Shown here piece after piece: positions 1 through 64,000 of a stretch of 64,000 nucleotides of DNA. The notes below the pieces were generated by a model. It ran no database searches. It was not told where the DNA came from and was given only the letters and a program-made list of their open reading frames with translations. The stretch is taken from positions 620,001 to 684,000 of the forward strand of contig NZ_CP027295.1 of NCBI RefSeq assembly GCF_005490785.1. The letters run 5' to 3'. Both the position numbers and the translations under genes were made by a program. This DNA is from Brachybacterium sp. SGAir0954 (GTDB lineage Bacteria > Actinomycetota > Actinomycetes > Actinomycetales > Dermabacteraceae). Position 1 is the stretch's first letter. Every line of letters begins with the position of its first letter.

Positions 1-62
1 CGCTCGTAGTAGAGCCGCTCCGCCGTCGCCAGGATCCTCTCGCGGGCCTCGTCCTCGTCCAT
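1..62 (-). CDS. TetR-family regulator, N-terminus only (runs off window)
   Basis: Only the first 20 codons are inside the window. They read MDEDEARERILATAERLYYE, the start of the first helix of a TetR-type DNA-binding domain. The ATG at 62 fits this frame; an ATG at 70 is in another frame. The gene is divergent from the alpha/beta hydrolase at 158, and two perfect palindromes lie in the gap, so it probably represses that promoter and perhaps its own. The ligand is unknown. The family call rests on a short stretch plus the divergent layout with operators. Confidence 0.7.
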   Translation of the reverse strand, partial: MDEDEARERILATAERLYYE

Positions 63-75
63 CCCGTCATGGTAC

Positions 76-1000
<925 letters not shown>

Positions 1001-1017
1001 GGCACCAGGGACGACGA

Positions 1018-1055
1018 CAGCGGGCGCGCACCCCTCGAGGGGTGCGCGCCCGCTG
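1018..1055. terminator. Bidirectional hairpin terminator
   Basis: A perfect 17-bp stem (1018-1034 with 1039-1055) closes on a TCGA loop between the hydrolase (+) and DUF3566 (-). It lies 18 nt past one stop and 22 nt past the other, so it probably serves both convergent units. There is no long T tract, as is common in high-GC genomes. Confidence 0.8.
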
Positions 1056-1076
1056 CTCTCCGCGCCGGGGCCCGGA

Positions 1077-1634
1077 TCAGTCGTCGGTGAAGGTGAACTT
1101 CAGCCCGCCCAGCAGGGCGGCGACGAGGTTGTACAGGAACGCCAGCAGCGTGCCGAGCGCCGTGATGATCACGACGTTCACCACGGCCACCACGGTCCCG
1201 TAGGAGACGAACTTCGAGAAGCTGAAGAAGTCCATGAACGGCAGCGCGTCACCGCCGTTGAGGTCCTTGCCCAGCTGGTCGATCTGCGCCCACAGGCCGA
1301 TCGCGTCGACGAGGTTCCACAGCAGCACCACGGCCACCACGGTCGCCAGGCCGATCGCGAGCGCGACGAGGAAGGACAGCTTCATCACCGAGAACGGGTC
1401 GATCCGGGCGAGGGTCAGCCGCACACGGCGCGGGCCGCGGCGCTCGGCGTCCCCGGCGGGCTTCTTCACGGGGCTGCGGGAGGCGCCCTTGCCGGCGGAC
1501 CCCCTGCCGCTGCCCAGGCCGGCCTCGGAGGGCGAGGGCGCGCTGCCCGTGCGGGCGGCCTTCCCCTTCTCCTGGAAGGCGGGAAGCGACGAGGTCTCGT
1601 CGGGCGAGGTCCCCTTGGAGGTGCTCGAGGTCAC
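1077..1634 (-). CDS. DUF3566 membrane protein downstream of gyrA
   Basis: The protein has 185 residues. The first ~70 are Ser/Gly/Ala/Lys-rich and probably disordered. The rest is the DUF3566 domain: a segment beginning RVRLTLARIDPFSVMKLSF, a transmembrane helix (LVALAIGLATVVAVVLLWNL), a short loop, then a second helix near the C-terminus. This family sits next to gyrA in many actinobacteria, including mycobacteria, with no proven function. Its start is 3 nt after the gyrA stop, so it is the last gene of the gyrB-gyrA operon. A role at the membrane or division site is only a guess from family context. Confidence 0.88.
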   Translation of the reverse strand: MTSSTSKGTSPDETSSLPAFQEKGKAARTGSAPSPSEAGLGSGRGSAGKGASRSPVKKPAGDAERRGPRRVRLTLARIDPFSVMKLSFLVALAIGLATVVAVVLLWNLVDAIGLWAQIDQLGKDLNGGDALPFMDFFSFSKFVSYGTVVAVVNVVIITALGTLLAFLYNLVAALLGGLKFTFTDD

Positions 1635-1637
1635 GGA

Positions 1638-4490
<2,853 letters not shown>

Positions 4491-4562
4491 GGAAGGCCTT
4501 TCAGCGGTGGCCGGTCAGGGGAGGGACCGCGGGCGCGCGGGGCGCTGCGCCGGGGTCCGGGA

Positions 4563-6710
4563 TCAGATGTCGAGGAAGCGGACGTCCTTCGCGTTCTCCT
4601 GGATGAAGCGACGGCGCGCATCGACGTCGTCACCCATGAGCACGGAGAAGATGGTGTCGGCGTCGGCCGCCTCGTCCACGGTGACCTGCTTGAGGGTGCG
4701 GGAGTCGCGGTCCATGGTGGTGGTCTGCAGCTCCTTCCAGTCCATCTCGCCGAGGCCCTTGTAGCGCTGGATGCCGTTGTCCTTGGGGATCCGCTTGCCG
4801 GCCGCGCGGCCCGTCTCGAGGTTCGCGTTGCGCTCCTCGTCGCTGAACACGTACTCGTGCGGGGCGTTGGACCACTTCAGGCGGTACAGCGGCGGCATCG
4901 CGATGAACACGTGGCCGAGCTCGATGAGCGGGCGCATGTAGCGGAACAGCAGGGTCAGCAGCAGGGTGCAGATGTGCTGGCCGTCGACGTCGGCATCCGC
5001 CATCAGGATGATCTTGTGGTAGCGGAGCTTGGTGGCGTCGAAGTCCTCGCCGATCCCCGTGCCGAAGGCCGTGATCAGCGAACGGACCTCCTGGTTGTCC
5101 AGGGCGCGGTCCAGCCGCGCCTTCTCGACGTTGAGGATCTTGCCGCGGATCGGGAGGATCGCCTGGGTGCGCGGGTCGCGCCCGGAGACGGCGGAGCCTC
5201 CGGCCGAGTCGCCCTCGACGATGAAGATCTCGCACTCCCCGGGGTTGCGGGAGGAGCAGTCACGCAGCTTGCCCGGCATGCCGCCGGTCTCGAGCGGGGA
5301 CTTCCGACGCGTCGCGTCGCGCGCCTTGCGGGCCGCCTCGCGGGCGGCCGCGGCGGCCTGGCCCTTCAGGACGATCGACTTGGCCTCCTGCGGGTGCGAC
5401 ACGAACCAGTCCTGCAGCTGGTCCGTCATGACCTTGACCATGAAGGTGCGGGCCACGGTGTTGCCGAGCTTGGTCTTGGTCTGGCCCTCGAACTGCGGCT
5501 CGCCGAGCTTCACCGAGATCACGGCGGTGAGGCCCTCGCGGATGTCCTCGCCCGTGAGGTTGGCGTCCTTCTCCTTGAGGATGCCCTGCGCCTTGCCGTA
5601 GCGGTTGACGATCGAGGTCAGCGCGCTGCGGAAGCCCTCCTCGTGGGTGCCGCCCTCATGGGTGTTGATCGTGTTGGCGTAGGTGTGCACCGACTCGGAG
5701 TAGGCGGTTGTCCACTGCATGGCGACCTCGACGCTGATCTGCGCCTCGGTGTCCTCGGACTCGAAGGAGACGACGTCGGGGTGGATGACCTCGGCGCGCT
5801 TGGCGGAGTTGATGAACTCGACGTAGTCCTGCAGCCCCCGCTCGTAGCGGTAGGAGACGGTGCGCGGGCCCTTGTCCTTGGCCTCCGTGGCGTCGGGGCC
5901 GTCGATCTCGACGTCGACGAGGTCCGGGTCCTCCTCGGCCTCCGGGGTGCGCTCGTCGGTGAGCGAGATCCGCAGTCCCTTGTTGAGGAACGCCATCTGC
6001 TGGAAGCGCTTGCGGAGCGTCTCGAAGTCGTAGACGGTCTCGTCGAAGATCTCGCCGTCAGCCCAGAAGGTGATCGTGGTGCCGGTCTCCTCGGTCTCCT
6101 CGCCCTTCTCGAGCGGGACCTCGGGCACGCCGCGCGCGTAGGACTGGCGCCAGACGTGGCCGTCGCGACGGATCTCCACCGCCATGCGGGTCGAGAGCGC
6201 GTTGACGACGGAGGAGCCCACGCCGTGCAGGCCGCCGGAGACGGCGTAGCCGCCCCCGCCGAACTTGCCGCCCGCGTGGAGGACGGTGAGCACCAGCTCG
6301 ACGGCCGGCTTGCCCTCGGTGGGGTGCATCGCGACCGGGATGCCGCGGGCGTGGTCGACGACGCGGACGCCGCCGTCCTCGAGCAGCGTGACCTCGATCG
6401 AGTCGCCGTGGCCGGCCATGGCCTCGTCCACGGAGTTGTCGACGATCTCCTGCACCATGTGGTGGAGGCCGCGCTCACCGGTGGAGCCGATGTACATGCC
6501 AGGGCGCTTGCGCACCGCCTCGAGGCCCTCGAGGACGGTGATGTCCGAGGCGTCGTAGTGGGTGGGCGCGTGCGCCGCGACCTCACCTGCGGAGAGCGTC
6601 ACCTCCGGTCCCGGGGTGCCGGAGGCGGGTGCGCCTCCTGCGGTGTCTCCGGGGACGGTGCCCTCGGGGCCGGCTGCCTGCTCGGCCGTGCTGTGGTCGC
6701 TCTCGCTCAC
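4563..6710 (-). CDS. gyrB: DNA gyrase subunit B
   Basis: GyrB is the ATPase subunit of gyrase. The GHKL ATP site includes [10 protein letters not shown] and [14 protein letters not shown]; the Toprim domain shows EGDSAGGS and the metal-binding DADVDG. I chose the GTG at 6710 (protein [11 protein letters not shown]...), 715 residues, because GAGGAG lies 9 nt upstream. The frame stays open further upstream, but those residues look like untranslated leader. About 50 N-terminal residues precede the conserved [20 protein letters not shown]. It is the first gene of gyrB-gyrA-DUF3566. Confidence 0.96.
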
Positions 6711-7166
6711 CTGTTGCTGCTCCTCGCGATCTGGGACCCCCGGCGGGTGGAGCTCCGGGGGCGGGCGGTCCGGCGTGACCGACGATCGGCACCTCCGCAC
6801 GGCGACGGCCCATGATGGTGGCGCGCGCACGCGCGCGAGCACCGCGGGCCGCGGTGGCGGGATGCCGGCCGCATCCGGTCCCCTCGCGAGGGCCGGAGGC
6901 TCGGGCGGCGGCAGGCGCGCACCGGGCTCCCGGGCGTCGCCGGCGACCGTCGGCCGGACCTCGCCCAGTCTACCGGACGGGGGCGGTGCACAGCCGCAGG
7001 AACACCCTGGAGCTGTGGACGACGCAACGCCCAGATCCCCTCAGGCGGTGCATGACGGCCGCTGGGACCGTCCCGCAGGGGTGAGGACGAGGGCCCGTAC
7101 CCCTCCCGGGGTGCTGACGCGGCAGCGGGGCGCCTGCGGGGACGGCTCCCTCCCCGCGGACGGGGC
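6711..7166 (-). promoter_or_regulatory. gyrB upstream region with likely promoter
   Basis: This 456-bp gap has no convincing gene. On the minus strand TAGACT (revcomp of 6967-6972) is a good -10 element and would give gyrB a leader of about 250 nt. One isolated DnaA-box-like TGTGGACGA lies at 7014-7022. A GC-rich hairpin (CCCCG/CGGGG around 7152-7165) sits at the end of the dciA-recF-dnaN unit and may terminate it. I see no known riboswitch. Confidence 0.45.
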
Positions 7167-7979
7167 TCAGCCGTAGGTGTCCCGCGGGCCCCTCCACTGG
7201 ACGGTGCGGCGCCCCTTCTTCCAGCTGCGCTCCGCCGCCGCGGGGCCGGTCACGCGCAGCTCGGAGACCACGTGCGCACCCACGTGCTCCTCGATCGAGG
7301 TGATCAGCTGCGGGGTGAGCATGCGCATCTGCGCCGCCCACGCGGAGGAGCTCGCGCTCACCACGAGCACGCCCTCCTCGAAGGAGACGGGCCGGCAGTG
7401 GGTCGCGACGCGCTCGCCCACGATCTCGTCCCACTCCTCGAGCACACGGCCCGTGCTCATCCCCGCGTTCCAGCCCAGGTTCCCGAGCACCTTGCGCAGC
7501 ACCGACTCGATGCCCTGCGGGTCGCGCGGGTCGGGGCGTGCTCCCGAGTAGCCGGGTGAGCGGCCCGAGCGGTCGCGGGCGTCCCGCGCCTGGGTCTTGG
7601 CGGAGATCGGGAAGAGACCGCGGTCGCGCGCGGCGGCGCGGGAGCGGTTCACGGCGCGGCGCGCGAGCTCGAAGGGATCGTCCGGCCGCGGCAGCGGCGG
7701 CGGGTCCACCTCCTCCTCGGCGACGGGGGACGGCTCGGCGTCGTCCCGTGCCTCCGCCCACGGCTCCGGGTCGCGGTGCGCGCTCGGTGCGGAGCCACGC
7801 GCGCCCCGCGACGGGGAGCGGCGGTCACCCGTGGTCCGTGCGGGGGTCGCGACGGGCTCGGTTCCCGGCTCCGGCTCGGGCTCCGGTGCCGCGGCAGGGG
7901 TCCCGGACCAGGTCGAGAGGTCGTAGGGGTTCGCGAGCCGCGGTCGCCGCGGTCCGTGCGCGGGCGGCCGCCCGCTCAT
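7167..7979 (-). CDS. dciA: DciA/DUF721 replicative helicase-loader family protein
   Basis: This 270-residue protein has a long Pro/Glu/Arg-rich N-terminal half (to about residue 140) and a C-terminal DUF721 domain, seen in LGWNAGMSTGRVLEEWDEIVGERVATHCRP (split here as LGWNAGMSTGRVLEEW and DEIVGERVATHC) followed by LVVSASSSAWAAQMRML. DUF721 proteins such as DciA work with the DnaB helicase in bacteria without DnaC/DnaI. Its ATG overlaps the recF stop by 4 bp (ATGA), indicating translational coupling. Its place next to recF-dnaN-dnaA is typical of Actinomycetota. Confidence 0.85.
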   Translation of the reverse strand: MSGRPPAHGPRRPRLANPYDLSTWSGTPAAAPEPEPEPGTEPVATPARTTGDRRSPSRGARGSAPSAHRDPEPWAEARDDAEPSPVAEEEVDPPPLPRPDDPFELARRAVNRSRAAARDRGLFPISAKTQARDARDRSGRSPGYSGARPDPRDPQGIESVLRKVLGNLGWNAGMSTGRVLEEWDEIVGERVATHCRPVSFEEGVLVVSASSSAWAAQMRMLTPQLITSIEEHVGAHVVSELRVTGPAAAERSWKKGRRTVQWRGPRDTYG

Positions 7980-9247
7980 GGCGCGGTGCCCCGCGCCGTG
8001 CCGTCACCCCGCGGGACCGCATGCCCGAGGGTCACGTCCACGAGCTGGATCGACCCCTCGAGCGAGGCGGGGATGTCGCTGTCGTTCGCAGTCGTGATGA
8101 GCACCTGCGAGGCGCCCGTGACGATGCGGCCCAGACGCTCCCGACGGTGCACGTCGAGCTCGCTGAAGACGTCGTCGAGCACGAGGATCGGCTCCCCGTC
8201 CCCGAGGTCCCCCTCCTCCAGGCGCAGCAGGTCGTAGCTGGCCAGGCGCAGGGCGAGCGCGAGGGACCAGGACTCGCCGTGGCTCGCGTAGCCCTTCGCG
8301 GGGAAGTCGTGGAGACGGATCTCGAGGTCGTCGCGATGCGGTCCGGTCAGGGTGACGCCGCGGTCGATCTCCTCGTCGTGCCGGGCGGCGATCAGGGCCA
8401 GCAGCGCGTCATGGATCTGCGCGGTCGGCGGCAGCTCACCGGGGGCCGCGCCCAGCTCGTCGAGCACGGCGGAGCGATAGGCGACGTCCGCCGGGGAGCT
8501 CACCTCGCCGCGCTGCGCGGGAGGGAGGTCGAGCGCGGAGTCGGCGCCCTCGTCAGTCGCGACCCGCAGGTAGGAGTAGCCGAGGTGAGGGCGGAGGCGG
8601 TTCACGAGGTGCAGGCGCGCGCGCAGCAGCTCCGCACCGTGGCGGGCGAGCTGCTGGTCCCACACCTCGAGGGTGCTCGCCGCGGACTCGGCCGGGTCCA
8701 GCCCTCCCACGCTGCGACCGCTGCCGCCGCGGCGCATCGAGCGCATCTGCTTGAGCAGGTTCGAGCGCTGCTTGAGCACGCGGTCGTAATCCGCCTTGAC
8801 CGAGGCGTAGCGGGGCGCGATGACGAAGAGCAGCTCGTCGAGGAAGCGTCGCCGGCCCTCGGGATCGCCCTTGACCAGGCCCAGGTCCTCGGGGGCGAAG
8901 AGCACGGCGCGCACCTCGCCCAGGAGGTCACGCAGACGCGAGACGTTCTGCCCCTGCAGTCGGGCGCGGTTCGCGCGGCCCGGCGTGATCTCGAGGTCCA
9001 CCTGGAGCGGTCGCCCCGCGCGCACGAACGAGGCGCGGACGATCGCGGTGGAGGAGCCGCGGTGCACGAGGGCCGCGTCGTGGGGGACGCGGTGGCTCGA
9101 GAGCGTCGCGAGGTACCACAGCGCCTCGACGACATTGGTCTTGCCCTGGCCGTTCCGGCCCACGAGCACGGTGATGCCGGGGCGAACGGGCAGGTCGAGA
9201 TGGGGGTACGAGCGGAAGTCGGTGAGCTCGAGGGAGGTCAGCTGCAC
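7976..9247 (-). CDS. recF: DNA replication and repair protein RecF
   Basis: RecF is an SMC-like ATPase that helps load RecA at single-strand gaps. The start is canonical (MQLTSLELTDFRSYPHL), with Walker A GRNGQGKTN at about residue 30 and Walker B LVLDDVFSELD near the C-terminus. Length (423) is slightly above the usual 360-400; the extra residues are a C-terminal tail. It lies 19 bp after dnaN and overlaps dciA. Confidence 0.95.
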   Translation of the reverse strand: MQLTSLELTDFRSYPHLDLPVRPGITVLVGRNGQGKTNVVEALWYLATLSSHRVPHDAALVHRGSSTAIVRASFVRAGRPLQVDLEITPGRANRARLQGQNVSRLRDLLGEVRAVLFAPEDLGLVKGDPEGRRRFLDELLFVIAPRYASVKADYDRVLKQRSNLLKQMRSMRRGGSGRSVGGLDPAESAASTLEVWDQQLARHGAELLRARLHLVNRLRPHLGYSYLRVATDEGADSALDLPPAQRGEVSSPADVAYRSAVLDELGAAPGELPPTAQIHDALLALIAARHDEEIDRGVTLTGPHRDDLEIRLHDFPAKGYASHGESWSLALALRLASYDLLRLEEGDLGDGEPILVLDDVFSELDVHRRERLGRIVTGASQVLITTANDSDIPASLEGSIQLVDVTLGHAVPRGDGTARGTAP

Positions 9248-9266
9248 GGAGGGAAGTCTCCCTCCC

Positions 9267-10391
9267 TCAGATCCGCATCGGCATGATCAGGTACCGGTAC
9301 GAGGTGTCCGGGGTGCCCTCGAGGGACTCCTGGCCGCACATGACGGACGGCTTGATCGAGTCGGTGAAGGTGAGCCGGGCGAAGTCCTTGCCCAGCGCGC
9401 CGAGGCCGTCGAGCAGGAAGCCGGAGTTGAAGCCCACGACGAGGTCCTCGCCCTCGAGCTGCGCCTCGAGCACCTCGCTGGCCTGGGCGTCGTCACCGGC
9501 GCCGGCCTCAAGGGCGACCTGCCCCTCGGTGAAGGACAGCCGCACGGGGGTGTTGCGCTCGGCGACGAGGGAGACGCGCTTGACCGCGTCGATCAGGGCG
9601 GCGGTGGAGACGACGGCGGTGATCGCGGTGGTCTCGGGGAACAGCCGGCGCACGGGCGGGTACTCGCCGTCCACGAGGGTCGACGTGGTGCGGCGACCGC
9701 CGGCCTCGAAGCCGATGAGGTTCGCGGAGGACTCCTGCGCGAGAGCGATCTCGACGCTGCCGCCGGTGGAGAGCGAGCGGGCGACCTCGTGGAGGGTGCG
9801 GCCGCGCACCAGGGCGGTGTGCTCGGTGCCGGGGGTGTCCGGGTTCCAGGTCAGCTCGCGCAGCGCGAGGCGGTAGCGGTCGGTCGCCATGAGCGTCATG
9901 GTCTCGCCGCTGGTCTCGACCTTCACGCCGGTCAGCAGGGGCAGGGTGTCGTCCTTCGAGGCGGCGACGGTGACCTGCGAGATCGCCTCGGAGAAGACGT
10001 CCGCGGGCACGGAGCCGGCGCGGTCGGGCATCGCCGGCAGCTGCGGGTACTCCTCGACGGGGAGGGTCGCGAGGGCGAAGCGCGCCGATCCGCAGCGGAC
10101 CTGGAGCTTCGTCCCCTCGAGGGCGACGCTCACGTTCTTGTTCGGGAGGGCGCGGACGATGTCGGAGAGCATGCGGCCCTGGACGAGCACCTCACCGGGC
10201 TGCTCCACCTCGGCGTCGAGCGAGATCTGCGCGCTGACCTCGTAGTCGAAGGTCGAGAGCTGCAGCTGGCCGGCGGCATCGGCCACGATCCGCACACCCT
10301 GCAGGATCGGCATCGCCGGGCGGACGGGGAGGGTGCGGGTGGCCCAGGTGACGGCGTCCCCGAGGACGCCGCGGTCGAGGTGGAACTTCAC
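9267..10391 (-). CDS. dnaN: DNA polymerase III beta sliding clamp
   Basis: This 374-residue beta clamp starts at GTG 10391 (VKFHLDRGVLGDAVTW). GAAGGAG lies 8 nt upstream, which decides this start over the longer open frame. The three-domain clamp is recognisable through RPAMPILQGV, LATLPVEEYPQLP, TDRYRLALREL and the typical C-terminus YLIMPMRI. It encircles DNA and holds the polymerase on it. It is followed by recF in the same unit and preceded by the DnaA-box-rich gap. Confidence 0.97.
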   Translation of the reverse strand: MKFHLDRGVLGDAVTWATRTLPVRPAMPILQGVRIVADAAGQLQLSTFDYEVSAQISLDAEVEQPGEVLVQGRMLSDIVRALPNKNVSVALEGTKLQVRCGSARFALATLPVEEYPQLPAMPDRAGSVPADVFSEAISQVTVAASKDDTLPLLTGVKVETSGETMTLMATDRYRLALRELTWNPDTPGTEHTALVRGRTLHEVARSLSTGGSVEIALAQESSANLIGFEAGGRRTTSTLVDGEYPPVRRLFPETTAITAVVSTAALIDAVKRVSLVAERNTPVRLSFTEGQVALEAGAGDDAQASEVLEAQLEGEDLVVGFNSGFLLDGLGALGKDFARLTFTDSIKPSVMCGQESLEGTPDTSYRYLIMPMRI

Positions 10392-10938
10392 CGTTGCCAC
10401 TCCTTCGCAGTGGTCGATCGTCAGAACGGGGCCCAGCGTATCGGTAACTCCGCGCTCCCGACGACGCACCGGCGAGGATCCTTGACATCCGCGCTCGCGC
10501 TGATGCGGCGAACCGCCCACGCTCGCACCTTCTTCGTCCTTGCCGCCCTCCCCGCGCCCCGCGATCACCGCCGCCGGAACACACGTCCCGGCAGCGCCCC
10601 CTCATCCACATCCCCATCGAGCGAAAGAACTACAGACCTCTTCTTCACGGCTGTGGATCCGGTGGACAACCCCCGTCCGTGCAGGTCGTACGCGGAACAT
10701 GTCATCCCCTCGATCTGTGGAGACGTCGATCCTCGACGTGGGCGGAGTGTGCACACCCTCCGCTCATCGCCGGATTCCTGTCATTCATCCGTGCACATCG
10801 GCTCCTGCGGGAACATCCGTCGATCCACACTGTCCACAGAGTTGTCCACATTGGGGACGACAGGGACTCGCGGAGACCTGTCATCTCCCGCTCCTCGCGC
10901 AGGTCGCAGCGCTGCTGCGGCCCGATCCGCGGGACCCC
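10392..10938. other. oriC: dnaN-dnaA intergenic region, candidate oriC
   Basis: This 547-bp gap has no gene but holds DnaA boxes. Three lie in tandem: CGATCCACA (10821-10829), CTGTCCACA (10830-10838) and a perfect TTGTCCACA (10842-10850). Opposite-strand boxes are TGTGGATCC (10652-10660), GGTGGACAA (10661-10669) and TGTGGAGAC (10716-10724). The dnaA-dnaN gap is the usual oriC site in actinobacteria. No AT-rich unwinding element is obvious by eye, and further box clusters lie elsewhere in the window, so the call is likely but not proven. Confidence 0.65.
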
Positions 10939-12642
10939 TCAGGAGCGCGAGGCGGAGTTCGAGCTCTTGATCTTCGCGGTGAGCTCGGTGACCTGGTTGA
11001 AGATCGCGCGTCGCTCCTTCATGAGCTCCGAGATCTTCTTGTTGGCGTGCATCACGGTCGTGTGATCACGGCCGCCGAACTCCTCGCCGATCCGGATCAG
11101 CGGCATGTCCGTGAGCTCCCGGCACAGGTACATCGCGATCTGCCGTGCCGAGACGAGCCGGCGGCTGCGGCCGGTGCCCACGATCTCCTCGACGGAGAGC
11201 CCGAAGTACGTGGCCGTCTGCGCGATGATCGTCGAGGCCGTGATCTGGGTGCCGTCGTCGTGGGAGAGCAGGTCCTTGAGGACGCTCGCGGCGAGGGTGA
11301 CGTCCATCGGCTGCCGGGAGAGCGAGTGCAGCGCCTGCACGCGGATCAGGGCCCCCTCGAGCTCGCGGATGTTCGTCGCGATGTGGGAGGCGATGTACTC
11401 CAGGACGTCGTGCGGGACCTCGCCCGTGTTCTCCTGCGCGACCTTCTTGCGGAGGATCGCGATGCGGGTCTCGAGGTCCGGCGGCTGCACGTCGGTCATG
11501 AGCCCCATCTCGAAGCGGGAGCGCATGCGGTCCTCGAAGCCCCCGAGCTCCTTGGGAGGGAGGTCCGAGGTGATGACGATCTGCTTGTCCGTGTTGTGCA
11601 GCGAGTTGAACGTGTGGAAGAAGGCCTCCATCGTCTCCGGGGCCCGCTGCAGGAACTGGATGTCGTCGATGAGCAGGATGTCGATGTCCCGGTACCGCCG
11701 CTGGAACTCCTGCGCCTTGCCGAACTGGCCGGACTGCACGGAGTTGATGAAGTCGTTGGTGAACTCCTCGGAGTTCACGTACCGCACGACGACGTCCGGG
11801 TAGAGGCTCTTGGCGTAGTGGCCCACCGCGTGCAGCAGGTGCGTCTTTCCCAGCCCCGAGCCGCCGTAGATGAACAGCGGGTTGTAGGCCTTCGCGGGGG
11901 TCTCCGCGACGGCGGAGGCCGCGGCCTGCGCGAAGCGGTTCGAGGAGCCGATGACGAAGGTGTCGAAGGTGTACTTGGCGTTGAGCCGTGAGTCCTCGCC
12001 GAGGGTCGAGCCGCCCGGGTCCACCGGACGGGGTCGGCGCGGGGCCGGCATCGGGGAGGGGGCGGAGGCGCCCGAGTAGCCCGTGTAGGGGGAGGTCTCG
12101 GAGAAGCCGCGACCGGCCTCGGCGACGTCCGCCGGGGCGATCGCGCCGTCGGCCTCGGCGCTCGTGGAGGCGGCGCTCGAGGAGGACGGCGTGACGGGGA
12201 GCACGGCGCGGGCGCCGTCGCGCCCGTCGGGCCGGACGGACCCGTTCGCGCGGAACGGGGCCTCGCGGTGGACCTCCGCCGCAGCGCTGTCCACAGAGTT
12301 GTCCACATCCTGTGCATTCCGCGGGGCGGAACCCGAGGTCGCGGCGGGGGGACGTGCCGGCTCGTCGTCGTCCTCGAGCATGAGCGACTCGTCGACCGTG
12401 ACGGCGAAGCGGGTCTCGCGTCCGGTCGCCTCCCGCAGCGCGTCCTTCAGGGCGCCCGCGATGCGGTTCTCGAAGAGCTCCTTCGCCGAGGTGTTCGGCG
12501 CTGCGAGCAGGGCGGTGTCCGCCACGACGGCCATCAGACGGGACAGGCTGAGCATCGCGAACGCGCGCGTGGAGACGGCGCTGTCCTGGCGCAGGGTCGC
12601 CAGGGTGCGATCCCAGATCGCATCGGGCTGCGCGTCGTTCAT
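10939..12642 (-). CDS. dnaA: Chromosomal replication initiator DnaA
   Basis: DnaA opens the origin. Domain III shows Walker [11 protein letters not shown] and Walker [10 protein letters not shown]; domain IV has the box-binding signature [15 protein letters not shown]. The domain II linker is long and Pro/Ser/Ala-rich. I chose ATG 12642 ([14 protein letters not shown]) because GGAG lies 6 nt upstream; in-frame ATGs at 12654 and 12699 lack a clear ribosome site, giving 567 residues for my choice. A pair of perfectly spaced DnaA boxes lies inside the gene (12287-12307), and four more boxes lie at 12677-12731, suggesting self-regulation. Confidence 0.95.
12287..12307 (+). repeat. Paired DnaA boxes inside dnaA
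   Basis: CTGTCCACA (12287-12295) and TTGTCCACA (12299-12307) are separated by GAG. Exactly the same pair with the same spacer lies at 10830-10850. It falls in the linker-encoding part of dnaA, where codon constraint is weak. Confidence 0.7.
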
Positions 12643-12676
12643 CTCGGTCTCCATCGCGGGGCGGGTGTCGGGGTAG

Positions 12677-12731
12677 TTTTCCACAGGTTCCCCGTCCATT
12701 GTGGACCGGGACTGTGGAGAACTGTGGATCC
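12677..12731. promoter_or_regulatory. DnaA-box cluster upstream of dnaA
   Basis: Four DnaA-like boxes: TTTTCCACA (12677-12685), TGTGGACCG (12700-12708), TGTGGAGAA (12713-12721) and TGTGGATCC (12723-12731). They cover the dnaA leader/promoter and fit autoregulation. The rest of the dnaA-rpmH gap (to 13042) shows no gene. Confidence 0.6.
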
Positions 12732-13042
12732 TCGGGACCCCTCACGAGGGAGAGGTGCGCCACGAGCGACACGTGAGAATCGGGCCACACCGGGCGCCCC
12801 GGCGCCTAGGATCCGTTGACCCCCTGTGCACCCGCCCCTAAACTCGTGCAGTCAGCGCTGCGCGTCGGCCCGACGGTTCCCCGGTCCCCTCCGGACCCGC
12901 CGTCGGACCGTGTGAATCGTCCGCCGGTCGGTCCTTCCCCCGGCTCACGTCCTGCCTCCCCGGCAGGAGAACCGATCCGTCCGTGCAGCGGACCACACGC
13001 CACCGTGAGGGGCACGTCAGTGCCCACGACCGAGGAGAACCG

Positions 13043-13180
13043 ATGTCCAAGCGCACGTTCCAGCCGAACAACCGCCGCCGCGCCAAGAAGCACGGCTTCC
13101 GCGCCCGCATGCGCACCCGCGCCGGCCGCGCCATCGTCAACGCCCGCCGCGCCAAGGGCCGCTCCGAGCTCTCCGCCTGA
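13043..13180 (+). CDS. rpmH: 50S ribosomal protein L34
   Basis: This 45-residue, extremely basic protein has the signature [18 protein letters not shown] and a conserved [18 protein letters not shown] end. L34 is part of the large subunit. The start at 13043 follows GAGGAG (about 6 nt). It is divergent from dnaA and heads the plus-strand arm, with rnpA 26 bp downstream. Confidence 0.98.
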
Positions 13181-13206
13181 GGCTCGGCGACCGCGAGCGG
13201 GTTCCC

Positions 13207-13593
13207 GTGGCCGGCTCGACCTGGTCCCGGCACCGCCTGCGCTCCTCCGACGACTTCAGCGCCGTCACCCGAGGAGGCGTCCGCAGCGCCCGATCCCACG
13301 TGGTCGTGCATCTCGCCCTGCTGGAGCAGGGCGATGATGCACCCCGCGTGGGTTTCGTCGTGTCCAAGAAGGTCGGCAACTCGGTGATCCGCCACCGGGT
13401 GGCCCGCCGCTTCCGGGAGATCGTCCGCCATCACCTCGCGGAGTTCCCGACCGGGTCGACCGCCGTGCTGCGAGCCCTGCCCGGGATCGAGCAGATCCCG
13501 TTCACGGACCTCGAGGACGAGGTCCTGGGGGCGCTCGGGACCGCGACCCGCAAGCTCGAGAAGCGTCGCGCCGCAGCGTCGAGCGCGTCATGA
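13207..13593 (+). CDS. rnpA: Ribonuclease P protein component
   Basis: RnpA is the protein subunit that helps RNase P RNA trim tRNA 5' ends. The 128-residue protein starts GTG ([20 protein letters not shown]) and contains the RNA-binding motif [19 protein letters not shown]. It overlaps yidD by 4 bp (ATGA). The last residues are Lys/Arg/Ala-rich. Confidence 0.95.
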
Positions 13594-13925
13594 GCGCCCT
13601 GCGCGCGATCGCCCGGGCGCCGCGACGGCTGCTCATACTGCCGGTGCGCGCCTACCAGGTGGGGATCTCGCCCTACACCCCTCCGGCCTGCCGGTACTCC
13701 CCGGTGTGCTCGCAGTACGGCATCGAGGCCCTGCACGTGCACGGCGCCGTCAAGGGGACCCTGCTGACCACGTACCGGATCCTGCGGTGCAACCCCCTCA
13801 CCCGAGGGGGGCACGATCCGGTGCCCGCCCCGGGCATGTGGAGCAATCCACGCCGTCTACGGCGCCCTGCCGCCGAGGGCCTACCCTTGTCCGAGACTCC
13901 CGACCACAGCCGTCACATCGCATGA
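13590..13925 (+). CDS. yidD: Membrane protein insertion efficiency factor YidD
   Basis: The 111-residue protein carries the YidD core: [31 protein letters not shown] and [16 protein letters not shown]. YidD is thought to assist YidC-mediated membrane insertion. The two conserved cysteines are present. It overlaps rnpA and lies 37 bp before yidC, as in most bacteria. Confidence 0.94.
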
Positions 13926-13962
13926 ACGACATGCGCATCCGGGCGGCAGGAAGACCAGGCCG

Positions 13963-15072
13963 ATGAATCCCCTGTACCCCATCGAGTGGGCCGTCGCATG
14001 GATCATGGTGAAGTTCCATGCGCTCCTGGGCCTCGTCATGGACCCGAACTCCGGCTGGACGTGGATGCTCTCCATCGTGGGCCTCACCGTCGTGGTCCGC
14101 GTCATCATCACGCCGCTGTTCATCCGGCAGATCCGCTCCTCCCGCGCGATGCAGGCGGTCTCCCCGCAGCTGCAGGCGCTGCAGAAGCGGTACAAGGGCA
14201 AGACCGACCCGGAGTCCCGCCAGAAGATGGCGACGGAGATGCAGGCGGTCTACAAGGAGGCCGGAGCCTCCCCGCTCTCCTCGTGCCTGCCGCTGCTGCT
14301 GCAGATGCCGATCTTCTTCGCCCTGTTCCGCGTGCTCTTCTACAAGCTGCCCGAGGCGGCCGGCGGCGCGGCCTTCGGCCCGCTCACCGTGGACCTCGCG
14401 AAGAGCGCCTACCACGCGACCCTGCTGGGCAGCACGACCATCGCGGACAGCTTCCTCAAGACCGGTGACGGCGGCATCACGTCGAAGATCGTCGCCGGCG
14501 TCATCATCGCGCTCATGTGTCTGACGACCTTCATCACCCAGAAGGAGCTGACCATGCGCAACATGCCCCCGTCGGCCCTCGAGGGCCCGATGGCGAGCAC
14601 GCAGAAGATGATGATGTACATGCTCCCGTTCATCTACGTGATCACGGGACCGGGCATGCCGATCGGTGTGCTCATGTACTGGCTCACCACGAGCCTGTGG
14701 ACCCTGGCCCAGCAGCTCATCGTGGTCCTCACCTACCCCACCCCGGGCTCCCCGGCGGAGGCCTCGCGCCACCGCCGCATCAACGACAAGCGCGAGCGCA
14801 AGGGCCTCGAGCCCCTCGACTTCACGCCGAAGAAGCCGGCCGTGGTCGTCGAGGAGGAGTCCGCGCCGATCCGCGTGCAGCCCAAGAAGGCCGCCGGCGG
14901 CAAGAAGCTCTCCGACCAGGAGCGCCTCGAGCAGGCCCGCGCCGCCCGCGAGAAGGCGCAGGCGGACCGCCGCGCCGCGCAGGAGGCGAAGGCCGCCGAG
15001 GAGAAGGACAAGCCCTCCTCCGGCTCCGCGCTCTCGAAGAAGAACCAGGGCGGCAAGAAGCGCCGCAAGTGA
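13963..15072 (+). CDS. yidC: Membrane protein insertase YidC/Oxa1
   Basis: This Gram-positive-type YidC of 369 residues lacks the large periplasmic domain of the E. coli protein. It has hydrophobic segments at WMLSIVGLTVVVRVIITPLF (the conserved arginine lies in the inner groove), CLPLLLQMPIFFALFRVLFY, IVAGVIIALMCLTTFI and MYMLPFIYVITGPGMPIGVL. The last ~100 residues form a strongly basic Lys/Arg/Ala tail (ending KNQGGKKRRK) that probably contacts ribosomes. It acts with or without SecYEG. Confidence 0.95.
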   Translation: MNPLYPIEWAVAWIMVKFHALLGLVMDPNSGWTWMLSIVGLTVVVRVIITPLFIRQIRSSRAMQAVSPQLQALQKRYKGKTDPESRQKMATEMQAVYKEAGASPLSSCLPLLLQMPIFFALFRVLFYKLPEAAGGAAFGPLTVDLAKSAYHATLLGSTTIADSFLKTGDGGITSKIVAGVIIALMCLTTFITQKELTMRNMPPSALEGPMASTQKMMMYMLPFIYVITGPGMPIGVLMYWLTTSLWTLAQQLIVVLTYPTPGSPAEASRHRRINDKRERKGLEPLDFTPKKPAVVVEEESAPIRVQPKKAAGGKKLSDQERLEQARAAREKAQADRRAAQEAKAAEEKDKPSSGSALSKKNQGGKKRRK

Positions 15073-15150
15073 CCTCCGACGGCGGGAGCACCGGTGCTCC
15101 CGCCGTCGACCGCACCGCCTCCCCGCATCCCGATCATCACGGAGATCCCC

Positions 15151-15804
15151 ATGACTGACACCACCGTCGACCCGACCCCGGGCGAGGACCGCACCGACGT
15201 CGAGAGCTCTGCCGTCGAGAGCGCCGCCGCCCCGACCCCCGCGGCCGCGACCCCCTCGGCTCTCTCGGCTGAGGGGGCCGAGGTCGAGCATCCCGAGTCC
15301 GCCGTCACCGAGGAGGAGCCGCGCGAGAGCGCGGAGGAGCGCATGCGCCGTCTCGAGGAGGAGGGCGACATCGCCGCCGACTACCTCGAGGAGCTGCTCG
15401 ACATCGCGGACCTCGACGGCGACATCGACATCGACGTGGACGGCGACCGGGCCTCGGTCGAGATCGCCGGCGCCGAGCGCCTCGCGAAGCTCAACCGCCC
15501 GCGCGGCGAGCTCCTGGATGCGCTGCAGGAGCTGACCCGCCTCGCGGTGCAGACCCGCACCGGGAACCGCTCGCGCCTCATGCTCGACATCGGCGGCTTC
15601 CGCGCCGAGCACAAGGGCGACCTCGAGCAGCTCGCCGAGGACGCCGTGGAGCAGGCGCGCACGGGCGGGGAGCCGGTGCCGCTGCGCCCGATGAACCCCT
15701 TCGAGCGCAAGGTGGTCCATGACGTCGCGAAGGGCGCGGGGCTGCGCTCCGAATCCGACGGCGACGGCAAGAACCGTCACGTCGTGATCTATCCGGCGTC
15801 CTGA
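15151..15804 (+). CDS. jag: Jag/KhpB-type R3H RNA-binding protein
   Basis: The 217-residue protein has an acidic, disordered N-terminus (to about residue 60), a KH-like middle region (LLDIADLDGDIDIDVDGDRA, ending LMLDIGGFRAEHKGDLEQL) and a C-terminal R3H domain (PMNPFERKVVHDVAKGAG). The ATG at 15151 is preceded by ACGGAG. The family binds RNA and affects cell-envelope genes in Gram-positives. It lies between yidC and rsmG as usual. Confidence 0.92.
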   Translation: MTDTTVDPTPGEDRTDVESSAVESAAAPTPAAATPSALSAEGAEVEHPESAVTEEEPRESAEERMRRLEEEGDIAADYLEELLDIADLDGDIDIDVDGDRASVEIAGAERLAKLNRPRGELLDALQELTRLAVQTRTGNRSRLMLDIGGFRAEHKGDLEQLAEDAVEQARTGGEPVPLRPMNPFERKVVHDVAKGAGLRSESDGDGKNRHVVIYPAS

Positions 15805-15812
15805 GGCCCGTC

Positions 15813-16478
15813 GTGCTGGCGCTTCCCGAGCACCTGCGCGCCCCGGCGGAGCGCCTCTTCGGCGACCGTCTGGAGCTCGCGCAGCGCTTCACCGACCTCC
15901 TCGCCGAGCAGGGCGTGGAGCGCGGCCTCATCGGCCCGCGCGAGGTGGAGCGGCTGTGGGAGCGCCACATCATCAACTGCGCCCTGCTGAGCGACGCGAT
16001 CCCGGAGGACGCCGCCTCCCTCGCCGACGTCGGCTCCGGGGCGGGGCTGCCCGGCGTGGTCATCGCGATCGCCCGCCCCGACCTGCCCGTGACCCTCATC
16101 GAGACGATGCAGCGGCGCGCGACGTGGCTCGAGGAGGTCGACGCCGAGCTGGACCTGGGCCTCGAGGTGGTCCGCGCCCGCGCGGAGGAGCTGCACGGGG
16201 ACCGCGACTTCGCCGTCGTGACCGCCCGGGCGGTCGCGGCGCTCGACAAGCTCGCCAAGTGGACGATGCCGCTCGTGGCCGACGGCGGCTCGCTCATCGC
16301 CATGAAGGGCTCCTCCGCGGAGGACGAGCTCGACGCCGCGCAGAAGGTGCTGCGGCGTCTCGGCGGGGACGAGGGGACCGTGCTCCGCTGCGGGGAGGGG
16401 GAGGTCGACCTTCCCACTACAGTGGTCCACGTGCGCCGCCGCGCACGAGCAACCAGGAAGGGAGACCCCCGTGGCTGA
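15813..16478 (+). CDS. rsmG: 16S rRNA m7G527 methyltransferase RsmG
   Basis: The 221-residue protein has the SAM-binding motif DVGSGAGLPGVVIAIARPD and the family signature of the GidB methyltransferases (ALDKLAKWTMPLVADGGSLI). It methylates G527 of 16S rRNA; loss usually gives low-level streptomycin resistance. It starts at GTG 15813, 8 bp after jag, and overlaps parA by 8 bp. Confidence 0.94.
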   Translation: MLALPEHLRAPAERLFGDRLELAQRFTDLLAEQGVERGLIGPREVERLWERHIINCALLSDAIPEDAASLADVGSGAGLPGVVIAIARPDLPVTLIETMQRRATWLEEVDAELDLGLEVVRARAEELHGDRDFAVVTARAVAALDKLAKWTMPLVADGGSLIAMKGSSAEDELDAAQKVLRRLGGDEGTVLRCGEGEVDLPTTVVHVRRRARATRKGDPRG

Positions 16479-17394
16479 TCGGCCAGGCGACGCCTCCGCG
16501 ACCGGGGGCGCCCTCGACGACACCCCGCTCATGCGGGAGCTGACGCGGGACCATGCCCGGCGCCGGGAGCTCGAGAAGGCGGCCTTCTCCGCTCCGGAGA
16601 CGACCCGCATCATCACCGTCGCGAACCAGAAGGGCGGCGTGGGGAAGACCTCCACGACCGTGAACCTGGCGGCGGCGCTCGCGATGGGCGGCCTGCACGT
16701 GCTCGTGATCGACGCGGACCCGCAGGGCAACGCCTCGACCGCCCTCGGCATCGCGCACCACGCCGAGGTGCCGAGCATGTACGAGGTGCTCGTGGACTCC
16801 GCCCCCATCGCTGACGTCGTCCAGGACGTGCCGGACATGCCGCGCCTGCAGTGCGCCCCCGCGACGATCAACCTCTCCGGTGCGGAGATCGAGCTGGTCT
16901 CGCTCGTGGCCCGGGAGAACCGCCTGCGGAACGCCATCCGTGACTTCCTCGCGCACCGCGGGGAGGAGGGTCTGCCGCGGCTGGACTACGTGCTCGTGGA
17001 CTGCCCGCCCTCGCTGGGCCTGCTGACGGTCAACGCCCTGGTCGCGGCCCGAGAGGTGCTCATCCCGATCCAGGCGGAGTACTACGCCCTCGAGGGGCTC
17101 ACGCTGCTGCTGAACAACATCGATCTGATCCGGCAGCACCTGAACCCGGATCTGCAGGTCTCCTCGATCCTCATGACGATGTACGACGCCCGGACGCGGC
17201 TCGCCGCGCAGGTCGCCGCGGAGGTGCGGGAGCACTTCCCCGAGCAGACCCTCGTCACGACGATCCCGCGCTCGGTGCGGATCTCGGAGGCGCCGAGCTA
17301 CGGGCAGACGGTCCTCACGTACGATCCCGGGTCGAGCGGGGCCCTGGCCTACCGGGCCGCGGCGCACGAGATCACCGTCCGTCCCGCCCCGTGA
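16471..17394 (+). CDS. parA: Chromosome partitioning ATPase ParA
   Basis: The 307-residue ParA/Soj ATPase has the deviant Walker A KGGVGKT (residues 54-60), the A' region VLIDADPQGNAS and the Walker B-like YVLVDCPPSLGLL. It moves ParB-parS complexes over the nucleoid. The first ~45 residues are an N-terminal extension rich in charged residues, containing MRELTRDHARRRELEKA. It starts with GTG inside the end of rsmG, and parB follows after 91 bp. Confidence 0.95.
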   Translation: MADRPGDASATGGALDDTPLMRELTRDHARRRELEKAAFSAPETTRIITVANQKGGVGKTSTTVNLAAALAMGGLHVLVIDADPQGNASTALGIAHHAEVPSMYEVLVDSAPIADVVQDVPDMPRLQCAPATINLSGAEIELVSLVARENRLRNAIRDFLAHRGEEGLPRLDYVLVDCPPSLGLLTVNALVAAREVLIPIQAEYYALEGLTLLLNNIDLIRQHLNPDLQVSSILMTMYDARTRLAAQVAAEVREHFPEQTLVTTIPRSVRISEAPSYGQTVLTYDPGSSGALAYRAAAHEITVRPAP

Positions 17395-17485
17395 CACCCC
17401 TCTTCCCGTCCGCCGTTCGGCCGTCCCCTGCGGACCGGGATCGACTTCGGCCCATGCACGTTTGCTTCTCGGAAGGACCACGGAG

Positions 17486-19351
17486 ATGACGCAGAAACGA
17501 GGACTCGGACGCGGACTCGGCGCCCTGATCCCCGGCGCGGGATCGGCACCGGCGACCACGCCGACCCCGGAGCTGCGCACCCGCACGCCCCGCACCGATT
17601 CCCCGAGTGAGCGCGTTGCGTCGGAGCGCCCCGTGGACATGTTCTTCAGCGGCGACCGCGTGGGCGAGGACGATGCCGCATCCCGTGGGCGCAGCAACCC
17701 CCGTGACCTCGCCGGCGACATGGCCAAGGCCGCCGCCGAGCGCCGCGGCCGGGGCACGCGCACCGCCTCCCGCGCCGCTGCGGAGGAGGAGAAGGCGCCG
17801 AGCACCCGCCGCCGCAGCTCCTCCACGAGCGCGCCGGCGAAGAGCTCCCCCGCGAAGAAGAGCACCCCGGCGAAGAAGAGCGCCGCCGCGTCCTCGGCAT
17901 CGAAGTCCACCTCCTCGAAGGCGTCCTCGTCGACGACCACCAGCTCGAAGCCGGCTGCTGCGAAGAGCTCCTCCTCGAAGGCCGCGGCATCGACGTCGGC
18001 CACCTCGAAGCAGGCCACCTCGAAGGCGACGCCGTCGAAGGCCGCTGCCTCGACGAGCACGGCCTCGAAGGAGAACTCGGCGTCGACGGCCGCTCCCTCG
18101 ACGGCCGCCGCCGAGAAGCCCTCGTCGTCCTCGAAGGTCGCCGGGTCCACGTCAGCCGATGAGTCCTCGACGCCCTCCGCGTCCACGACGGCTGCGGAGA
18201 CCCCGGCGAGCACAGCCCCGGCGCCCGCCGCCGAGAGCGCCCCGTCGGCCCCGGTCGAGCCGACCACCCGGGTGACCGCTCCCCCGGAGGAGGAGAGAGC
18301 TCCGGAGGTGTCGACGGCGGAGAGCACCGAGGCCCCGGCGGCGGAGGAGGCCCTCTCCTCGCCCGCCGAGTCGAGCCCCGTGGTCGACGTGCAGCCGGTC
18401 GATCTGACGCCCGCCCAGGCCCGCGCCGCGGCGTCGGGGACCGAGGAGATCGAGGAGCCCGTCGCGCCGGAGGAGCCGTCCACGGCCGAGGAGCCCGTCT
18501 CTTCCGCCACGGACGACAACAGCCTGCTCCCCGTGCCCGGGGCGGAGTTCGCCGAGATCCCGATCCACGAGATCCGGGAGAACCCTCGGAACCCCCGTAC
18601 GCTCTTCGACGACGATGAGCTCGATGAGCTCGCCTTCTCCGTGCGCCACGTCGGCGTGCTGCAGCCCGTCGTCGTCCGGCCGATCCCGGTCACCGAGGAC
18701 GGCGAGTCCTTCGAGCTCGTCATGGGCGAGCGCCGTTGGCGCGCCGCCCGCCGTGCCGGCCTCCCCTCGATCCCGGCGATCATCCGGGAGACGAGCGACG
18801 ACGACCTCCTGCGGGACGCGCTGCTCGAGAACCTCCATCGGTCCCAGCTGAACCCGCTCGAGGAGGCCGCCGCATACCAGCAGCTGCTCGACGACTTCGG
18901 CTGCACGCAGGACGAGCTCGGCGAGCGGATCGGTCGCTCGCGGCCCCAGATCACCAACACCCTGCGGCTGCTGCGCCTCCCCGCGCTCGTCCAGCGCCGG
19001 CTCGCGAGCGGTGCCCTGAGCGCCGGTCACGCCCGTGCCCTGCTCTCCCTGGACGATCCCTCGCTCATGGAGGAGCTCGCGCAGCGCATCGTCTCGGAGG
19101 GGCTCTCCGTGCGCGCCGTGGAGCGTCTGGTGGCCCGTGGTGGGCAGCAGGCCCCCGCACGCACCGTGCGCCGCTCCAGCTACGATCCGCACGTCGTGGA
19201 CCTCACCAGCCGGCTCTCCAACCGCCTGGAGACCCAGGTGCGCATCGACGTGGGCAAGCGCAAGGGCAAGATCACCCTGGAGTTCACCAACCTCGAGGAT
19301 CTCGAGCGCCTGGTGGAGACCATGGGGCTCGAGACCTCCGTGGAGGACTGA
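17486..19351 (+). CDS. parB: Chromosome partitioning protein ParB with very long disordered N-terminal half
   Basis: The 621-residue ParB begins with the usual ParA-contact peptide MTQKRGLGRGLGALIPGAG. The conserved ParB core begins only at about residue 354 (FAEIPIHEIRENPRNPR), with the CTP-site motifs GERRWRAARRAG and ENLHRSQLNPLEEA, a helix-turn-helix (TQDELGERIGRSRPQITN) and the C-terminal dimer domain. Between lie ~330 residues of low-complexity sequence: first Lys/Ser/Ala/Thr-rich (AKKSTPAKKSAAAS-type repeats resembling histone H1 tails), then acidic Glu/Pro/Ala-rich. Typical ParB is 300-400 residues. The ATG at 17486 follows GGAAGG and GGAG. A parS array follows the gene. Confidence 0.95.
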   Translation: MTQKRGLGRGLGALIPGAGSAPATTPTPELRTRTPRTDSPSERVASERPVDMFFSGDRVGEDDAASRGRSNPRDLAGDMAKAAAERRGRGTRTASRAAAEEEKAPSTRRRSSSTSAPAKSSPAKKSTPAKKSAAASSASKSTSSKASSSTTTSSKPAAAKSSSSKAAASTSATSKQATSKATPSKAAASTSTASKENSASTAAPSTAAAEKPSSSSKVAGSTSADESSTPSASTTAAETPASTAPAPAAESAPSAPVEPTTRVTAPPEEERAPEVSTAESTEAPAAEEALSSPAESSPVVDVQPVDLTPAQARAAASGTEEIEEPVAPEEPSTAEEPVSSATDDNSLLPVPGAEFAEIPIHEIRENPRNPRTLFDDDELDELAFSVRHVGVLQPVVVRPIPVTEDGESFELVMGERRWRAARRAGLPSIPAIIRETSDDDLLRDALLENLHRSQLNPLEEAAAYQQLLDDFGCTQDELGERIGRSRPQITNTLRLLRLPALVQRRLASGALSAGHARALLSLDDPSLMEELAQRIVSEGLSVRAVERLVARGGQQAPARTVRRSSYDPHVVDLTSRLSNRLETQVRIDVGKRKGKITLEFTNLEDLERLVETMGLETSVED

Positions 19352-19404
19352 CCCTCCCCGACTGCTCTGCACGTCTCGGAGAACCTGCAGCGACTCTTCG
19401 TGCC

Positions 19405-19436
19405 ACGGGCCCGCACCCACAGGGGTGCGGGCCCGT
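19405..19436 (+). terminator. parB terminator hairpin
   Basis: A 14-bp perfect GC stem (19405-19418 with 19423-19436) with loop ACAG lies 54 nt after the parB stop. Confidence 0.75.
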
Positions 19437-19604
19437 CGCGCATCCCCGGGAGGGGAGAGGGTGACGAGTGTGATGTACCGATACACCCTAGAAGTCCGAT
19501 GTGTACGGTTCACCACCGAGGTAAGTGGTGGAGTCCCCGAGAGCGCCCGTGGGATGCATGCGGCGAGGGCCGGGGTCGGCGCGGGTGAGGTCACTCGCTC
19601 GACG

Positions 19605-19636
19605 TTGTCCACCGATGTGCACAACTCTGTGGATTC
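19605..19636 (-). repeat. DnaA-box cluster left of the parS array
   Basis: TTGTCCACC (19605-19613), TGTGCACAA (19616-19624) and TGTGGATTC (19628-19636). Read on the minus strand the last two are boxes separated by GAG, the same arrangement as at 10830-10850. Confidence 0.6.
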
Positions 19637-19934
19637 GGCCCCCGACCCCGCGATGAGCTCCCCTCGCCGACCGTGAGCTCGGTTCGCGTACCGCATGACT
19701 GCCAGTAGAGAGGAGCGGTGGTGCTCGCGAGTGAGCGACCTGAACGTCAGCCGCCGGGTGGGCGCTCCCGGCCGGTGTCACGTGGGGCCGTGGCGTCTCG
19801 GGGTCGCCGCGGGTGTGGGCACGTCCTTCGGACACACGTTAAACCCCCCCCCAGGAGAGGGATCGGTGGCCGGACAGCACGCCGTTCCGCCCGGCACCTG
19901 TGGTGGGCCCGACATTCTTGCAGGTCACCGGCAT

Positions 19935-21587
19935 GTTCCCCGTGAAACATGAACGGCTTGCCCCGTCGGCATGGGGTCCGAACGAGCTGGGTACACACTC
20001 TTGCTCCATTCGACCCCACCCTCCTTCCCCCGCGAACCGCTCACGTCTGACACAGCGCAGGGTGGGGCCGGCTGCCGAGGGGAGGGTGCGATGGGTGAGT
20101 TTCCCGTGAAACGGAACGGAATGTTGGACCGCGACAGCAGGAGCAGAGGAAGCAATGCCCCCTTTCTCAGAGCTGTTGGCCATGTCGTAGCTCTCTCCCC
20201 TCAACGGCGGTTCGAAGTCGTTCGTGCACGCGCAGGCCAGAACGGCCGGAGAGGACTGCGGGTGTCGAAGCTTCACGTGAAACGCGTGCGGGGGGCCCAC
20301 CGATGGCCCGCAACGCGGCGCCGGCCGACGTGCTCGCTGATCGGCACAGTGCGCCCCCGCCCGATGAGGAGCACGTGAACAGTGATGTGCCCACTCCCCC
20401 CAGACGATGCTCTGCCGCGATGCGACGGCTACCCACGCACGACGCGAGAACCTTGCGCCTCGGCGACGTCGTTTCCCGTGAAACACAGTTGCATCCATAC
20501 ACAGATCGGAGAGTTTCCCGTGAAACTCGCGTCGGTGTAGAGCGGTTCTGTCGCGTTTCCCGTGGAACACAACACGCCCCGCGCACGACGCACCAGCCGT
20601 GACTCGGAGAGGGGGCATCGTCGTCGGTTGCGCATGGGCTCGCCATGATCACGCTGATGTGCAGCGCGGGGGCAGATCGTGAAGGGCTGCGAGTTCGCAG
20701 CATCACGACACGGCGACAACGCGTTAGGCGCCAACCTCGGTGTTTCCCGTGGAACTCGCCCGCCGTTCTGTCTCCCCTGGACGGAGACAGCCACGCATGG
20801 CAATCAGTGGGAGGAGTGGCCAGGTACTTGTTGCCGAGACATCAATGACGGAGGAGTTGGCAGCACCCATGAGGACTCCTGACATCGCCTCTCCTCTTCT
20901 GAAGAGTGTTCACGAGCGTTGATCAACAAAGGACGCCTTGTTTCACGGGAAACTCGCCGCAAGGTCGCTCTCTTGCGGGGAGGCGCGAGTCCAGTCCAGG
21001 GAGCGCACACTCGCCTTCCGTGCGTTTCACGTGAAACTTCCGCCCTTTCCCAAAATGCCGTGCTGTGGGAGTCGAGGTCGACGGTACCCGAGGCTGTCGA
21101 TGGAGACACGACTCAGACCACACTCCATGTCGACGGAGTCTTTCGGGAAGCTCACGATGCTGTTCTTCGGCACGCAGGTGGCTCATCGCCGGAGGCCGGC
21201 GACCGACGTTTCACGCGAAACCAGTCCCGGCGCGGGCTCGGAGCGCGGCAGAGGCGCTGTCATTCTCGTCCAGGTCATCTCTGCTGGTGAGCATGCATAT
21301 GGGCTCGGCGTGCCGAGGCCATCGACTGCTGCGGCCAGAGAAGCAGCTCGACGCGCAGAATCGACGTTTCACGGGGAACGGACGTCGGCGCCCGGTCCTT
21401 GATCCGCGCGAGAGAGTAGGACACGACCACCAGCGTCTCTCCCGCGTGCGCACTAAGTGCCCGAGACAGGCCCCCGAGGGTTTCACGGCGAACCATGAGG
21501 ACATGGGACCCCGTCGGGAGGGACAGAGACAACCCCGCTAGACGCGCCAAGCCAAAGCGGAGGCACGGGTCCTGTTTCGCGTGAACC
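19935..21587. repeat. parS: parS array: thirteen ParB-binding-like sites
   Basis: Matches to the 14-bp core GTTTCACGTGAAAC, given as start (matching bases): 19935 (12), 20099 (13), 20270 (13), 20471 (13), 20513 (13), 20555 (12), 20742 (12), 20940 (13), 21024 (14, perfect), 21208 (13), 21366 (12), 21480 (11), 21574 (12). Sites 20471, 20513 and 20555 are exactly 42 bp apart and 20940 to 21024 is 84 bp, multiples of four helical turns. A weaker site (10/14, with CACGTG core) is at 19775. I saw no other such site in the window. Confidence 0.85.
21024..21037. promoter_or_regulatory. parS: Perfect parS site
   Basis: GTTTCACGTGAAAC is the exact palindromic ParB-binding core known from Bacillus and Streptomyces. 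It is the only perfect copy in the array and lies near its middle. Confidence 0.92.
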
Positions 21588-21936
21588 CCGAGAAGAACGA
21601 CATGATGAGTTGTTGTCGTTGATGGGAGAAGTCCTGCCGTGGTGCAGATGACGAGGTGGTGGACCGCAGCTGGACGGACGGCGCGCAGTGTGGAGTGCCG
21701 GGGCGGGAGCGGTCGCGGTCAGCAGATGTCGTGAGCGCGCGACAGCGCTCAGATGTTCGTCGTGGAACCACTCCCCGGCTGCTCCGGCGATGTCCATACT
21801 CCGTTGGGAGATCAGGTAGAGAGGTCGGGGCAGCCGTGAGAGCTCGACGCCGCGCACACACGACATGAGTCGTCGCGACGTCGCGACGATGCGGGGAGAG
21901 TGCTCCGACGCCACTTTTGCACACTGTGGGAAACGG

Positions 21937-22179
21937 TGTGGACAGCGATAGACGCGGTCCCCAAGAGATCCAACCAGATCGGCGGACTATGACCCATACC
22001 ACAGGACCAATTGTTGGGCACCCCTTCCTGGAGATCAGTATCACCGCAGGTCACAGCACGATCAGCCCGACACTCGGGCGATCAGAGTCTCGCTGCTCTC
22101 TCCACACACCAATGTGGATAACTCTGTGGACGGAGCCCGCGAAGGCTGTGGACTTCGATGTGGACAACCATGTGGATGC
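21937..22179 (-). repeat. DnaA-box cluster right of the parS array
   Basis: Boxes written on the plus strand: TGTGGACAG (21937-21945), TGTGGATAA (22113-22121, perfect), TGTGGACGG (22125-22133), TGTGGACTT (22147-22155), TGTGGACAA (22159-22167, perfect) and TGTGGATGC (22171-22179). The last five lie within 67 bp in one orientation, a density comparable to the dnaN-dnaA gap. Confidence 0.7.
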
Positions 22180-22266
22180 GGGGATCGGTGCACGTCATCG
22201 CGGTGAGTCCGGGGCAACTTGACGTGCCCGTCAGCGGCACTTCGTGGACTCCTGTGCAGCGGTTGC

Positions 22267-22770
22267 TCAGCTCCGCAACGGGCCGAACTCCTCGTCGATG
22301 ACGTGCTTCGGGAGAGCTCCCGTGCGTCGATGCAGCTCTGTCCAGGAGCCACGGAGCTCGATCCGCTCCCCTGTGGGGGTCGGGAGGAGCGTGGAGGTGC
22401 GGACGGTCCGGCGGACGGTGGAGCGCCCGGTCGTGCAACGCTCAGCGTCGGGAGCATCGGGCGCGGCGGAAGGGCTGGGCGCGGCGGAGGTATCCGGGAC
22501 GGCGGCGGGTTCGCCGGGCCCCGCGTGCTCGAGCAGCAGCCAGGTGGGCAGCACCTCGACCCCGAGGGCATCCAGGAGGGCCGGTTCGGGGTCCAGGAGG
22601 TGCACGGCGGTGCGATCGGGTCCCCAGCGGCGGGAGAGCTCCCTCAGGATCGTCACCGCAGGGCGCGCCGGAGCGCACCATGACGCCGTGACGAGGACGA
22701 GCAGCTCAGAGCCCGCAGGGGCGGCTCCCTGCTCGGGAGCCGCCCCTGCGGCCGGATCGGTGCTGTTCAT
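22267..22770 (-). CDS. Thioredoxin-fold protein with broken active-site CxxC
   Basis: The 167-residue protein has a thioredoxin-like N-terminal half: a strand LLVLVTAS, the active-site loop WCAPA in place of WCGPC (Cys32 kept, second Cys replaced by Ala35), helix PAVTILRELSRRWG and the cis-Pro region VEVLPTWLLL. A ~40-residue Pro/Ala linker follows, then a C-terminal part (LLPTPTGERIELRGSWTELH) with Cys112 before it. It lies 41 bp downstream of trxB, where other actinobacteria carry trxA. A normal dithiol mechanism is not possible with these residues, so a monothiol or non-redox role is likely. Confidence 0.75.
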   Translation of the reverse strand: MNSTDPAAGAAPEQGAAPAGSELLVLVTASWCAPARPAVTILRELSRRWGPDRTAVHLLDPEPALLDALGVEVLPTWLLLEHAGPGEPAAVPDTSAAPSPSAAPDAPDAERCTTGRSTVRRTVRTSTLLPTPTGERIELRGSWTELHRRTGALPKHVIDEEFGPLRS

Positions 22771-22811
22771 CGATGGTTGCTGCTCATCGTGCCTCGTGCG
22801 GTCGGTGCGCC

Positions 22812-23942
22812 TCAGGCGCGGGCGGCGGCCTCGGAGACGAAGGCGGCGGTGGCGTCGGTCGGCGCGTCGGCGACGTCGGCCGTCTCCTCCGCCTCCGCGT
22901 CGCGATCCGCGAGCCAGCGCTCGGCGTCCAGCGCTGCCTGGCAGCCGGAGCCCGCGGCGGTGATCGCCTGGCGGTACGTGTGGTCGACGACGTCGCCGGC
23001 CGCGAAGACGCCCTCCACGGAGGTGCGGGTGGTGCGGCCCTCGACGACGATGTAGCCCTGCTCGTCGAGCTCGAGCTTGTCCTGGAACAGCTCCGTGCGC
23101 GGGAGGTGACCGATCGCCTCGAAGACGGCGGAGGTCGCGATCTCGCGCTCCTCACCGGTCTGCGTGTCGCGCACGGTGATCGACTCGACCTTCTCACCGC
23201 CGTTGATCGAGACCAGCTCGCTGTTCCACGCGAAGGACAGCTTCGGGTCGCTCTCCGCGCGGCGGGCCATGATCTTCGAGGCGCGCAGCGCGTCACGACG
23301 GTGCACGAGGGTCACCGTGCGGCCGAAGCGCGTGAGGAAGGTGGCCTCCTCGACGGCGCTGTCTCCGCCGCCGACCACGACGATGTCCTGGTCCTTGAAG
23401 AAGAAGCCGTCGCACGTGGCGCACCAGCTGACGCCCTTGCCGGAGAGGCGGTCCTCGCCGTTCACGTCGAGGCGGCGGTACGCGGAACCGGTCGCGATGA
23501 TCACCGACTTCGCCCGGTACACGGTGCCGTCCTCGAGCGTGATCGTCTTGACGTCGCCCTCGAGCTGCACGTCGACGACGTCCTCGAACTCGATCTGCGC
23601 GCCGAAGCGCTCGGCCTGCTCCTGCATGGTCGTCATGAGCTCGGGGCCCTGGATCCCCTCGGCGAAGCCGGGGAAGTTCTCGACGTCCGTCGTGGTCATC
23701 AGCGCGCCGCCGGCGTCGAGCGCCCCCGCGAGGACGATCGGCTTCATCTCGGCGCGGGCCGTGTAGATCGCGGCCGTGTAGCCCGCGGGACCGGAGCCGA
23801 CGATGACGACCTCGTGCACCGTGCTGTCCTGCGCCGCGCCGTCCTGCGCGGTCTCGGGGGCCTCGCAGCCCTCGGGCCCGCAGGCCTGCGCGGAGGTGGC
23901 GGAGGCGCCGAGGATGTTGAGAGCCTGGATCGGCTGGGTCAT
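22812..23942 (-). CDS. trxB: Thioredoxin-disulfide reductase
   Basis: The 376-residue flavoenzyme reduces thioredoxin with NADPH. FAD binding is in [21 protein letters not shown] (GSGPAG), the redox-active pair is Cys174/Cys177 in SWCATCDG, the NADPH site is [12 protein letters not shown] with HRRDALRAS, and the C-terminal FAD motif is [10 protein letters not shown]. It is longer than usual (~310-335): about 40 residues are added at the N-terminus, including a CGPEGC motif (Cys21/Cys26), and an acidic ~30-residue tail at the C-terminus. GGAAGG precedes the ATG. Confidence 0.96.
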
Positions 23943-24045
23943 GGGAGGTCCTTCCGGAGGTGGACGGGAACGGCGCGGCGACGCAGACGAGCGTACGGCG
24001 CGAAGGGGTCGGAGGGGGCGGGCGAGGGACGAGGCGGGACGGCGC

Positions 24046-24597
24046 TCACACGCCCTCGATGAGCACGGTGCCGCTCCAGAGGCCCACCTGGGACGGATCC
24101 GCCTGCGTCGAGGCGTCGCCGCAGGTGGGGCGCACCACGGTGACCGAGACCGTGCCGCCCGTGGCCTGGAGCGTGTCGCGGTCCACGGGACCGTGCACGA
24201 GCAGCCAGGCCGACGTCTGGTCGGTTCCCCACGCGACCTCCTCCATGATCAGCACCGCATCGGCGCTCCCGAGGGTCTGCAGGCAGGTCGCGGCGTCGAA
24301 GCTCGTCATCGGCTGGATGGTGCCGGCGTCGACGAGCCTCTGGACCTCGGTGCCCAGGGAGCTCTCCGTGACAACGGGCAGACCCGCCGAATTCTTCCCG
24401 GCACCGTTCTCCGTGTCGACCGCGACACCTGCCCGCGGGTGTGTGGTGCTCGACTGCTCGAGCGCCGTGGACAGCTGCAGCCCGATCAGCGCGGCCACGA
24501 CCAGCACCGCGAGGATCACCACGACCGGGATCCCGAGGAAGTTCGGGAGCCGGGAGGACAGCCCGTGCACCCGCCGGAGGGCCGGGCGCGGGCTCAT
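24046..24597 (-). CDS. Single-pass membrane protein of unknown function
   Basis: This 183-residue protein has one transmembrane helix at about residues 20-45 ([20 protein letters not shown]) and an extracytoplasmic C-terminal domain of ~135 residues with two cysteines (in ATCLQTLG and PTCGDAS) that could form a disulfide. I do not recognise the family. Its ATG overlaps the stop of the pseudokinase gene by 4 bp (ATGA), so it is translationally coupled and probably works with that protein and MurJ. Confidence 0.75.
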
Positions 24598-27188
24598 TCG
24601 ACGCGGACCTCGGCGATCCGGCCGCGGTAGCGATCGGTCTCGACGCTGTCCTGCGGGAGGTCGGGGATCCACAGCGCGGCGCCGTCGGCCTCGAGGGGCT
24701 CCTTCGGGGTGAGGACGGCCTCGCCGTCCCCGTTGAACTGGGCGGTCGCGGCGACGTCGCGGAGGCTGCCGTCGGCGTTCACCGCGTGCAGCTCGATCGT
24801 CCCGCCCGTGTTGCGGGCGGTCGTCACGGTGACCTTCGTGATCGTGGACTCCTCCGCGAAGGTCAGCTTGATGCCCGTGCCGTCCTTGAGCCCGCCGAAG
24901 TCGGAGCTCGTGTACAGCTTCGTGGACCAGAAGGTGCCGGTGTCGCCATCCGTGATGCGCGAGGCCTGCTCCGGATGGTCGAGGGTGCTCGAGTTGAACT
25001 CCTCGACCCCGGTCACCTCGGGCGCGGGCAGGGTCGCGGTGGGCGACGGGCTCTCCTCCTCGGCGGTAGGGCTCGCCTCCTCGCTCGGTGCGGCGGTGGT
25101 CGCGGTCGCGACCGGCTGCGTGTTCAGCGGGTTCTCGACCCGCTGGCGCAGCCCCGAGGTGATCGACGTGATCGCGAAGACCATCGCGATGATGACCAGC
25201 AGCACGGCGCCCAGCAGGATCCATTGGGCCTGGCGCGAGCGGGCGGCGGGCTGTGCGGGGCCGAGGCCCCAGGTCTGCGGGTCGTCCGCATCGACCGCGA
25301 CGCCGACGACCTCGCGCAGCAGGGAGCTGCGGGAGGCGGGGACCGTGTCCTCAGGGATGTCCGACTCGAGGGCGGAGCGGTCGCGGCCGCGCACGACGAT
25401 CGGACCGGAGTCGACCGGTGCGAGCGACTCGGTGCGCCCGGAGACGGCGAGCGGGCCGGTGCCCTCCGCCGCGGAGGACGCGGAGTCATGACGATGATGC
25501 GTGGCGGGGGTGAGCGCGGTGCTCGCGGTGGTGCCGGCGGCCGCGGGGAGGGCGGCCGTGCCGGGCTCCGCCGCGGCGGGGGCCACCCCGGACTCGGCGG
25601 ATTCCGGTGCTGAGGTGGCCGGCGCGTCGGCCGGGGTCGAGGGACTCACCTGGGTCGACGGACTCGTCGGGGCCGACGGGTCCGACGGGTCGGCCGGTGA
25701 GGACGGGCCGGAGGGTGCGGCTGCGGCGACGGCCGCCGCAGCGCCGACGGTCGCGGCACCGGCCGCACCCGCGCCGGCGGCCAGGGGCGCGGCGTCATGA
25801 GCTGTGGCCGCGTCGGTATGCGCGGCGGATCCCGTCGCTGCGGCGACATCGGTCCCGGTGTCGGTCGCTGCGGGGCGAGGCGCGGGAGCGGCGACATCGA
25901 GATGGCCCGGGAAGGCGCTCGAGGAGCGGCGCTCATCGAGATGCAGCTCCTTCACCAGTGCCTTCGCCTCGCCCTCGGCCGCGGAGGAGGAGGGCGCAGC
26001 GGTCGTCTCCTGCTCCTCGGCGGGCACCGAGGACTCGGGGGCCTCGGGGTTCTCGGGATCGACGGCGGCCGATGCCGCGCCGGCGCCGACGACCCCGGCC
26101 GTCGCCGCGGCGGCCGCGCCGGATGCGGCCGCGCCGGGGGTGCGGGAGACGGTGTCCTCCTCCGGGAGGTCGCCGTCGGCGGGGAGCGGCTCGAACGACT
26201 CGGTGGCCGGAGCAGCGTCGGCCTGCCGCTGACGGGTCGGGTCCGACGTCGGCGCCTCCTCCCCGGAGGTCGGCGCCGCGGAGCCCGCGCTCACCGAGGT
26301 CTCCCGGCCGGGCACGACGACGGGCGCGGCCGGAGCGGCATCGTGGGCGGAGGCAGCCGGGGTCGCCCCGCGACCCGCATAGGCCTCGAGGGTCACCGGG
26401 ATCGACTGCCACGGCTCGAGGGCCTCGATCAGGTCCCGAGTGGTCTCCGGGCCCTCCTCCGCGGCGCCGCCCAGCACGAGCTCGCACAGCAGGTCGAGGT
26501 CCTCGGGGATCGGCGGGGCGCCCTCTGCACGCAGCGCGGATGGCCGTGGGATCGTCCCGTCAGCCCCCGGTCGCGGGCTGCGGCCCGTGAGCGCCCGGAA
26601 CAGCAGCGCGACGAGGGCGCGCGTGTCCTGGAAGGAGGCGATCTCCCGCGAGCGGTCCAGATCGGTGTGCGCGGCGGCCTCGACGCCCACACCGAGCACG
26701 GAGACCGCCCCGGAGGCCGTGTCGACGAAGACGCGGTTGGAGTCGAGCAGCTGATGGCGCAGGCCACGACGGCGCGCGACCTCGAGCCCGGTCGCGGCCT
26801 CGCCGATCACGGCGCGCGCGGTCTCGGGGTGCAGGGGGCCGTCGGCGAGCAGCGCCGCGAGCGGCGGGGACGTGGGCAGCGGGTACTCGACGACCGTCGT
26901 CGGCTCGCCCGCGGTCCCGTCCGTCGCGCTCTCCTCACGGGGATCCTCGAGCACGACGATCTCGCGGACCGGCACGAGGTGCGGGTCCTCCACCAGATAC
27001 GCGCGGCGCACGGCATCGGCGGCCTCGAGCGCGGCCGGGCCGTGCACGACCAGCAGCGCCACGTCCTCCCCGCTCGCGACCGTGCGGGCCCGGTGCCACG
27101 AGGCGCCCTCGGCGACCCCGGACAGGGGGATCCGCCCCTCCAGGGTCCACCGGGAGCGCAGCGCGTCCAGATGAGAGTTCGTGTCCAC
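24594..27188 (-). CDS. MurJ-linked pseudokinase membrane protein with extracellular beta-sandwich-like domain
   Basis: The 864-residue protein has three parts. Residues ~1-270 resemble a Ser/Thr kinase domain with the catalytic residues missing: the catalytic-loop position reads HQLLDSNRVFVD (no HRD) and VLGVGV stands in place of DFG. Residues ~270-650 are Ala/Pro/Ser/Glu-rich and disordered. A transmembrane helix at ~655-680 (WILLGAVLLVIIAMVFAI) leads to an extracellular domain resembling discoidin-type ligand-binding folds (ASRITDGDTGTFWSTKLYTS, FGGLKDGTGIKLTF). In mycobacteria the pseudokinase is fused to MurJ (MviN); here it is separate. The GTG at 27188 follows AAGGAC. Confidence 0.85.
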   Translation of the reverse strand: MDTNSHLDALRSRWTLEGRIPLSGVAEGASWHRARTVASGEDVALLVVHGPAALEAADAVRRAYLVEDPHLVPVREIVVLEDPREESATDGTAGEPTTVVEYPLPTSPPLAALLADGPLHPETARAVIGEAATGLEVARRRGLRHQLLDSNRVFVDTASGAVSVLGVGVEAAAHTDLDRSREIASFQDTRALVALLFRALTGRSPRPGADGTIPRPSALRAEGAPPIPEDLDLLCELVLGGAAEEGPETTRDLIEALEPWQSIPVTLEAYAGRGATPAASAHDAAPAAPVVVPGRETSVSAGSAAPTSGEEAPTSDPTRQRQADAAPATESFEPLPADGDLPEEDTVSRTPGAAASGAAAAATAGVVGAGAASAAVDPENPEAPESSVPAEEQETTAAPSSSAAEGEAKALVKELHLDERRSSSAFPGHLDVAAPAPRPAATDTGTDVAAATGSAAHTDAATAHDAAPLAAGAGAAGAATVGAAAAVAAAAPSGPSSPADPSDPSAPTSPSTQVSPSTPADAPATSAPESAESGVAPAAAEPGTAALPAAAGTTASTALTPATHHRHDSASSAAEGTGPLAVSGRTESLAPVDSGPIVVRGRDRSALESDIPEDTVPASRSSLLREVVGVAVDADDPQTWGLGPAQPAARSRQAQWILLGAVLLVIIAMVFAITSITSGLRQRVENPLNTQPVATATTAAPSEEASPTAEEESPSPTATLPAPEVTGVEEFNSSTLDHPEQASRITDGDTGTFWSTKLYTSSDFGGLKDGTGIKLTFAEESTITKVTVTTARNTGGTIELHAVNADGSLRDVAATAQFNGDGEAVLTPKEPLEADGAALWIPDLPQDSVETDRYRGRIAEVRVE

Positions 27189-27243
27189 GGACCGTCCTTG
27201 TCGTCGGTGTTCGCCCTCGCTGCGAGCTCGGGCGGCTTCCATG

Positions 27244-28976
27244 CTACGAGGTCGCCCCGCGCAGGCGGCCGAGGGCCCGGGTTCCGGTGCCCACCATGCG
27301 CTGGACCTCCTCGACCCGCAGCAGCCAGGCCACGGCCAGGAACACCGCGGAGACCACCGCGCCGATCACGACGCCCAGGGCGATGGCGACCGATCGGTGG
27401 GACCAGATGGCCCCGTCCAGTAGCTGCACGAGCCCCGCCCCCACGGCCCAGGAGACGAGCGCCGCGAGCGCGAGCTTCCCCGCGAGCACCAGACCCTTCC
27501 GTGTGCCCGGCACGGCCTCGCCGAGGGCAGCGGCACGGCGCCGCAGGAACCACAGGGCCATGAGCCATCCGGCGAGGTTGCCGACGCTGCTCACCGTCGC
27601 CGCGGTCGCCGTCGCCCACGCCGGGTCCACCACGGCGAGGATGATCGGCGCACCCACGAGGGAGGCGAGCGTGTTCGGGATCTGCGTGTAGAAGGGCACG
27701 CGGGCGTCCTCGTACGCGTAGAACACGCGCTTGACGAGGTAGAGGGCCGCGAAGGGCACGAGGCCCAGCATGTAGCCCACGAGCACCGCGCCGTTCGCCC
27801 GGGCTCCGATCGGCCCCGTGCCGCCGCCGATCGCCCACATGATCGGGCCGGCGAGGGCGATGAAGAGGACCGTGCACAGCACCATCGGCACCGCGAGCAG
27901 GCGGTTCGTGCGGGCGTACGCGGCGAGCGCCGCGGCGTGGTCCCCCGCGGCGGCGCTGCGCGAGATCGCCGGGAAGGCGGCCGTGACCAGGGAGACCGCG
28001 ATGATGCCCTGCGGGATCATGAACGCGAGGTAGGCCCAGTCGATCGAGAGCAGCCCCGGATAGCGGGCCGCGAGGTCAGAGTCCTTCCCGGCCGCCTCCG
28101 CCGCGTGCACCGCACCGCCGGTGGACCAGCGGGTCGCCCACACGCCGAGCTGGCCGAGGCCCAGCATCGCGAGGGTCCACAGGCCGATCCTGCTGAGCTT
28201 GCCGAGGCCCAGCCCGCGGAAGCCCCATCGCGGCCGCAGTCGCAGGTCGAGCTTCTTGACGAACCAGGTGAGGAAGACGACCTGGCCCGCGGAGCCGCCC
28301 ACGTTGATCGCCGCCATCGCCACGATCATCGCGAGGGTCCACTGCGACGGGTCGCCGACGGCGCCCCACATGCCCAGGAACAGGGCCGCGCCGACGATGC
28401 CGATGAGGTTGTTGACCACCGGCGCCCACTGGTACGGGCCGAAGGAGTCGTGCGCGTTCAGCAGCTGCCCGCACATGACGTACAGGGCGGAGAAGAAGAC
28501 CTGCGGCATCATCCAGTAGCCCAGCTGCACCGCGAGCGCGTAGGTCGCCGGCGGCAGGCTGCCGCTCGTGAGCACGAGCAGCACGGGCACGAGCAGCATG
28601 CACAGCCCCGTGAGCACGAGCGACACGAGGGACACGAGGGTCATGAGGCGCGAGACGTAGTCGCTGCCGCGGTCCGGCCGCTTCACGGCGCGCACGATCG
28701 CGGGCACCAGGATCGCGTTGAGCGTGCCGCCGCCCACGAACAGCCACACCGTGTTGGGCAGGGCGTTCGCGGCGCTGAAGGCGCTGCCGGCGGAGGACAT
28801 GGAGCCCGCGAGGATCGAGCCGAACAGGAAGTTCCGCACGAAGCCGAGCAGCCGCGAGACGATCGACCCCGAGGCCATGACCACGGAGGCCTTCATGAGG
28901 CGGGAGCTGCTCCCGGGGGTGCCGTGGCGGCGGTGGCGGGGAACGTGATGGGTGCGGAGCTCGCGGGGACGTGTCG

Positions 28977-28980
<4 letters not shown>
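27244..28980 (-). CDS. murJ: Lipid II flippase MurJ
   Basis: The 578-residue MATE-like polytopic protein begins VTTRPRELRTHHVP and has the MurJ hallmark KASVVMASGSIVSRLLGFVRN (written here as SRLLGFVRN in helix 1), with about 14 predicted transmembrane helices and conserved LVPFAALYLVKRVFYAYEDA. It flips lipid II across the membrane for peptidoglycan synthesis. The GTG start (28980) overlaps the DUF6049 stop by 4 bp and has GGAGGAG upstream. The intracellular pseudokinase of mycobacterial MviN is not fused to it but encoded by the next gene. Confidence 0.94.
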
Positions 28981-31406
<2,426 letters not shown>

Positions 31407-31412
31407 GGGGAC

Positions 31413-31418
31413 ACTGTA
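31413..31418 (-). promoter_or_regulatory. Leaderless promoter of the DUF6049-murJ operon
   Basis: TACAGT ends 6 nt before the ATG on the minus strand; transcription would begin at or next to the start codon. Confidence 0.6.
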
Positions 31419-31506
31419 TGCGGCCGCTACCGTAGTTCCCTGCGCGGGCGCGCGTGCTCCGCAGACCCTCGCACCACCTTCACATCGACCGCAGGACAGG
31501 ACCCCC

Positions 31507-32985
31507 GTGACCGAACCCGCCGCCGAGGCCGCCCGCCGCCTCGAGAACGCCCGCACCCGGGCCGCCGCCATGTTCGAGGCGCTGCCCGCGGAGATCCACG
31601 ACCTCGGCCGCCGCTTCGAGGCGGCCGGTCTCGAGCTGGCCCTCGTGGGCGGCCCCGTGCGCGACGCGGTCCTGGGCAGGGTGAGCGCCGACCTCGACTT
31701 CACGACCTCCGCCCGCCCCGAGCAGACCGAGGAGATCCTGCGCGGCTGGACCCACGACGGCGGCATCTGGGACATGGGTCGCGAGTTCGGGACCCTCGGC
31801 GGGATCCGCGACGGGGTCAAGGTCGAGATCACGACCTACCGCACCGAGACCTACGACGCCGCGTCCCGCAAGCCCCAGGTCGCCTACGGGGACACGCTCG
31901 AGGGGGACCTCTCCCGGCGCGACTTCACCGTCAACGCGATGGCCGTGCGCCTGCCCTCGCTCGAGCTCGTCGACCCCTTCGACGGCCTCGAGGACCTCGC
32001 CAAGGGCGTGCTGCGCACCCCGGTCGCCCCCGAGCAGTCCTTCGACGACGACCCGCTGCGGATGATGCGCGCGGTGCGCTTCGTCTCCCAGCTCGACCTG
32101 CGGATCGAGCCGATGACCGCCGCCGCGGTCGCGGACCTCGCCGAGCGCATCACCATCGTCTCCGCCGAGCGGGTCAAGGACGAGCTGGTCAAGCTCATGA
32201 TGGGCGTCGCGCCGCGCCGCGGCCTCGAGCTCATGGTCGAGCTGGGCCTCGCCGACCACGTGCTGCCCGAGCTGCCGGAGATGCGGCTCGCGATCGACGA
32301 GCACCACCGCCACAAGGACGTCTACGAGCACTCCCTCACCGTGCTCGACCAGGCGATGGACCTCGAGAGCCCCGCCGGCTCGGGTGGCCCCTGCGAGGCG
32401 CCGGACCTCGTGCTGCGCCTCGCCGCGCTGCTCCACGACATCGGCAAGCCCGCCACCCGCCGCTACGAGGACGGCGGCGTGGTCACCTTCCGCTTCCACG
32501 AGACGGTGGGCGCGAAGATGGCCGCCAAGCGGCTGCGGGCCCTCGCCTTCGACAAGGACACCATCAAGAAGGTCTCCCGGCTCGTCGAGCTGCACCTGCG
32601 CTTCCACGGCTACGCGGACTCCCCGTGGACCGACTCCGCGGTGCGCCGCTACGTCACCGACGCCGGGGACCTGCTCCAGCGCCTGCACCGGCTCACCCGG
32701 GCGGACGTCACCACCCGCAACCAGCGCAAGGCCCGCGCCCTCTCCCGCGCCTACGACGAACTGGAGGAGCGGATCGACCGCCTCGCCGAGCAGGAGGAGA
32801 TCGGGCGGATCCGCCCGGACCTCGACGGCAACGCGATCATGTCGATCCTCGACCTCCCCCCGGGCCGCGAGGTGGGCGAGGCCTACAAGCACCTCCTCGA
32901 GCTGCGCATGGAGCACGGCCCGCTGGGCGCCGAGCGCGCCGAGGCGGAGCTGCGCGCCTGGTGGGCGGCCCGCGCCGAGGGCTGA
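31507..32985 (+). CDS. pcnA: CCA tRNA nucleotidyltransferase
   Basis: The 492-residue enzyme adds or repairs the CCA end of tRNAs. The nucleotidyltransferase core shows LALVGGPVRDAVLG and ADLDFTTSAR (catalytic Asp pair); RRDFTVNAMAVR and FDDDPLRMMRAVRF follow, then an HD domain with LAALLHDIGKPATRRYEDGG. The actinobacterial lineage of this family carries the HD phosphohydrolase domain. I start at GTG 31507; the open frame extends far upstream but overlaps the divergent DUF6049 gene. tRNA-Leu in this window does not encode CCA, so the enzyme is needed. Confidence 0.94.
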   Translation: MTEPAAEAARRLENARTRAAAMFEALPAEIHDLGRRFEAAGLELALVGGPVRDAVLGRVSADLDFTTSARPEQTEEILRGWTHDGGIWDMGREFGTLGGIRDGVKVEITTYRTETYDAASRKPQVAYGDTLEGDLSRRDFTVNAMAVRLPSLELVDPFDGLEDLAKGVLRTPVAPEQSFDDDPLRMMRAVRFVSQLDLRIEPMTAAAVADLAERITIVSAERVKDELVKLMMGVAPRRGLELMVELGLADHVLPELPEMRLAIDEHHRHKDVYEHSLTVLDQAMDLESPAGSGGPCEAPDLVLRLAALLHDIGKPATRRYEDGGVVTFRFHETVGAKMAAKRLRALAFDKDTIKKVSRLVELHLRFHGYADSPWTDSAVRRYVTDAGDLLQRLHRLTRADVTTRNQRKARALSRAYDELEERIDRLAEQEEIGRIRPDLDGNAIMSILDLPPGREVGEAYKHLLELRMEHGPLGAERAEAELRAWWAARAEG

Positions 32986-33087
32986 GCGGGCGGTCGGTCC
33001 GGGGGATCGGGTGACGCGCGCCGCACGGACGCTGGATGCCTCCCCGCCTCCGTGTGAGGAGGATGTGAGGGACCGCCCGGCAGACGT

Positions 33088-33149
33088 GCACACCGTGTGT
33101 GCTTCGCCGCCGGGGCTTCCCGTCGGCGGGGGTGGGATGCTCATACTGT
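33088..33149 (+). promoter_or_regulatory. Promoter region of the PBP gene
   Basis: A -10-like TACTGT lies at 33144-33149, 60 bp upstream of the ATG. A 6-3-6 inverted repeat (GCACAC-CGT-GTGTGC, 33088-33102) lies upstream and could be a regulator site. Confidence 0.4.
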
Positions 33150-33208
33150 GAGGTCGCCTGCCCGTCGGCAGTCGCGTCCTCGACCCCTTCAGACCAGGAG
33201 CAGCAGCC

Positions 33209-35764
33209 ATGAGCGATTCCGGACGCTCCTCCCGCGGCTCGTCGCGCCGCACGAACCCGTCGGCCGGCAATCGTCGCGCCGCAGGTGTACGTCGCGCCTC
33301 CGGGGCCTCCGACGCGAAGAAGCCGGCGCCGGGCGCCGCGGCCTCCGCGAGCAAGGGCACGAGCCGCACGCCGAAGAAGGCCGGCGCCGCCGCGGGCGGT
33401 GCGGCCGCGGCGGGGACAGGGAGCCGCTCGGCGGCGTCCCGCCACGCCGCACCGGCGCGCAGCGGGCGCGGGAAGGGAAGCGGCAAGGTCGCCGCGACGA
33501 ACTTCCTGAACTACCCGCGGGCCGGGAAGAAGGGCTTCTGGCGCTGGCTGCCGTCCTTCCGCCTGCTCGCCGGCGCCTTCGCGCTGATCGTGCTGCTGGG
33601 CCTCGCCGGCACCGTCTGGCTGTACAAGAGCACCGAGGTCCCCGAGCCCTCCGACTTCGCCCTCGCCCAGTCCTCCCGCGTCTACTTCTCCGACGGCGAG
33701 ACGGAGATGGGCAAGTTCAGCGACATCAACCGCACCCCGATCGCGAACGACGAGATCCCGCAGACCGTCAAGGACGCGGTCGTCGCGAGCGAGGACGCGA
33801 CCTTCTACGAGAACCGCGGCATCTCGCCCAAGGGCATCCTCCGAGCCCTGGTCAACAACCTCTCCGGCGGTGCGCGCCAGGGCGGCTCGACCATCACGCA
33901 GCAGTACGTGGAGCGGTACTACACCGGCACCAACACGAGCTACGTGGGCAAGGTCAAGGAGATGTTCATGGCGATCAAGATCGACCAGGAGCTCCCCAAG
34001 GACGAGATCCTCTCCCGCTACCTCAACACCATCTACTTCGGCCGCGGCGCGTACGGCATCGAGGAGGCCTCCCAGGCCTACTTCGGCAAGCCCGCCTCCG
34101 AGCTCGACGAGTCCGAGGCCGCGCTGCTGGTCGCCGTGATCCCCGGACCCTCGTCCTACGACCCCGCGGTCAACGAGGAGAAGGCGCAGTCGCTGTGGGC
34201 ACGCGTGATCGAGCGCGAGGTCAACGACACCGGGGTGCTCACCGCTGCGGAGGCGGACGCCCTCGAGTTCCCGAAGACCGCCGAGCCCAAGAAGCAGAAC
34301 AGCCTGGGCGGCACCAACGGCTACCTCCTGGACCAGGTGCGCACCGAGCTCATCAACCAGGGCTACACGCAGGACGAGCTCAACACCGGCGGCTTCAAGA
34401 TCGTCTCCACGGTGGACAAGAGCGTCCAGGACAACACCGTCCAGTCGATCGAGGACCTCGGCGACCGCCCCGAGAACAACCGCGTGGGCACGATGACGCT
34501 GGACCCGTCCAGCGGCGCGATCCGCGGCATGTACGGCGGCGAGGACTACGTGAAGCAGTCCATCAACGACGCGACCCAGTCGCGCATGCAGGCCGGATCG
34601 ATCTTCAAGACCTTCACGCTCGTCGCGGCCCTCCAGGAGGGCTACTCGCTGTACTCGACCTGGGACGGCAACTCGCCGAAGTCCTTCCCCGGCTGGACCG
34701 TGAACAACTTCAACAAGGTCGACTACGGCACCGTGAGCCTCTCGCAGGCGACCACGAACTCGATCAACACGGCCTTCGCCGAGCTGAACGTCGAGATGGG
34801 CCCCACGAAGACCAAGGAGGCCGCGATCGAGCTGGGCCTCCCTGAGACCACACCGGGCCTGGACGACTACGCCTCGAACGTGCTCGGCAGCGCCTCGCCG
34901 ACCGTCCGCGAGATGGCGGAGGCCTACGCGACGATCGCCTCCGGCGGCGTCTACCACTCCGCGTACATCGTGGAGACGATGACCAACGCCGACGGCTCCA
35001 AGGAGTACGAGCACAAGGACACCGCCAAGCGCGTGCTCGACGAGGGCGTGGCCACCAACGCCACCGTCGCCCTCCAGGGCCCGCCCAGCACGGGCTCCGC
35101 GAAGGCGCTCGTCGACATCATGGACGGCCGCCCCGTGGCCGGGAAGACCGGCACCTCGGAGTCCTTCCGCTCCGCATGGTTCGTGGGCTTCACCCCGCAG
35201 CTCGTGACCGGCGTGGGCATGTTCCAGCCGAACGCGGACGGCGGCGAGGACCCGCTCACCCCGTGGGGCGACTACTCGAACATCACCGGCGGCTCGTACC
35301 CCACGGAGATCTGGGGCTCGATCATGTCCCGCTCCCTCGAGGGCCAGGACTTCGAGGACTTCCCCGAGGCCGTGCGGCTGGACAACCAGAAGGCCGTCGC
35401 GAGCACCACGACGACCCGCAAGTCGACGCGGACCCAGGCCCCGACGACGAAAGCCCCCACCACCGAGGCGCCGACCACGGAGGAGCCCACGACGGAGGAG
35501 CCGACGACGGAGGAGCCCACCACCGAGGAGCCCACGACGGAGGAGCCGACGACGGAGGAGCCCACCACCGAGGAGCCCACGACGGAGGAGCCGACGACGG
35601 AGGAGCCCACCACGGAGAAGTCGACGACGACGAAGAAGCCCGCGGAGAAGACGACGACGGAGAAGCCGGCGGCGGAGAAGACGACCAAGCCGTCGTCCAC
35701 GAAGCCGACCACCGAGGCGGGCGCCGAGGAGGGCAAGACCGACACGGGGACGACCGGGGACTGA
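33209..35764 (+). CDS. Bifunctional penicillin-binding protein (class A)
   Basis: This 851-residue enzyme polymerises glycan strands and crosslinks peptidoglycan. A basic disordered N-terminus (~115 residues) precedes a transmembrane helix (FRLLAGAFALIVLLGLAGTV). The GT51 domain has catalytic Glu195 in VVASEDATFYEN plus STITQQYVERYY and YLNTIYFGRGAYGI. The transpeptidase has Ser464-Lys467 (SIFK), Ser518-Asn520 (SIN) and KTGTS from Lys646. The C-terminus is a Thr/Glu/Pro-rich tail with nine TTEEP repeats followed by Lys-rich sequence, probably passing through or binding the wall. GGAG precedes the ATG. Confidence 0.95.
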   Translation: MSDSGRSSRGSSRRTNPSAGNRRAAGVRRASGASDAKKPAPGAAASASKGTSRTPKKAGAAAGGAAAAGTGSRSAASRHAAPARSGRGKGSGKVAATNFLNYPRAGKKGFWRWLPSFRLLAGAFALIVLLGLAGTVWLYKSTEVPEPSDFALAQSSRVYFSDGETEMGKFSDINRTPIANDEIPQTVKDAVVASEDATFYENRGISPKGILRALVNNLSGGARQGGSTITQQYVERYYTGTNTSYVGKVKEMFMAIKIDQELPKDEILSRYLNTIYFGRGAYGIEEASQAYFGKPASELDESEAALLVAVIPGPSSYDPAVNEEKAQSLWARVIEREVNDTGVLTAAEADALEFPKTAEPKKQNSLGGTNGYLLDQVRTELINQGYTQDELNTGGFKIVSTVDKSVQDNTVQSIEDLGDRPENNRVGTMTLDPSSGAIRGMYGGEDYVKQSINDATQSRMQAGSIFKTFTLVAALQEGYSLYSTWDGNSPKSFPGWTVNNFNKVDYGTVSLSQATTNSINTAFAELNVEMGPTKTKEAAIELGLPETTPGLDDYASNVLGSASPTVREMAEAYATIASGGVYHSAYIVETMTNADGSKEYEHKDTAKRVLDEGVATNATVALQGPPSTGSAKALVDIMDGRPVAGKTGTSESFRSAWFVGFTPQLVTGVGMFQPNADGGEDPLTPWGDYSNITGGSYPTEIWGSIMSRSLEGQDFEDFPEAVRLDNQKAVASTTTTRKSTRTQAPTTKAPTTEAPTTEEPTTEEPTTEEPTTEEPTTEEPTTEEPTTEEPTTEEPTTEEPTTEKSTTTKKPAEKTTTEKPAAEKTTKPSSTKPTTEAGAEEGKTDTGTTGD
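35459..35623 (+). repeat. In-frame 15-bp/45-bp tandem repeats encoding TTEEP
   Basis: One TTEAP, nine TTEEP and one TTEKS unit lie in tandem. At DNA level there is a higher-order 45-bp period: identical units begin at 35516 and 35561, with partial copies before (35471) and after (35606). Such repeats change length easily by slippage or recombination. Confidence 0.9.
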
Positions 35765-35787
35765 CCCTCCGATCCCCTGTCCACGAT

Positions 35788-35821
35788 GCGGCCCGCTCGT
35801 CCTCCGGGACGGGCGGGCCGC
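35788..35821 (+). terminator. PBP gene terminator
   Basis: GCGGCCCGC (35788-35796) pairs with GCGGGCCGC (35813-35821), with an inner CGTCC/GGGACG helix and loop TCC, 24 nt after the PBP stop. Confidence 0.7.
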
Positions 35822-36004
35822 GTCGTCGTCGGCCCCGGCTGTGATCCCCCGCGCAGCTCCCGCCCCGCTCTTCTCCCCACCTCCCGGGACCGGTAGGGTT
35901 GCACGGTCCGTGACATGCGCCGCCGGCGGCTGCGCGGATGGCATGAACCCTCCTGCCACGGAGAGACCGTGGCCGTTGAGACCACAGGAGGTGGGTACCG
36001 AAAC

Positions 36005-36295
36005 ATGCGCGCTTACGAAATGGTCGTGATCCTCGACCCGTCCGTCGATGAGCGGACCGTCAGCGGGACCTTCGAGAAGCTGGTCCAGGTCGTCCCTACC
36101 GAGGGCGGCACCATCGACAACGTCGACGTCTGGGGCAAGCGGAAGTTCGCCTACGAGATCGACAAGAAGTCCGAGGGCATCTACATCGTCCTCACCTTCA
36201 CCTCGACCCCCGCCACCGCGCAGGAGCTCGATCGTCAGCTGGGGCTCAACGAGTCCGTGCTGCGCACCAAGCTCATGCGGGCCGACGCGAAGTGA
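36005..36295 (+). CDS. rpsF: 30S ribosomal protein S6
   Basis: The 96-residue protein has the S6 pattern [39 protein letters not shown] and [18 protein letters not shown]. The start at 36005 is set by AGGAGGT about 12 nt upstream and by alignment to the family; the frame is open further upstream without similarity. It is the first gene of rpsF-ssb-rpsR-rplI and binds S18 in the ribosome. Confidence 0.97.
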
Positions 36296-36435
36296 TCCTT
36301 CGGGACGCGCCCCCGCTCCGCGGCGGCTCGTCCCTCCCGATCGCCTCCGGCTCACGCCGACGGGCGATCCGCGGCCCCCGGGCCGCCTCCCAGTGACACC
36401 ACTGACCCCACCGAACTCGGAGCAGAGGAGCACCC

Positions 36436-37020
36436 ATGGCGAATGACACCGTCATCACGGTGATCGGCAACCTCACCGCCGACCCGGAGCTGCGTTTCAC
36501 CAACTCCGGAGCGGCCGTGGCGTCGTTCACCGTCGCGTCCACCCCCCGCACCTTCGACCGTCAGGCGAACGAGTGGAAGGACGGCGAGGCGCTGTTCCTG
36601 CGCTGCTCGGTCTGGCGCGATGCCGCCGAGAACGTGGCGGAGTCGCTGGAGAAGGGCACGCGCGTCGTCGTGCAGGGCCGTCTCCAGCAGCGCTCCTACA
36701 CCGACCGTGAGGGCAACAACCGCACGTCCGTGGAGCTCCAGGTCGACGAGGTCGGCCCGTCGCTCCGCTACGCCACCGCCAAGCCCACCAAGGTGCAGCG
36801 CGGCGGAGGCGGCGGCGGTCGCGGCTTCAACGGCGGCGGTGGTCAGCAGGGCGGCGGCTTCAACGGCGGCGGCCAGGGTGGCTACGGCCAGCAGGGCGGC
36901 GGTCAGGGCGGCTACAACGGCGGCCAGCAGGGTGGCTACGGCAACGCTCCTCAGGGCGGCGCCGACCAGGACCCGTGGGCCGGCGGCAACCAGGGCGGGT
37001 ACGACGACCCTCCCTTCTGA
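36436..37020 (+). CDS. ssb: Single-stranded DNA-binding protein
   Basis: This 194-residue SSB has an OB fold ([57 protein letters not shown]), a Gly/Gln/Asn/Tyr-rich linker of ~65 residues and the acidic protein-docking tip DDPPF. It coats single-stranded DNA and recruits repair and replication proteins. The glycine-rich linker with GGYGQQGGG-type units resembles phase-separating low-complexity tails. GAGGAG precedes the ATG. Confidence 0.97.
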
Positions 37021-37118
37021 TCCGCAGAGGGCTCTCCGGAGCCTGCTGACCAGGATCGACACTCATCCATTCCATCCCGGGTGCATGCCCGGGCTCCACA
37101 GAAAGAAGGAGCACCACG

Positions 37119-37355
37119 ATGGCCAAGCCTGTTCTTCGTAAGCCGAAGAAGAAGCTGAACCCGCTGAAGGCTGCGGGTCTCGAGACCGTGGACTACAAGG
37201 ACGCGGCGCTGCTGCGCAAGTTCATCTCCGACCGCGGCAAGATCCGCGCGCGTCGGGTGACGGGCGTGTCCGTGCAGGAGCAGCGCAAGATCGCGAAGGC
37301 CGTGAAGAACGCCCGCGAGATCGCGCTCCTGCCCTACTCGACCTCCGGTCGCTGA
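37119..37355 (+). CDS. rpsR: 30S ribosomal protein S18
   Basis: The 78-residue basic protein shows the S18 core [19 protein letters not shown] followed by [20 protein letters not shown] and a terminal YSTSGR. There is no CXXC zinc-type motif, so this is the zinc-independent form. AGAAAGAAGGAG precedes the ATG. It lies in the S6 operon with 17 bp to rplI. Confidence 0.97.
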
Positions 37356-37372
37356 GCAAGGAAGGCATTCAC

Positions 37373-37843
37373 ATGACCACCAAGCTCATCCTCACGCACG
37401 AGGTCTCCGGCCTCGGTGCCGCCGGCGACGTCGTCGAGGTCAAGGACGGCTACGCCCGCAACTACCTGCAGCCCCGCGGTCTCGCGACCCCGTGGACCAA
37501 CGGCGGTCAGCGCCAGCTCGACCAGATCCGCGCCGCCCGCGGCAAGCGCTCGATCACGAACCTCGAGGACGCCCAGGCGCTCAAGGCGACGCTCGAGTCG
37601 AAGCCGGTCGTCGTCGCCGAGCGCGCCGGCGAGAACGGCCGCCTCTTCGGCGCCGTCTCCTCCAAGGAGATCGCCGACGGCGTCAAGGCCGTGTTCGACA
37701 AGGACATCGACCGTCGCACGGTCGAGTTCCCCGCCGCCATCAAGGCGCTGGGCGAGCACAAGGCGACCGTGCGTCTGCACGACGACGTCTTCGCGAACCT
37801 GGTCATCCAGGTCGTCGCCGCCAAGGGGTCCGTGAAGGCCTGA
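37373..37843 (+). CDS. rplI: 50S ribosomal protein L9
   Basis: The 156-residue L9 has the N-terminal domain ILTHEVSGLGAAGDVVEVKD, GYARNYLQPRGLATPWT, a long connecting helix and the C-terminal domain with LFGAVSSKEIADGVKAVFD. It is a few residues longer than usual. It is the last gene of the operon; a strong terminator follows at 37868. Confidence 0.97.
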   Translation: MTTKLILTHEVSGLGAAGDVVEVKDGYARNYLQPRGLATPWTNGGQRQLDQIRAARGKRSITNLEDAQALKATLESKPVVVAERAGENGRLFGAVSSKEIADGVKAVFDKDIDRRTVEFPAAIKALGEHKATVRLHDDVFANLVIQVVAAKGSVKA

Positions 37844-37867
37844 TCCGAGGCTCTCGCACCCTGCGCT

Positions 37868-37904
37868 CGACGCCCCGCCCACCGTCATGGTGGGCGGGGC
37901 GTCG
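37868..37904 (+). terminator. rpsF operon terminator
   Basis: A perfect 16-bp stem (37868-37883 with 37889-37904) with loop GTCAT begins 25 nt after the rplI stop. Confidence 0.85.
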
Positions 37905-37939
37905 TCGTGCGCGGGGGGTGGTGCGCGCTCCTGCCCCAC

Positions 37940-37996
37940 GGATGGTCCGATTCTGTTCCGGATCCGACGTCGATGTGGAACACAATCGGACCATCC
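37940..37996. repeat. 20-bp inverted repeat of unknown role
   Basis: Arms 37940-37959 and 37977-37996 match in 19 of 20 positions around a 17-nt spacer. They lie between the rplI terminator and the next gene. The pairing is too long for chance. It could be a second terminator, a transcribed hairpin, or the remnant of a small mobile element; no tract of Ts follows. Confidence 0.7.
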
Positions 37997-38067
37997 GCCG
38001 TGTGTGAGGGCTTCCGGGGCGGGTGGCGGAGGCGGCGCGTGGTCGGCCCTGTGGTGAGGGGCCGATG

Positions 38068-38760
38068 ATGGGCGAGCATGGTGCCATGCCCTCCGCCCTC
38101 CAGAACGTCCCGCTGCGCGAGCAGCTGCGGATCGATCGCCTCCCCCTGCGACTGCTGACCCTGTTCCTCGGCCTGACCGGCTTCGGCGCCGGCATCGGCC
38201 TGATCCTCCGCGCCGGCCTCGGCGCCGCCCCGTGGGACGTGCTCTCCGTCGCGATCGCCGGCCGCACCGGGCTCAGCATCGGGACGATCACGATCCTCAC
38301 GAGCTTCGTCGTGCTGCTCGCCTGGATCCCGCTGCGCCAGCAGCTCGGCATCGGCACGCTCGCCAACGCCCTCTGGGTCGGCGTCTCGATGGACCTCACC
38401 CTGCACCTCGTGCCGCCCGTCGAGGGCCTGCTCCCTGGCATCGCCCTGCTCGTCGCCGGGCTCGCCCTCAACGCCGTCGCCGACGCCGTCTACATCGGCG
38501 CCCAGCTGGGCCCCGGCCCGCGCGACGGGCTCATGACCGGGATCCACCACCGCTGGGGGCTGCCCGTCGGCCCCGTCCGCGCGGTCATCGAGGTCGGCGT
38601 GCTCGCGATCGGCTGGATGCTCGGCGGGCCCGTCGGCCTCGGGACCGTCGTGTACGCCCTGGGCATCGGCCCGATCGTGCACCTCGTGCTGCTGTGGGTG
38701 ACGATCCCCGTGCGCCGCGGGGCGGCGCCGGTCCCCGCGACGGCCGCCCTCGCCGACTAG
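38068..38760 (+). CDS. YczE/YyaS-type membrane protein
   Basis: The ~230-residue protein has five hydrophobic segments and the family pattern LLTLFLGLTGFGAGIGLILRAGLGAAPWDVLS (recognisable as AGLGAAPWDVLS), GLSIGTITILTS and IGAQLGPGPRDGLMTG. YczE-like proteins are integral membrane proteins with no proven activity. Start choice is uncertain among 38065, 38068 and 38086; GAGGGG 6 nt upstream favours 38068. The next gene starts 11 bp downstream. Confidence 0.82.
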   Translation: MGEHGAMPSALQNVPLREQLRIDRLPLRLLTLFLGLTGFGAGIGLILRAGLGAAPWDVLSVAIAGRTGLSIGTITILTSFVVLLAWIPLRQQLGIGTLANALWVGVSMDLTLHLVPPVEGLLPGIALLVAGLALNAVADAVYIGAQLGPGPRDGLMTGIHHRWGLPVGPVRAVIEVGVLAIGWMLGGPVGLGTVVYALGIGPIVHLVLLWVTIPVRRGAAPVPATAALAD

Positions 38761-38763
38761 GGT
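38758..38763 (+). promoter_or_regulatory. Leaderless promoter of the APC permease gene
   Basis: TAGGGT, sharing TAG with the stop codon of the previous gene, ends 8 nt before the GTG. Confidence 0.45.
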
Positions 38764-38771
38764 CAGGCAGG

Positions 38772-40223
38772 GTGAGCACCCCTTCCCCCACCCCCTCCCA
38801 CCCGGACGCCGGCTCCTCACCGGCCGCCGGCCACACCCTCGCGCGGTCCCTCGGCCACGGCCAGATGGCGATGATCGCCATGGGCTCCGCCCTCGGCACC
38901 GGCCTGTTCCTGGGCTCCGGCGAGGCGATCGGCTACGCCGGACCCGCCGTCATCGTCTCCTTCGCCGTGGGCTCCCTCATCGCCGCGACGATCGCGCTCG
39001 CGATGGGCGAGATGGCCTCCCGCCACCCCGTGCGCGGCGGCTTCGGCACCCTCGCCGCCCGCTACCTCTCCCCGTTCTGGGGCTACCTCAGCCGCTGGCT
39101 GTACTGGATCGTCACGGTCGCCGTGACCGGCGCGGAGCTCGTCGCCTGCGCCGCCTACCTCGCGTACTGGTTCCCGGCCGTGCCGATCTGGGCGGGGATC
39201 CTGCTCTTCGCCGCCGTGATCGTGGGGATCAACCTCGCGACCGTCGGCTCCTTCGGCGTCATCGAGTTCGCGCTGAGCTCGATCAAGGTCGTCGCCGTCC
39301 TCGTCTTCATCCTCATCGGCCTGTTCCTCGTGCTGTTCGGCATGCCGGGGGAGAGCGCCCCCGGGCTCTCCCTCCTCACGTCCGACGGGGGCTTCGCCCC
39401 CAACGGCTGGGGCGCCGTCTGGATCGCGCTCTCGGTCGTCATGTTCTCCTTCGGCGGGATCGAGCTGCTCTCGATCACCGCCGCCGAGGCGAAGGACCCG
39501 GCCCGCTCGATCCGCACCGCCGCGCGCACCACCATCGTGCGCCTCGCGTTCTTCTACGTGCTGTGCATCGGCATCGTCGTGAGCCTCGTGCCGTGGCAGG
39601 AGGCCGCCGGCACCGGCGAGGACGTCGCGACCTCCCCGTTCGTGATGGTCTTCGACAGGATCGGCATCCCCGGCGCCGCGAGCATCACGAACCTCCTGGT
39701 GCTCGTCGCGGCGCTCTCCGCGGCGAACGCGAACCTCTACGCGGGCAGCCGCATGCTCCACTCCCTCGCCTCCGACGGCCTCGCCCCGCGCCTCTTCGCG
39801 CGCACCACGCGCCGTCACGTGCCCTACGTGGGCATCGTCGCGAGCTCCGTGGGCCTGCTCGCCGCCGCGATCCTCGCGTTCTCCGGGGTGGGCGGCGTGT
39901 TCGGCTACATGATGAGCCTCGTCGTGTTCGCGGTGCTGCTCGTGTGGTTCCTGATCCTCGCGACCTTCGTCGCCTACCGGCGTCGCGGCGTCGAGGGCGC
40001 GACCTTCCGGGTGCCCGGCGGCGTCGTCACGGCGGTCGTGGGCATGATCGGCCTGCTCACCGTCCTCTCCACGGTGTTCGTGCGTGAGAGCATGCAGATC
40101 GCCGCGGCCGTCGGCGTGCCCGCCGTGCTGCTCGCGACGCTCCTGTACTTCATCGTCGTGCGGCGCCGTCTCGACACGGCCGCGATCGAGGAGGCCTTCG
40201 ACGAGGCCGAGTCGATGCGCTGA
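38772..40223 (+). CDS. APC-family amino acid permease
   Basis: The 483-residue permease has about 12 transmembrane helices. Its first helix contains the substrate/sodium-site-like glycine motif GSALGTGLFLGSGEAIGYAG, followed by LAMGEMASRHPVRGGFGTLA, typical of the amino-acid transporter (AAT) branch that takes up proline, GABA, aromatic or other amino acids. The substrate cannot be decided. It ends in a short charged tail. GTG 38772 is the start; there is no clear Shine-Dalgarno. Confidence 0.92.
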   Translation: MSTPSPTPSHPDAGSSPAAGHTLARSLGHGQMAMIAMGSALGTGLFLGSGEAIGYAGPAVIVSFAVGSLIAATIALAMGEMASRHPVRGGFGTLAARYLSPFWGYLSRWLYWIVTVAVTGAELVACAAYLAYWFPAVPIWAGILLFAAVIVGINLATVGSFGVIEFALSSIKVVAVLVFILIGLFLVLFGMPGESAPGLSLLTSDGGFAPNGWGAVWIALSVVMFSFGGIELLSITAAEAKDPARSIRTAARTTIVRLAFFYVLCIGIVVSLVPWQEAAGTGEDVATSPFVMVFDRIGIPGAASITNLLVLVAALSAANANLYAGSRMLHSLASDGLAPRLFARTTRRHVPYVGIVASSVGLLAAAILAFSGVGGVFGYMMSLVVFAVLLVWFLILATFVAYRRRGVEGATFRVPGGVVTAVVGMIGLLTVLSTVFVRESMQIAAAVGVPAVLLATLLYFIVVRRRLDTAAIEEAFDEAESMR

Positions 40224-40322
40224 CGCCGCTCGCAGGATCCGAGCGGCGGCGAGCTGGTACTTCGCGCGCACCGTACGATTCCCCCGACATGGGACAGCGG
40301 GCCCAGAACCGAGGGGGCAGTG

Positions 40323-40565
40323 ATGAGCGCGGAGAGCATCGACAGCAGGGGCGTGAAGCGGAGCTCGCTGATCGTGACGGTCCTCGGCGCGCTGCTCGGC
40401 GGTCCGGTGTCGATCATCCTCGGTGCCCTCGCGATCGCCTCGGCGGAGAGCAGCCCGGAGCGCGCCCGCACGCTGACGTCCTTCGCCTGGCTGCTGCTCA
40501 TCCTGGGGTGGCTCTTCTACGTCGCGGCGTTCCTGCTCCTGTTCCTGGGCGGGGAACCCGGCTGA
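40323..40565 (+). CDS. Small two-helix membrane protein
   Basis: The 80-residue protein (MSAESIDSRGVKRSS) has two hydrophobic segments (LIVTVLGALLGGPVSIILGA and FAWLLLILGWLFYVAAFLLL) with a short charged loop between. I know no function. GAGGGGGC precedes the ATG and a TACGAT -10 box lies at 40274-40279. It stands alone between the permease and the L7/L12-like gene. Confidence 0.65.
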   Translation: MSAESIDSRGVKRSSLIVTVLGALLGGPVSIILGALAIASAESSPERARTLTSFAWLLLILGWLFYVAAFLLLFLGGEPG

Positions 40566-40680
40566 GTGGGAGGGGCGAGCGTCAGCCAGCCTCTCGCCCT
40601 CCGGCATCGATGCGCTGTCGCCGACGTCCGTCGGGACCGGCTCCGACGGACGTCGCGGCCGGTCCCGGCGTCCCGGTCGC

Positions 40681-40686
40681 TAGGGT
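40681..40686 (+). promoter_or_regulatory. Leaderless promoter of the L7/L12-like gene
   Basis: TAGGGT ends 6 nt before ATG 40693, with no Shine-Dalgarno. Confidence 0.6.
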
Positions 40687-40692
40687 CAGGGC

Positions 40693-40986
40693 ATGTTCGG
40701 ATCCTCGAAGCAGCTCCAGGCCCAGCAGGCCCACATCGCCCGGCTCGAGGAGGAGGTGCGCGGCCTGCGCGGGCTCGTGAAGCGTCTGGCCGACCGCGCC
40801 GACGTGGGACCCGAGGAGCTCGAGGAGCTGCGGGCCCAGCTGCGCCCGGCCTTCCCGCCGCGGGTGGACGAGCTGATCGCGCAGGACCAGCTCATCGCCG
40901 CGATCAAGGAGTACCGCACCGCCACGGGAGCCGGGCTCAAGGAGGCGAAGGACGTCGTCGAGGCACGGCGCGACGGCCTGCGCTGA
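40693..40986 (+). CDS. Ribosomal protein L7/L12 C-terminal domain-like mini-protein
   Basis: The 97-residue protein has an N-terminal coiled coil (QLQAQQAHIARLEEEVRGLR, residues 8-35) and a C-terminal segment IAAIKEYRTATGAGLKEAKD (68-87) that matches the KxxR-x-x-TGxGLKEAKxxVE signature of the L7/L12 C-terminal domain, the part that recruits translation factors. The L12 hinge and ribosome-binding N-domain are missing. Real rplL lies elsewhere in the genome in every bacterium, so this is a paralogue, possibly binding a GTPase as a coiled-coil dimer. Confidence 0.8.
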   Translation: MFGSSKQLQAQQAHIARLEEEVRGLRGLVKRLADRADVGPEELEELRAQLRPAFPPRVDELIAQDQLIAAIKEYRTATGAGLKEAKDVVEARRDGLR

Positions 40987-41134
40987 CATGCCCTGACGCC
41001 CAGGCCGGCGGGGTGGCCGCGCGGGAACGTGTCGTCCGCAACACTCCCTCGGACGGATTGGGTCCCCCGGTGAACGCGGGGTACCCTGAAGGAACCTTCG
41101 GCGTTGGTGTGTACGTACCTGGTGTCGGAGACAT

Positions 41135-41218
41135 GCGCGAGTGGCGGAATTGGTAGACGCGCACGGTTCAGGTCCGTGTGCTCGAAAGGGCGTGGGGGTT
41201 CGAGTCCCCCCTCGCGCA
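41135..41218 (+). tRNA. tRNA-Leu (anticodon CAG)
   Basis: The acceptor stem GCGCGAG (41135-41141) pairs with CTCGCGC (41211-41217), and A41218 is the discriminator. The anticodon stem CACGG/CCGTG encloses loop TTCAGGT, anticodon CAG (41169-41171), reading CUG. The variable arm is long (class II), and GGTTCGAGTC marks the T loop. CCA is not encoded. CUG is among the most used codons in this high-GC genome. Confidence 0.96.
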
Positions 41219-41228
41219 CGCATGGAAG

Positions 41229-41266
41229 AGCCCCTGGTCGGTGAGAGCCGATGCAGGGGTTTCTTC
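41229..41266 (+). terminator. tRNA-Leu terminator
   Basis: GCCCCTG (41230-41236) pairs with CAGGGGT (41254-41260), extended by TCGG/CCGA, followed by TTTCTTC. Confidence 0.8.
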
Positions 41267-41325
41267 GTGTCCGGGGCGCGTCACGCCGGGGCGGCCGGGG
41301 GGGGCACCGGCCCGCCGGCCGGCGA

Positions 41326-42609
41326 TCACTCCCGCTCGTGGGCGGCGAGGAGGGCGAAGCCGCCCGCGATCGCGATGAGCGCGGCGACCATGCCGATGAG
41401 CGCCGGCCAGCCGCCCGCCACGAAGAACATGCCGCCCACGAAGCCGAAGACGCTCGAGCCCACGTAGTACCAGAGGTTGTAGAGGCTCGTCGCCTGGGCG
41501 CGATCCTGCGCGGCCTGCACGCCGGCCCAGCCCGAGGCGATCGCGTGCGCGCCGAACAGCCCGGCGGTCATGACCACGAGCCCCGCCACCACGAGCACGA
41601 GCGGCTGCGCGAGGGTGAGCAGCGCGCCGGCGAGCATGATCCCCATCGACGTGAGCAGCACCCGCCGCCGGCCGTGCCGGGCGACGAGGCCGCCCGCGAT
41701 CCGCGAGGACGCGGTGCCGGAGAGGTAGGCGATGAACAGCAGGCTCGTGAGGCTCGAGGGCATCGCGTACGGGGCGCCCTCGAGGCGGAAGCCCAGGTAG
41801 TTGTAGATCGCGACGAAGGCCCCCATGAGCAGGAAGCCCTGCGCGTAGAGCACGAGCAGGCGGGGCGTGCGCAGGTGACGGCCGACGGCGGCGACCACGT
41901 GCCGCACGGAGACCGGGTGCGGGGAGAAGCCGCGCGGCGGCGGGGTGATCGTGAAGAAGACGAGCGCCGCGGCGGAGGCCATGAGGGCGACGGCGAAGGT
42001 GCCCACGCGCCAGTCGGTGAGGTCCGCGACGGGGCCAGCGACGAGGCGACCCAGCAGCCCGCCGATCGTCGTGCCGGAGACATAGGTGCCGGCCGCGATC
42101 GCGGCGTGCCGGCGGTCGATCTCCTCGCCGAGATAGACGACGGCGATCGCGGGGATCCCGCCGAGGGCCGCGCCCTCGAGGACCCGCACCACCATGAGCG
42201 TGCCGAACCAGGGGATCCACGGCATGAGAAGGCCCAGCGCGGTCGCGGCGACGAGGCTCACGCGCATGGCGGCGACCCGGCCGATCCTGTCCGCGACGAG
42301 CGACCACGGCAGCACGGAGGCGGCGAGGCCCAGGGTCGCCGCGGAGACGGTGAGGCTCGCGCGGGAGGCGTCGACCCCCATGTCCGCGGCGAGGATCGGC
42401 AGCACACCCTGCGGGGAGTACAGCTGGGCGAAGGTCGCGATGCCCGCGCAGAGCAGCGCGAGCAGGATCCGGCGGTAGGCCGCGGAGCCGCGGTCGTGCC
42501 CCGCCCACGGCGCGGGCGTCGGTGCGGCGGGCGGTGCGGCGGCAGGGACGGCGTCGGAGAGGTCCGACGGCCGGAGGACGGGGGTGGGGAGGGTGGGGGT
42601 GGTCGACAT
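41326..42609 (-). CDS. MFS transporter, YnfM-like
   Basis: The 427-residue transporter has 12 predicted helices and the MFS loop motif DRIGRVAAMRVS between helices 2 and 3. After an Ala/Pro-rich N-terminus, FAQLYSPQGVLPILAADMGV fits the group that includes E. coli YnfM (arabinose-polymer or drug export). It is divergent from a LysR regulator, as ynfM is in E. coli, so it is probably controlled by that regulator. Substrate not known. Confidence 0.9.
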   Translation of the reverse strand: MSTTPTLPTPVLRPSDLSDAVPAAAPPAAPTPAPWAGHDRGSAAYRRILLALLCAGIATFAQLYSPQGVLPILAADMGVDASRASLTVSAATLGLAASVLPWSLVADRIGRVAAMRVSLVAATALGLLMPWIPWFGTLMVVRVLEGAALGGIPAIAVVYLGEEIDRRHAAIAAGTYVSGTTIGGLLGRLVAGPVADLTDWRVGTFAVALMASAAALVFFTITPPPRGFSPHPVSVRHVVAAVGRHLRTPRLLVLYAQGFLLMGAFVAIYNYLGFRLEGAPYAMPSSLTSLLFIAYLSGTASSRIAGGLVARHGRRRVLLTSMGIMLAGALLTLAQPLVLVVAGLVVMTAGLFGAHAIASGWAGVQAAQDRAQATSLYNLWYYVGSSVFGFVGGMFFVAGGWPALIGMVAALIAIAGGFALLAAHERE

Positions 42610-42803
42610 GTGCGGGAGGCGCTCCTCGGGAGATCGCCGCTCACGCTAGGAGCCGCCGCGCCCCCGCACAAAGGTCATGGAGCGATGCCTGGCATAGCGA
42701 TACCGGCATAGGATCGTGTGACCGGCGACGACGATCCCGTGCGGGCCGGCCGACGCGCCCGCGGAGTGAGCGAGCAGACGTCACGGGCAAGGGAGGAGGG
42801 CCG
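42610..42803. promoter_or_regulatory. Divergent MFS/LysR regulatory region
   Basis: An inverted repeat ATGCC-T-GGCAT lies at 42685-42695. GGCATAG then occurs as a direct repeat (42691-42697 and 42706-42712), and TAGGAT (42709-42714) is a likely -10 for the LysR gene. On the minus strand TAGCGT (revcomp of 42643-42648 region) may serve the MFS gene. The layout fits LysR binding to T-N11-A type sites. Confidence 0.5.
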
Positions 42804-43778
42804 ATGGAGCAGCAGGGCGACGCCTCCGGTCGTAGCGGTCATGAGGCGGCTGAGGGCCTCGAGGGTCTCGAAGGCCTGGACCGCGGCCGCGTGCTGCGGG
42901 ACCTCCCCGTGTTCTGCGCCGTCGCGGAGGCCGGCCAGGTCACGCTCGCCGCCGCGGAGCTCGGCCAGCCGCAGTCGATGGTCTCGCGCACGCTGGGCCG
43001 TCTCGAGGCGACCCTCGGGGTGCGCCTGTTCGAGCGCCGGGGCCGCGGGATGGAGCTGACCGAGGCGGGGCGGCACCTCCTGCCCTACGCGCAGGCCGGA
43101 CTGCAGCAGCTCGACGCGGGCCTGCGCGAGGTGCAGGGGCAGCAGGTGATCGGCCGGGACACGCTGCGGGTGGCGGTGCAGTCGCTGCTGGGCCTGCGCG
43201 TGGTCCCGCCGCTCATCGCACGCTTCCGGGCCTCGTACCCGGAGGTGGACTTCGAGCTCGTGCAGGGCTCCCGCCGCCGCGGCCTCACCCTGCTCGAGGA
43301 GGGGCGGATCGACATGGCGCTGCTCTCCTCGCCGCCGCGGATGCCGCGCACCACCACCATCGAGATGGCCGCGGAGCCGCTCGTCGCGCTCGTGCCCGCA
43401 GGCCACCCGCTGCAGCGGAGCGCACCGGTCGCGGTCGAGGAGCTCGCCGACGAGGAGCTCATCATGCTCTCCGCGGACTTCGACGTGCACGGTCTCGTCC
43501 ACGCCATGTTCGCCTCCGCAGGCCGAACCCCGCGGATCGGGATGACGACCGAGGACTACTACACGGTGCGCGGCCTGGTCTCGGCGCGGCTCGGGGTGAG
43601 CATCATGCCGCCGATGCCGACGGTCTCCGACGAGGTCCGTGAGCTGCGGATCGACTCGCCGATGGCGCGCCGCACGATCGGCGCGGTCGTGCACGAGGAC
43701 GCGGGTCGGCCGGCGCTCACGGCCTTCGTGCGGATGCTCGCCGCCTCCGACGGGCCCGCCGAGGTCGGGGCCCGCTGA
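42804..43778 (+). CDS. LysR-family transcriptional regulator
   Basis: The 324-residue LysR regulator has a ~30-residue Gly/Glu-rich lead, then a winged helix-turn-helix (FCAVAEAGQVTLAAAELGQP, QSMVSRTLGRLEATLGVRLF) and an effector domain (DTLRVAVQSLLGLRVVPPLI). The effector part contains IDMALLSSPPRMP and LVALVPAGHPL, the usual ligand-cleft segments. It probably controls the divergent MFS gene. GGGAGGAGGG precedes ATG 42804. The inducer is not known. Confidence 0.9.
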   Translation: MEQQGDASGRSGHEAAEGLEGLEGLDRGRVLRDLPVFCAVAEAGQVTLAAAELGQPQSMVSRTLGRLEATLGVRLFERRGRGMELTEAGRHLLPYAQAGLQQLDAGLREVQGQQVIGRDTLRVAVQSLLGLRVVPPLIARFRASYPEVDFELVQGSRRRGLTLLEEGRIDMALLSSPPRMPRTTTIEMAAEPLVALVPAGHPLQRSAPVAVEELADEELIMLSADFDVHGLVHAMFASAGRTPRIGMTTEDYYTVRGLVSARLGVSIMPPMPTVSDEVRELRIDSPMARRTIGAVVHEDAGRPALTAFVRMLAASDGPAEVGAR

Positions 43779-43800
43779 GGTCTGGCCTCGGCCCGGCGGC

Positions 43801-44433
43801 TCAGGCCGGGCCGACGTGCAGGATCGTCGTGAGCAGCTCGCGGGCGCGGTCGAGCACGTCGTCGTAGCTGCGCTCCTCGCCCTCCGGGGTCGACCCCGCA
43901 CTGTGGTGGGCGAGGTGGCCGAGCGAGCGGATCATCCCGGCGATGAGGCTCGTGATCATCTCCGCCGTCGGCGCGACCTCCTCCTCGGGGAGGTCGGGGT
44001 GCTCGTTGCGGACGCGGAGCTGGATGATCTCGCCGAGCTCCTCCTCGAGGGCGAAGATGCGCTGCATCTGCGCGGCGAGGAGATCGGGGTGCGAGGTCAC
44101 CACCCGCATCCGCTGCTCGAGGGAGAAGGGGAGGTCCATGGGCGGCGGCGTGACGATGCCGACCGCGTCGAGCAGCACCGGACCCGTGCCCACGATGAAG
44201 CGGCGGGCGGCGCTCTGGTCGATCCGGGGCATGTGCCGGCCCAGGAGCGCGTCCTCCTTGGTGGGGTAGTGGTTGAAGAAGGTGCGCTGGCTGATGCCGG
44301 CGGCCTCGCTGATCATCGCGACGGTGACGTCGGCGTAGCCGTGCTCGGCGACGAGCTCCAGGGCGGCCTTCTCGATGGCGTCGGCCGTGCGCTCGCCGCG
44401 ACTCCTCGCCACGGGGGCGGACTTCTCGCTCAT
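43801..44433 (-). CDS. TetR-family regulator of the divergent efflux pump
   Basis: The 210-residue TetR protein has a helix-turn-helix at residues ~33-60 (GYADVTVAMISEAAGISQRT, FFNHYPTKEDALLG). The C-terminal ligand domain is helical and variable. It is leaderless (TACTGT 6 nt before the ATG) and divergent from a DHA2 drug transporter across 110 bp with two palindromic operators. It most likely represses the pump and itself. Confidence 0.92.
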   Translation of the reverse strand: MSEKSAPVARSRGERTADAIEKAALELVAEHGYADVTVAMISEAAGISQRTFFNHYPTKEDALLGRHMPRIDQSAARRFIVGTGPVLLDAVGIVTPPPMDLPFSLEQRMRVVTSHPDLLAAQMQRIFALEEELGEIIQLRVRNEHPDLPEEEVAPTAEMITSLIAGMIRSLGHLAHHSAGSTPEGEERSYDDVLDRARELLTTILHVGPA

Positions 44434-44439
44434 GGGGCC

Positions 44440-44445
44440 ACAGTA
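44440..44445 (-). promoter_or_regulatory. Leaderless promoter of the TetR gene
   Basis: TACTGT on the minus strand ends 6 nt before ATG 44433. Confidence 0.6.
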
Positions 44446-44476
44446 CGGCGCGCCACACCTCTCTGGACGCTCCTAG

Positions 44477-44513
44477 TGGCAGTCGCTACAGTTTCGAGTT
44501 GCAGTCACTGCAG
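44477..44513. promoter_or_regulatory. Twin TetR operators upstream of the DHA2 pump
   Basis: Site B is the perfect palindrome TGCAGT-C-ACTGCA (44500-44512). Site A (TGGCAGT-C-GCTACAG around 44477-44491) is a degenerate copy. Centres at 44484 and 44506 are 22 bp apart, two helical turns, so two dimers could bind one DNA face. Confidence 0.75.
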
Positions 44514-44525
44514 TTCTGAGTGTGA

Positions 44526-46196
<1,671 letters not shown>

Positions 46197-46311
46197 GGCC
46201 CGCGCACCGGAGTGCGCTCGCGCTCGCCACACGCCCCGTCGGGGGCCGCAGCTTCGACGCGGCCGGCAGGGACGTCCGCCCGCTCGCCGGACGCACCCGG
46301 GACGGCCCTGC

Positions 46312-48057
46312 TCAGCGGCCGGGCGCGGTGAGCAGGAGCTCCACGTTCCGGTCCTGGGCCTCGCCCTCCTGGGAGGGGTCCGCGTGGATGTCGTTGAAGG
46401 ACAGCTCGCGGTAGAGCGTCGCGAGGGAGTCGCCCTGGTACGGCGCCGCGGACTCGATGATCGTCGAGAGCAGGGACAGGGTGCCGTCGCGGTTGTCGAC
46501 CACCTCGATCACGCGGGCCTGCTGCGGGAAGTCCACGTGCGAGGCGGTGTTGATGGTCCAGTAGCGCCGCTCGGGCACGTCGTGCCCGCGCAGCTCGACG
46601 GCGTTGGTGTGCGTGTGCCCGTTGACCCAGGCGAGCACGTTCGGGAAGCGGCCCAGCAGGTTCGCCACGTCCCAGCCGGCGTGCCGCAGCTCGGGCTCGC
46701 CCGGCGCGAGCAGGAGGTTGTTCATCGTGCCCGGCGTGTGGTGGCTGAACACGAGGAAGTAGGTGTCCTCCGCCCGCCGGGTCACGAGCCGCCCGAGCGC
46801 GTCGTAGGAGCGGCTCGAGCCCTCGGTGAGCACCCGCTCGAGCCAGCGGTACTGGGCGTGGCCCAGGGACCCCTCGGTGAAGCCGGCCCGGTTCGTGGAG
46901 TCCAGCGCGATGCCGACCACGCCTTCGGCGATCCCGAAGGTGTAGTAGCCGGTGCGCTCGGCGACGTTCTGCTCGGTGTAGCCGTGGCCCGGCGCGCCCG
47001 CCCGGGGCGCCGAGTCGAGGTGCGCGCGCAGGTACTCCTCGATCGTGAACGGGGCGCGACGCTCGTCCGGCGTGACCTCGTGGTCGTGGCGCGGATCGGC
47101 GCTCGTGGTGATCTCCGGGGTGCGCGTGCCCTCGATCGAGGAGGTCGCAGCGGTGCGCACGCGGGACTCGAGCTGGCGATTCGCGGCGTCGGAGGTGAAT
47201 CCCGTGAACTTCCACGAGCCGGTGTAGATCTCCGTGAGGAAGCCCCAGTCCGACGGCAGCGTGCCGGAGACGGAGTCGTCGTGGTTGCCGAACACGCTGA
47301 ACCAGGGCACGTCGAGGCCCGGGCTGCGGTGGCTCGCCGTGGCGCGGTCCAGGAGGTCGGGGATCGGGGCGAAGCCGGCCTGCTCATAGCGGTCGTCCAC
47401 GCCGCCGGCGGGGTTCCAGTAGTTCCGGTCGCCGCTGGTCTGCACGCCCTCCCAGGTCCCGTCGGCCCCGGTGCTCGCGGTGATCTCGCCGCCGTCCATG
47501 ACGGCGAGGAACCAGTCGAGCTCGACGGTCTCGTGGTTGTCGGTGTTGTCCCCGGTGGTGACGACGCAGTCGAGGGGGCGGCGCGTGTGCGGGCCCTTCC
47601 CCAGGGCGTTCACGCGCTCGACGAGTGAGACGGAGCCCTGGGTGGTGAGGGACTCCTGCGGGCGGAAGGCGGAGCCGGTGACGTCGTGGAGGTACTCGAA
47701 GCGCATCGGGGACTGGGCGTCGAGCAGGTGCTGGTCGGTGAACTGGACGAGCGCGGCGAGCGGGACGCGGGTGTCGGTGCGGGCCTTCCGTGGAGGGTTC
47801 TCGAGCGCGTCCTCCCGCACGAGGAAGGGGGAGGGGTCCCCGGCGGTGAGGCGGCGGTAGGAGCCCTCGGGGCCGGCCTCGGGCACGGCGCGCTCGGCGA
47901 GGGTGGTGCCGGTGGGGTCGAGCCCGGCGTCCTCGGCGAAGGCCCGCTGGGCGGGGAGGGTCGCGGCGGTGGTGCCGGCGAGGGTGAGGGCGGAGCCGGC
48001 GAGCAGCGTGCGCCGGCGCAGCGGGGAGGAGGGGGCGGGGACGTGGGGATGCGCCAT
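46312..48057 (-). CDS. Tat-exported metallophosphoesterase (TIGR03767-like)
   Basis: The 581-residue protein starts with a twin-arginine-type signal (SSPLRRRTLLAGSALTLAG). The calcineurin-like phosphoesterase metal sites are ALVQFTDQHLLD, CVVTTGDNTDNHE, FSVFGNHDDSVSG, FSHHTPG and VNGHTHTN. It resembles the actinobacterial PPA1498/TIGR03767 family. It probably acts outside the cell on a phosphoester; the substrate is not known. It stands as a single gene after the DHA2 pump (convergent). Confidence 0.88.
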   Translation of the reverse strand: MAHPHVPAPSSPLRRRTLLAGSALTLAGTTAATLPAQRAFAEDAGLDPTGTTLAERAVPEAGPEGSYRRLTAGDPSPFLVREDALENPPRKARTDTRVPLAALVQFTDQHLLDAQSPMRFEYLHDVTGSAFRPQESLTTQGSVSLVERVNALGKGPHTRRPLDCVVTTGDNTDNHETVELDWFLAVMDGGEITASTGADGTWEGVQTSGDRNYWNPAGGVDDRYEQAGFAPIPDLLDRATASHRSPGLDVPWFSVFGNHDDSVSGTLPSDWGFLTEIYTGSWKFTGFTSDAANRQLESRVRTAATSSIEGTRTPEITTSADPRHDHEVTPDERRAPFTIEEYLRAHLDSAPRAGAPGHGYTEQNVAERTGYYTFGIAEGVVGIALDSTNRAGFTEGSLGHAQYRWLERVLTEGSSRSYDALGRLVTRRAEDTYFLVFSHHTPGTMNNLLLAPGEPELRHAGWDVANLLGRFPNVLAWVNGHTHTNAVELRGHDVPERRYWTINTASHVDFPQQARVIEVVDNRDGTLSLLSTIIESAAPYQGDSLATLYRELSFNDIHADPSQEGEAQDRNVELLLTAPGR

Positions 48058-48167
48058 GACCCCCAGCCCAGCAGCCCAGGGTTACCCCTGGATAAAGGCT
48101 GGGGGAGCGGCACGTGGCGACCGCGCGGCCCGCCGGCGACGGGCCCCGCTGAGCCGTGCCGGCGGCG

Positions 48168-48719
48168 TCAGAGGATGAACTCGAGCGGGTCGAACTCGTC
48201 GATCTCGATGATCCGCACGCGCGGCAGCTTCGAGGTGAAGGCGTGGACGTCGTGCTCGAGGTCGAAGAACTCGATCCCCGGGACGTTGCGGAGATCCGCG
48301 GCCATGAACTCCTGGAAGCCGACGATCCCCGTGCGGCGCTCCGGATCGGCGGCGAGCGCCTGCATCTGCGGCACGAAGTCCTTGTCGTGGCTGACGAGCA
48401 GGACGTCCGCCTCGCGCTCCGCGAGGGCCTCGGCGGTGCGCTGGATCGCGATGTCCACGACCTTGCCCTCGCCGCGCAGCGGGACGGTGCGGTAGCCGAT
48501 CGCGATGAGCGCCTGCACGAAGCCCAGCGGCAGCGTGTCGCCCACGGCGAGGAAGAACAGGCCGGTCACCGGTTGCTGCCAGGCGGACTCGGCGTGCTCG
48601 AGGAGCTTGTTCCAGCGGGGCCGCTCATCGGGCTGGGGCCGGCGGTTCAGCACCGACACCCCCAGGGTGGCGTCGATGTTCTCCCCGTCTACCAGCATGT
48701 ACGTGCGGCGATCGCTCAT
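48168..48719 (-). CDS. NYN-domain (LabA-like) putative ribonuclease
   Basis: The 183-residue protein is nearly all NYN/PIN-like domain. The metal-binding acids are visible: Asp11 (LVDGENID), Asp89 (GKVVDIAIQ), Asp112 and Asp114 (VSHDKDFVPQ). This family includes LabA and NYN nucleases that cleave RNA. It is leaderless and divergent from selO. Confidence 0.85.
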   Translation of the reverse strand: MSDRRTYMLVDGENIDATLGVSVLNRRPQPDERPRWNKLLEHAESAWQQPVTGLFFLAVGDTLPLGFVQALIAIGYRTVPLRGEGKVVDIAIQRTAEALAEREADVLLVSHDKDFVPQMQALAADPERRTGIVGFQEFMAADLRNVPGIEFFDLEHDVHAFTSKLPRVRIIEIDEFDPLEFIL

Positions 48720-48725
48720 GGGGCG

Positions 48726-48731
48726 AGCCTA
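48726..48731 (-). promoter_or_regulatory. Leaderless promoter of the NYN gene
   Basis: TAGGCT on the minus strand ends 6 nt before ATG 48719. Confidence 0.65.
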
Positions 48732-48774
48732 CGCGCTCCCCGCCCCGCCCCCGCCCGGACGGGGGCGACGACCG

Positions 48775-48780
48775 TAGGCT
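48775..48780 (+). promoter_or_regulatory. Leaderless promoter of selO
   Basis: TAGGCT ends 6 nt before ATG 48787. With the NYN promoter it makes two back-to-back leaderless starts only 67 bp apart. Confidence 0.65.
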
Positions 48781-48786
48781 GGACCG

Positions 48787-50313
48787 ATGGCGACCACCCG
48801 GAACGCGCTGCCCGCCCTCGCCCAGTCCACCGCCGCGGCGGTGCCGGCGCTGTCCGTGCCCTGGCAGGCCGATCCCGTGCCCGCCGCGCGGATCGTATGG
48901 CTGAACGAGGCGCTCGCCGCGGAGCTCGGTATCGACCCGGACCTGCTGCGCGGTCCCGAGGGCCTCGCCCTGCTCACCGGCAGGATCGGGGCCGACGGCC
49001 GCCCGCTCGCCCCCGGTGAGGTCCCGCCGGAGCCGCCCTTCACCACCGCGCAGGCCTACGCGGGCCACCAGTTCGGCCAGCCGAACCCGCAGCTGGGCGA
49101 CGGCCGCGCCGTGCTGCTCGGCGACCTCGAGGACGACCGCGGGCGCCGCGTCGACCTCCACCTCAAGGGCTCCGGTCGCACGCACTTCGCCCGCGGCGGC
49201 GACGGGAAGGCGCCGCTCGGGCCGATGCTCCGCGAGGCGATCATCGGGGAGTTCCTGCACGCCGCCGGGGTCCCCACCACCCGGGCGCTCGCCGTGCTCG
49301 CGACCGGGGAGCGGATCGCACCCCGTCGCGGGGAGGAGACCGAGCCCGGTGCGCTGCTGGTGCGGGTCGCCGCGAGCCACCTGCGTGTGGGGACCGTGCA
49401 GCACGCCGCCTGGCACCACGGGGAGGGGACCGTGCGGGGTGTCGTCGACCTCGCGATCGCCCGCCACCACCCGCGCGCCGCGGAGGCGGAGAACCCGCCG
49501 CTCGCGCTGCTCGAGGCGGTCACGAACGCGCAGGCGGAGCTCCTGGCGCAGTGGATGCTGCTGGGCTTCGTGCACGGCGTCATGAACACCGACAACATGG
49601 CGCTGTCGGGGCAGAGCATCGACCACGGTCCCTGCGCCTTCCTCGACGCCCACGTGCCGGGCGCCGTGTTCAGCTCGATCGACCGGCAGGGACGCTACGC
49701 CTACGGCAACCAGCCGGGGATCGCGCTGTGGAACCTCTCCCGCCTCGCGGAGGCGCTGCTCCCGGCCATCGACCCGGAGGATCCCGAGCGCGGGGTCGCG
49801 GCGGCGACCGTCGTCCTCGAGGGCTTCGAGCCGGCGTACCTCGAGGCGCGCGCCCGGGGGTTCGCGCGGAAGCTCGGCGTGCCCGGCGTGGAGGACCCGG
49901 TGCGGCTCGCCGCGGCGGGCGAGCTCGGCGAGGAGCTGCTCGCCCTGCTCGCGGAGCACGGGGCGGACCACACGCTCGCGTTCCGCGCGGTGGCGGAGTC
50001 CCGGCCGGGCGTGGTCCTGCCCGGGGCGCCGTCGGCCGCGATCGAGGCGTGGTGGGCGCGGCTGCTCGCGCTGCGCGGGGAGGGCCCGGAGGCCCGCGCC
50101 GCGCTCGCGGAGGCGGGGCGGGCGAACCCCCGCCGGATCCCCCGCAACCGGCTGCTCGAGGACGCGCTCGCCGCCGCTCAGGCGGGCGAGGAGGCGGCCG
50201 CGCTGCGCGTGCTCGCCGGTGTGGCCGAGCCCTTCGAGGAGCGTCCGGAATATGCGGACATCGAGAGTCCGGCAGGTGGCGCGGATCCCGTGGTCACGTT
50301 CTGCGGCACCTGA
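48787..50313 (+). CDS. selO: Protein adenylyltransferase SelO (YdiU)
   Basis: SelO is a pseudokinase-fold enzyme that transfers AMP to protein Ser/Thr/Tyr. The 508-residue protein has the family blocks GHQFGQPNPQLGDGRAVLLG, LKGSGRTHFARGGDGKAPLG, PMLREAIIGEFLHAAGVPTT and the metal-binding HGVMNTDNMALSGQSIDHGP. The C-terminus VVTFCGT has the conserved Cys where the human protein has selenocysteine. E. coli SelO links to oxidative stress. It is leaderless. Confidence 0.95.
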   Translation: MATTRNALPALAQSTAAAVPALSVPWQADPVPAARIVWLNEALAAELGIDPDLLRGPEGLALLTGRIGADGRPLAPGEVPPEPPFTTAQAYAGHQFGQPNPQLGDGRAVLLGDLEDDRGRRVDLHLKGSGRTHFARGGDGKAPLGPMLREAIIGEFLHAAGVPTTRALAVLATGERIAPRRGEETEPGALLVRVAASHLRVGTVQHAAWHHGEGTVRGVVDLAIARHHPRAAEAENPPLALLEAVTNAQAELLAQWMLLGFVHGVMNTDNMALSGQSIDHGPCAFLDAHVPGAVFSSIDRQGRYAYGNQPGIALWNLSRLAEALLPAIDPEDPERGVAAATVVLEGFEPAYLEARARGFARKLGVPGVEDPVRLAAAGELGEELLALLAEHGADHTLAFRAVAESRPGVVLPGAPSAAIEAWWARLLALRGEGPEARAALAEAGRANPRRIPRNRLLEDALAAAQAGEEAAALRVLAGVAEPFEERPEYADIESPAGGADPVVTFCGT

Positions 50314-50760
50314 AAGAGGTGTGTCGTCACCGGTTCTGGACGACCCTGCAGGTGGGGTCCGTGCTGTCCGCTGCGAAGGACCCGCGAAGGGCGCTTCCCG
50401 AGGCGTCTCGGATCTCCGACGTGACTCGTCACGTTCAGGGCACGTCCATCGACACCGACGTCCGGAGGACACCGCGAATACCCTGGCGAACCACGACCGT
50501 GCGGGACGGCGCCTCACGGTCCTCTCCGCCATCGTCGTCCTGATCATCGCCGCGATCCTCGCGAAGGCCCAGGCCTCCCCGGCGCCCGCCGGCCCCGCGC
50601 CCGCCGGCGCGAACGTCGTCCCGCCCCGTCCCGACGAGCAGGGCTGGTGCACCCCCTCGGGCGCCTCTGACCTGCGTGTTCCTCCCACGGATAAATACCT
50701 TGTCGCCCTCGGGTGGACAGACCTACCGTGGTGGCACACGGAAAGGAGGTGATCCGAGGA

Positions 50761-50799
50761 ATGATTTCCCATCGGACATGTGAGGTGGCTCGCCGCTGA
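50761..50799 (+). CDS. Possible 12-residue mini-ORF behind an extreme Shine-Dalgarno
   Basis: ATG 50761 opens a 12-codon frame, MISHRTCEVARR. It lies 10 nt after GGAGGT within GAAAGGAGGTGATCC (50741-50755), which is complementary over 15 nt to the conserved 3' end of 16S rRNA. It may be a leader peptide or ribosome-capture site for what follows; the esterase start is 173 nt downstream with its own promoter. Doubtful as a gene. Confidence 0.25.
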   Translation: MISHRTCEVARR

Positions 50800-50959
50800 G
50801 GCGACCATCGACTCTGACCCGCAGCAGCGGGCCCCAGATCGACGGACCGCAGCGAATACCAGCGAGCTGCCCGGACCCGCAGGGGTCGGCCATCGTCCAG
50901 CCGGCACGCGCACCGCGCACCCTGCGGGTCCGCCCGTGCCCGGGCCCGGATCGCGGCAC

Positions 50960-50965
50960 TACGCT
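50960..50965 (+). promoter_or_regulatory. Leaderless promoter of the esterase gene
   Basis: TACGCT ends 6 nt before GTG 50972, with no Shine-Dalgarno. Confidence 0.6.
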
Positions 50966-50971
50966 CGAGCC

Positions 50972-51676
50972 GTGAGCACCCCCAGCTTCCCACCGGTCAC
51001 CCGGCTGACCCCGGCCCCCTCCGCGATCGACGACGCCGCCGTCCGGTACCACCCGCACGCCCCCGGCCCCGAAGACAGGGTCGTCCTGCTCCTCCACGGC
51101 CTCGGCAGCCACGAGGAGGACCTGCTCGGACTCGCCCCGATGCTGCCGCCCGGCCCCGTCTACGCCTCCCTGCGCGGCGTGCTCGCCTGCGGCGCGGGCT
51201 ACGCCTGGATGGCCCCGCCACCCGTGGACCCGAGCGACCCGTCCCTCATCGACGAGTCCTCCGCCGCCGTCGAGGACTGGATCGCCCGCACCCCCGGGAC
51301 CGTCGTCGGCGCGATCGGCTTCTCCCAGGGCGGCATGCTCGCCCTCCACCTGCTGCGTCGCGACGCCCGCGCGTTCGAGTGGATCGTGCAGCTCTCTGGC
51401 CGGCCCTTCGGCGCCCCGCAGCCGGGGGACGCCGCGCTCGCGGAGCGCCGGCCCCCGGCGCTCTGGGGCCACGGCGGCCTGGACCCGCTGTTCGACCCCG
51501 CCATGGAGGACGAGGTGCGCGCGTTCATGACCGCGCACACCGCCCTCGAGGAGGTGCACCGCCCGTACCTCGGGCACGGCATCGACCAGGAGGAGCTCGC
51601 CGCGATCGCAGGCTTCGTCGGCCGCATGCTCGAGGGGGCCGACGGGGGCACCGCCGGCGTCTCCGCCGAGGGCTGA
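50972..51676 (+). CDS. Phospholipase/carboxylesterase-type alpha/beta hydrolase
   Basis: The 234-residue hydrolase has VVLLLHGLGSHEEDLLGLAP (oxyanion region), the nucleophile elbow GAIGFSQGGMLALHL (Ser in GFSQG) and a late acid/His pair (GGLDPLFDPAM; YLGHGIDQEEL). This is the carboxylesterase/phospholipase (YpfH/EstB-like) group acting on small esters. GTG 50972 is set by the leaderless promoter; the frame is open upstream without similarity. Confidence 0.88.
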   Translation: MSTPSFPPVTRLTPAPSAIDDAAVRYHPHAPGPEDRVVLLLHGLGSHEEDLLGLAPMLPPGPVYASLRGVLACGAGYAWMAPPPVDPSDPSLIDESSAAVEDWIARTPGTVVGAIGFSQGGMLALHLLRRDARAFEWIVQLSGRPFGAPQPGDAALAERRPPALWGHGGLDPLFDPAMEDEVRAFMTAHTALEEVHRPYLGHGIDQEELAAIAGFVGRMLEGADGGTAGVSAEG

Positions 51677-51857
51677 ACGCCCCAGCGGCGCGGTCCCGCC
51701 CCTGGTCACGGTGCGGACCGTCGAGGATCGGAGGAAGGTACCCGATCCCATCGGTGCGCGGGTGCACAATCCTCTGCCGCGGCCCAGGGGAGGCGCTGTA
51801 CGCTTCCCTCATCCCGCGCCGAGAGACGGCGCCGGAGTCGAGGAGAACAAGGAGACC

Positions 51858-51950
51858 ATGAGCGCCGCCAGCGACGCCCCCGGTGACAGTCCCAGGCCTT
51901 CGGGCCACCCAGATACTCACCTCCCGGACGGGGGGAACCGATGGAACTGA
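51858..51950 (+). CDS. Upstream ORF overlapping the CNNM-type gene start
   Basis: A 30-codon frame (MSAASDAPGDSPRPSGHPDT, then HLPDGGNRWN) begins at 51858 after AAGGAG and stops at 51950, overlapping the next gene's ATG (51941) by 10 bp. It is Pro/Asp/Gly-rich, with no recognised family. Such an overlap fits translational coupling or attenuation. A TACGCT box lies upstream at 51799-51804. It could be chance. Confidence 0.4.
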   Translation: MSAASDAPGDSPRPSGHPDTHLPDGGNRWN

Positions 51951-53335
51951 TCGGTCCGCTCCTGTCCCTCGCAGCCACACTGCTGCTGATCCTCGCGTGC
52001 GGCGCCTTCGTCGCCGCCGAGTTCTCCCTCATCACCGTCTCGCGCAATGACGTCGAGGCCGCCGCCGGCAAGGGCGACCGCCGCGCCGCGAGCGTGCTCG
52101 AAGGGATGAAGACCCTCTCCACGCAGCTCTCCGGGGCGCAGCTGGGGATCACGGTCACCAACCTCGCGATCGGCTTCCTCGCGGAGCCCGCGATCGCCGC
52201 GATCGTCGCGCCGCCGCTCGAGGGCTGGGGCTTCAGCCCCGTCGCCGCGCGCAGCGTCTCCGTCGCGATCGCGCTGATCCTCGCCACCGGTCTGACGATG
52301 ATCTTCGGCGAGCTCGTGCCCAAGAACCTCGCGATCGCGAAGCCGCTGGGCACGGCCAAGGCCGTCGTCGGCTTCCAGCGGATCTTCTCGCGGATCCTGC
52401 ACTGGCCGATCCGCCTGTTCAACGGCAACGCGAACGCGATCGTGCGCCGCCTCGGCATCGAGCCGCAGGAGGAGCTCGGCTCCGCCCGCAGCGCCGAGGA
52501 GCTCTCCGTGCTCGTGCGCCGCAGCGCGGACGAGGGCGCCCTCGCCGCGGAGACCGCGACGCTCGTGCAGCGCACCCTCGCCTTCGGCGACCGGCGCGCC
52601 CACGACGCGATGGTCCCGCGCGGCCGGATGGACGTGCTCGGGACCGACGAGACCGTCCAGGACCTGCTCGAGCTCGCCCGCGAGTCCGGGCACTCCCGCT
52701 TCCCCGTGCTCGACCCGGAGAACGAGATCGCCGGGGTCGCCCACGTGCGCCGCGGCCTCGCCGTCCCCTTCGCCGATCGCGCCACGACGCCCATCACCGC
52801 CGTGATGGGCGAGGCGACCTTCGTCCCGGATACCGTCCCGCTCGACGACCTCATGGACACGCTCCGCGCCGGCCACCTCCAGATGGCCGTCGTCATCGAC
52901 GAGTTCGGCGACCACGCCGGCCTCATCACCCTCGAGGACCTCGTCGAGGAGATCGTCGGCGAGGTCCGCGACGAGCACGACGAGGAGCCGGACGACGCCC
53001 CCGAGCCCGACGGCTCGTGGGAGTTCTCCGCCCGGATCCGGCCCGACGAGGCCACCGACCGCCTCGGCGTCACCGTCCCCGAGCACGAGGACTACGACAC
53101 CCTCGGCGGCCTGGTCACCATGGAGCTCGGCCGCCTGGCCGAGGTGGGCGACGAGGTCGTGGTCGACACCGACCCCGCCCCCGGTGAGGACCCGGCACGC
53201 CTGCGGATCGAGGTGCTCGAGGTCGACGGCCTCCGCATCGAGACGCTGCACGTGACCGTCGAGCCCGCCGCCGAGGACGAGGACGGCGAGACCGCCTCCG
53301 ACGACGCGGACGACGAGAAGGGGGATGAGCGATGA
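51941..53335 (+). CDS. CNNM/CorC-type membrane protein with CBS pair (hemolysin-family)
   Basis: The 464-residue protein has an N-terminal DUF21/CNNM domain with three to four helices (CGAFVAAEFSLITVSRNDVE, LATGLTMIFGELVPKNLAIA), two CBS domains (DAMVPRGRMDVLGTD; VVIDEFGDHAGLITLEDLVE) and a CorC_HlyC domain (GSWEFSARIRPDEATDRLG) with an acidic tail. The family handles Mg2+ or Co2+ homeostasis, though older databases call it hemolysin. GGGGGGAACCG precedes the ATG. It overlaps the second paralogue by 4 bp. Confidence 0.92.
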   Translation: MELIGPLLSLAATLLLILACGAFVAAEFSLITVSRNDVEAAAGKGDRRAASVLEGMKTLSTQLSGAQLGITVTNLAIGFLAEPAIAAIVAPPLEGWGFSPVAARSVSVAIALILATGLTMIFGELVPKNLAIAKPLGTAKAVVGFQRIFSRILHWPIRLFNGNANAIVRRLGIEPQEELGSARSAEELSVLVRRSADEGALAAETATLVQRTLAFGDRRAHDAMVPRGRMDVLGTDETVQDLLELARESGHSRFPVLDPENEIAGVAHVRRGLAVPFADRATTPITAVMGEATFVPDTVPLDDLMDTLRAGHLQMAVVIDEFGDHAGLITLEDLVEEIVGEVRDEHDEEPDDAPEPDGSWEFSARIRPDEATDRLGVTVPEHEDYDTLGGLVTMELGRLAEVGDEVVVDTDPAPGEDPARLRIEVLEVDGLRIETLHVTVEPAAEDEDGETASDDADDEKGDER

Positions 53336-54372
53336 GCGACCTCGGCGGCATCGCCCTCACCCTCGTCCTGCTACTCGCGAACGCCTTCTTCGTGGGCGCG
53401 GAGTTCTCGCTGATCTCCGCGCGCCGCTCCGTCATCGAGCCCAAGGCCCTCGAGGGCAACTGGGCCGCGAAGGTGACGATCAGCGCGATGGAGCAGGTCA
53501 GCCTCATGATGGCGGGCGCCCAGCTCGGCATCACCGTGTGCTCGCTCGCACTCGGCGCGATCAGCGAGCCCGCGATCGCGCACCTGCTCGAGGTGCCCTT
53601 CGGTGCGCTCGGCATTCCCGAGGGCTTCCAGCACCCGATCGCCTTCGCGATCGCGCTGTCCCTCGTGACCTATCTGCACGTGGTCTTCGGCGAGATGGTC
53701 CCCAAGAACATCGCGCTCGCCGGCCCGGAGCGGATGGCGATGATCCTGGGCCCCGTGCTCATGGGCGTCGTCACCGTGCTGCGGCCGCTGCTGTGGCTGT
53801 TCAACGGGATCGGCAACCTGGCCCTGCGGATCCTGGGTGTCGAGCCCAAGGACGAGGTCACCAGCGTGTTCACCCGGGACGAGGTCGCCGCGATGGTGAG
53901 CGAGTCCAAGGAGGGCGGCTACCTCGAGGACAACGACGAGGCCCTGCTGCTGGGTGCGCTCACCTTCGAGCAGCGCTCCGTCGCGAACCTGGTCATCCCG
54001 CTCGCGAAGGTCTCCACCCTCCCGGTGGGCGTCACGCCCGCGGGCGCCGAGGCCGCCGCGGTGGAGGGCTTCTCCCGCTTCCCCGTGCTCGGGGAGGACG
54101 GCGCGCTCGCCGGGTACATCCACATCAAGGACGTGCTCGAGGCCTCCGAGGAGGCCCGTGACCTGCCGATCCCCGCCGAGCGGATCCGCACCCTGCCGCG
54201 CATCGGCGCCGATCAGCCGCTGCGGCAGGCGCTCGCGAACATGCAGGGCTCCGGCGCGCACCTCGGCGCCGCGACCGACGCGGACGGCACCGTGATCGGC
54301 ATCGTCACCCTGGAGGACATGCTCGAGGAGCTCGTGGGCCAGATCCGCGACGACTCGCGCGTCGCCGCCTGA
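53332..54372 (+). CDS. Second CNNM/CBS membrane protein (shorter paralogue)
   Basis: The 346-residue protein has the same DUF21 domain (ANAFFVGAEFSLISARRSVI, THLHVVFGEMVPKNIALAGP is its GEMVPKN block) and CBS pair, but it lacks the CorC_HlyC domain. It starts inside the stop of the first gene (ATGA). Such pairs are common in Actinomycetota and may form heterodimers. A strong terminator follows. Confidence 0.92.
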   Translation: MSDLGGIALTLVLLLANAFFVGAEFSLISARRSVIEPKALEGNWAAKVTISAMEQVSLMMAGAQLGITVCSLALGAISEPAIAHLLEVPFGALGIPEGFQHPIAFAIALSLVTYLHVVFGEMVPKNIALAGPERMAMILGPVLMGVVTVLRPLLWLFNGIGNLALRILGVEPKDEVTSVFTRDEVAAMVSESKEGGYLEDNDEALLLGALTFEQRSVANLVIPLAKVSTLPVGVTPAGAEAAAVEGFSRFPVLGEDGALAGYIHIKDVLEASEEARDLPIPAERIRTLPRIGADQPLRQALANMQGSGAHLGAATDADGTVIGIVTLEDMLEELVGQIRDDSRVAA

Positions 54373-54395
54373 CGCCCGGGCCCCGGCCCGTCACC

Positions 54396-54432
54396 CACCG
54401 CCCCGTCGGCCGTCCTGGCCGGCGGGGCGGTG
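54396..54432 (+). terminator. Terminator of the CNNM gene pair
   Basis: Arms 54396-54411 and 54417-54432 form a 16-bp stem with one T-G wobble and loop GTCCT, 23 nt past the stop. Confidence 0.8.
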
Positions 54433-54635
54433 CCCGTCGCGGCGCCGTCGGAGCGCCCTGCCCGGAGGTGACCGAAGCGGGCAGGACCCGTCACGGTTCG
54501 CGCAGTCGCGCCGCGGATCGACGTGACCTGGACCACCGACACGGTGAATGTCCTGGTCCGCGGCCTGCTCCCCGCTACGGTGTCGCCACACGACGACGTG
54601 ACCCGGCGGGAGCTCCTGCCGAGGGGAGGTGCCCG

Positions 54636-55571
54636 ATGACCCGTCCGCTGCCCGTCCCACCGCCGCTGCCGCGCCCCGCCGCGCGCCCGGAGCCCGTACC
54701 CGTGCAGCCGTCGACGCCCGTCCCGGCACCCGAGCCGGCGGAGCAGGACCACCTGCCCGCGGTGCCGGTCTACTTCGTCTCCGACTCCACCGGCATCAGC
54801 GCCGAGACGATGGGCAACGCCCTCCTCCTGCAGTTCCCCTCGGTGCCCTTCGAGCGGCACCTCTTCCCCTTCCTGCGCACCCCGGCCGACGCCGAGCGCG
54901 TGCGCGAGCAGCTCGACGCGGCCGCCGGCGGCCCCGTCCCGCCGATCGTCTTCCTCACCGTGGTCGACGACGCCGTGCGCGAGGTGCTGCTGGGCACCGT
55001 CGCGCCCGTCGTCGACTTCGTCTCCGCCCCGCTCGCGCAGCTCGAGGCGCAGCTCGGCGTGACCGGCGACCACGCGCCCGCCCGCCTCCACGGCGTGGGC
55101 GACGTGCGCCGCTACAACCGGCGCATGCAGGCCGTCGAGTTCGCGATCGAGCACGACGACGGGCAGTCCGTGCGGGCCCTCGAGCGGGCGGACGTCATCC
55201 TCATCGCCCCCTCCCGCTGCGGGAAGACCCCCACCAGCATGTACCTCGCGCTCATGCACGGCGTGTTCGTCGCGAACTACCCGCTCGTGGACGAGGACTT
55301 CGCGGCGGGGGCGCTGCCCGGGGCGATCCGGCACCTCGCCGATCGCTGCTTCGGCCTCGTGACGAGCCCCGAGCGGCTCGCCGAGGTGCGCGGGGAGCGC
55401 CGCGCCGCCTCCCGCTACGCCTCGATCGAGCAGACCCGCTGGGAGCTCGACGCCGCCCGCCGCCTCTACGACCGCCACCGCATCCCCTCGATCGACTCCT
55501 CCTCCACGAGCGTCGAGGAGATGTCCATCCACATCCTGCAGACCCTCACCGGCCGCAGGCCCCCGAGCTGA
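54636..55571 (+). CDS. ppsR: PEP synthase regulatory protein (DUF299 bifunctional kinase/phosphorylase)
   Basis: PpsR switches PEP synthase on and off through ADP-dependent Thr phosphorylation and Pi-dependent removal. The 311-residue protein has a Pro-rich ~40-residue lead, the N-terminal signature [20 protein letters not shown], a P-loop variant [15 protein letters not shown] and YPLVDEDF. The C-terminus reads [20 protein letters not shown] 54636 follows GAGGGGAGGT. It lies 52 bp before ppsA in one operon. TACGGT near 54578 could be the promoter. Confidence 0.94.
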
Positions 55572-55623
55572 CCCGTCCCCACCCCATCCCCTCAGACGGC
55601 GCCGCCGTCGGAAGGAGCCCCTC

Positions 55624-58008
55624 ATGAGCCGCACGATCCGCTGGTACTCCGAGCTCGGCATGGACGACCTCGAGCAGGTGGGAGGCAAGAACGCCTCCCT
55701 GGGCGAGATGGTCTCGCACCTGGCCGACCTGGGGGTGAGCGTGCCCGACGGCTTCGCGACCACCGCGGAGGCCTATCGGGAGTTCCTCGGCGCGACGGGG
55801 CTCGCGGAGCGGATCGACGAGGAGCTGCGGGCGCTCGACACGGAGGACACGCAGGCGCTCGCCGCGACCGGCCGCCGGATCCGCGAGCTCGTCATCGCCC
55901 AGCCCTTCCCCGCCGAGCTCGAGGCGGGGATCCGGGAGGCGTACGAGACGCTCGCCGCGGGCAGCGGGGACGAGGCCTCCTTCGCGGTGCGCTCCTCCGC
56001 CACCGCGGAGGACCTCCCGGACGCCTCCTTCGCGGGCCAGCAGGAGACCTTCCTCAACGTGCGCGGCATCGACGCGGTGCTGCTCGCGATCCGGGAGGTG
56101 TTCGCCTCCCTCTACAACGACCGCGCGATCGCCTACCGGGTCCACCACGACTTCGAGCACGCGGCCGTGGCGCTCAGCGCCGGCGTGCAGAAGATGGTGC
56201 GCTCCGACATCGGCGCCGCGGGCGTCATGTTCACGATGGACACCGAGTCCGGCTTCGACGGCGCCGTGTTCGTGACCTCCGCGTACGGCCTCGGCGAGGG
56301 CGTCGTGCAGGGCGCCGTGAACCCCGACGAGTTCTACGTCCACAAGGCCGGTCTCGAGGCGGGCCGGCCCGCGATCCTCGCCCGCCAGGTGGGGGAGAAG
56401 GCCCTGAAGATGATCTACACCGACGACGCCGCCGTCGGCCGGACGACCGCCTTCGTCGACGTCGAGCCCGAGCAGCGCCGCCGTCTCTCGCTGACGGACG
56501 AGCAGGTCGAGGGGCTCGCCCGGCAGGCGCTCGTCATCGAGAAGCACTACGGCCGGCCGATGGACATCGAATGGGGCCTCGACGGGGCCGACGGGGAGCT
56601 GTACATCCTCCAGGCGCGCCCCGAGACGGTGCAGTCCCGCGCCGGCACCATGATCGAGAAGCACCGCCTCGCCGAGCGCGGCGAGGTGCGGGTCGAGGGC
56701 CGGGCGATCGGCGCGCGGATCGGCGCGGGCCCGGTGCGGGTGCTCACCTCGATCGAGCAGATGCACGACTTCGTGCCCGGGGAGGTGCTCGTCGCGGACA
56801 TGACGGACCCGGACTGGGAGCCGATCATGAAACGGGCCAGCGCGATCGTCACCAACCGCGGCGGGCGCACCTGCCACGCGGCGATCATCGCGCGCGAGCT
56901 GGGGATCCCGGCCGTCGTCGGCACCGGCAGCGCCACCCGGACCCTGAAGGACGGGGAGACGGTGACCGTCTCCGCCGCGGAGGGGGACACCGGCTACGTC
57001 TACGCCGGGGAGCTCGAGTTCACGGTGACCAGCACCGACGCGGGCGCCATGCCGGAGATCCCCACCCGGATCATGATGAACGTGGGCAACCCCGAGCAGG
57101 CCTTCGCCTTCTCCCGCCTGCCGCACCAGGGGGTGGGCCTCGCCCGCCTCGAGTTCATCGTGAACCGGCAGATCGGCATCCATCCGCGGGCGCTGCTCGA
57201 GCTCGGGTCGCTCGAGGCGGAGCATCCGGAGCTCGCCGCGCAGGTGCGTGAGCGTACCGCCGCCTACGATTCCCCGCGCGAGTACTTCGTGCGGCGCGTC
57301 GCGGAGGGCGTCTCGATGATCGCGGCGGCCTTCGCGCCGGAGCCCGTGATCGTCCGGATGAGCGACTTCAAGTCCAACGAGTACGCGAACCTGCTGGGCG
57401 GGGAGGTGTTCGAGCCGGACGAGGAGAACCCGATGATCGGCTACCGCGGCGCCTCCCGCTACGTCTCCGCGGACTTCGCGGAGTGCTTCGCGATGGAGTG
57501 CGAGGCGCTGCGCTACGTGCGTGAGGAGATGGGCCTGACGAACCTCAAGCTCATGATCCCCTTCGTGCGCACCCCCGCGGAGGGCAAGGGCGTGATCGAG
57601 CTGCTCGCCTCCCACGGCCTGCGCCGCGGGGAGAACGGGCTCGAGGTCGTCATGATGTGCGAGATCCCGTCGAACGCGCTCGTGCCGGAGGCTTTCCTCG
57701 AGCACTTCGACGGCTTCTCGATCGGCTCGAACGACATGACCCAGCTGGTGCTGGGACTGGACCGGGACTCGGCGCTCGTCGCGGACGGCTTCGACGAGCG
57801 GGACCCGGCCGTGAAGATCATGCTGCAGCGGGCGATCGAGGCGTGCCGCGCGGCGGGGAAGTACGTGGGGATCTGCGGGCAGGGTCCCTCCGACCACCCG
57901 GACCTCGCGGAGTGGCTCGTGGAGCAGGGCATCGCCTCGATGTCCCTGAACCCGGACACGGTCGTGGAGACCTGGCAGCGGATCGCGGCGCTGCCCGTCG
58001 CCCGCTGA
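55624..58008 (+). CDS. ppsA: Phosphoenolpyruvate synthase
   Basis: The 794-residue enzyme makes PEP from pyruvate and ATP, for gluconeogenesis. The ATP-grasp part shows [20 protein letters not shown] and [20 protein letters not shown]; the phosphohistidine is in [20 protein letters not shown]; the C-terminal barrel has [20 protein letters not shown] and [15 protein letters not shown]. Length is standard. AAGGAG precedes the ATG. Control by PpsR at a conserved Thr next to the catalytic His (GGRT-CH) is expected. Confidence 0.97.
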
Positions 58009-58043
58009 GGCGCGCCCGCGTCATTCCCCTCGCGGTGGGGCGC

Positions 58044-58400
58044 TCAGAGCTCCAGGTGCGCCCCGCCGTAGGACTCCGTGCCGGGCACGGAGGTGACCGT
58101 GGTCAGCAGGAACACCGTGTCGTCGAGGGACTCGACGGCGTGGCGCTGGTGGGTGAGCGCCTCGATCTGGCCGGGGGCGACCTCGACCGGCTCGTCCCCG
58201 GTGACCCGCAGGCGCCCGCGGACCACGTAGATCGAGGCGGCGGGCGGGGAGTTGTGCTCGGCGAGCGTGATGCCCTGGCGCAGCGCGATGACGCTCTGGC
58301 GCAGCGGGCCGTCGTGGACGAGGACCTCGGCGTGGCGGCCGTTGGAGGCCTTGCGGGCCTCGGCGACGGCGCGGTTGATCGCATCGGACAGGGCGGGCAT
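58044..58400 (-). CDS. Small cupin-domain protein
   Basis: The 118-residue single cupin barrel has motif 1 around LAEHNSPPAASIYVVRGRLR and motif 2 around GQIEALTHQRHAVESLDDTV. The usual metal-binding HxH of motif 1 is reduced to a single His (EHN), so metal binding is doubtful. GAGGAACCCC precedes the ATG. It converges on ppsA. Function unknown. Confidence 0.82.
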   Translation of the reverse strand: MPALSDAINRAVAEARKASNGRHAEVLVHDGPLRQSVIALRQGITLAEHNSPPAASIYVVRGRLRVTGDEPVEVAPGQIEALTHQRHAVESLDDTVFLLTTVTSVPGTESYGGAHLEL

Positions 58401-58513
58401 GGGGTTCCTCCTCGCGCGGCGACTGGGTCTCCAGTATGACCGGCGCCGCAGCGTGCGTCAGGGGAACCGGGAGGTCCGACGGCGGGGCCGACGGGCGCGC
58501 CCGTCGGACGGGC

Positions 58514-59947
58514 TCAGCCGCGCAGGGCCTCCGCGGCGGCCCGGGCGCGGCTCAGCATCTCCCTCTCGCTGATCCCGAGGGCCACGGCGGCTGCGGCGAC
58601 GTCCCGGAACTCCGGCTCGCGGCGCACGACGGCGCCGTCCGGGGCATGGGCGATCTTCACGGCGATCCTCCGGCCCTCGACCGTGACCTCGGTGAACGCG
58701 CGGCGGCGGATGATCCGCTCGACGTGGTGCGAGCGCACGCCGAGGCTCCCGGTGCGGTCCATGACCAGCTCCGCGATCGCCTCGCGGTCCTCCGTGCGGG
58801 CGAGGACGTGCAGGGTCGTCGCGGGGCGGCCGCGCTTCATGACGATCGGCGTGGTCCAGGCGTCGAGCGCGCCCGCGTCCAGGAGCGCGTCGATCGTCCC
58901 GGGCCACAGCCGCGGGTCGAGGTCGTCGACGTTCGCCTCGAGCTGCACGGCCGCGGTGGGGGTCGCGTGGGCGTCCGCCGCGGTCTCGCCGAGCAGCACG
59001 CGCACCACGTTGGGGCGCCCGGGGGTGTCCTTCGTGCCCGCGCCCACGCCGAGCGCGGCGAGGGTCATCGCGGGCTGCGGGCCGGCGGTCGCGGCGAGGC
59101 CCCGCACGAGGGCGACGCCGGTGGGGGTCGCGAGCTCGCCGATGCCGGGGGCGACGCCGCCCGGGACCCGCCGGCCGCCGTGCTCGTGCGGGCCGCCCTG
59201 CATGTGCGCGGGGAGCTCGGCGTCGGAGCCGGGGACCGGTGCCGGGTGCTCGTGCGGCGTGTGCTCGTGGCCGTGCGGGTGGTCGTGCGTGTGCGTGTGC
59301 GTGTGCGCGTCGCCGTGCCCATGGCTGTGCGGGTGGGCGTGGCCGCGGGGCGGGAGGATCTCCCCGGCGACCGTCGGCCAGCCGACGGCGAGCCGCGCGA
59401 CGGCCGGGACCGGCACCGGGATGTCCCCGTGGGCGGCGCGGATCCGGCCGCTGCCCACCGCGATGACGCTCGCCGCGCCCTCGGTGATGCCCAGCTGCCG
59501 CCACGCCTCGCACGCGCCGATGACGTCCGCGAGGGAGTCCAGCGCGCCCACCTCGTGGAAGTGCACCTCGTCCGCCGGGACGCCGTGGGTCGCGCCCTCG
59601 GCGTCAGCGAGCCGGCCGAACACCGCGAGAGCCAGGTCGATCGTGCGACCCGGCACCGCCTCGTCCCCGCGCGCCTGCTCCAGCATGTCCCGGATCGAGG
59701 CCCAGGTGCGGTGCGGCGGATCCTCGACGAGCACCTCCACATCGACCTTCAGGGCGCGCTGGCCGCCGCGGTCCACGACCGTGCGCGTGAAGCGCACCGA
59801 CCCCGGGACCAGGGCGTCGAGCACCCGCTGCACCCCGTCGAGCTCCGCGCCCGCGTCCACGAGCGCCGCGAGCAGCATGTCCCCGGCCACGCCGGCCGTG
59901 GCGTCGATGTAGGCGAGACGGCGGGGCAGAGCGGGCGCGGAGGTCAT
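58514..59947 (-). CDS. larC: LarC family nickel-insertion protein
   Basis: LarC inserts nickel into the pincer cofactor of lactate racemase-type enzymes using CTP. The 477-residue protein begins RLAYIDATAGVAGDMLLAAL and includes DEVHFHEVGALDSLADVIGA, LEANVDDLDPRLWPGTIDAL and VMKRGRPATTLHVLA. It has a His-rich insert (about residues 190-230; HGHGDAHTHTHTHDHPHGHE), probably for nickel storage. In Lactobacillus larC is split by a frameshift; here it is one frame. No larA, larB or larE is in the window. The ATG at 59947 is placed by TACGAT 7 nt upstream. Confidence 0.9.
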   Translation of the reverse strand: MTSAPALPRRLAYIDATAGVAGDMLLAALVDAGAELDGVQRVLDALVPGSVRFTRTVVDRGGQRALKVDVEVLVEDPPHRTWASIRDMLEQARGDEAVPGRTIDLALAVFGRLADAEGATHGVPADEVHFHEVGALDSLADVIGACEAWRQLGITEGAASVIAVGSGRIRAAHGDIPVPVPAVARLAVGWPTVAGEILPPRGHAHPHSHGHGDAHTHTHTHDHPHGHEHTPHEHPAPVPGSDAELPAHMQGGPHEHGGRRVPGGVAPGIGELATPTGVALVRGLAATAGPQPAMTLAALGVGAGTKDTPGRPNVVRVLLGETAADAHATPTAAVQLEANVDDLDPRLWPGTIDALLDAGALDAWTTPIVMKRGRPATTLHVLARTEDREAIAELVMDRTGSLGVRSHHVERIIRRRAFTEVTVEGRRIAVKIAHAPDGAVVRREPEFRDVAAAAVALGISEREMLSRARAAAEALRG

Positions 59948-59954
59948 GGGCACG

Positions 59955-59960
59955 ATCGTA
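59955..59960 (-). promoter_or_regulatory. Leaderless promoter of larC
   Basis: TACGAT on the minus strand ends 7 nt before ATG 59947 and argues against the GTG start at 59953. Confidence 0.6.
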
Positions 59961-60032
59961 GGCGGGCCCGGGCGGAGCGGCGCGGGGTGGCCGGGCGTTG
60001 CAGCGGGCCGCGGCGACCGTCGGCCCGCCCAC

Positions 60033-60038
60033 TACCGT
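60033..60038 (+). promoter_or_regulatory. Leaderless promoter of the AAA ATPase gene
   Basis: TACCGT ends 6 nt before ATG 60045. Confidence 0.6.
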
Positions 60039-60044
60039 GGCCCC

Positions 60045-61241
60045 ATGGAGACCAGTCCCGCGACCACCCCCTTCACCCCCGGTTTCGGGCTCACGCCGCG
60101 GGTGCTCGCCCTGCAGGGCTCCCCGGTCGAGGAGTTCGCGGAGGCCCTCGCCGGCCGCCGCGCCGCCGGGGAGCGCTCCGTGCTCATCGCGGGCGCGCGC
60201 GGCGTGGGCAAGACCGTGCTGCTCAGCCAGCTGCGGGACGCGGCCGCGCTCGCCCACTGGCGGACGATCGTGCTGCACACCTCCTCCACCTCGATGGTCG
60301 AGGAGCTGCGCGGATCGGCGGCGGACCTGCTGCGCGAGCTGGACCCCGACGCGGAGCAGGTGCGCGCCACCTCCGCCGAGGGCGGCGCCTTCGGCGTCCG
60401 CGCCGGGGGCGACGTCGAGTACGTGGACCGCTACGCGGGGGAGAAGGTGCCGCTCGGGCGGCTGCTCGACCGCCTCGCCGCCCTGCTCACGAGTGCGGGC
60501 GGCGGCCTGCTGGTGAGCGTGGACGAGGTGCAGTCCGCGGACCGCGACCAGCTCCACGAGGTCGCCCAGCACATGCAGGACCTGATCGGCGAGGGGCACG
60601 GTGCGGGCTTCGTCGCCGCGGGCATCCGCGCCGGGGTCGACGAGCTGCTCGCCCACCCCGGCACGACCTTCCTGCGCCGCGCCCACAAGGTCGACGTGGG
60701 CGGCGTGGACGTGGGCACCGCCGCCGAGGTGATCCGTCAGACCGTCGCCGACACCGCCCGCTCGATCACCCCCGAGGCCGCGGTGCGCGCCGGCGAGATC
60801 TCCCAGGGCTACCCGTATCTCATCCAGGTGATCGGCGCGGAGGCGTGGCAGCGCGCCGGCGACGCCCCGGTCATCGAGGTGGAGGACGTCGAGGCGGCCC
60901 GCGCGGCGGCGATCGACGCGATGGTCGTCAACGTCCACGGCCCCGCCCTGCGCGACGTGACCGGCCGCCGCCTGGACTACCTGCTCGCCATGCTCGAGGA
61001 CCCCGCCGACAGCGCCGTCGCCGACGTCGCCGCGCGGCTGGGCCTCGAGGTGAGCGCCGCGAACGCGCACCGCGGCCGGCTGATCCGCGAGGAGCTGCTC
61101 GAGGTGCCGGAGACCGGCCGGGTCGCCTTCGCCCTGCCCTATCTGCGCGAGGCGCTCGAGCGCGTGCGGGAGACCGGCTCGACCCGCCGCCTCGCCGCCC
61201 CGGCGCGGGTGGCCCGGCCGGTGCGCCGACCGCGCAGCTGA
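60045..61241 (+). CDS. Orphan AAA/STAND-like ATPase with C-terminal winged-helix
   Basis: The 398-residue protein has Walker A IAGARGVGKTVLLSQL at about residue 47, Walker B GGLLVSVDEVQSADRDQL and an Arg-bearing sensor stretch (HPGTTFLRRAHKVDVGGV). After the lid region (SQGYPYLIQVIGAEAWQRAG) a helical winged-helix-like end (SAVADVAARLGLEVSAANAH) suggests DNA binding. It looks like ATPases of the archaeal/actinobacterial ORC-like or MalT-type group. No partner gene is adjacent; its role is unknown. Confidence 0.8.
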   Translation: METSPATTPFTPGFGLTPRVLALQGSPVEEFAEALAGRRAAGERSVLIAGARGVGKTVLLSQLRDAAALAHWRTIVLHTSSTSMVEELRGSAADLLRELDPDAEQVRATSAEGGAFGVRAGGDVEYVDRYAGEKVPLGRLLDRLAALLTSAGGGLLVSVDEVQSADRDQLHEVAQHMQDLIGEGHGAGFVAAGIRAGVDELLAHPGTTFLRRAHKVDVGGVDVGTAAEVIRQTVADTARSITPEAAVRAGEISQGYPYLIQVIGAEAWQRAGDAPVIEVEDVEAARAAAIDAMVVNVHGPALRDVTGRRLDYLLAMLEDPADSAVADVAARLGLEVSAANAHRGRLIREELLEVPETGRVAFALPYLREALERVRETGSTRRLAAPARVARPVRRPRS

Positions 61242-61310
61242 GGCGCACGGCCCGCTGCCCTCGGGAGGGCATGCGGGAACAGGGGACCCGGCGCCGGAGT
61301 TGGGCCCGGC

Positions 61311-61982
61311 ATGACGACACAGGACAGCACCCCCTCGACCATCAGCACCCTCGGCATCATCGGCGCGGGCAACATCGGCAGCCAGGTGGCCCGTGCGGCC
61401 ATCGGTGCCGGGTACGACGTCGTGATCGCGAACTCCCGCGGGCCCGAGACCCTCGCGGACCTGGTCGCGGAGCTCGGCCCGAAGGCCCGCGCGGCGAGCG
61501 CCGCGGAGGCCGGCGAGGCCGGTGACGCGGTCGTCGTCACCGTGCCGCTGCACGCGATCTCGCAGGTCCCCGTCGAGCCGCTCGCGGGGAAGATCGTGCT
61601 GGACACGAACAACTACTACTGGGAGCGGGACGGTCGCATCCCCGCCCTCGACGCCGGCGAGACCACCACCTCCCAGCTGCTGCAGGAGCACCTGCCCACC
61701 TCGAGGGTCGTGAAGGCCTTCAACCACATCCCCGCCGCGGACATCACGACGGACACGGCGCCCGCGGGCACCCCGGGCCGTCGGGCGCTCGCCGTCTCGA
61801 GCGATGACCCGGAGGCGGTGGCCGTCGCGACCCGCCTCTACGACGAGCTGGGCTTCGACGCCGTGGACGTGAGCCCGCTGAGCGAGTCGTGGAGGGTCGA
61901 GCGGGACCGTCCCGCCTACGTGGTGCGCCAGACCGCCGAGGAGCTCCGCGCGAACCTGGCCCGGGCGAACCGTCTGCCCTGA
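61311..61982 (+). CDS. NADPH-dependent F420 reductase-like oxidoreductase (COG2085)
   Basis: The 223-residue protein has an N-terminal Rossmann motif LGIIGAGNIGSQVARAAIGA, the phosphate-contact NSRGPETL, then VVVTVPLHAISQVPVEPLAG, VLDTNNYYWERDGR and VVKAFNHIPAADI. This is the COG2085 group, related to F420:NADP oxidoreductases, but coenzyme choice cannot be told. It lies 20 bp before an MFS gene that has its own promoter. Confidence 0.88.
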   Translation: MTTQDSTPSTISTLGIIGAGNIGSQVARAAIGAGYDVVIANSRGPETLADLVAELGPKARAASAAEAGEAGDAVVVTVPLHAISQVPVEPLAGKIVLDTNNYYWERDGRIPALDAGETTTSQLLQEHLPTSRVVKAFNHIPAADITTDTAPAGTPGRRALAVSSDDPEAVAVATRLYDELGFDAVDVSPLSESWRVERDRPAYVVRQTAEELRANLARANRLP

Positions 61983-61989
61983 GTCTGCG

Positions 61990-61995
61990 TACGAT
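61990..61995 (+). promoter_or_regulatory. Leaderless promoter of the MFS gene at 62003
   Basis: TACGAT ends 7 nt before ATG 62003. Confidence 0.6.
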
Positions 61996-62002
61996 CGTCC
62001 CC

Positions 62003-63226
62003 ATGAGCTCGTCCACCCCCACCCTGCGTCGTCGCAGCTGGGCGCTCTGCGCGCTCTTCCTGCTGCCCGGGCTGTCCCTCGCCGCCTGGGTGACCCGCAC
62101 CCCGGAGGTGCGGGACCTGCTCGGCGCCTCGACCGCCCAGATGGGACTGGTGCTCTTCGGGCTCTCGCTCGGCTCGATGGCCGGGATTCTCTCCTCCGGG
62201 CCGCTCGTCATGCGGCTGGGCACCCGCCCGGTCGCGCTCACGGGCTCCGCGCTCGTCGTGATCGCCCTGCCGATCATCGCCCTCGGCGCCGTGACCGGTC
62301 TGCCCTTGCTCACCGGCGCCGGGCTCGCCGTGTTCGGCGCCGGCGTGGGCGGCGGCGAGGTCGCCATGAACGTCGAGGGAGCGGAGGTCGAGCGCCTCGG
62401 CGGGCGCTCCTTCCTCCCCGCCCTGCACGGCTCCTTCAGCCTCGGCACCGTGATCGGCGCGGGCCTCGGCATCCTCGCCAACGCCGTGAGCTTCCCCGTC
62501 ATCGCCCACCTGGGCCTCACCGCCGTCGTCGGCGCCGGTCTGCTGCTGTGGGCCGCTCCGGCGATCCCCGCGGGCACCGGCCGCACCACCCCCGAGGAGC
62601 GGGAGGCGCAGGCCGCCGCCCCGAAGGTCGCGCTGCTGGGCGACGTGCGGCTGCTGTTCATCGGCGGCGTGGTGCTCGCCATGGCGCTCGCCGAGGGCAC
62701 CGCCAACGACTGGCTGCCGCTCGTCATGGTGGACGGCCACGGCTTCGGCGCGACCATGGGCTCGACCGTGTTCGCCCTGTTCGCGGCCGCGATGACCGTG
62801 GGCCGCTTCTCCGGCGGGCCGCTCGTCGCGCGCGCCGGCCGGTCCCGGGTGCTCATGGTCAGCGCCCTCTTCGCCGCCCTCGGCCTCACGCTCATCTCCT
62901 TCGTGGACAGCCAGGCGGTCGCGGTGCTGGCCGTCGTGCTGTGGGGCCTCGGCGCCTCGCTCGGCTTCCCGCTCGCGCTCTCCGCTGCCGGCGACTCGGG
63001 CCCGAACCCCGCCGCACGCGTGGCCCTCGCCTCCACGATCGGCTACCTCGCCTTCCTCGTCGGCCCGCCCACCCTGGGCCTGCTCGGCGAGCACGTGGGC
63101 CTGCGCGGCGCCCTCGTGGTCCCGCTCGTCGTGGCGCTCGTCGCCGCGTTCCTCGCGCCGTCCACCGCGGCGCGCCCGTCGGCCGCGCCCGCGGAGCCCG
63201 CCGCGGAGCCCGCCGAGCGGGTCTGA
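62003..63226 (+). CDS. MFS transporter (FucP/YbjJ-like)
   Basis: The 407-residue transporter has about 12 helices. WALCALFLLPGLSLAAWVTR and TPEVRDLLGASTAQMGLVLF begin it; GAGVGGGEVAMNVEGAEVER matches the YbjJ-type MFS group (the MNVEG block follows helix 4). Its ligand is unknown; YbjJ-like proteins are putative sugar or efflux carriers. An Ala/Pro-rich tail ends the protein. The start rests on the leaderless promoter. Confidence 0.9.
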   Translation: MSSSTPTLRRRSWALCALFLLPGLSLAAWVTRTPEVRDLLGASTAQMGLVLFGLSLGSMAGILSSGPLVMRLGTRPVALTGSALVVIALPIIALGAVTGLPLLTGAGLAVFGAGVGGGEVAMNVEGAEVERLGGRSFLPALHGSFSLGTVIGAGLGILANAVSFPVIAHLGLTAVVGAGLLLWAAPAIPAGTGRTTPEEREAQAAAPKVALLGDVRLLFIGGVVLAMALAEGTANDWLPLVMVDGHGFGATMGSTVFALFAAAMTVGRFSGGPLVARAGRSRVLMVSALFAALGLTLISFVDSQAVAVLAVVLWGLGASLGFPLALSAAGDSGPNPAARVALASTIGYLAFLVGPPTLGLLGEHVGLRGALVVPLVVALVAAFLAPSTAARPSAAPAEPAAEPAERV

Positions 63227-63242
63227 TCCACCCCGTCGCAGG

Positions 63243-63983
63243 TCAGGAGGGCATGGCCGACGGGTCGATGCCGAGGAAGTCCAGGCAACGCTCCACGAGC
63301 TCCGCGTTCGAGGCGGCGCGCGTGCCGTCGGGCAGGGTGAGCGTGTCCTCGAGACCGATCCGCGTGCCGAGCCCCATCTCGAGGGCCAGCAGCGTCGCCG
63401 TCCACGTGGACCGCTCCTCCCCGTGCAGCAGCACCGGCGGGCGCCTCGGCGCCGCCGCGAGCTCCACGAGCACCGCCTCCGCTGCCGGCCGGATCTCCCC
63501 CGCGGGGAGGTCCGGCAGCTCCACGAGCGCCCGGTGGCAGCCCGGGGCGAGCGGGGACCGCGCCCAGGCGCGCGCCGCCGCCGGGGACCACAGCCCCGCC
63601 TCGACCTCCACCCCGCGCTCGAGGAGCAGTTCGGCCAGCTCGTCGGCCCCCTCCTCGTGCCAGTTCACCGAGACCAGATCCGGCAGCGCCTCCCACGACC
63701 GCACCTGCGCGAGCCGCTCCTCGGGGGAGCCCGCCGCCCAGGCGCCCGTCGTCAGCCCGATCCGCACCCCCGGCAGCGCCGCGCGGAAGGCGCCGAGCCA
63801 GCGGGCGACGTCCTCCGCGCGCAGGGAGTCCCGGCCGCCGGGCCGCTTCGCGTGCACGTGCACCTCGCCCGCGCCGGCGGCGATCGCGCGGGCGGCGTCG
63901 GCCGCGACGATCGCCGGATCCGCGACCAGGGCGGGATGGTCCTCGGGGTTGCGGGCGCCGTTCACGCAGACCGTCAGCAGCAT
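63243..63983 (-). CDS. BKACE-family (DUF849) beta-keto acid cleavage protein
   Basis: The 246-residue TIM-barrel protein begins MLLTVCVNGARNPEDHPALV; the zinc motif HVHAKRPGGRDS has His42 and His44 (HVHxRdxxG in the family). GLTTGAW and GLEDTLTLPDGTRAASN match the family. BKACE enzymes condense a beta-keto acid with acetyl-CoA; the founder is 3-keto-5-aminohexanoate cleavage enzyme. The protein is short for the family (about 270-310) and the loop is KRPGG rather than RDP-x-G. It ends 16 bp from the converging MFS gene. It is leaderless. Confidence 0.85.
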   Translation of the reverse strand: MLLTVCVNGARNPEDHPALVADPAIVAADAARAIAAGAGEVHVHAKRPGGRDSLRAEDVARWLGAFRAALPGVRIGLTTGAWAAGSPEERLAQVRSWEALPDLVSVNWHEEGADELAELLLERGVEVEAGLWSPAAARAWARSPLAPGCHRALVELPDLPAGEIRPAAEAVLVELAAAPRRPPVLLHGEERSTWTATLLALEMGLGTRIGLEDTLTLPDGTRAASNAELVERCLDFLGIDPSAMPS

Positions 63984-63989
63984 GCGCCG

Positions 63990-63995
63990 AGCGTA
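63990..63995 (-). promoter_or_regulatory. Leaderless promoter of the BKACE gene
   Basis: TACGCT on the minus strand ends 6 nt before ATG 63983. Confidence 0.6.
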
Positions 63996-64000
63996 AGGCC

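Follow-up and report, generated by a model that had tools for sequence, protein, structure and literature searches.

The window analysed here, i.e. the whole stretch of 64,000 nucleotides from Brachybacterium sp. SGAir0954, features a parA–parB pair followed by a gene-free gap that contains thirteen parS-like 14-mers. One flank of the gap is formed by dnaN, dnaA, yidD, yidC, the gene of an R3H protein, gidB, parA, and parB, and the other by a thioredoxin-reductase-type (trx) gene. The features are the following:

16471..17394, + strand: parA, Walker ATPase (Pfam AAA_31, 2e-54; CbiA, 3.1e-24)
17486..19351, + strand: parB (Pfam ParB_N, 3.5e-32; HTH_ParB, 1e-35; ParB_C, 4.2e-10)
17501..18556, + strand: part of parB encoding the 352-aa low-complexity linker, from GLGRGLGALIP to the ParB_N domain
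19352..22266, no strand: gene-free gap from parB to the next conserved ORF
19935..19948, no strand: parS-like site 1, two mismatches, both in the left half
20099..20112, no strand: parS-like site 2, one mismatch, left half, position 6 C
20270..20283, no strand: parS-like site 3, one mismatch, left half, position 2 C
20471..20484, no strand: parS-like site 4, one mismatch, left half, position 6 C
20513..20526, no strand: parS-like site 5, one mismatch, left half, position 6 C
20555..20568, no strand: parS-like site 6, two mismatches, one in each half
20742..20755, no strand: parS-like site 7, two mismatches, one in each half
20940..20953, no strand: parS-like site 8, one mismatch, right half, position 9 G
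21024..21037, no strand: parS-like site 9, perfect GTTTCACGTGAAAC, sole perfect copy in the genome
21208..21221, no strand: parS-like site 10, one mismatch, right half
21366..21379, no strand: parS-like site 11, two mismatches, both in the right half
21480..21493, no strand: parS-like site 12, three mismatches, all in the right half
21574..21587, no strand: parS-like site 13, two mismatches, one in each half

The listed ORF of parB starts with TTG at 17462, and the ATG ahead of TQKRGLGRGLG lies at 17486. The locus carries the parts of a ParABS system: a ParA Walker ATPase gene adjoins parB; ParB combines a CTPase N-domain, an HTH, and a C-terminal dimer domain; and parS consensus sites are confined to the neighborhood of parB and dnaA, in this genome and in the genus. 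ParB is 83–92% identical to its counterparts in thirteen named Brachybacterium loci (L020–L032), and its solved relatives, as judged by sequence, are 6t1f (a Caulobacter-type ParB), 6sdk, and 7bnk. GC skew along the 64 kb, judged by the window profile only, tracks gene orientation. Among nine ORFs tested in the gap (19351–22267), none matches Pfam at E ≤ 0.1, and the gap has no Rfam match at gathering score; lacking these as well as alignable sequence, it is ruled out as a site of hidden genes. The ORF on the trx side (22267–22770) is likewise without a Pfam match.

The initial annotation had described thirteen parS-like 14-mers at 19935–21587, mostly imperfect and denser than chance allows. 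All thirteen are confirmed, and imperfect copies do predominate, with one perfect, six one-mismatch, five two-mismatch, and one three-mismatch site. The number expected in the window is 0.50, and 13 was reached in none of 100 shuffles. A scan of the whole genome (3,410,111 bases, ≤2 mismatches) yields 13 sites, 12 of them in the array and a single one outside (G000:C1:1982397), so the 14-mers are not common elsewhere; a reversed control pattern gives 1 match genome-wide at the same threshold. The zone is gene-free as claimed; the array does not follow parB directly, starting 583 bp past the parB stop.

Degenerate halves are polar along this array: All five strictly left-degenerate sites and none of the four strictly right-degenerate ones are among the first seven (p 0.008). 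Across the genus, the ratio of position-6 C to position-9 G is 76:48 over the first three fifths and 23:43 over the remaining two (p 0.0007), a split picked after the data were seen, and seven other loci of the family do not show the polarity (p 0.56).

Two further elements lie in the gap. Near its parB end, an element of about 30 bp (19605..19636) contains a DnaA-box-like sequence and is 90–100% identical in at least six species among the matches listed, while the array is unalignable. Past the array, ahead of the trx-side ORF, lies a DnaA-box module (21915..22180; at least two boxes, each with ≤1 mismatch), conserved in 33 of 33 loci examined. Its boxes keep a fixed spacing in many species, and its two parts are separated by DNA slightly richer in AT. 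DnaA boxes occur around dnaA too, and the module may belong to the origin or act as a reservoir of DnaA near the centromere.

The array across Brachybacterium

The genus sample comprises 38 genomes, from which 34 loci were taken (33 congeners and the window's own); G001, G005, and G006 have no ParB match and G041 a weak one. The locus of G032 (L148), whose gap is not delimited, enters the counts of 461 sites and is left out of the spacing, DnaA-box, and alignability analyses; together with that of G039 (L162), whose parB is broken, it is also left out of the contrasts, PGLS, and the tallies of ParB residues and site positions.

Comparison of the gap in these 34 genomes, a check proposed with the annotation, establishes the dense imperfect array as a genus trait. 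The parB–trx gaps hold 461 sites (≤3 mismatches) in 105,212 bases, and the remaining 549,511 fetched bases hold 3, each with exactly three mismatches. The 461 sites divide into 5 perfect, 223 one-mismatch, 198 two-mismatch, and 35 three-mismatch copies, the perfect ones being that of the window genome and four in G024. In 33 of the 34 genomes, the number of ≤1-mismatch sites genome-wide equals that in the gap; hence, no such site lies elsewhere in these 33, and 31 of them lack any perfect site. The exception, G032, has 10 such sites genome-wide compared with 4 in the cut stretch (6 kb after parB). There is no trx gene after its parB, and the array may be split or displaced.

In 33 loci, 10–17 sites (≤3 mismatches) lie in a stretch of 1.2–2.3 kb inside a single gene-free gap. 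Their spacing has a median of 134 bp and is regular, with a coefficient of variation of 0.44 compared with 0.90 for random placement and a value under random in all 33 loci. The 42-, 42-, and 84-bp spacings noted in this genome are correct, but the helical phase read from them is not upheld: over 422 spacings in 33 genomes, no helical preference appears at 10.5 bp (Rayleigh p 0.82) or at 42 bp (p 0.90). Spacing that is regular without helical phase means that the 42/84-bp point is not general, and helical phasing of the sites is rejected genus-wide. The density exceeds that of relatives, the maximum number of ≤2-mismatch sites per 2 kb having a median of 12 (6–17) in the genus versus 3 (0–9) in 62 named non-family loci.

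The DNA around the sites is replaced almost wholly from one species to the next. On average, 1.4% of the gap can be aligned between species, versus 68% of the 2.9 kb upstream, which is coding DNA (33 loci). What can be aligned lies mostly at both ends of the gap, outside the array—deciles 9–10 account for 72%—and the flanks of individual sites are unalignable between species, save for the pair G029/G043. As the gap is nearly unalignable, the sites persist in freely changing DNA. Spacer turnover with sites kept indicates that the arrays are maintained by selection, and the conservation of number and spacing that this selection is strong; it also makes the sites of different species close to independent observations.

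The degeneracy of the sites follows a pattern. Half-site positions 1, 3, 5, and 7 are almost fixed in the genus, and positions 2, 4, and 6 vary. Most of the sites in this array pair one intact with one degraded half. Under independence of the halves, 59 perfect–perfect pairs are expected and 5 are observed; the weak–weak pair GTTTCCC/GTTTCCC is observed once, with 10.8 expected.

The ParB linker and site number in relatives

The linker between GLGRGLGALIP and the CTPase domain measures 249–476 aa in the 34 genus loci; outside the family, the median is 75 aa (range 32–203, 60 of 62 named actinobacterial loci). The linker of this ParB carries net charges of 0, +12, +6, −8, and −16 by fifths and is probably disordered, judging by its composition. 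The genus linkers run basic then acidic, as do those of long-linker Brevibacterium, less clearly in L240. The shortest linker of the genus belongs to G024, the genome with four perfect sites; among the genus loci, linker length correlates weakly with mean mismatch (rho 0.37, p 0.03, phylogeny ignored). In L162, parB lies in pieces in an 85%-complete genome, perhaps because of a sequencing frameshift. Second ParB-like proteins of 29–33% identity, probably of plasmid or other-element origin, occur in G007, G011, G028, G029, and G030.

The order sample consists of 138 non-family genomes, of which 94 were fetched and 90 have a measurable linker. Outside the family, linker length covaries with site density (rho 0.63, n=60; rho 0.49, n=90), and PGLS over the 90 loci relates it to density (p 0.014) and number (p 0.0004). 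Independent contrasts show no relation of linker to sites (r 0.009; p 0.50 by sign flip, with signs at 68 to 50), nor does PGLS within the family (p 0.15 and 0.95), and linker length and perfect fraction are unrelated in the 90 non-family loci (rho −0.06, p 0.58). Brevibacterium features both conditions: With linkers under 200 aa (n=10), there are 2–8 sites, which are 93% perfect and for the most part precede the parB stop; with linkers of at least 200 aa (n=8), there are 5–15 sites, 56% perfect and mostly after parB. Linker length and sites after parB correlate with rho 0.81 (18 of 57 genomes), and the pattern amounts to about one change on the ParB tree.

Counter-examples exist. G081, of the same family and with a linker of about 405 aa, has 7 of 12 sites perfect. 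L229 (linker 131) carries 11 sites in 2 kb, 9% of them perfect, L210 (linker 137) also 11 sites in 2 kb, and L211 (linker 149) 0 of 9 perfect, and family members with linkers of 183–205 aa already have dense arrays. Eight further family genomes and the more distant G182 have 10–18 sites near parB, 2–9 of them perfect.

In relatives, perfect sites are common, at 180 of 238 in the 62 named non-family loci and 328 of 539 (≤2 mismatches) in the 90 order loci; the Brachybacterium array is not of this mostly perfect kind, at 1 of 13 here and 5 of 461 in the genus. The contrast that had been drawn with well-studied bacteria holds for number and density but is tempered by the rest of the order, in which further lineages likewise show clusters of several sites or lack a perfect one. 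Dense clusters occur in L229, L210, and G132, and among 127 genomes of the order outside the family that carry a ≤1-mismatch site, 19 are without a perfect one; in G154, among these 19, the matches are scattered over contigs.

It is only tentatively proposed that ParB linker and centromere co-evolve, whereby the evolution of a long, disordered, basic-then-acidic tail goes along with the change of few, perfect, and partly genic parS sites into a dense, regular, imperfect array in a gene-free gap with an affinity limit on the single site, and that this has two or more origins, one in Dermabacteraceae/Brachybacterium and one in a Brevibacterium clade. This linker coupling is the bolder and less certain part of the interpretation compared with the array itself.

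The centromere and competing explanations

With parA, parB, and a dense parS array side by side, the reading of the locus as a centromere is borne out, and on sequence evidence the array is the ParABS chromosomal centromere of Brachybacterium—a genuine and uncommon version of a known system. The parA–parB operon near dnaA, the parS consensus, and the cluster beside parB are shared with other chromosomal ParABS systems with clustered parS; the difference is that Brachybacterium has 10–17 nearly all imperfect sites in 1.2–2.3 kb, whereas most relatives have few, mostly perfect ones. In S. coelicolor, parS sites span about 200 kb. In most bacteria, they cluster within 5–40 kb (PMC8357415), and S. 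venezuelae has 16–17 of them (PMC12511625). Streptomyces resembles Brachybacterium as an actinobacterium with many parS sites near oriC and differs by spreading them along the central chromosome instead of within less than 2.5 kb. Caulobacter has about 5–7 parS sites (PMC5815017), the weakest barely bound, which are alike in their differing strength and in one conserved half (GTGAAA) and are not a dense regular array as in Brachybacterium. Half-parS sites of P. aeruginosa, i.e. heptamers scattered over the genome that ParB uses (PMC10419367), likewise have one good half; Brachybacterium, by comparison, keeps both halves and confines its sites to the array. What is added to the earlier view is that imperfection is genus-wide with few perfect sites and is paired with an unusually long ParB linker. 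The main survey of parS is reportedly that of Livny (2007). Searches for Brevibacterium with parS/ParB and for Dermabacteraceae with "pars" returned unrelated titles among the matches listed, and a published mention is possible.

From the mix of mismatches and the Caulobacter measurements, graded affinity, as first suggested for this array, may fairly be inferred. The reading that is favored, with a probability of roughly 0.55, takes the centromere as a distributed array of about 13 sites that each load ParB sub-maximally and that suit a ParB with a long tail. The evenly spaced sites, mostly of one intact and one degraded half, would act as sub-maximal points of CTP-dependent clamp loading and together feed ParB clamps onto a short stretch, so that the cell would depend on site number and spacing rather than on the perfection of a single site. 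The long linker lies between the ParA-activating N-terminus and the CTPase domain, its basic block may add non-specific DNA contact, and the long tether may allow clamps crowded on 1.6 kb to still reach ParA and one another. These effects would remove the premium on perfect sites, and the strongest sites might even be harmful. For such harm, there is a precedent in Caulobacter, in which extra plasmid-borne parS costs fitness in proportion to affinity (PMC5815017).

A rival account is ordinary parS redundancy under relaxed selection, in which each site is nearly dispensable because there are many copies and GC-biased mutation erodes sites to the binding threshold, with neither an affinity ceiling nor a tie to the linker. 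It is the less probable account, though one to be taken seriously, since a saturating model without a premium on perfection by itself lowers the expected perfect sites from 64 under independence to 18.8 and improves the AIC from 4713 to 4530, and since the 19 of 127 non-family order genomes described above also do without a perfect site. Yet the 5 perfect sites observed remain a deficit under this model (P 1.8e-4), and without G024 or duplicate species, 1 is seen and 16–17 are expected (P down to 9.5e-7); an added upper penalty expects 2 and lowers the AIC to 4490, and a quadratic stabilising model was rejected as fitting worse than the saturating one (4594). Fewer perfect sites than the no-premium model predicts hint at an affinity ceiling. 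The ceiling is insecure because composition-corrected counts of halves are roughly flat and because the models miss the commonest classes: Beside a perfect partner, a perfect half occurs about as often as GTTCCAC, GCTTCAC, GTTGCAC, or GATTCAC, the excess being limited to position-6 changes by arithmetic on pair counts, and every fitted model misses GTTTCCCGTGAAAC (85 observed, 37–46 predicted) and GTTCCACGTGAAAC (16 observed, 45–47 predicted). The flat counts suit redundancy, and the strong over-representation of position-6 C does not; nor does the strong selection implied by number and spacing being held despite spacer turnover.

That excess at position 6—236 changes in 404 genus sites versus 36 in 586 other order sites (≤2 mismatches)—could also mean that ParB specificity has shifted toward NBS, the site of Noc, and that hybrid position-6 C sites are the best ones. 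The common imperfect half GTTTCCC does carry the NBS base at position 6, and the residue equivalent to 184 is R or K in Brachybacterium ParB (30 R and 2 K of 32), while a K184 variant (RTKG) of Caulobacter ParB is promiscuous (PMC7383237). A permissive residue 184 may thus let imperfect sites work; R/K is, however, found there in 92 of 95 order loci, including all-perfect-site loci such as L248. The residues that decide between parS and NBS preference, as given in PMC7383237, from which the numbering is mapped, are of parS type in the aligned HTH (R173, T179, G201); all 32 genus loci tallied have R at 173, and five genus HTH sequences have G at 201, the Q173 and R201 of Noc being absent from these. 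The sites are not of NBS type either, which would have A at position 1 and C at position 6 of both halves, position 1 being G in 457 of 461 and its mirror position C in 452 of 461, and the double hybrid GTTTCCCGGGAAAC is seen once, with 10.8 expected. As the parS-type residues make a plain specificity switch unlikely, such a switch is disfavored, and the shifted-specificity explanation is improbable. Far more remote still is a role of the 14-mers as targets of a different DNA-binding protein or as origin elements, for which the DnaA-box module, present toward the trx side of the gap in all 33 loci examined, might speak; the 14-mers match the parS consensus, adjoin parB, and are the sole close parS matches in the genomes, and the ParB of this genome is canonical.

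Seen as a distributed array of sub-maximal sites, the centromere of Brachybacterium bears on two open questions, i.e. why bacteria have several parS sites and what role the variable N-terminal part of ParB plays. The genus is a natural system in which the surrounding DNA changes freely and the number, spacing, and mismatch level of the sites hold, and in which centromere design can be set against the length of the ParB tail among close relatives. If the affinity ceiling is true, stronger would not be better for a bacterial centromere, and models of clamp loading by ParB, of condensates, and of ParA engagement would gain a clear test.
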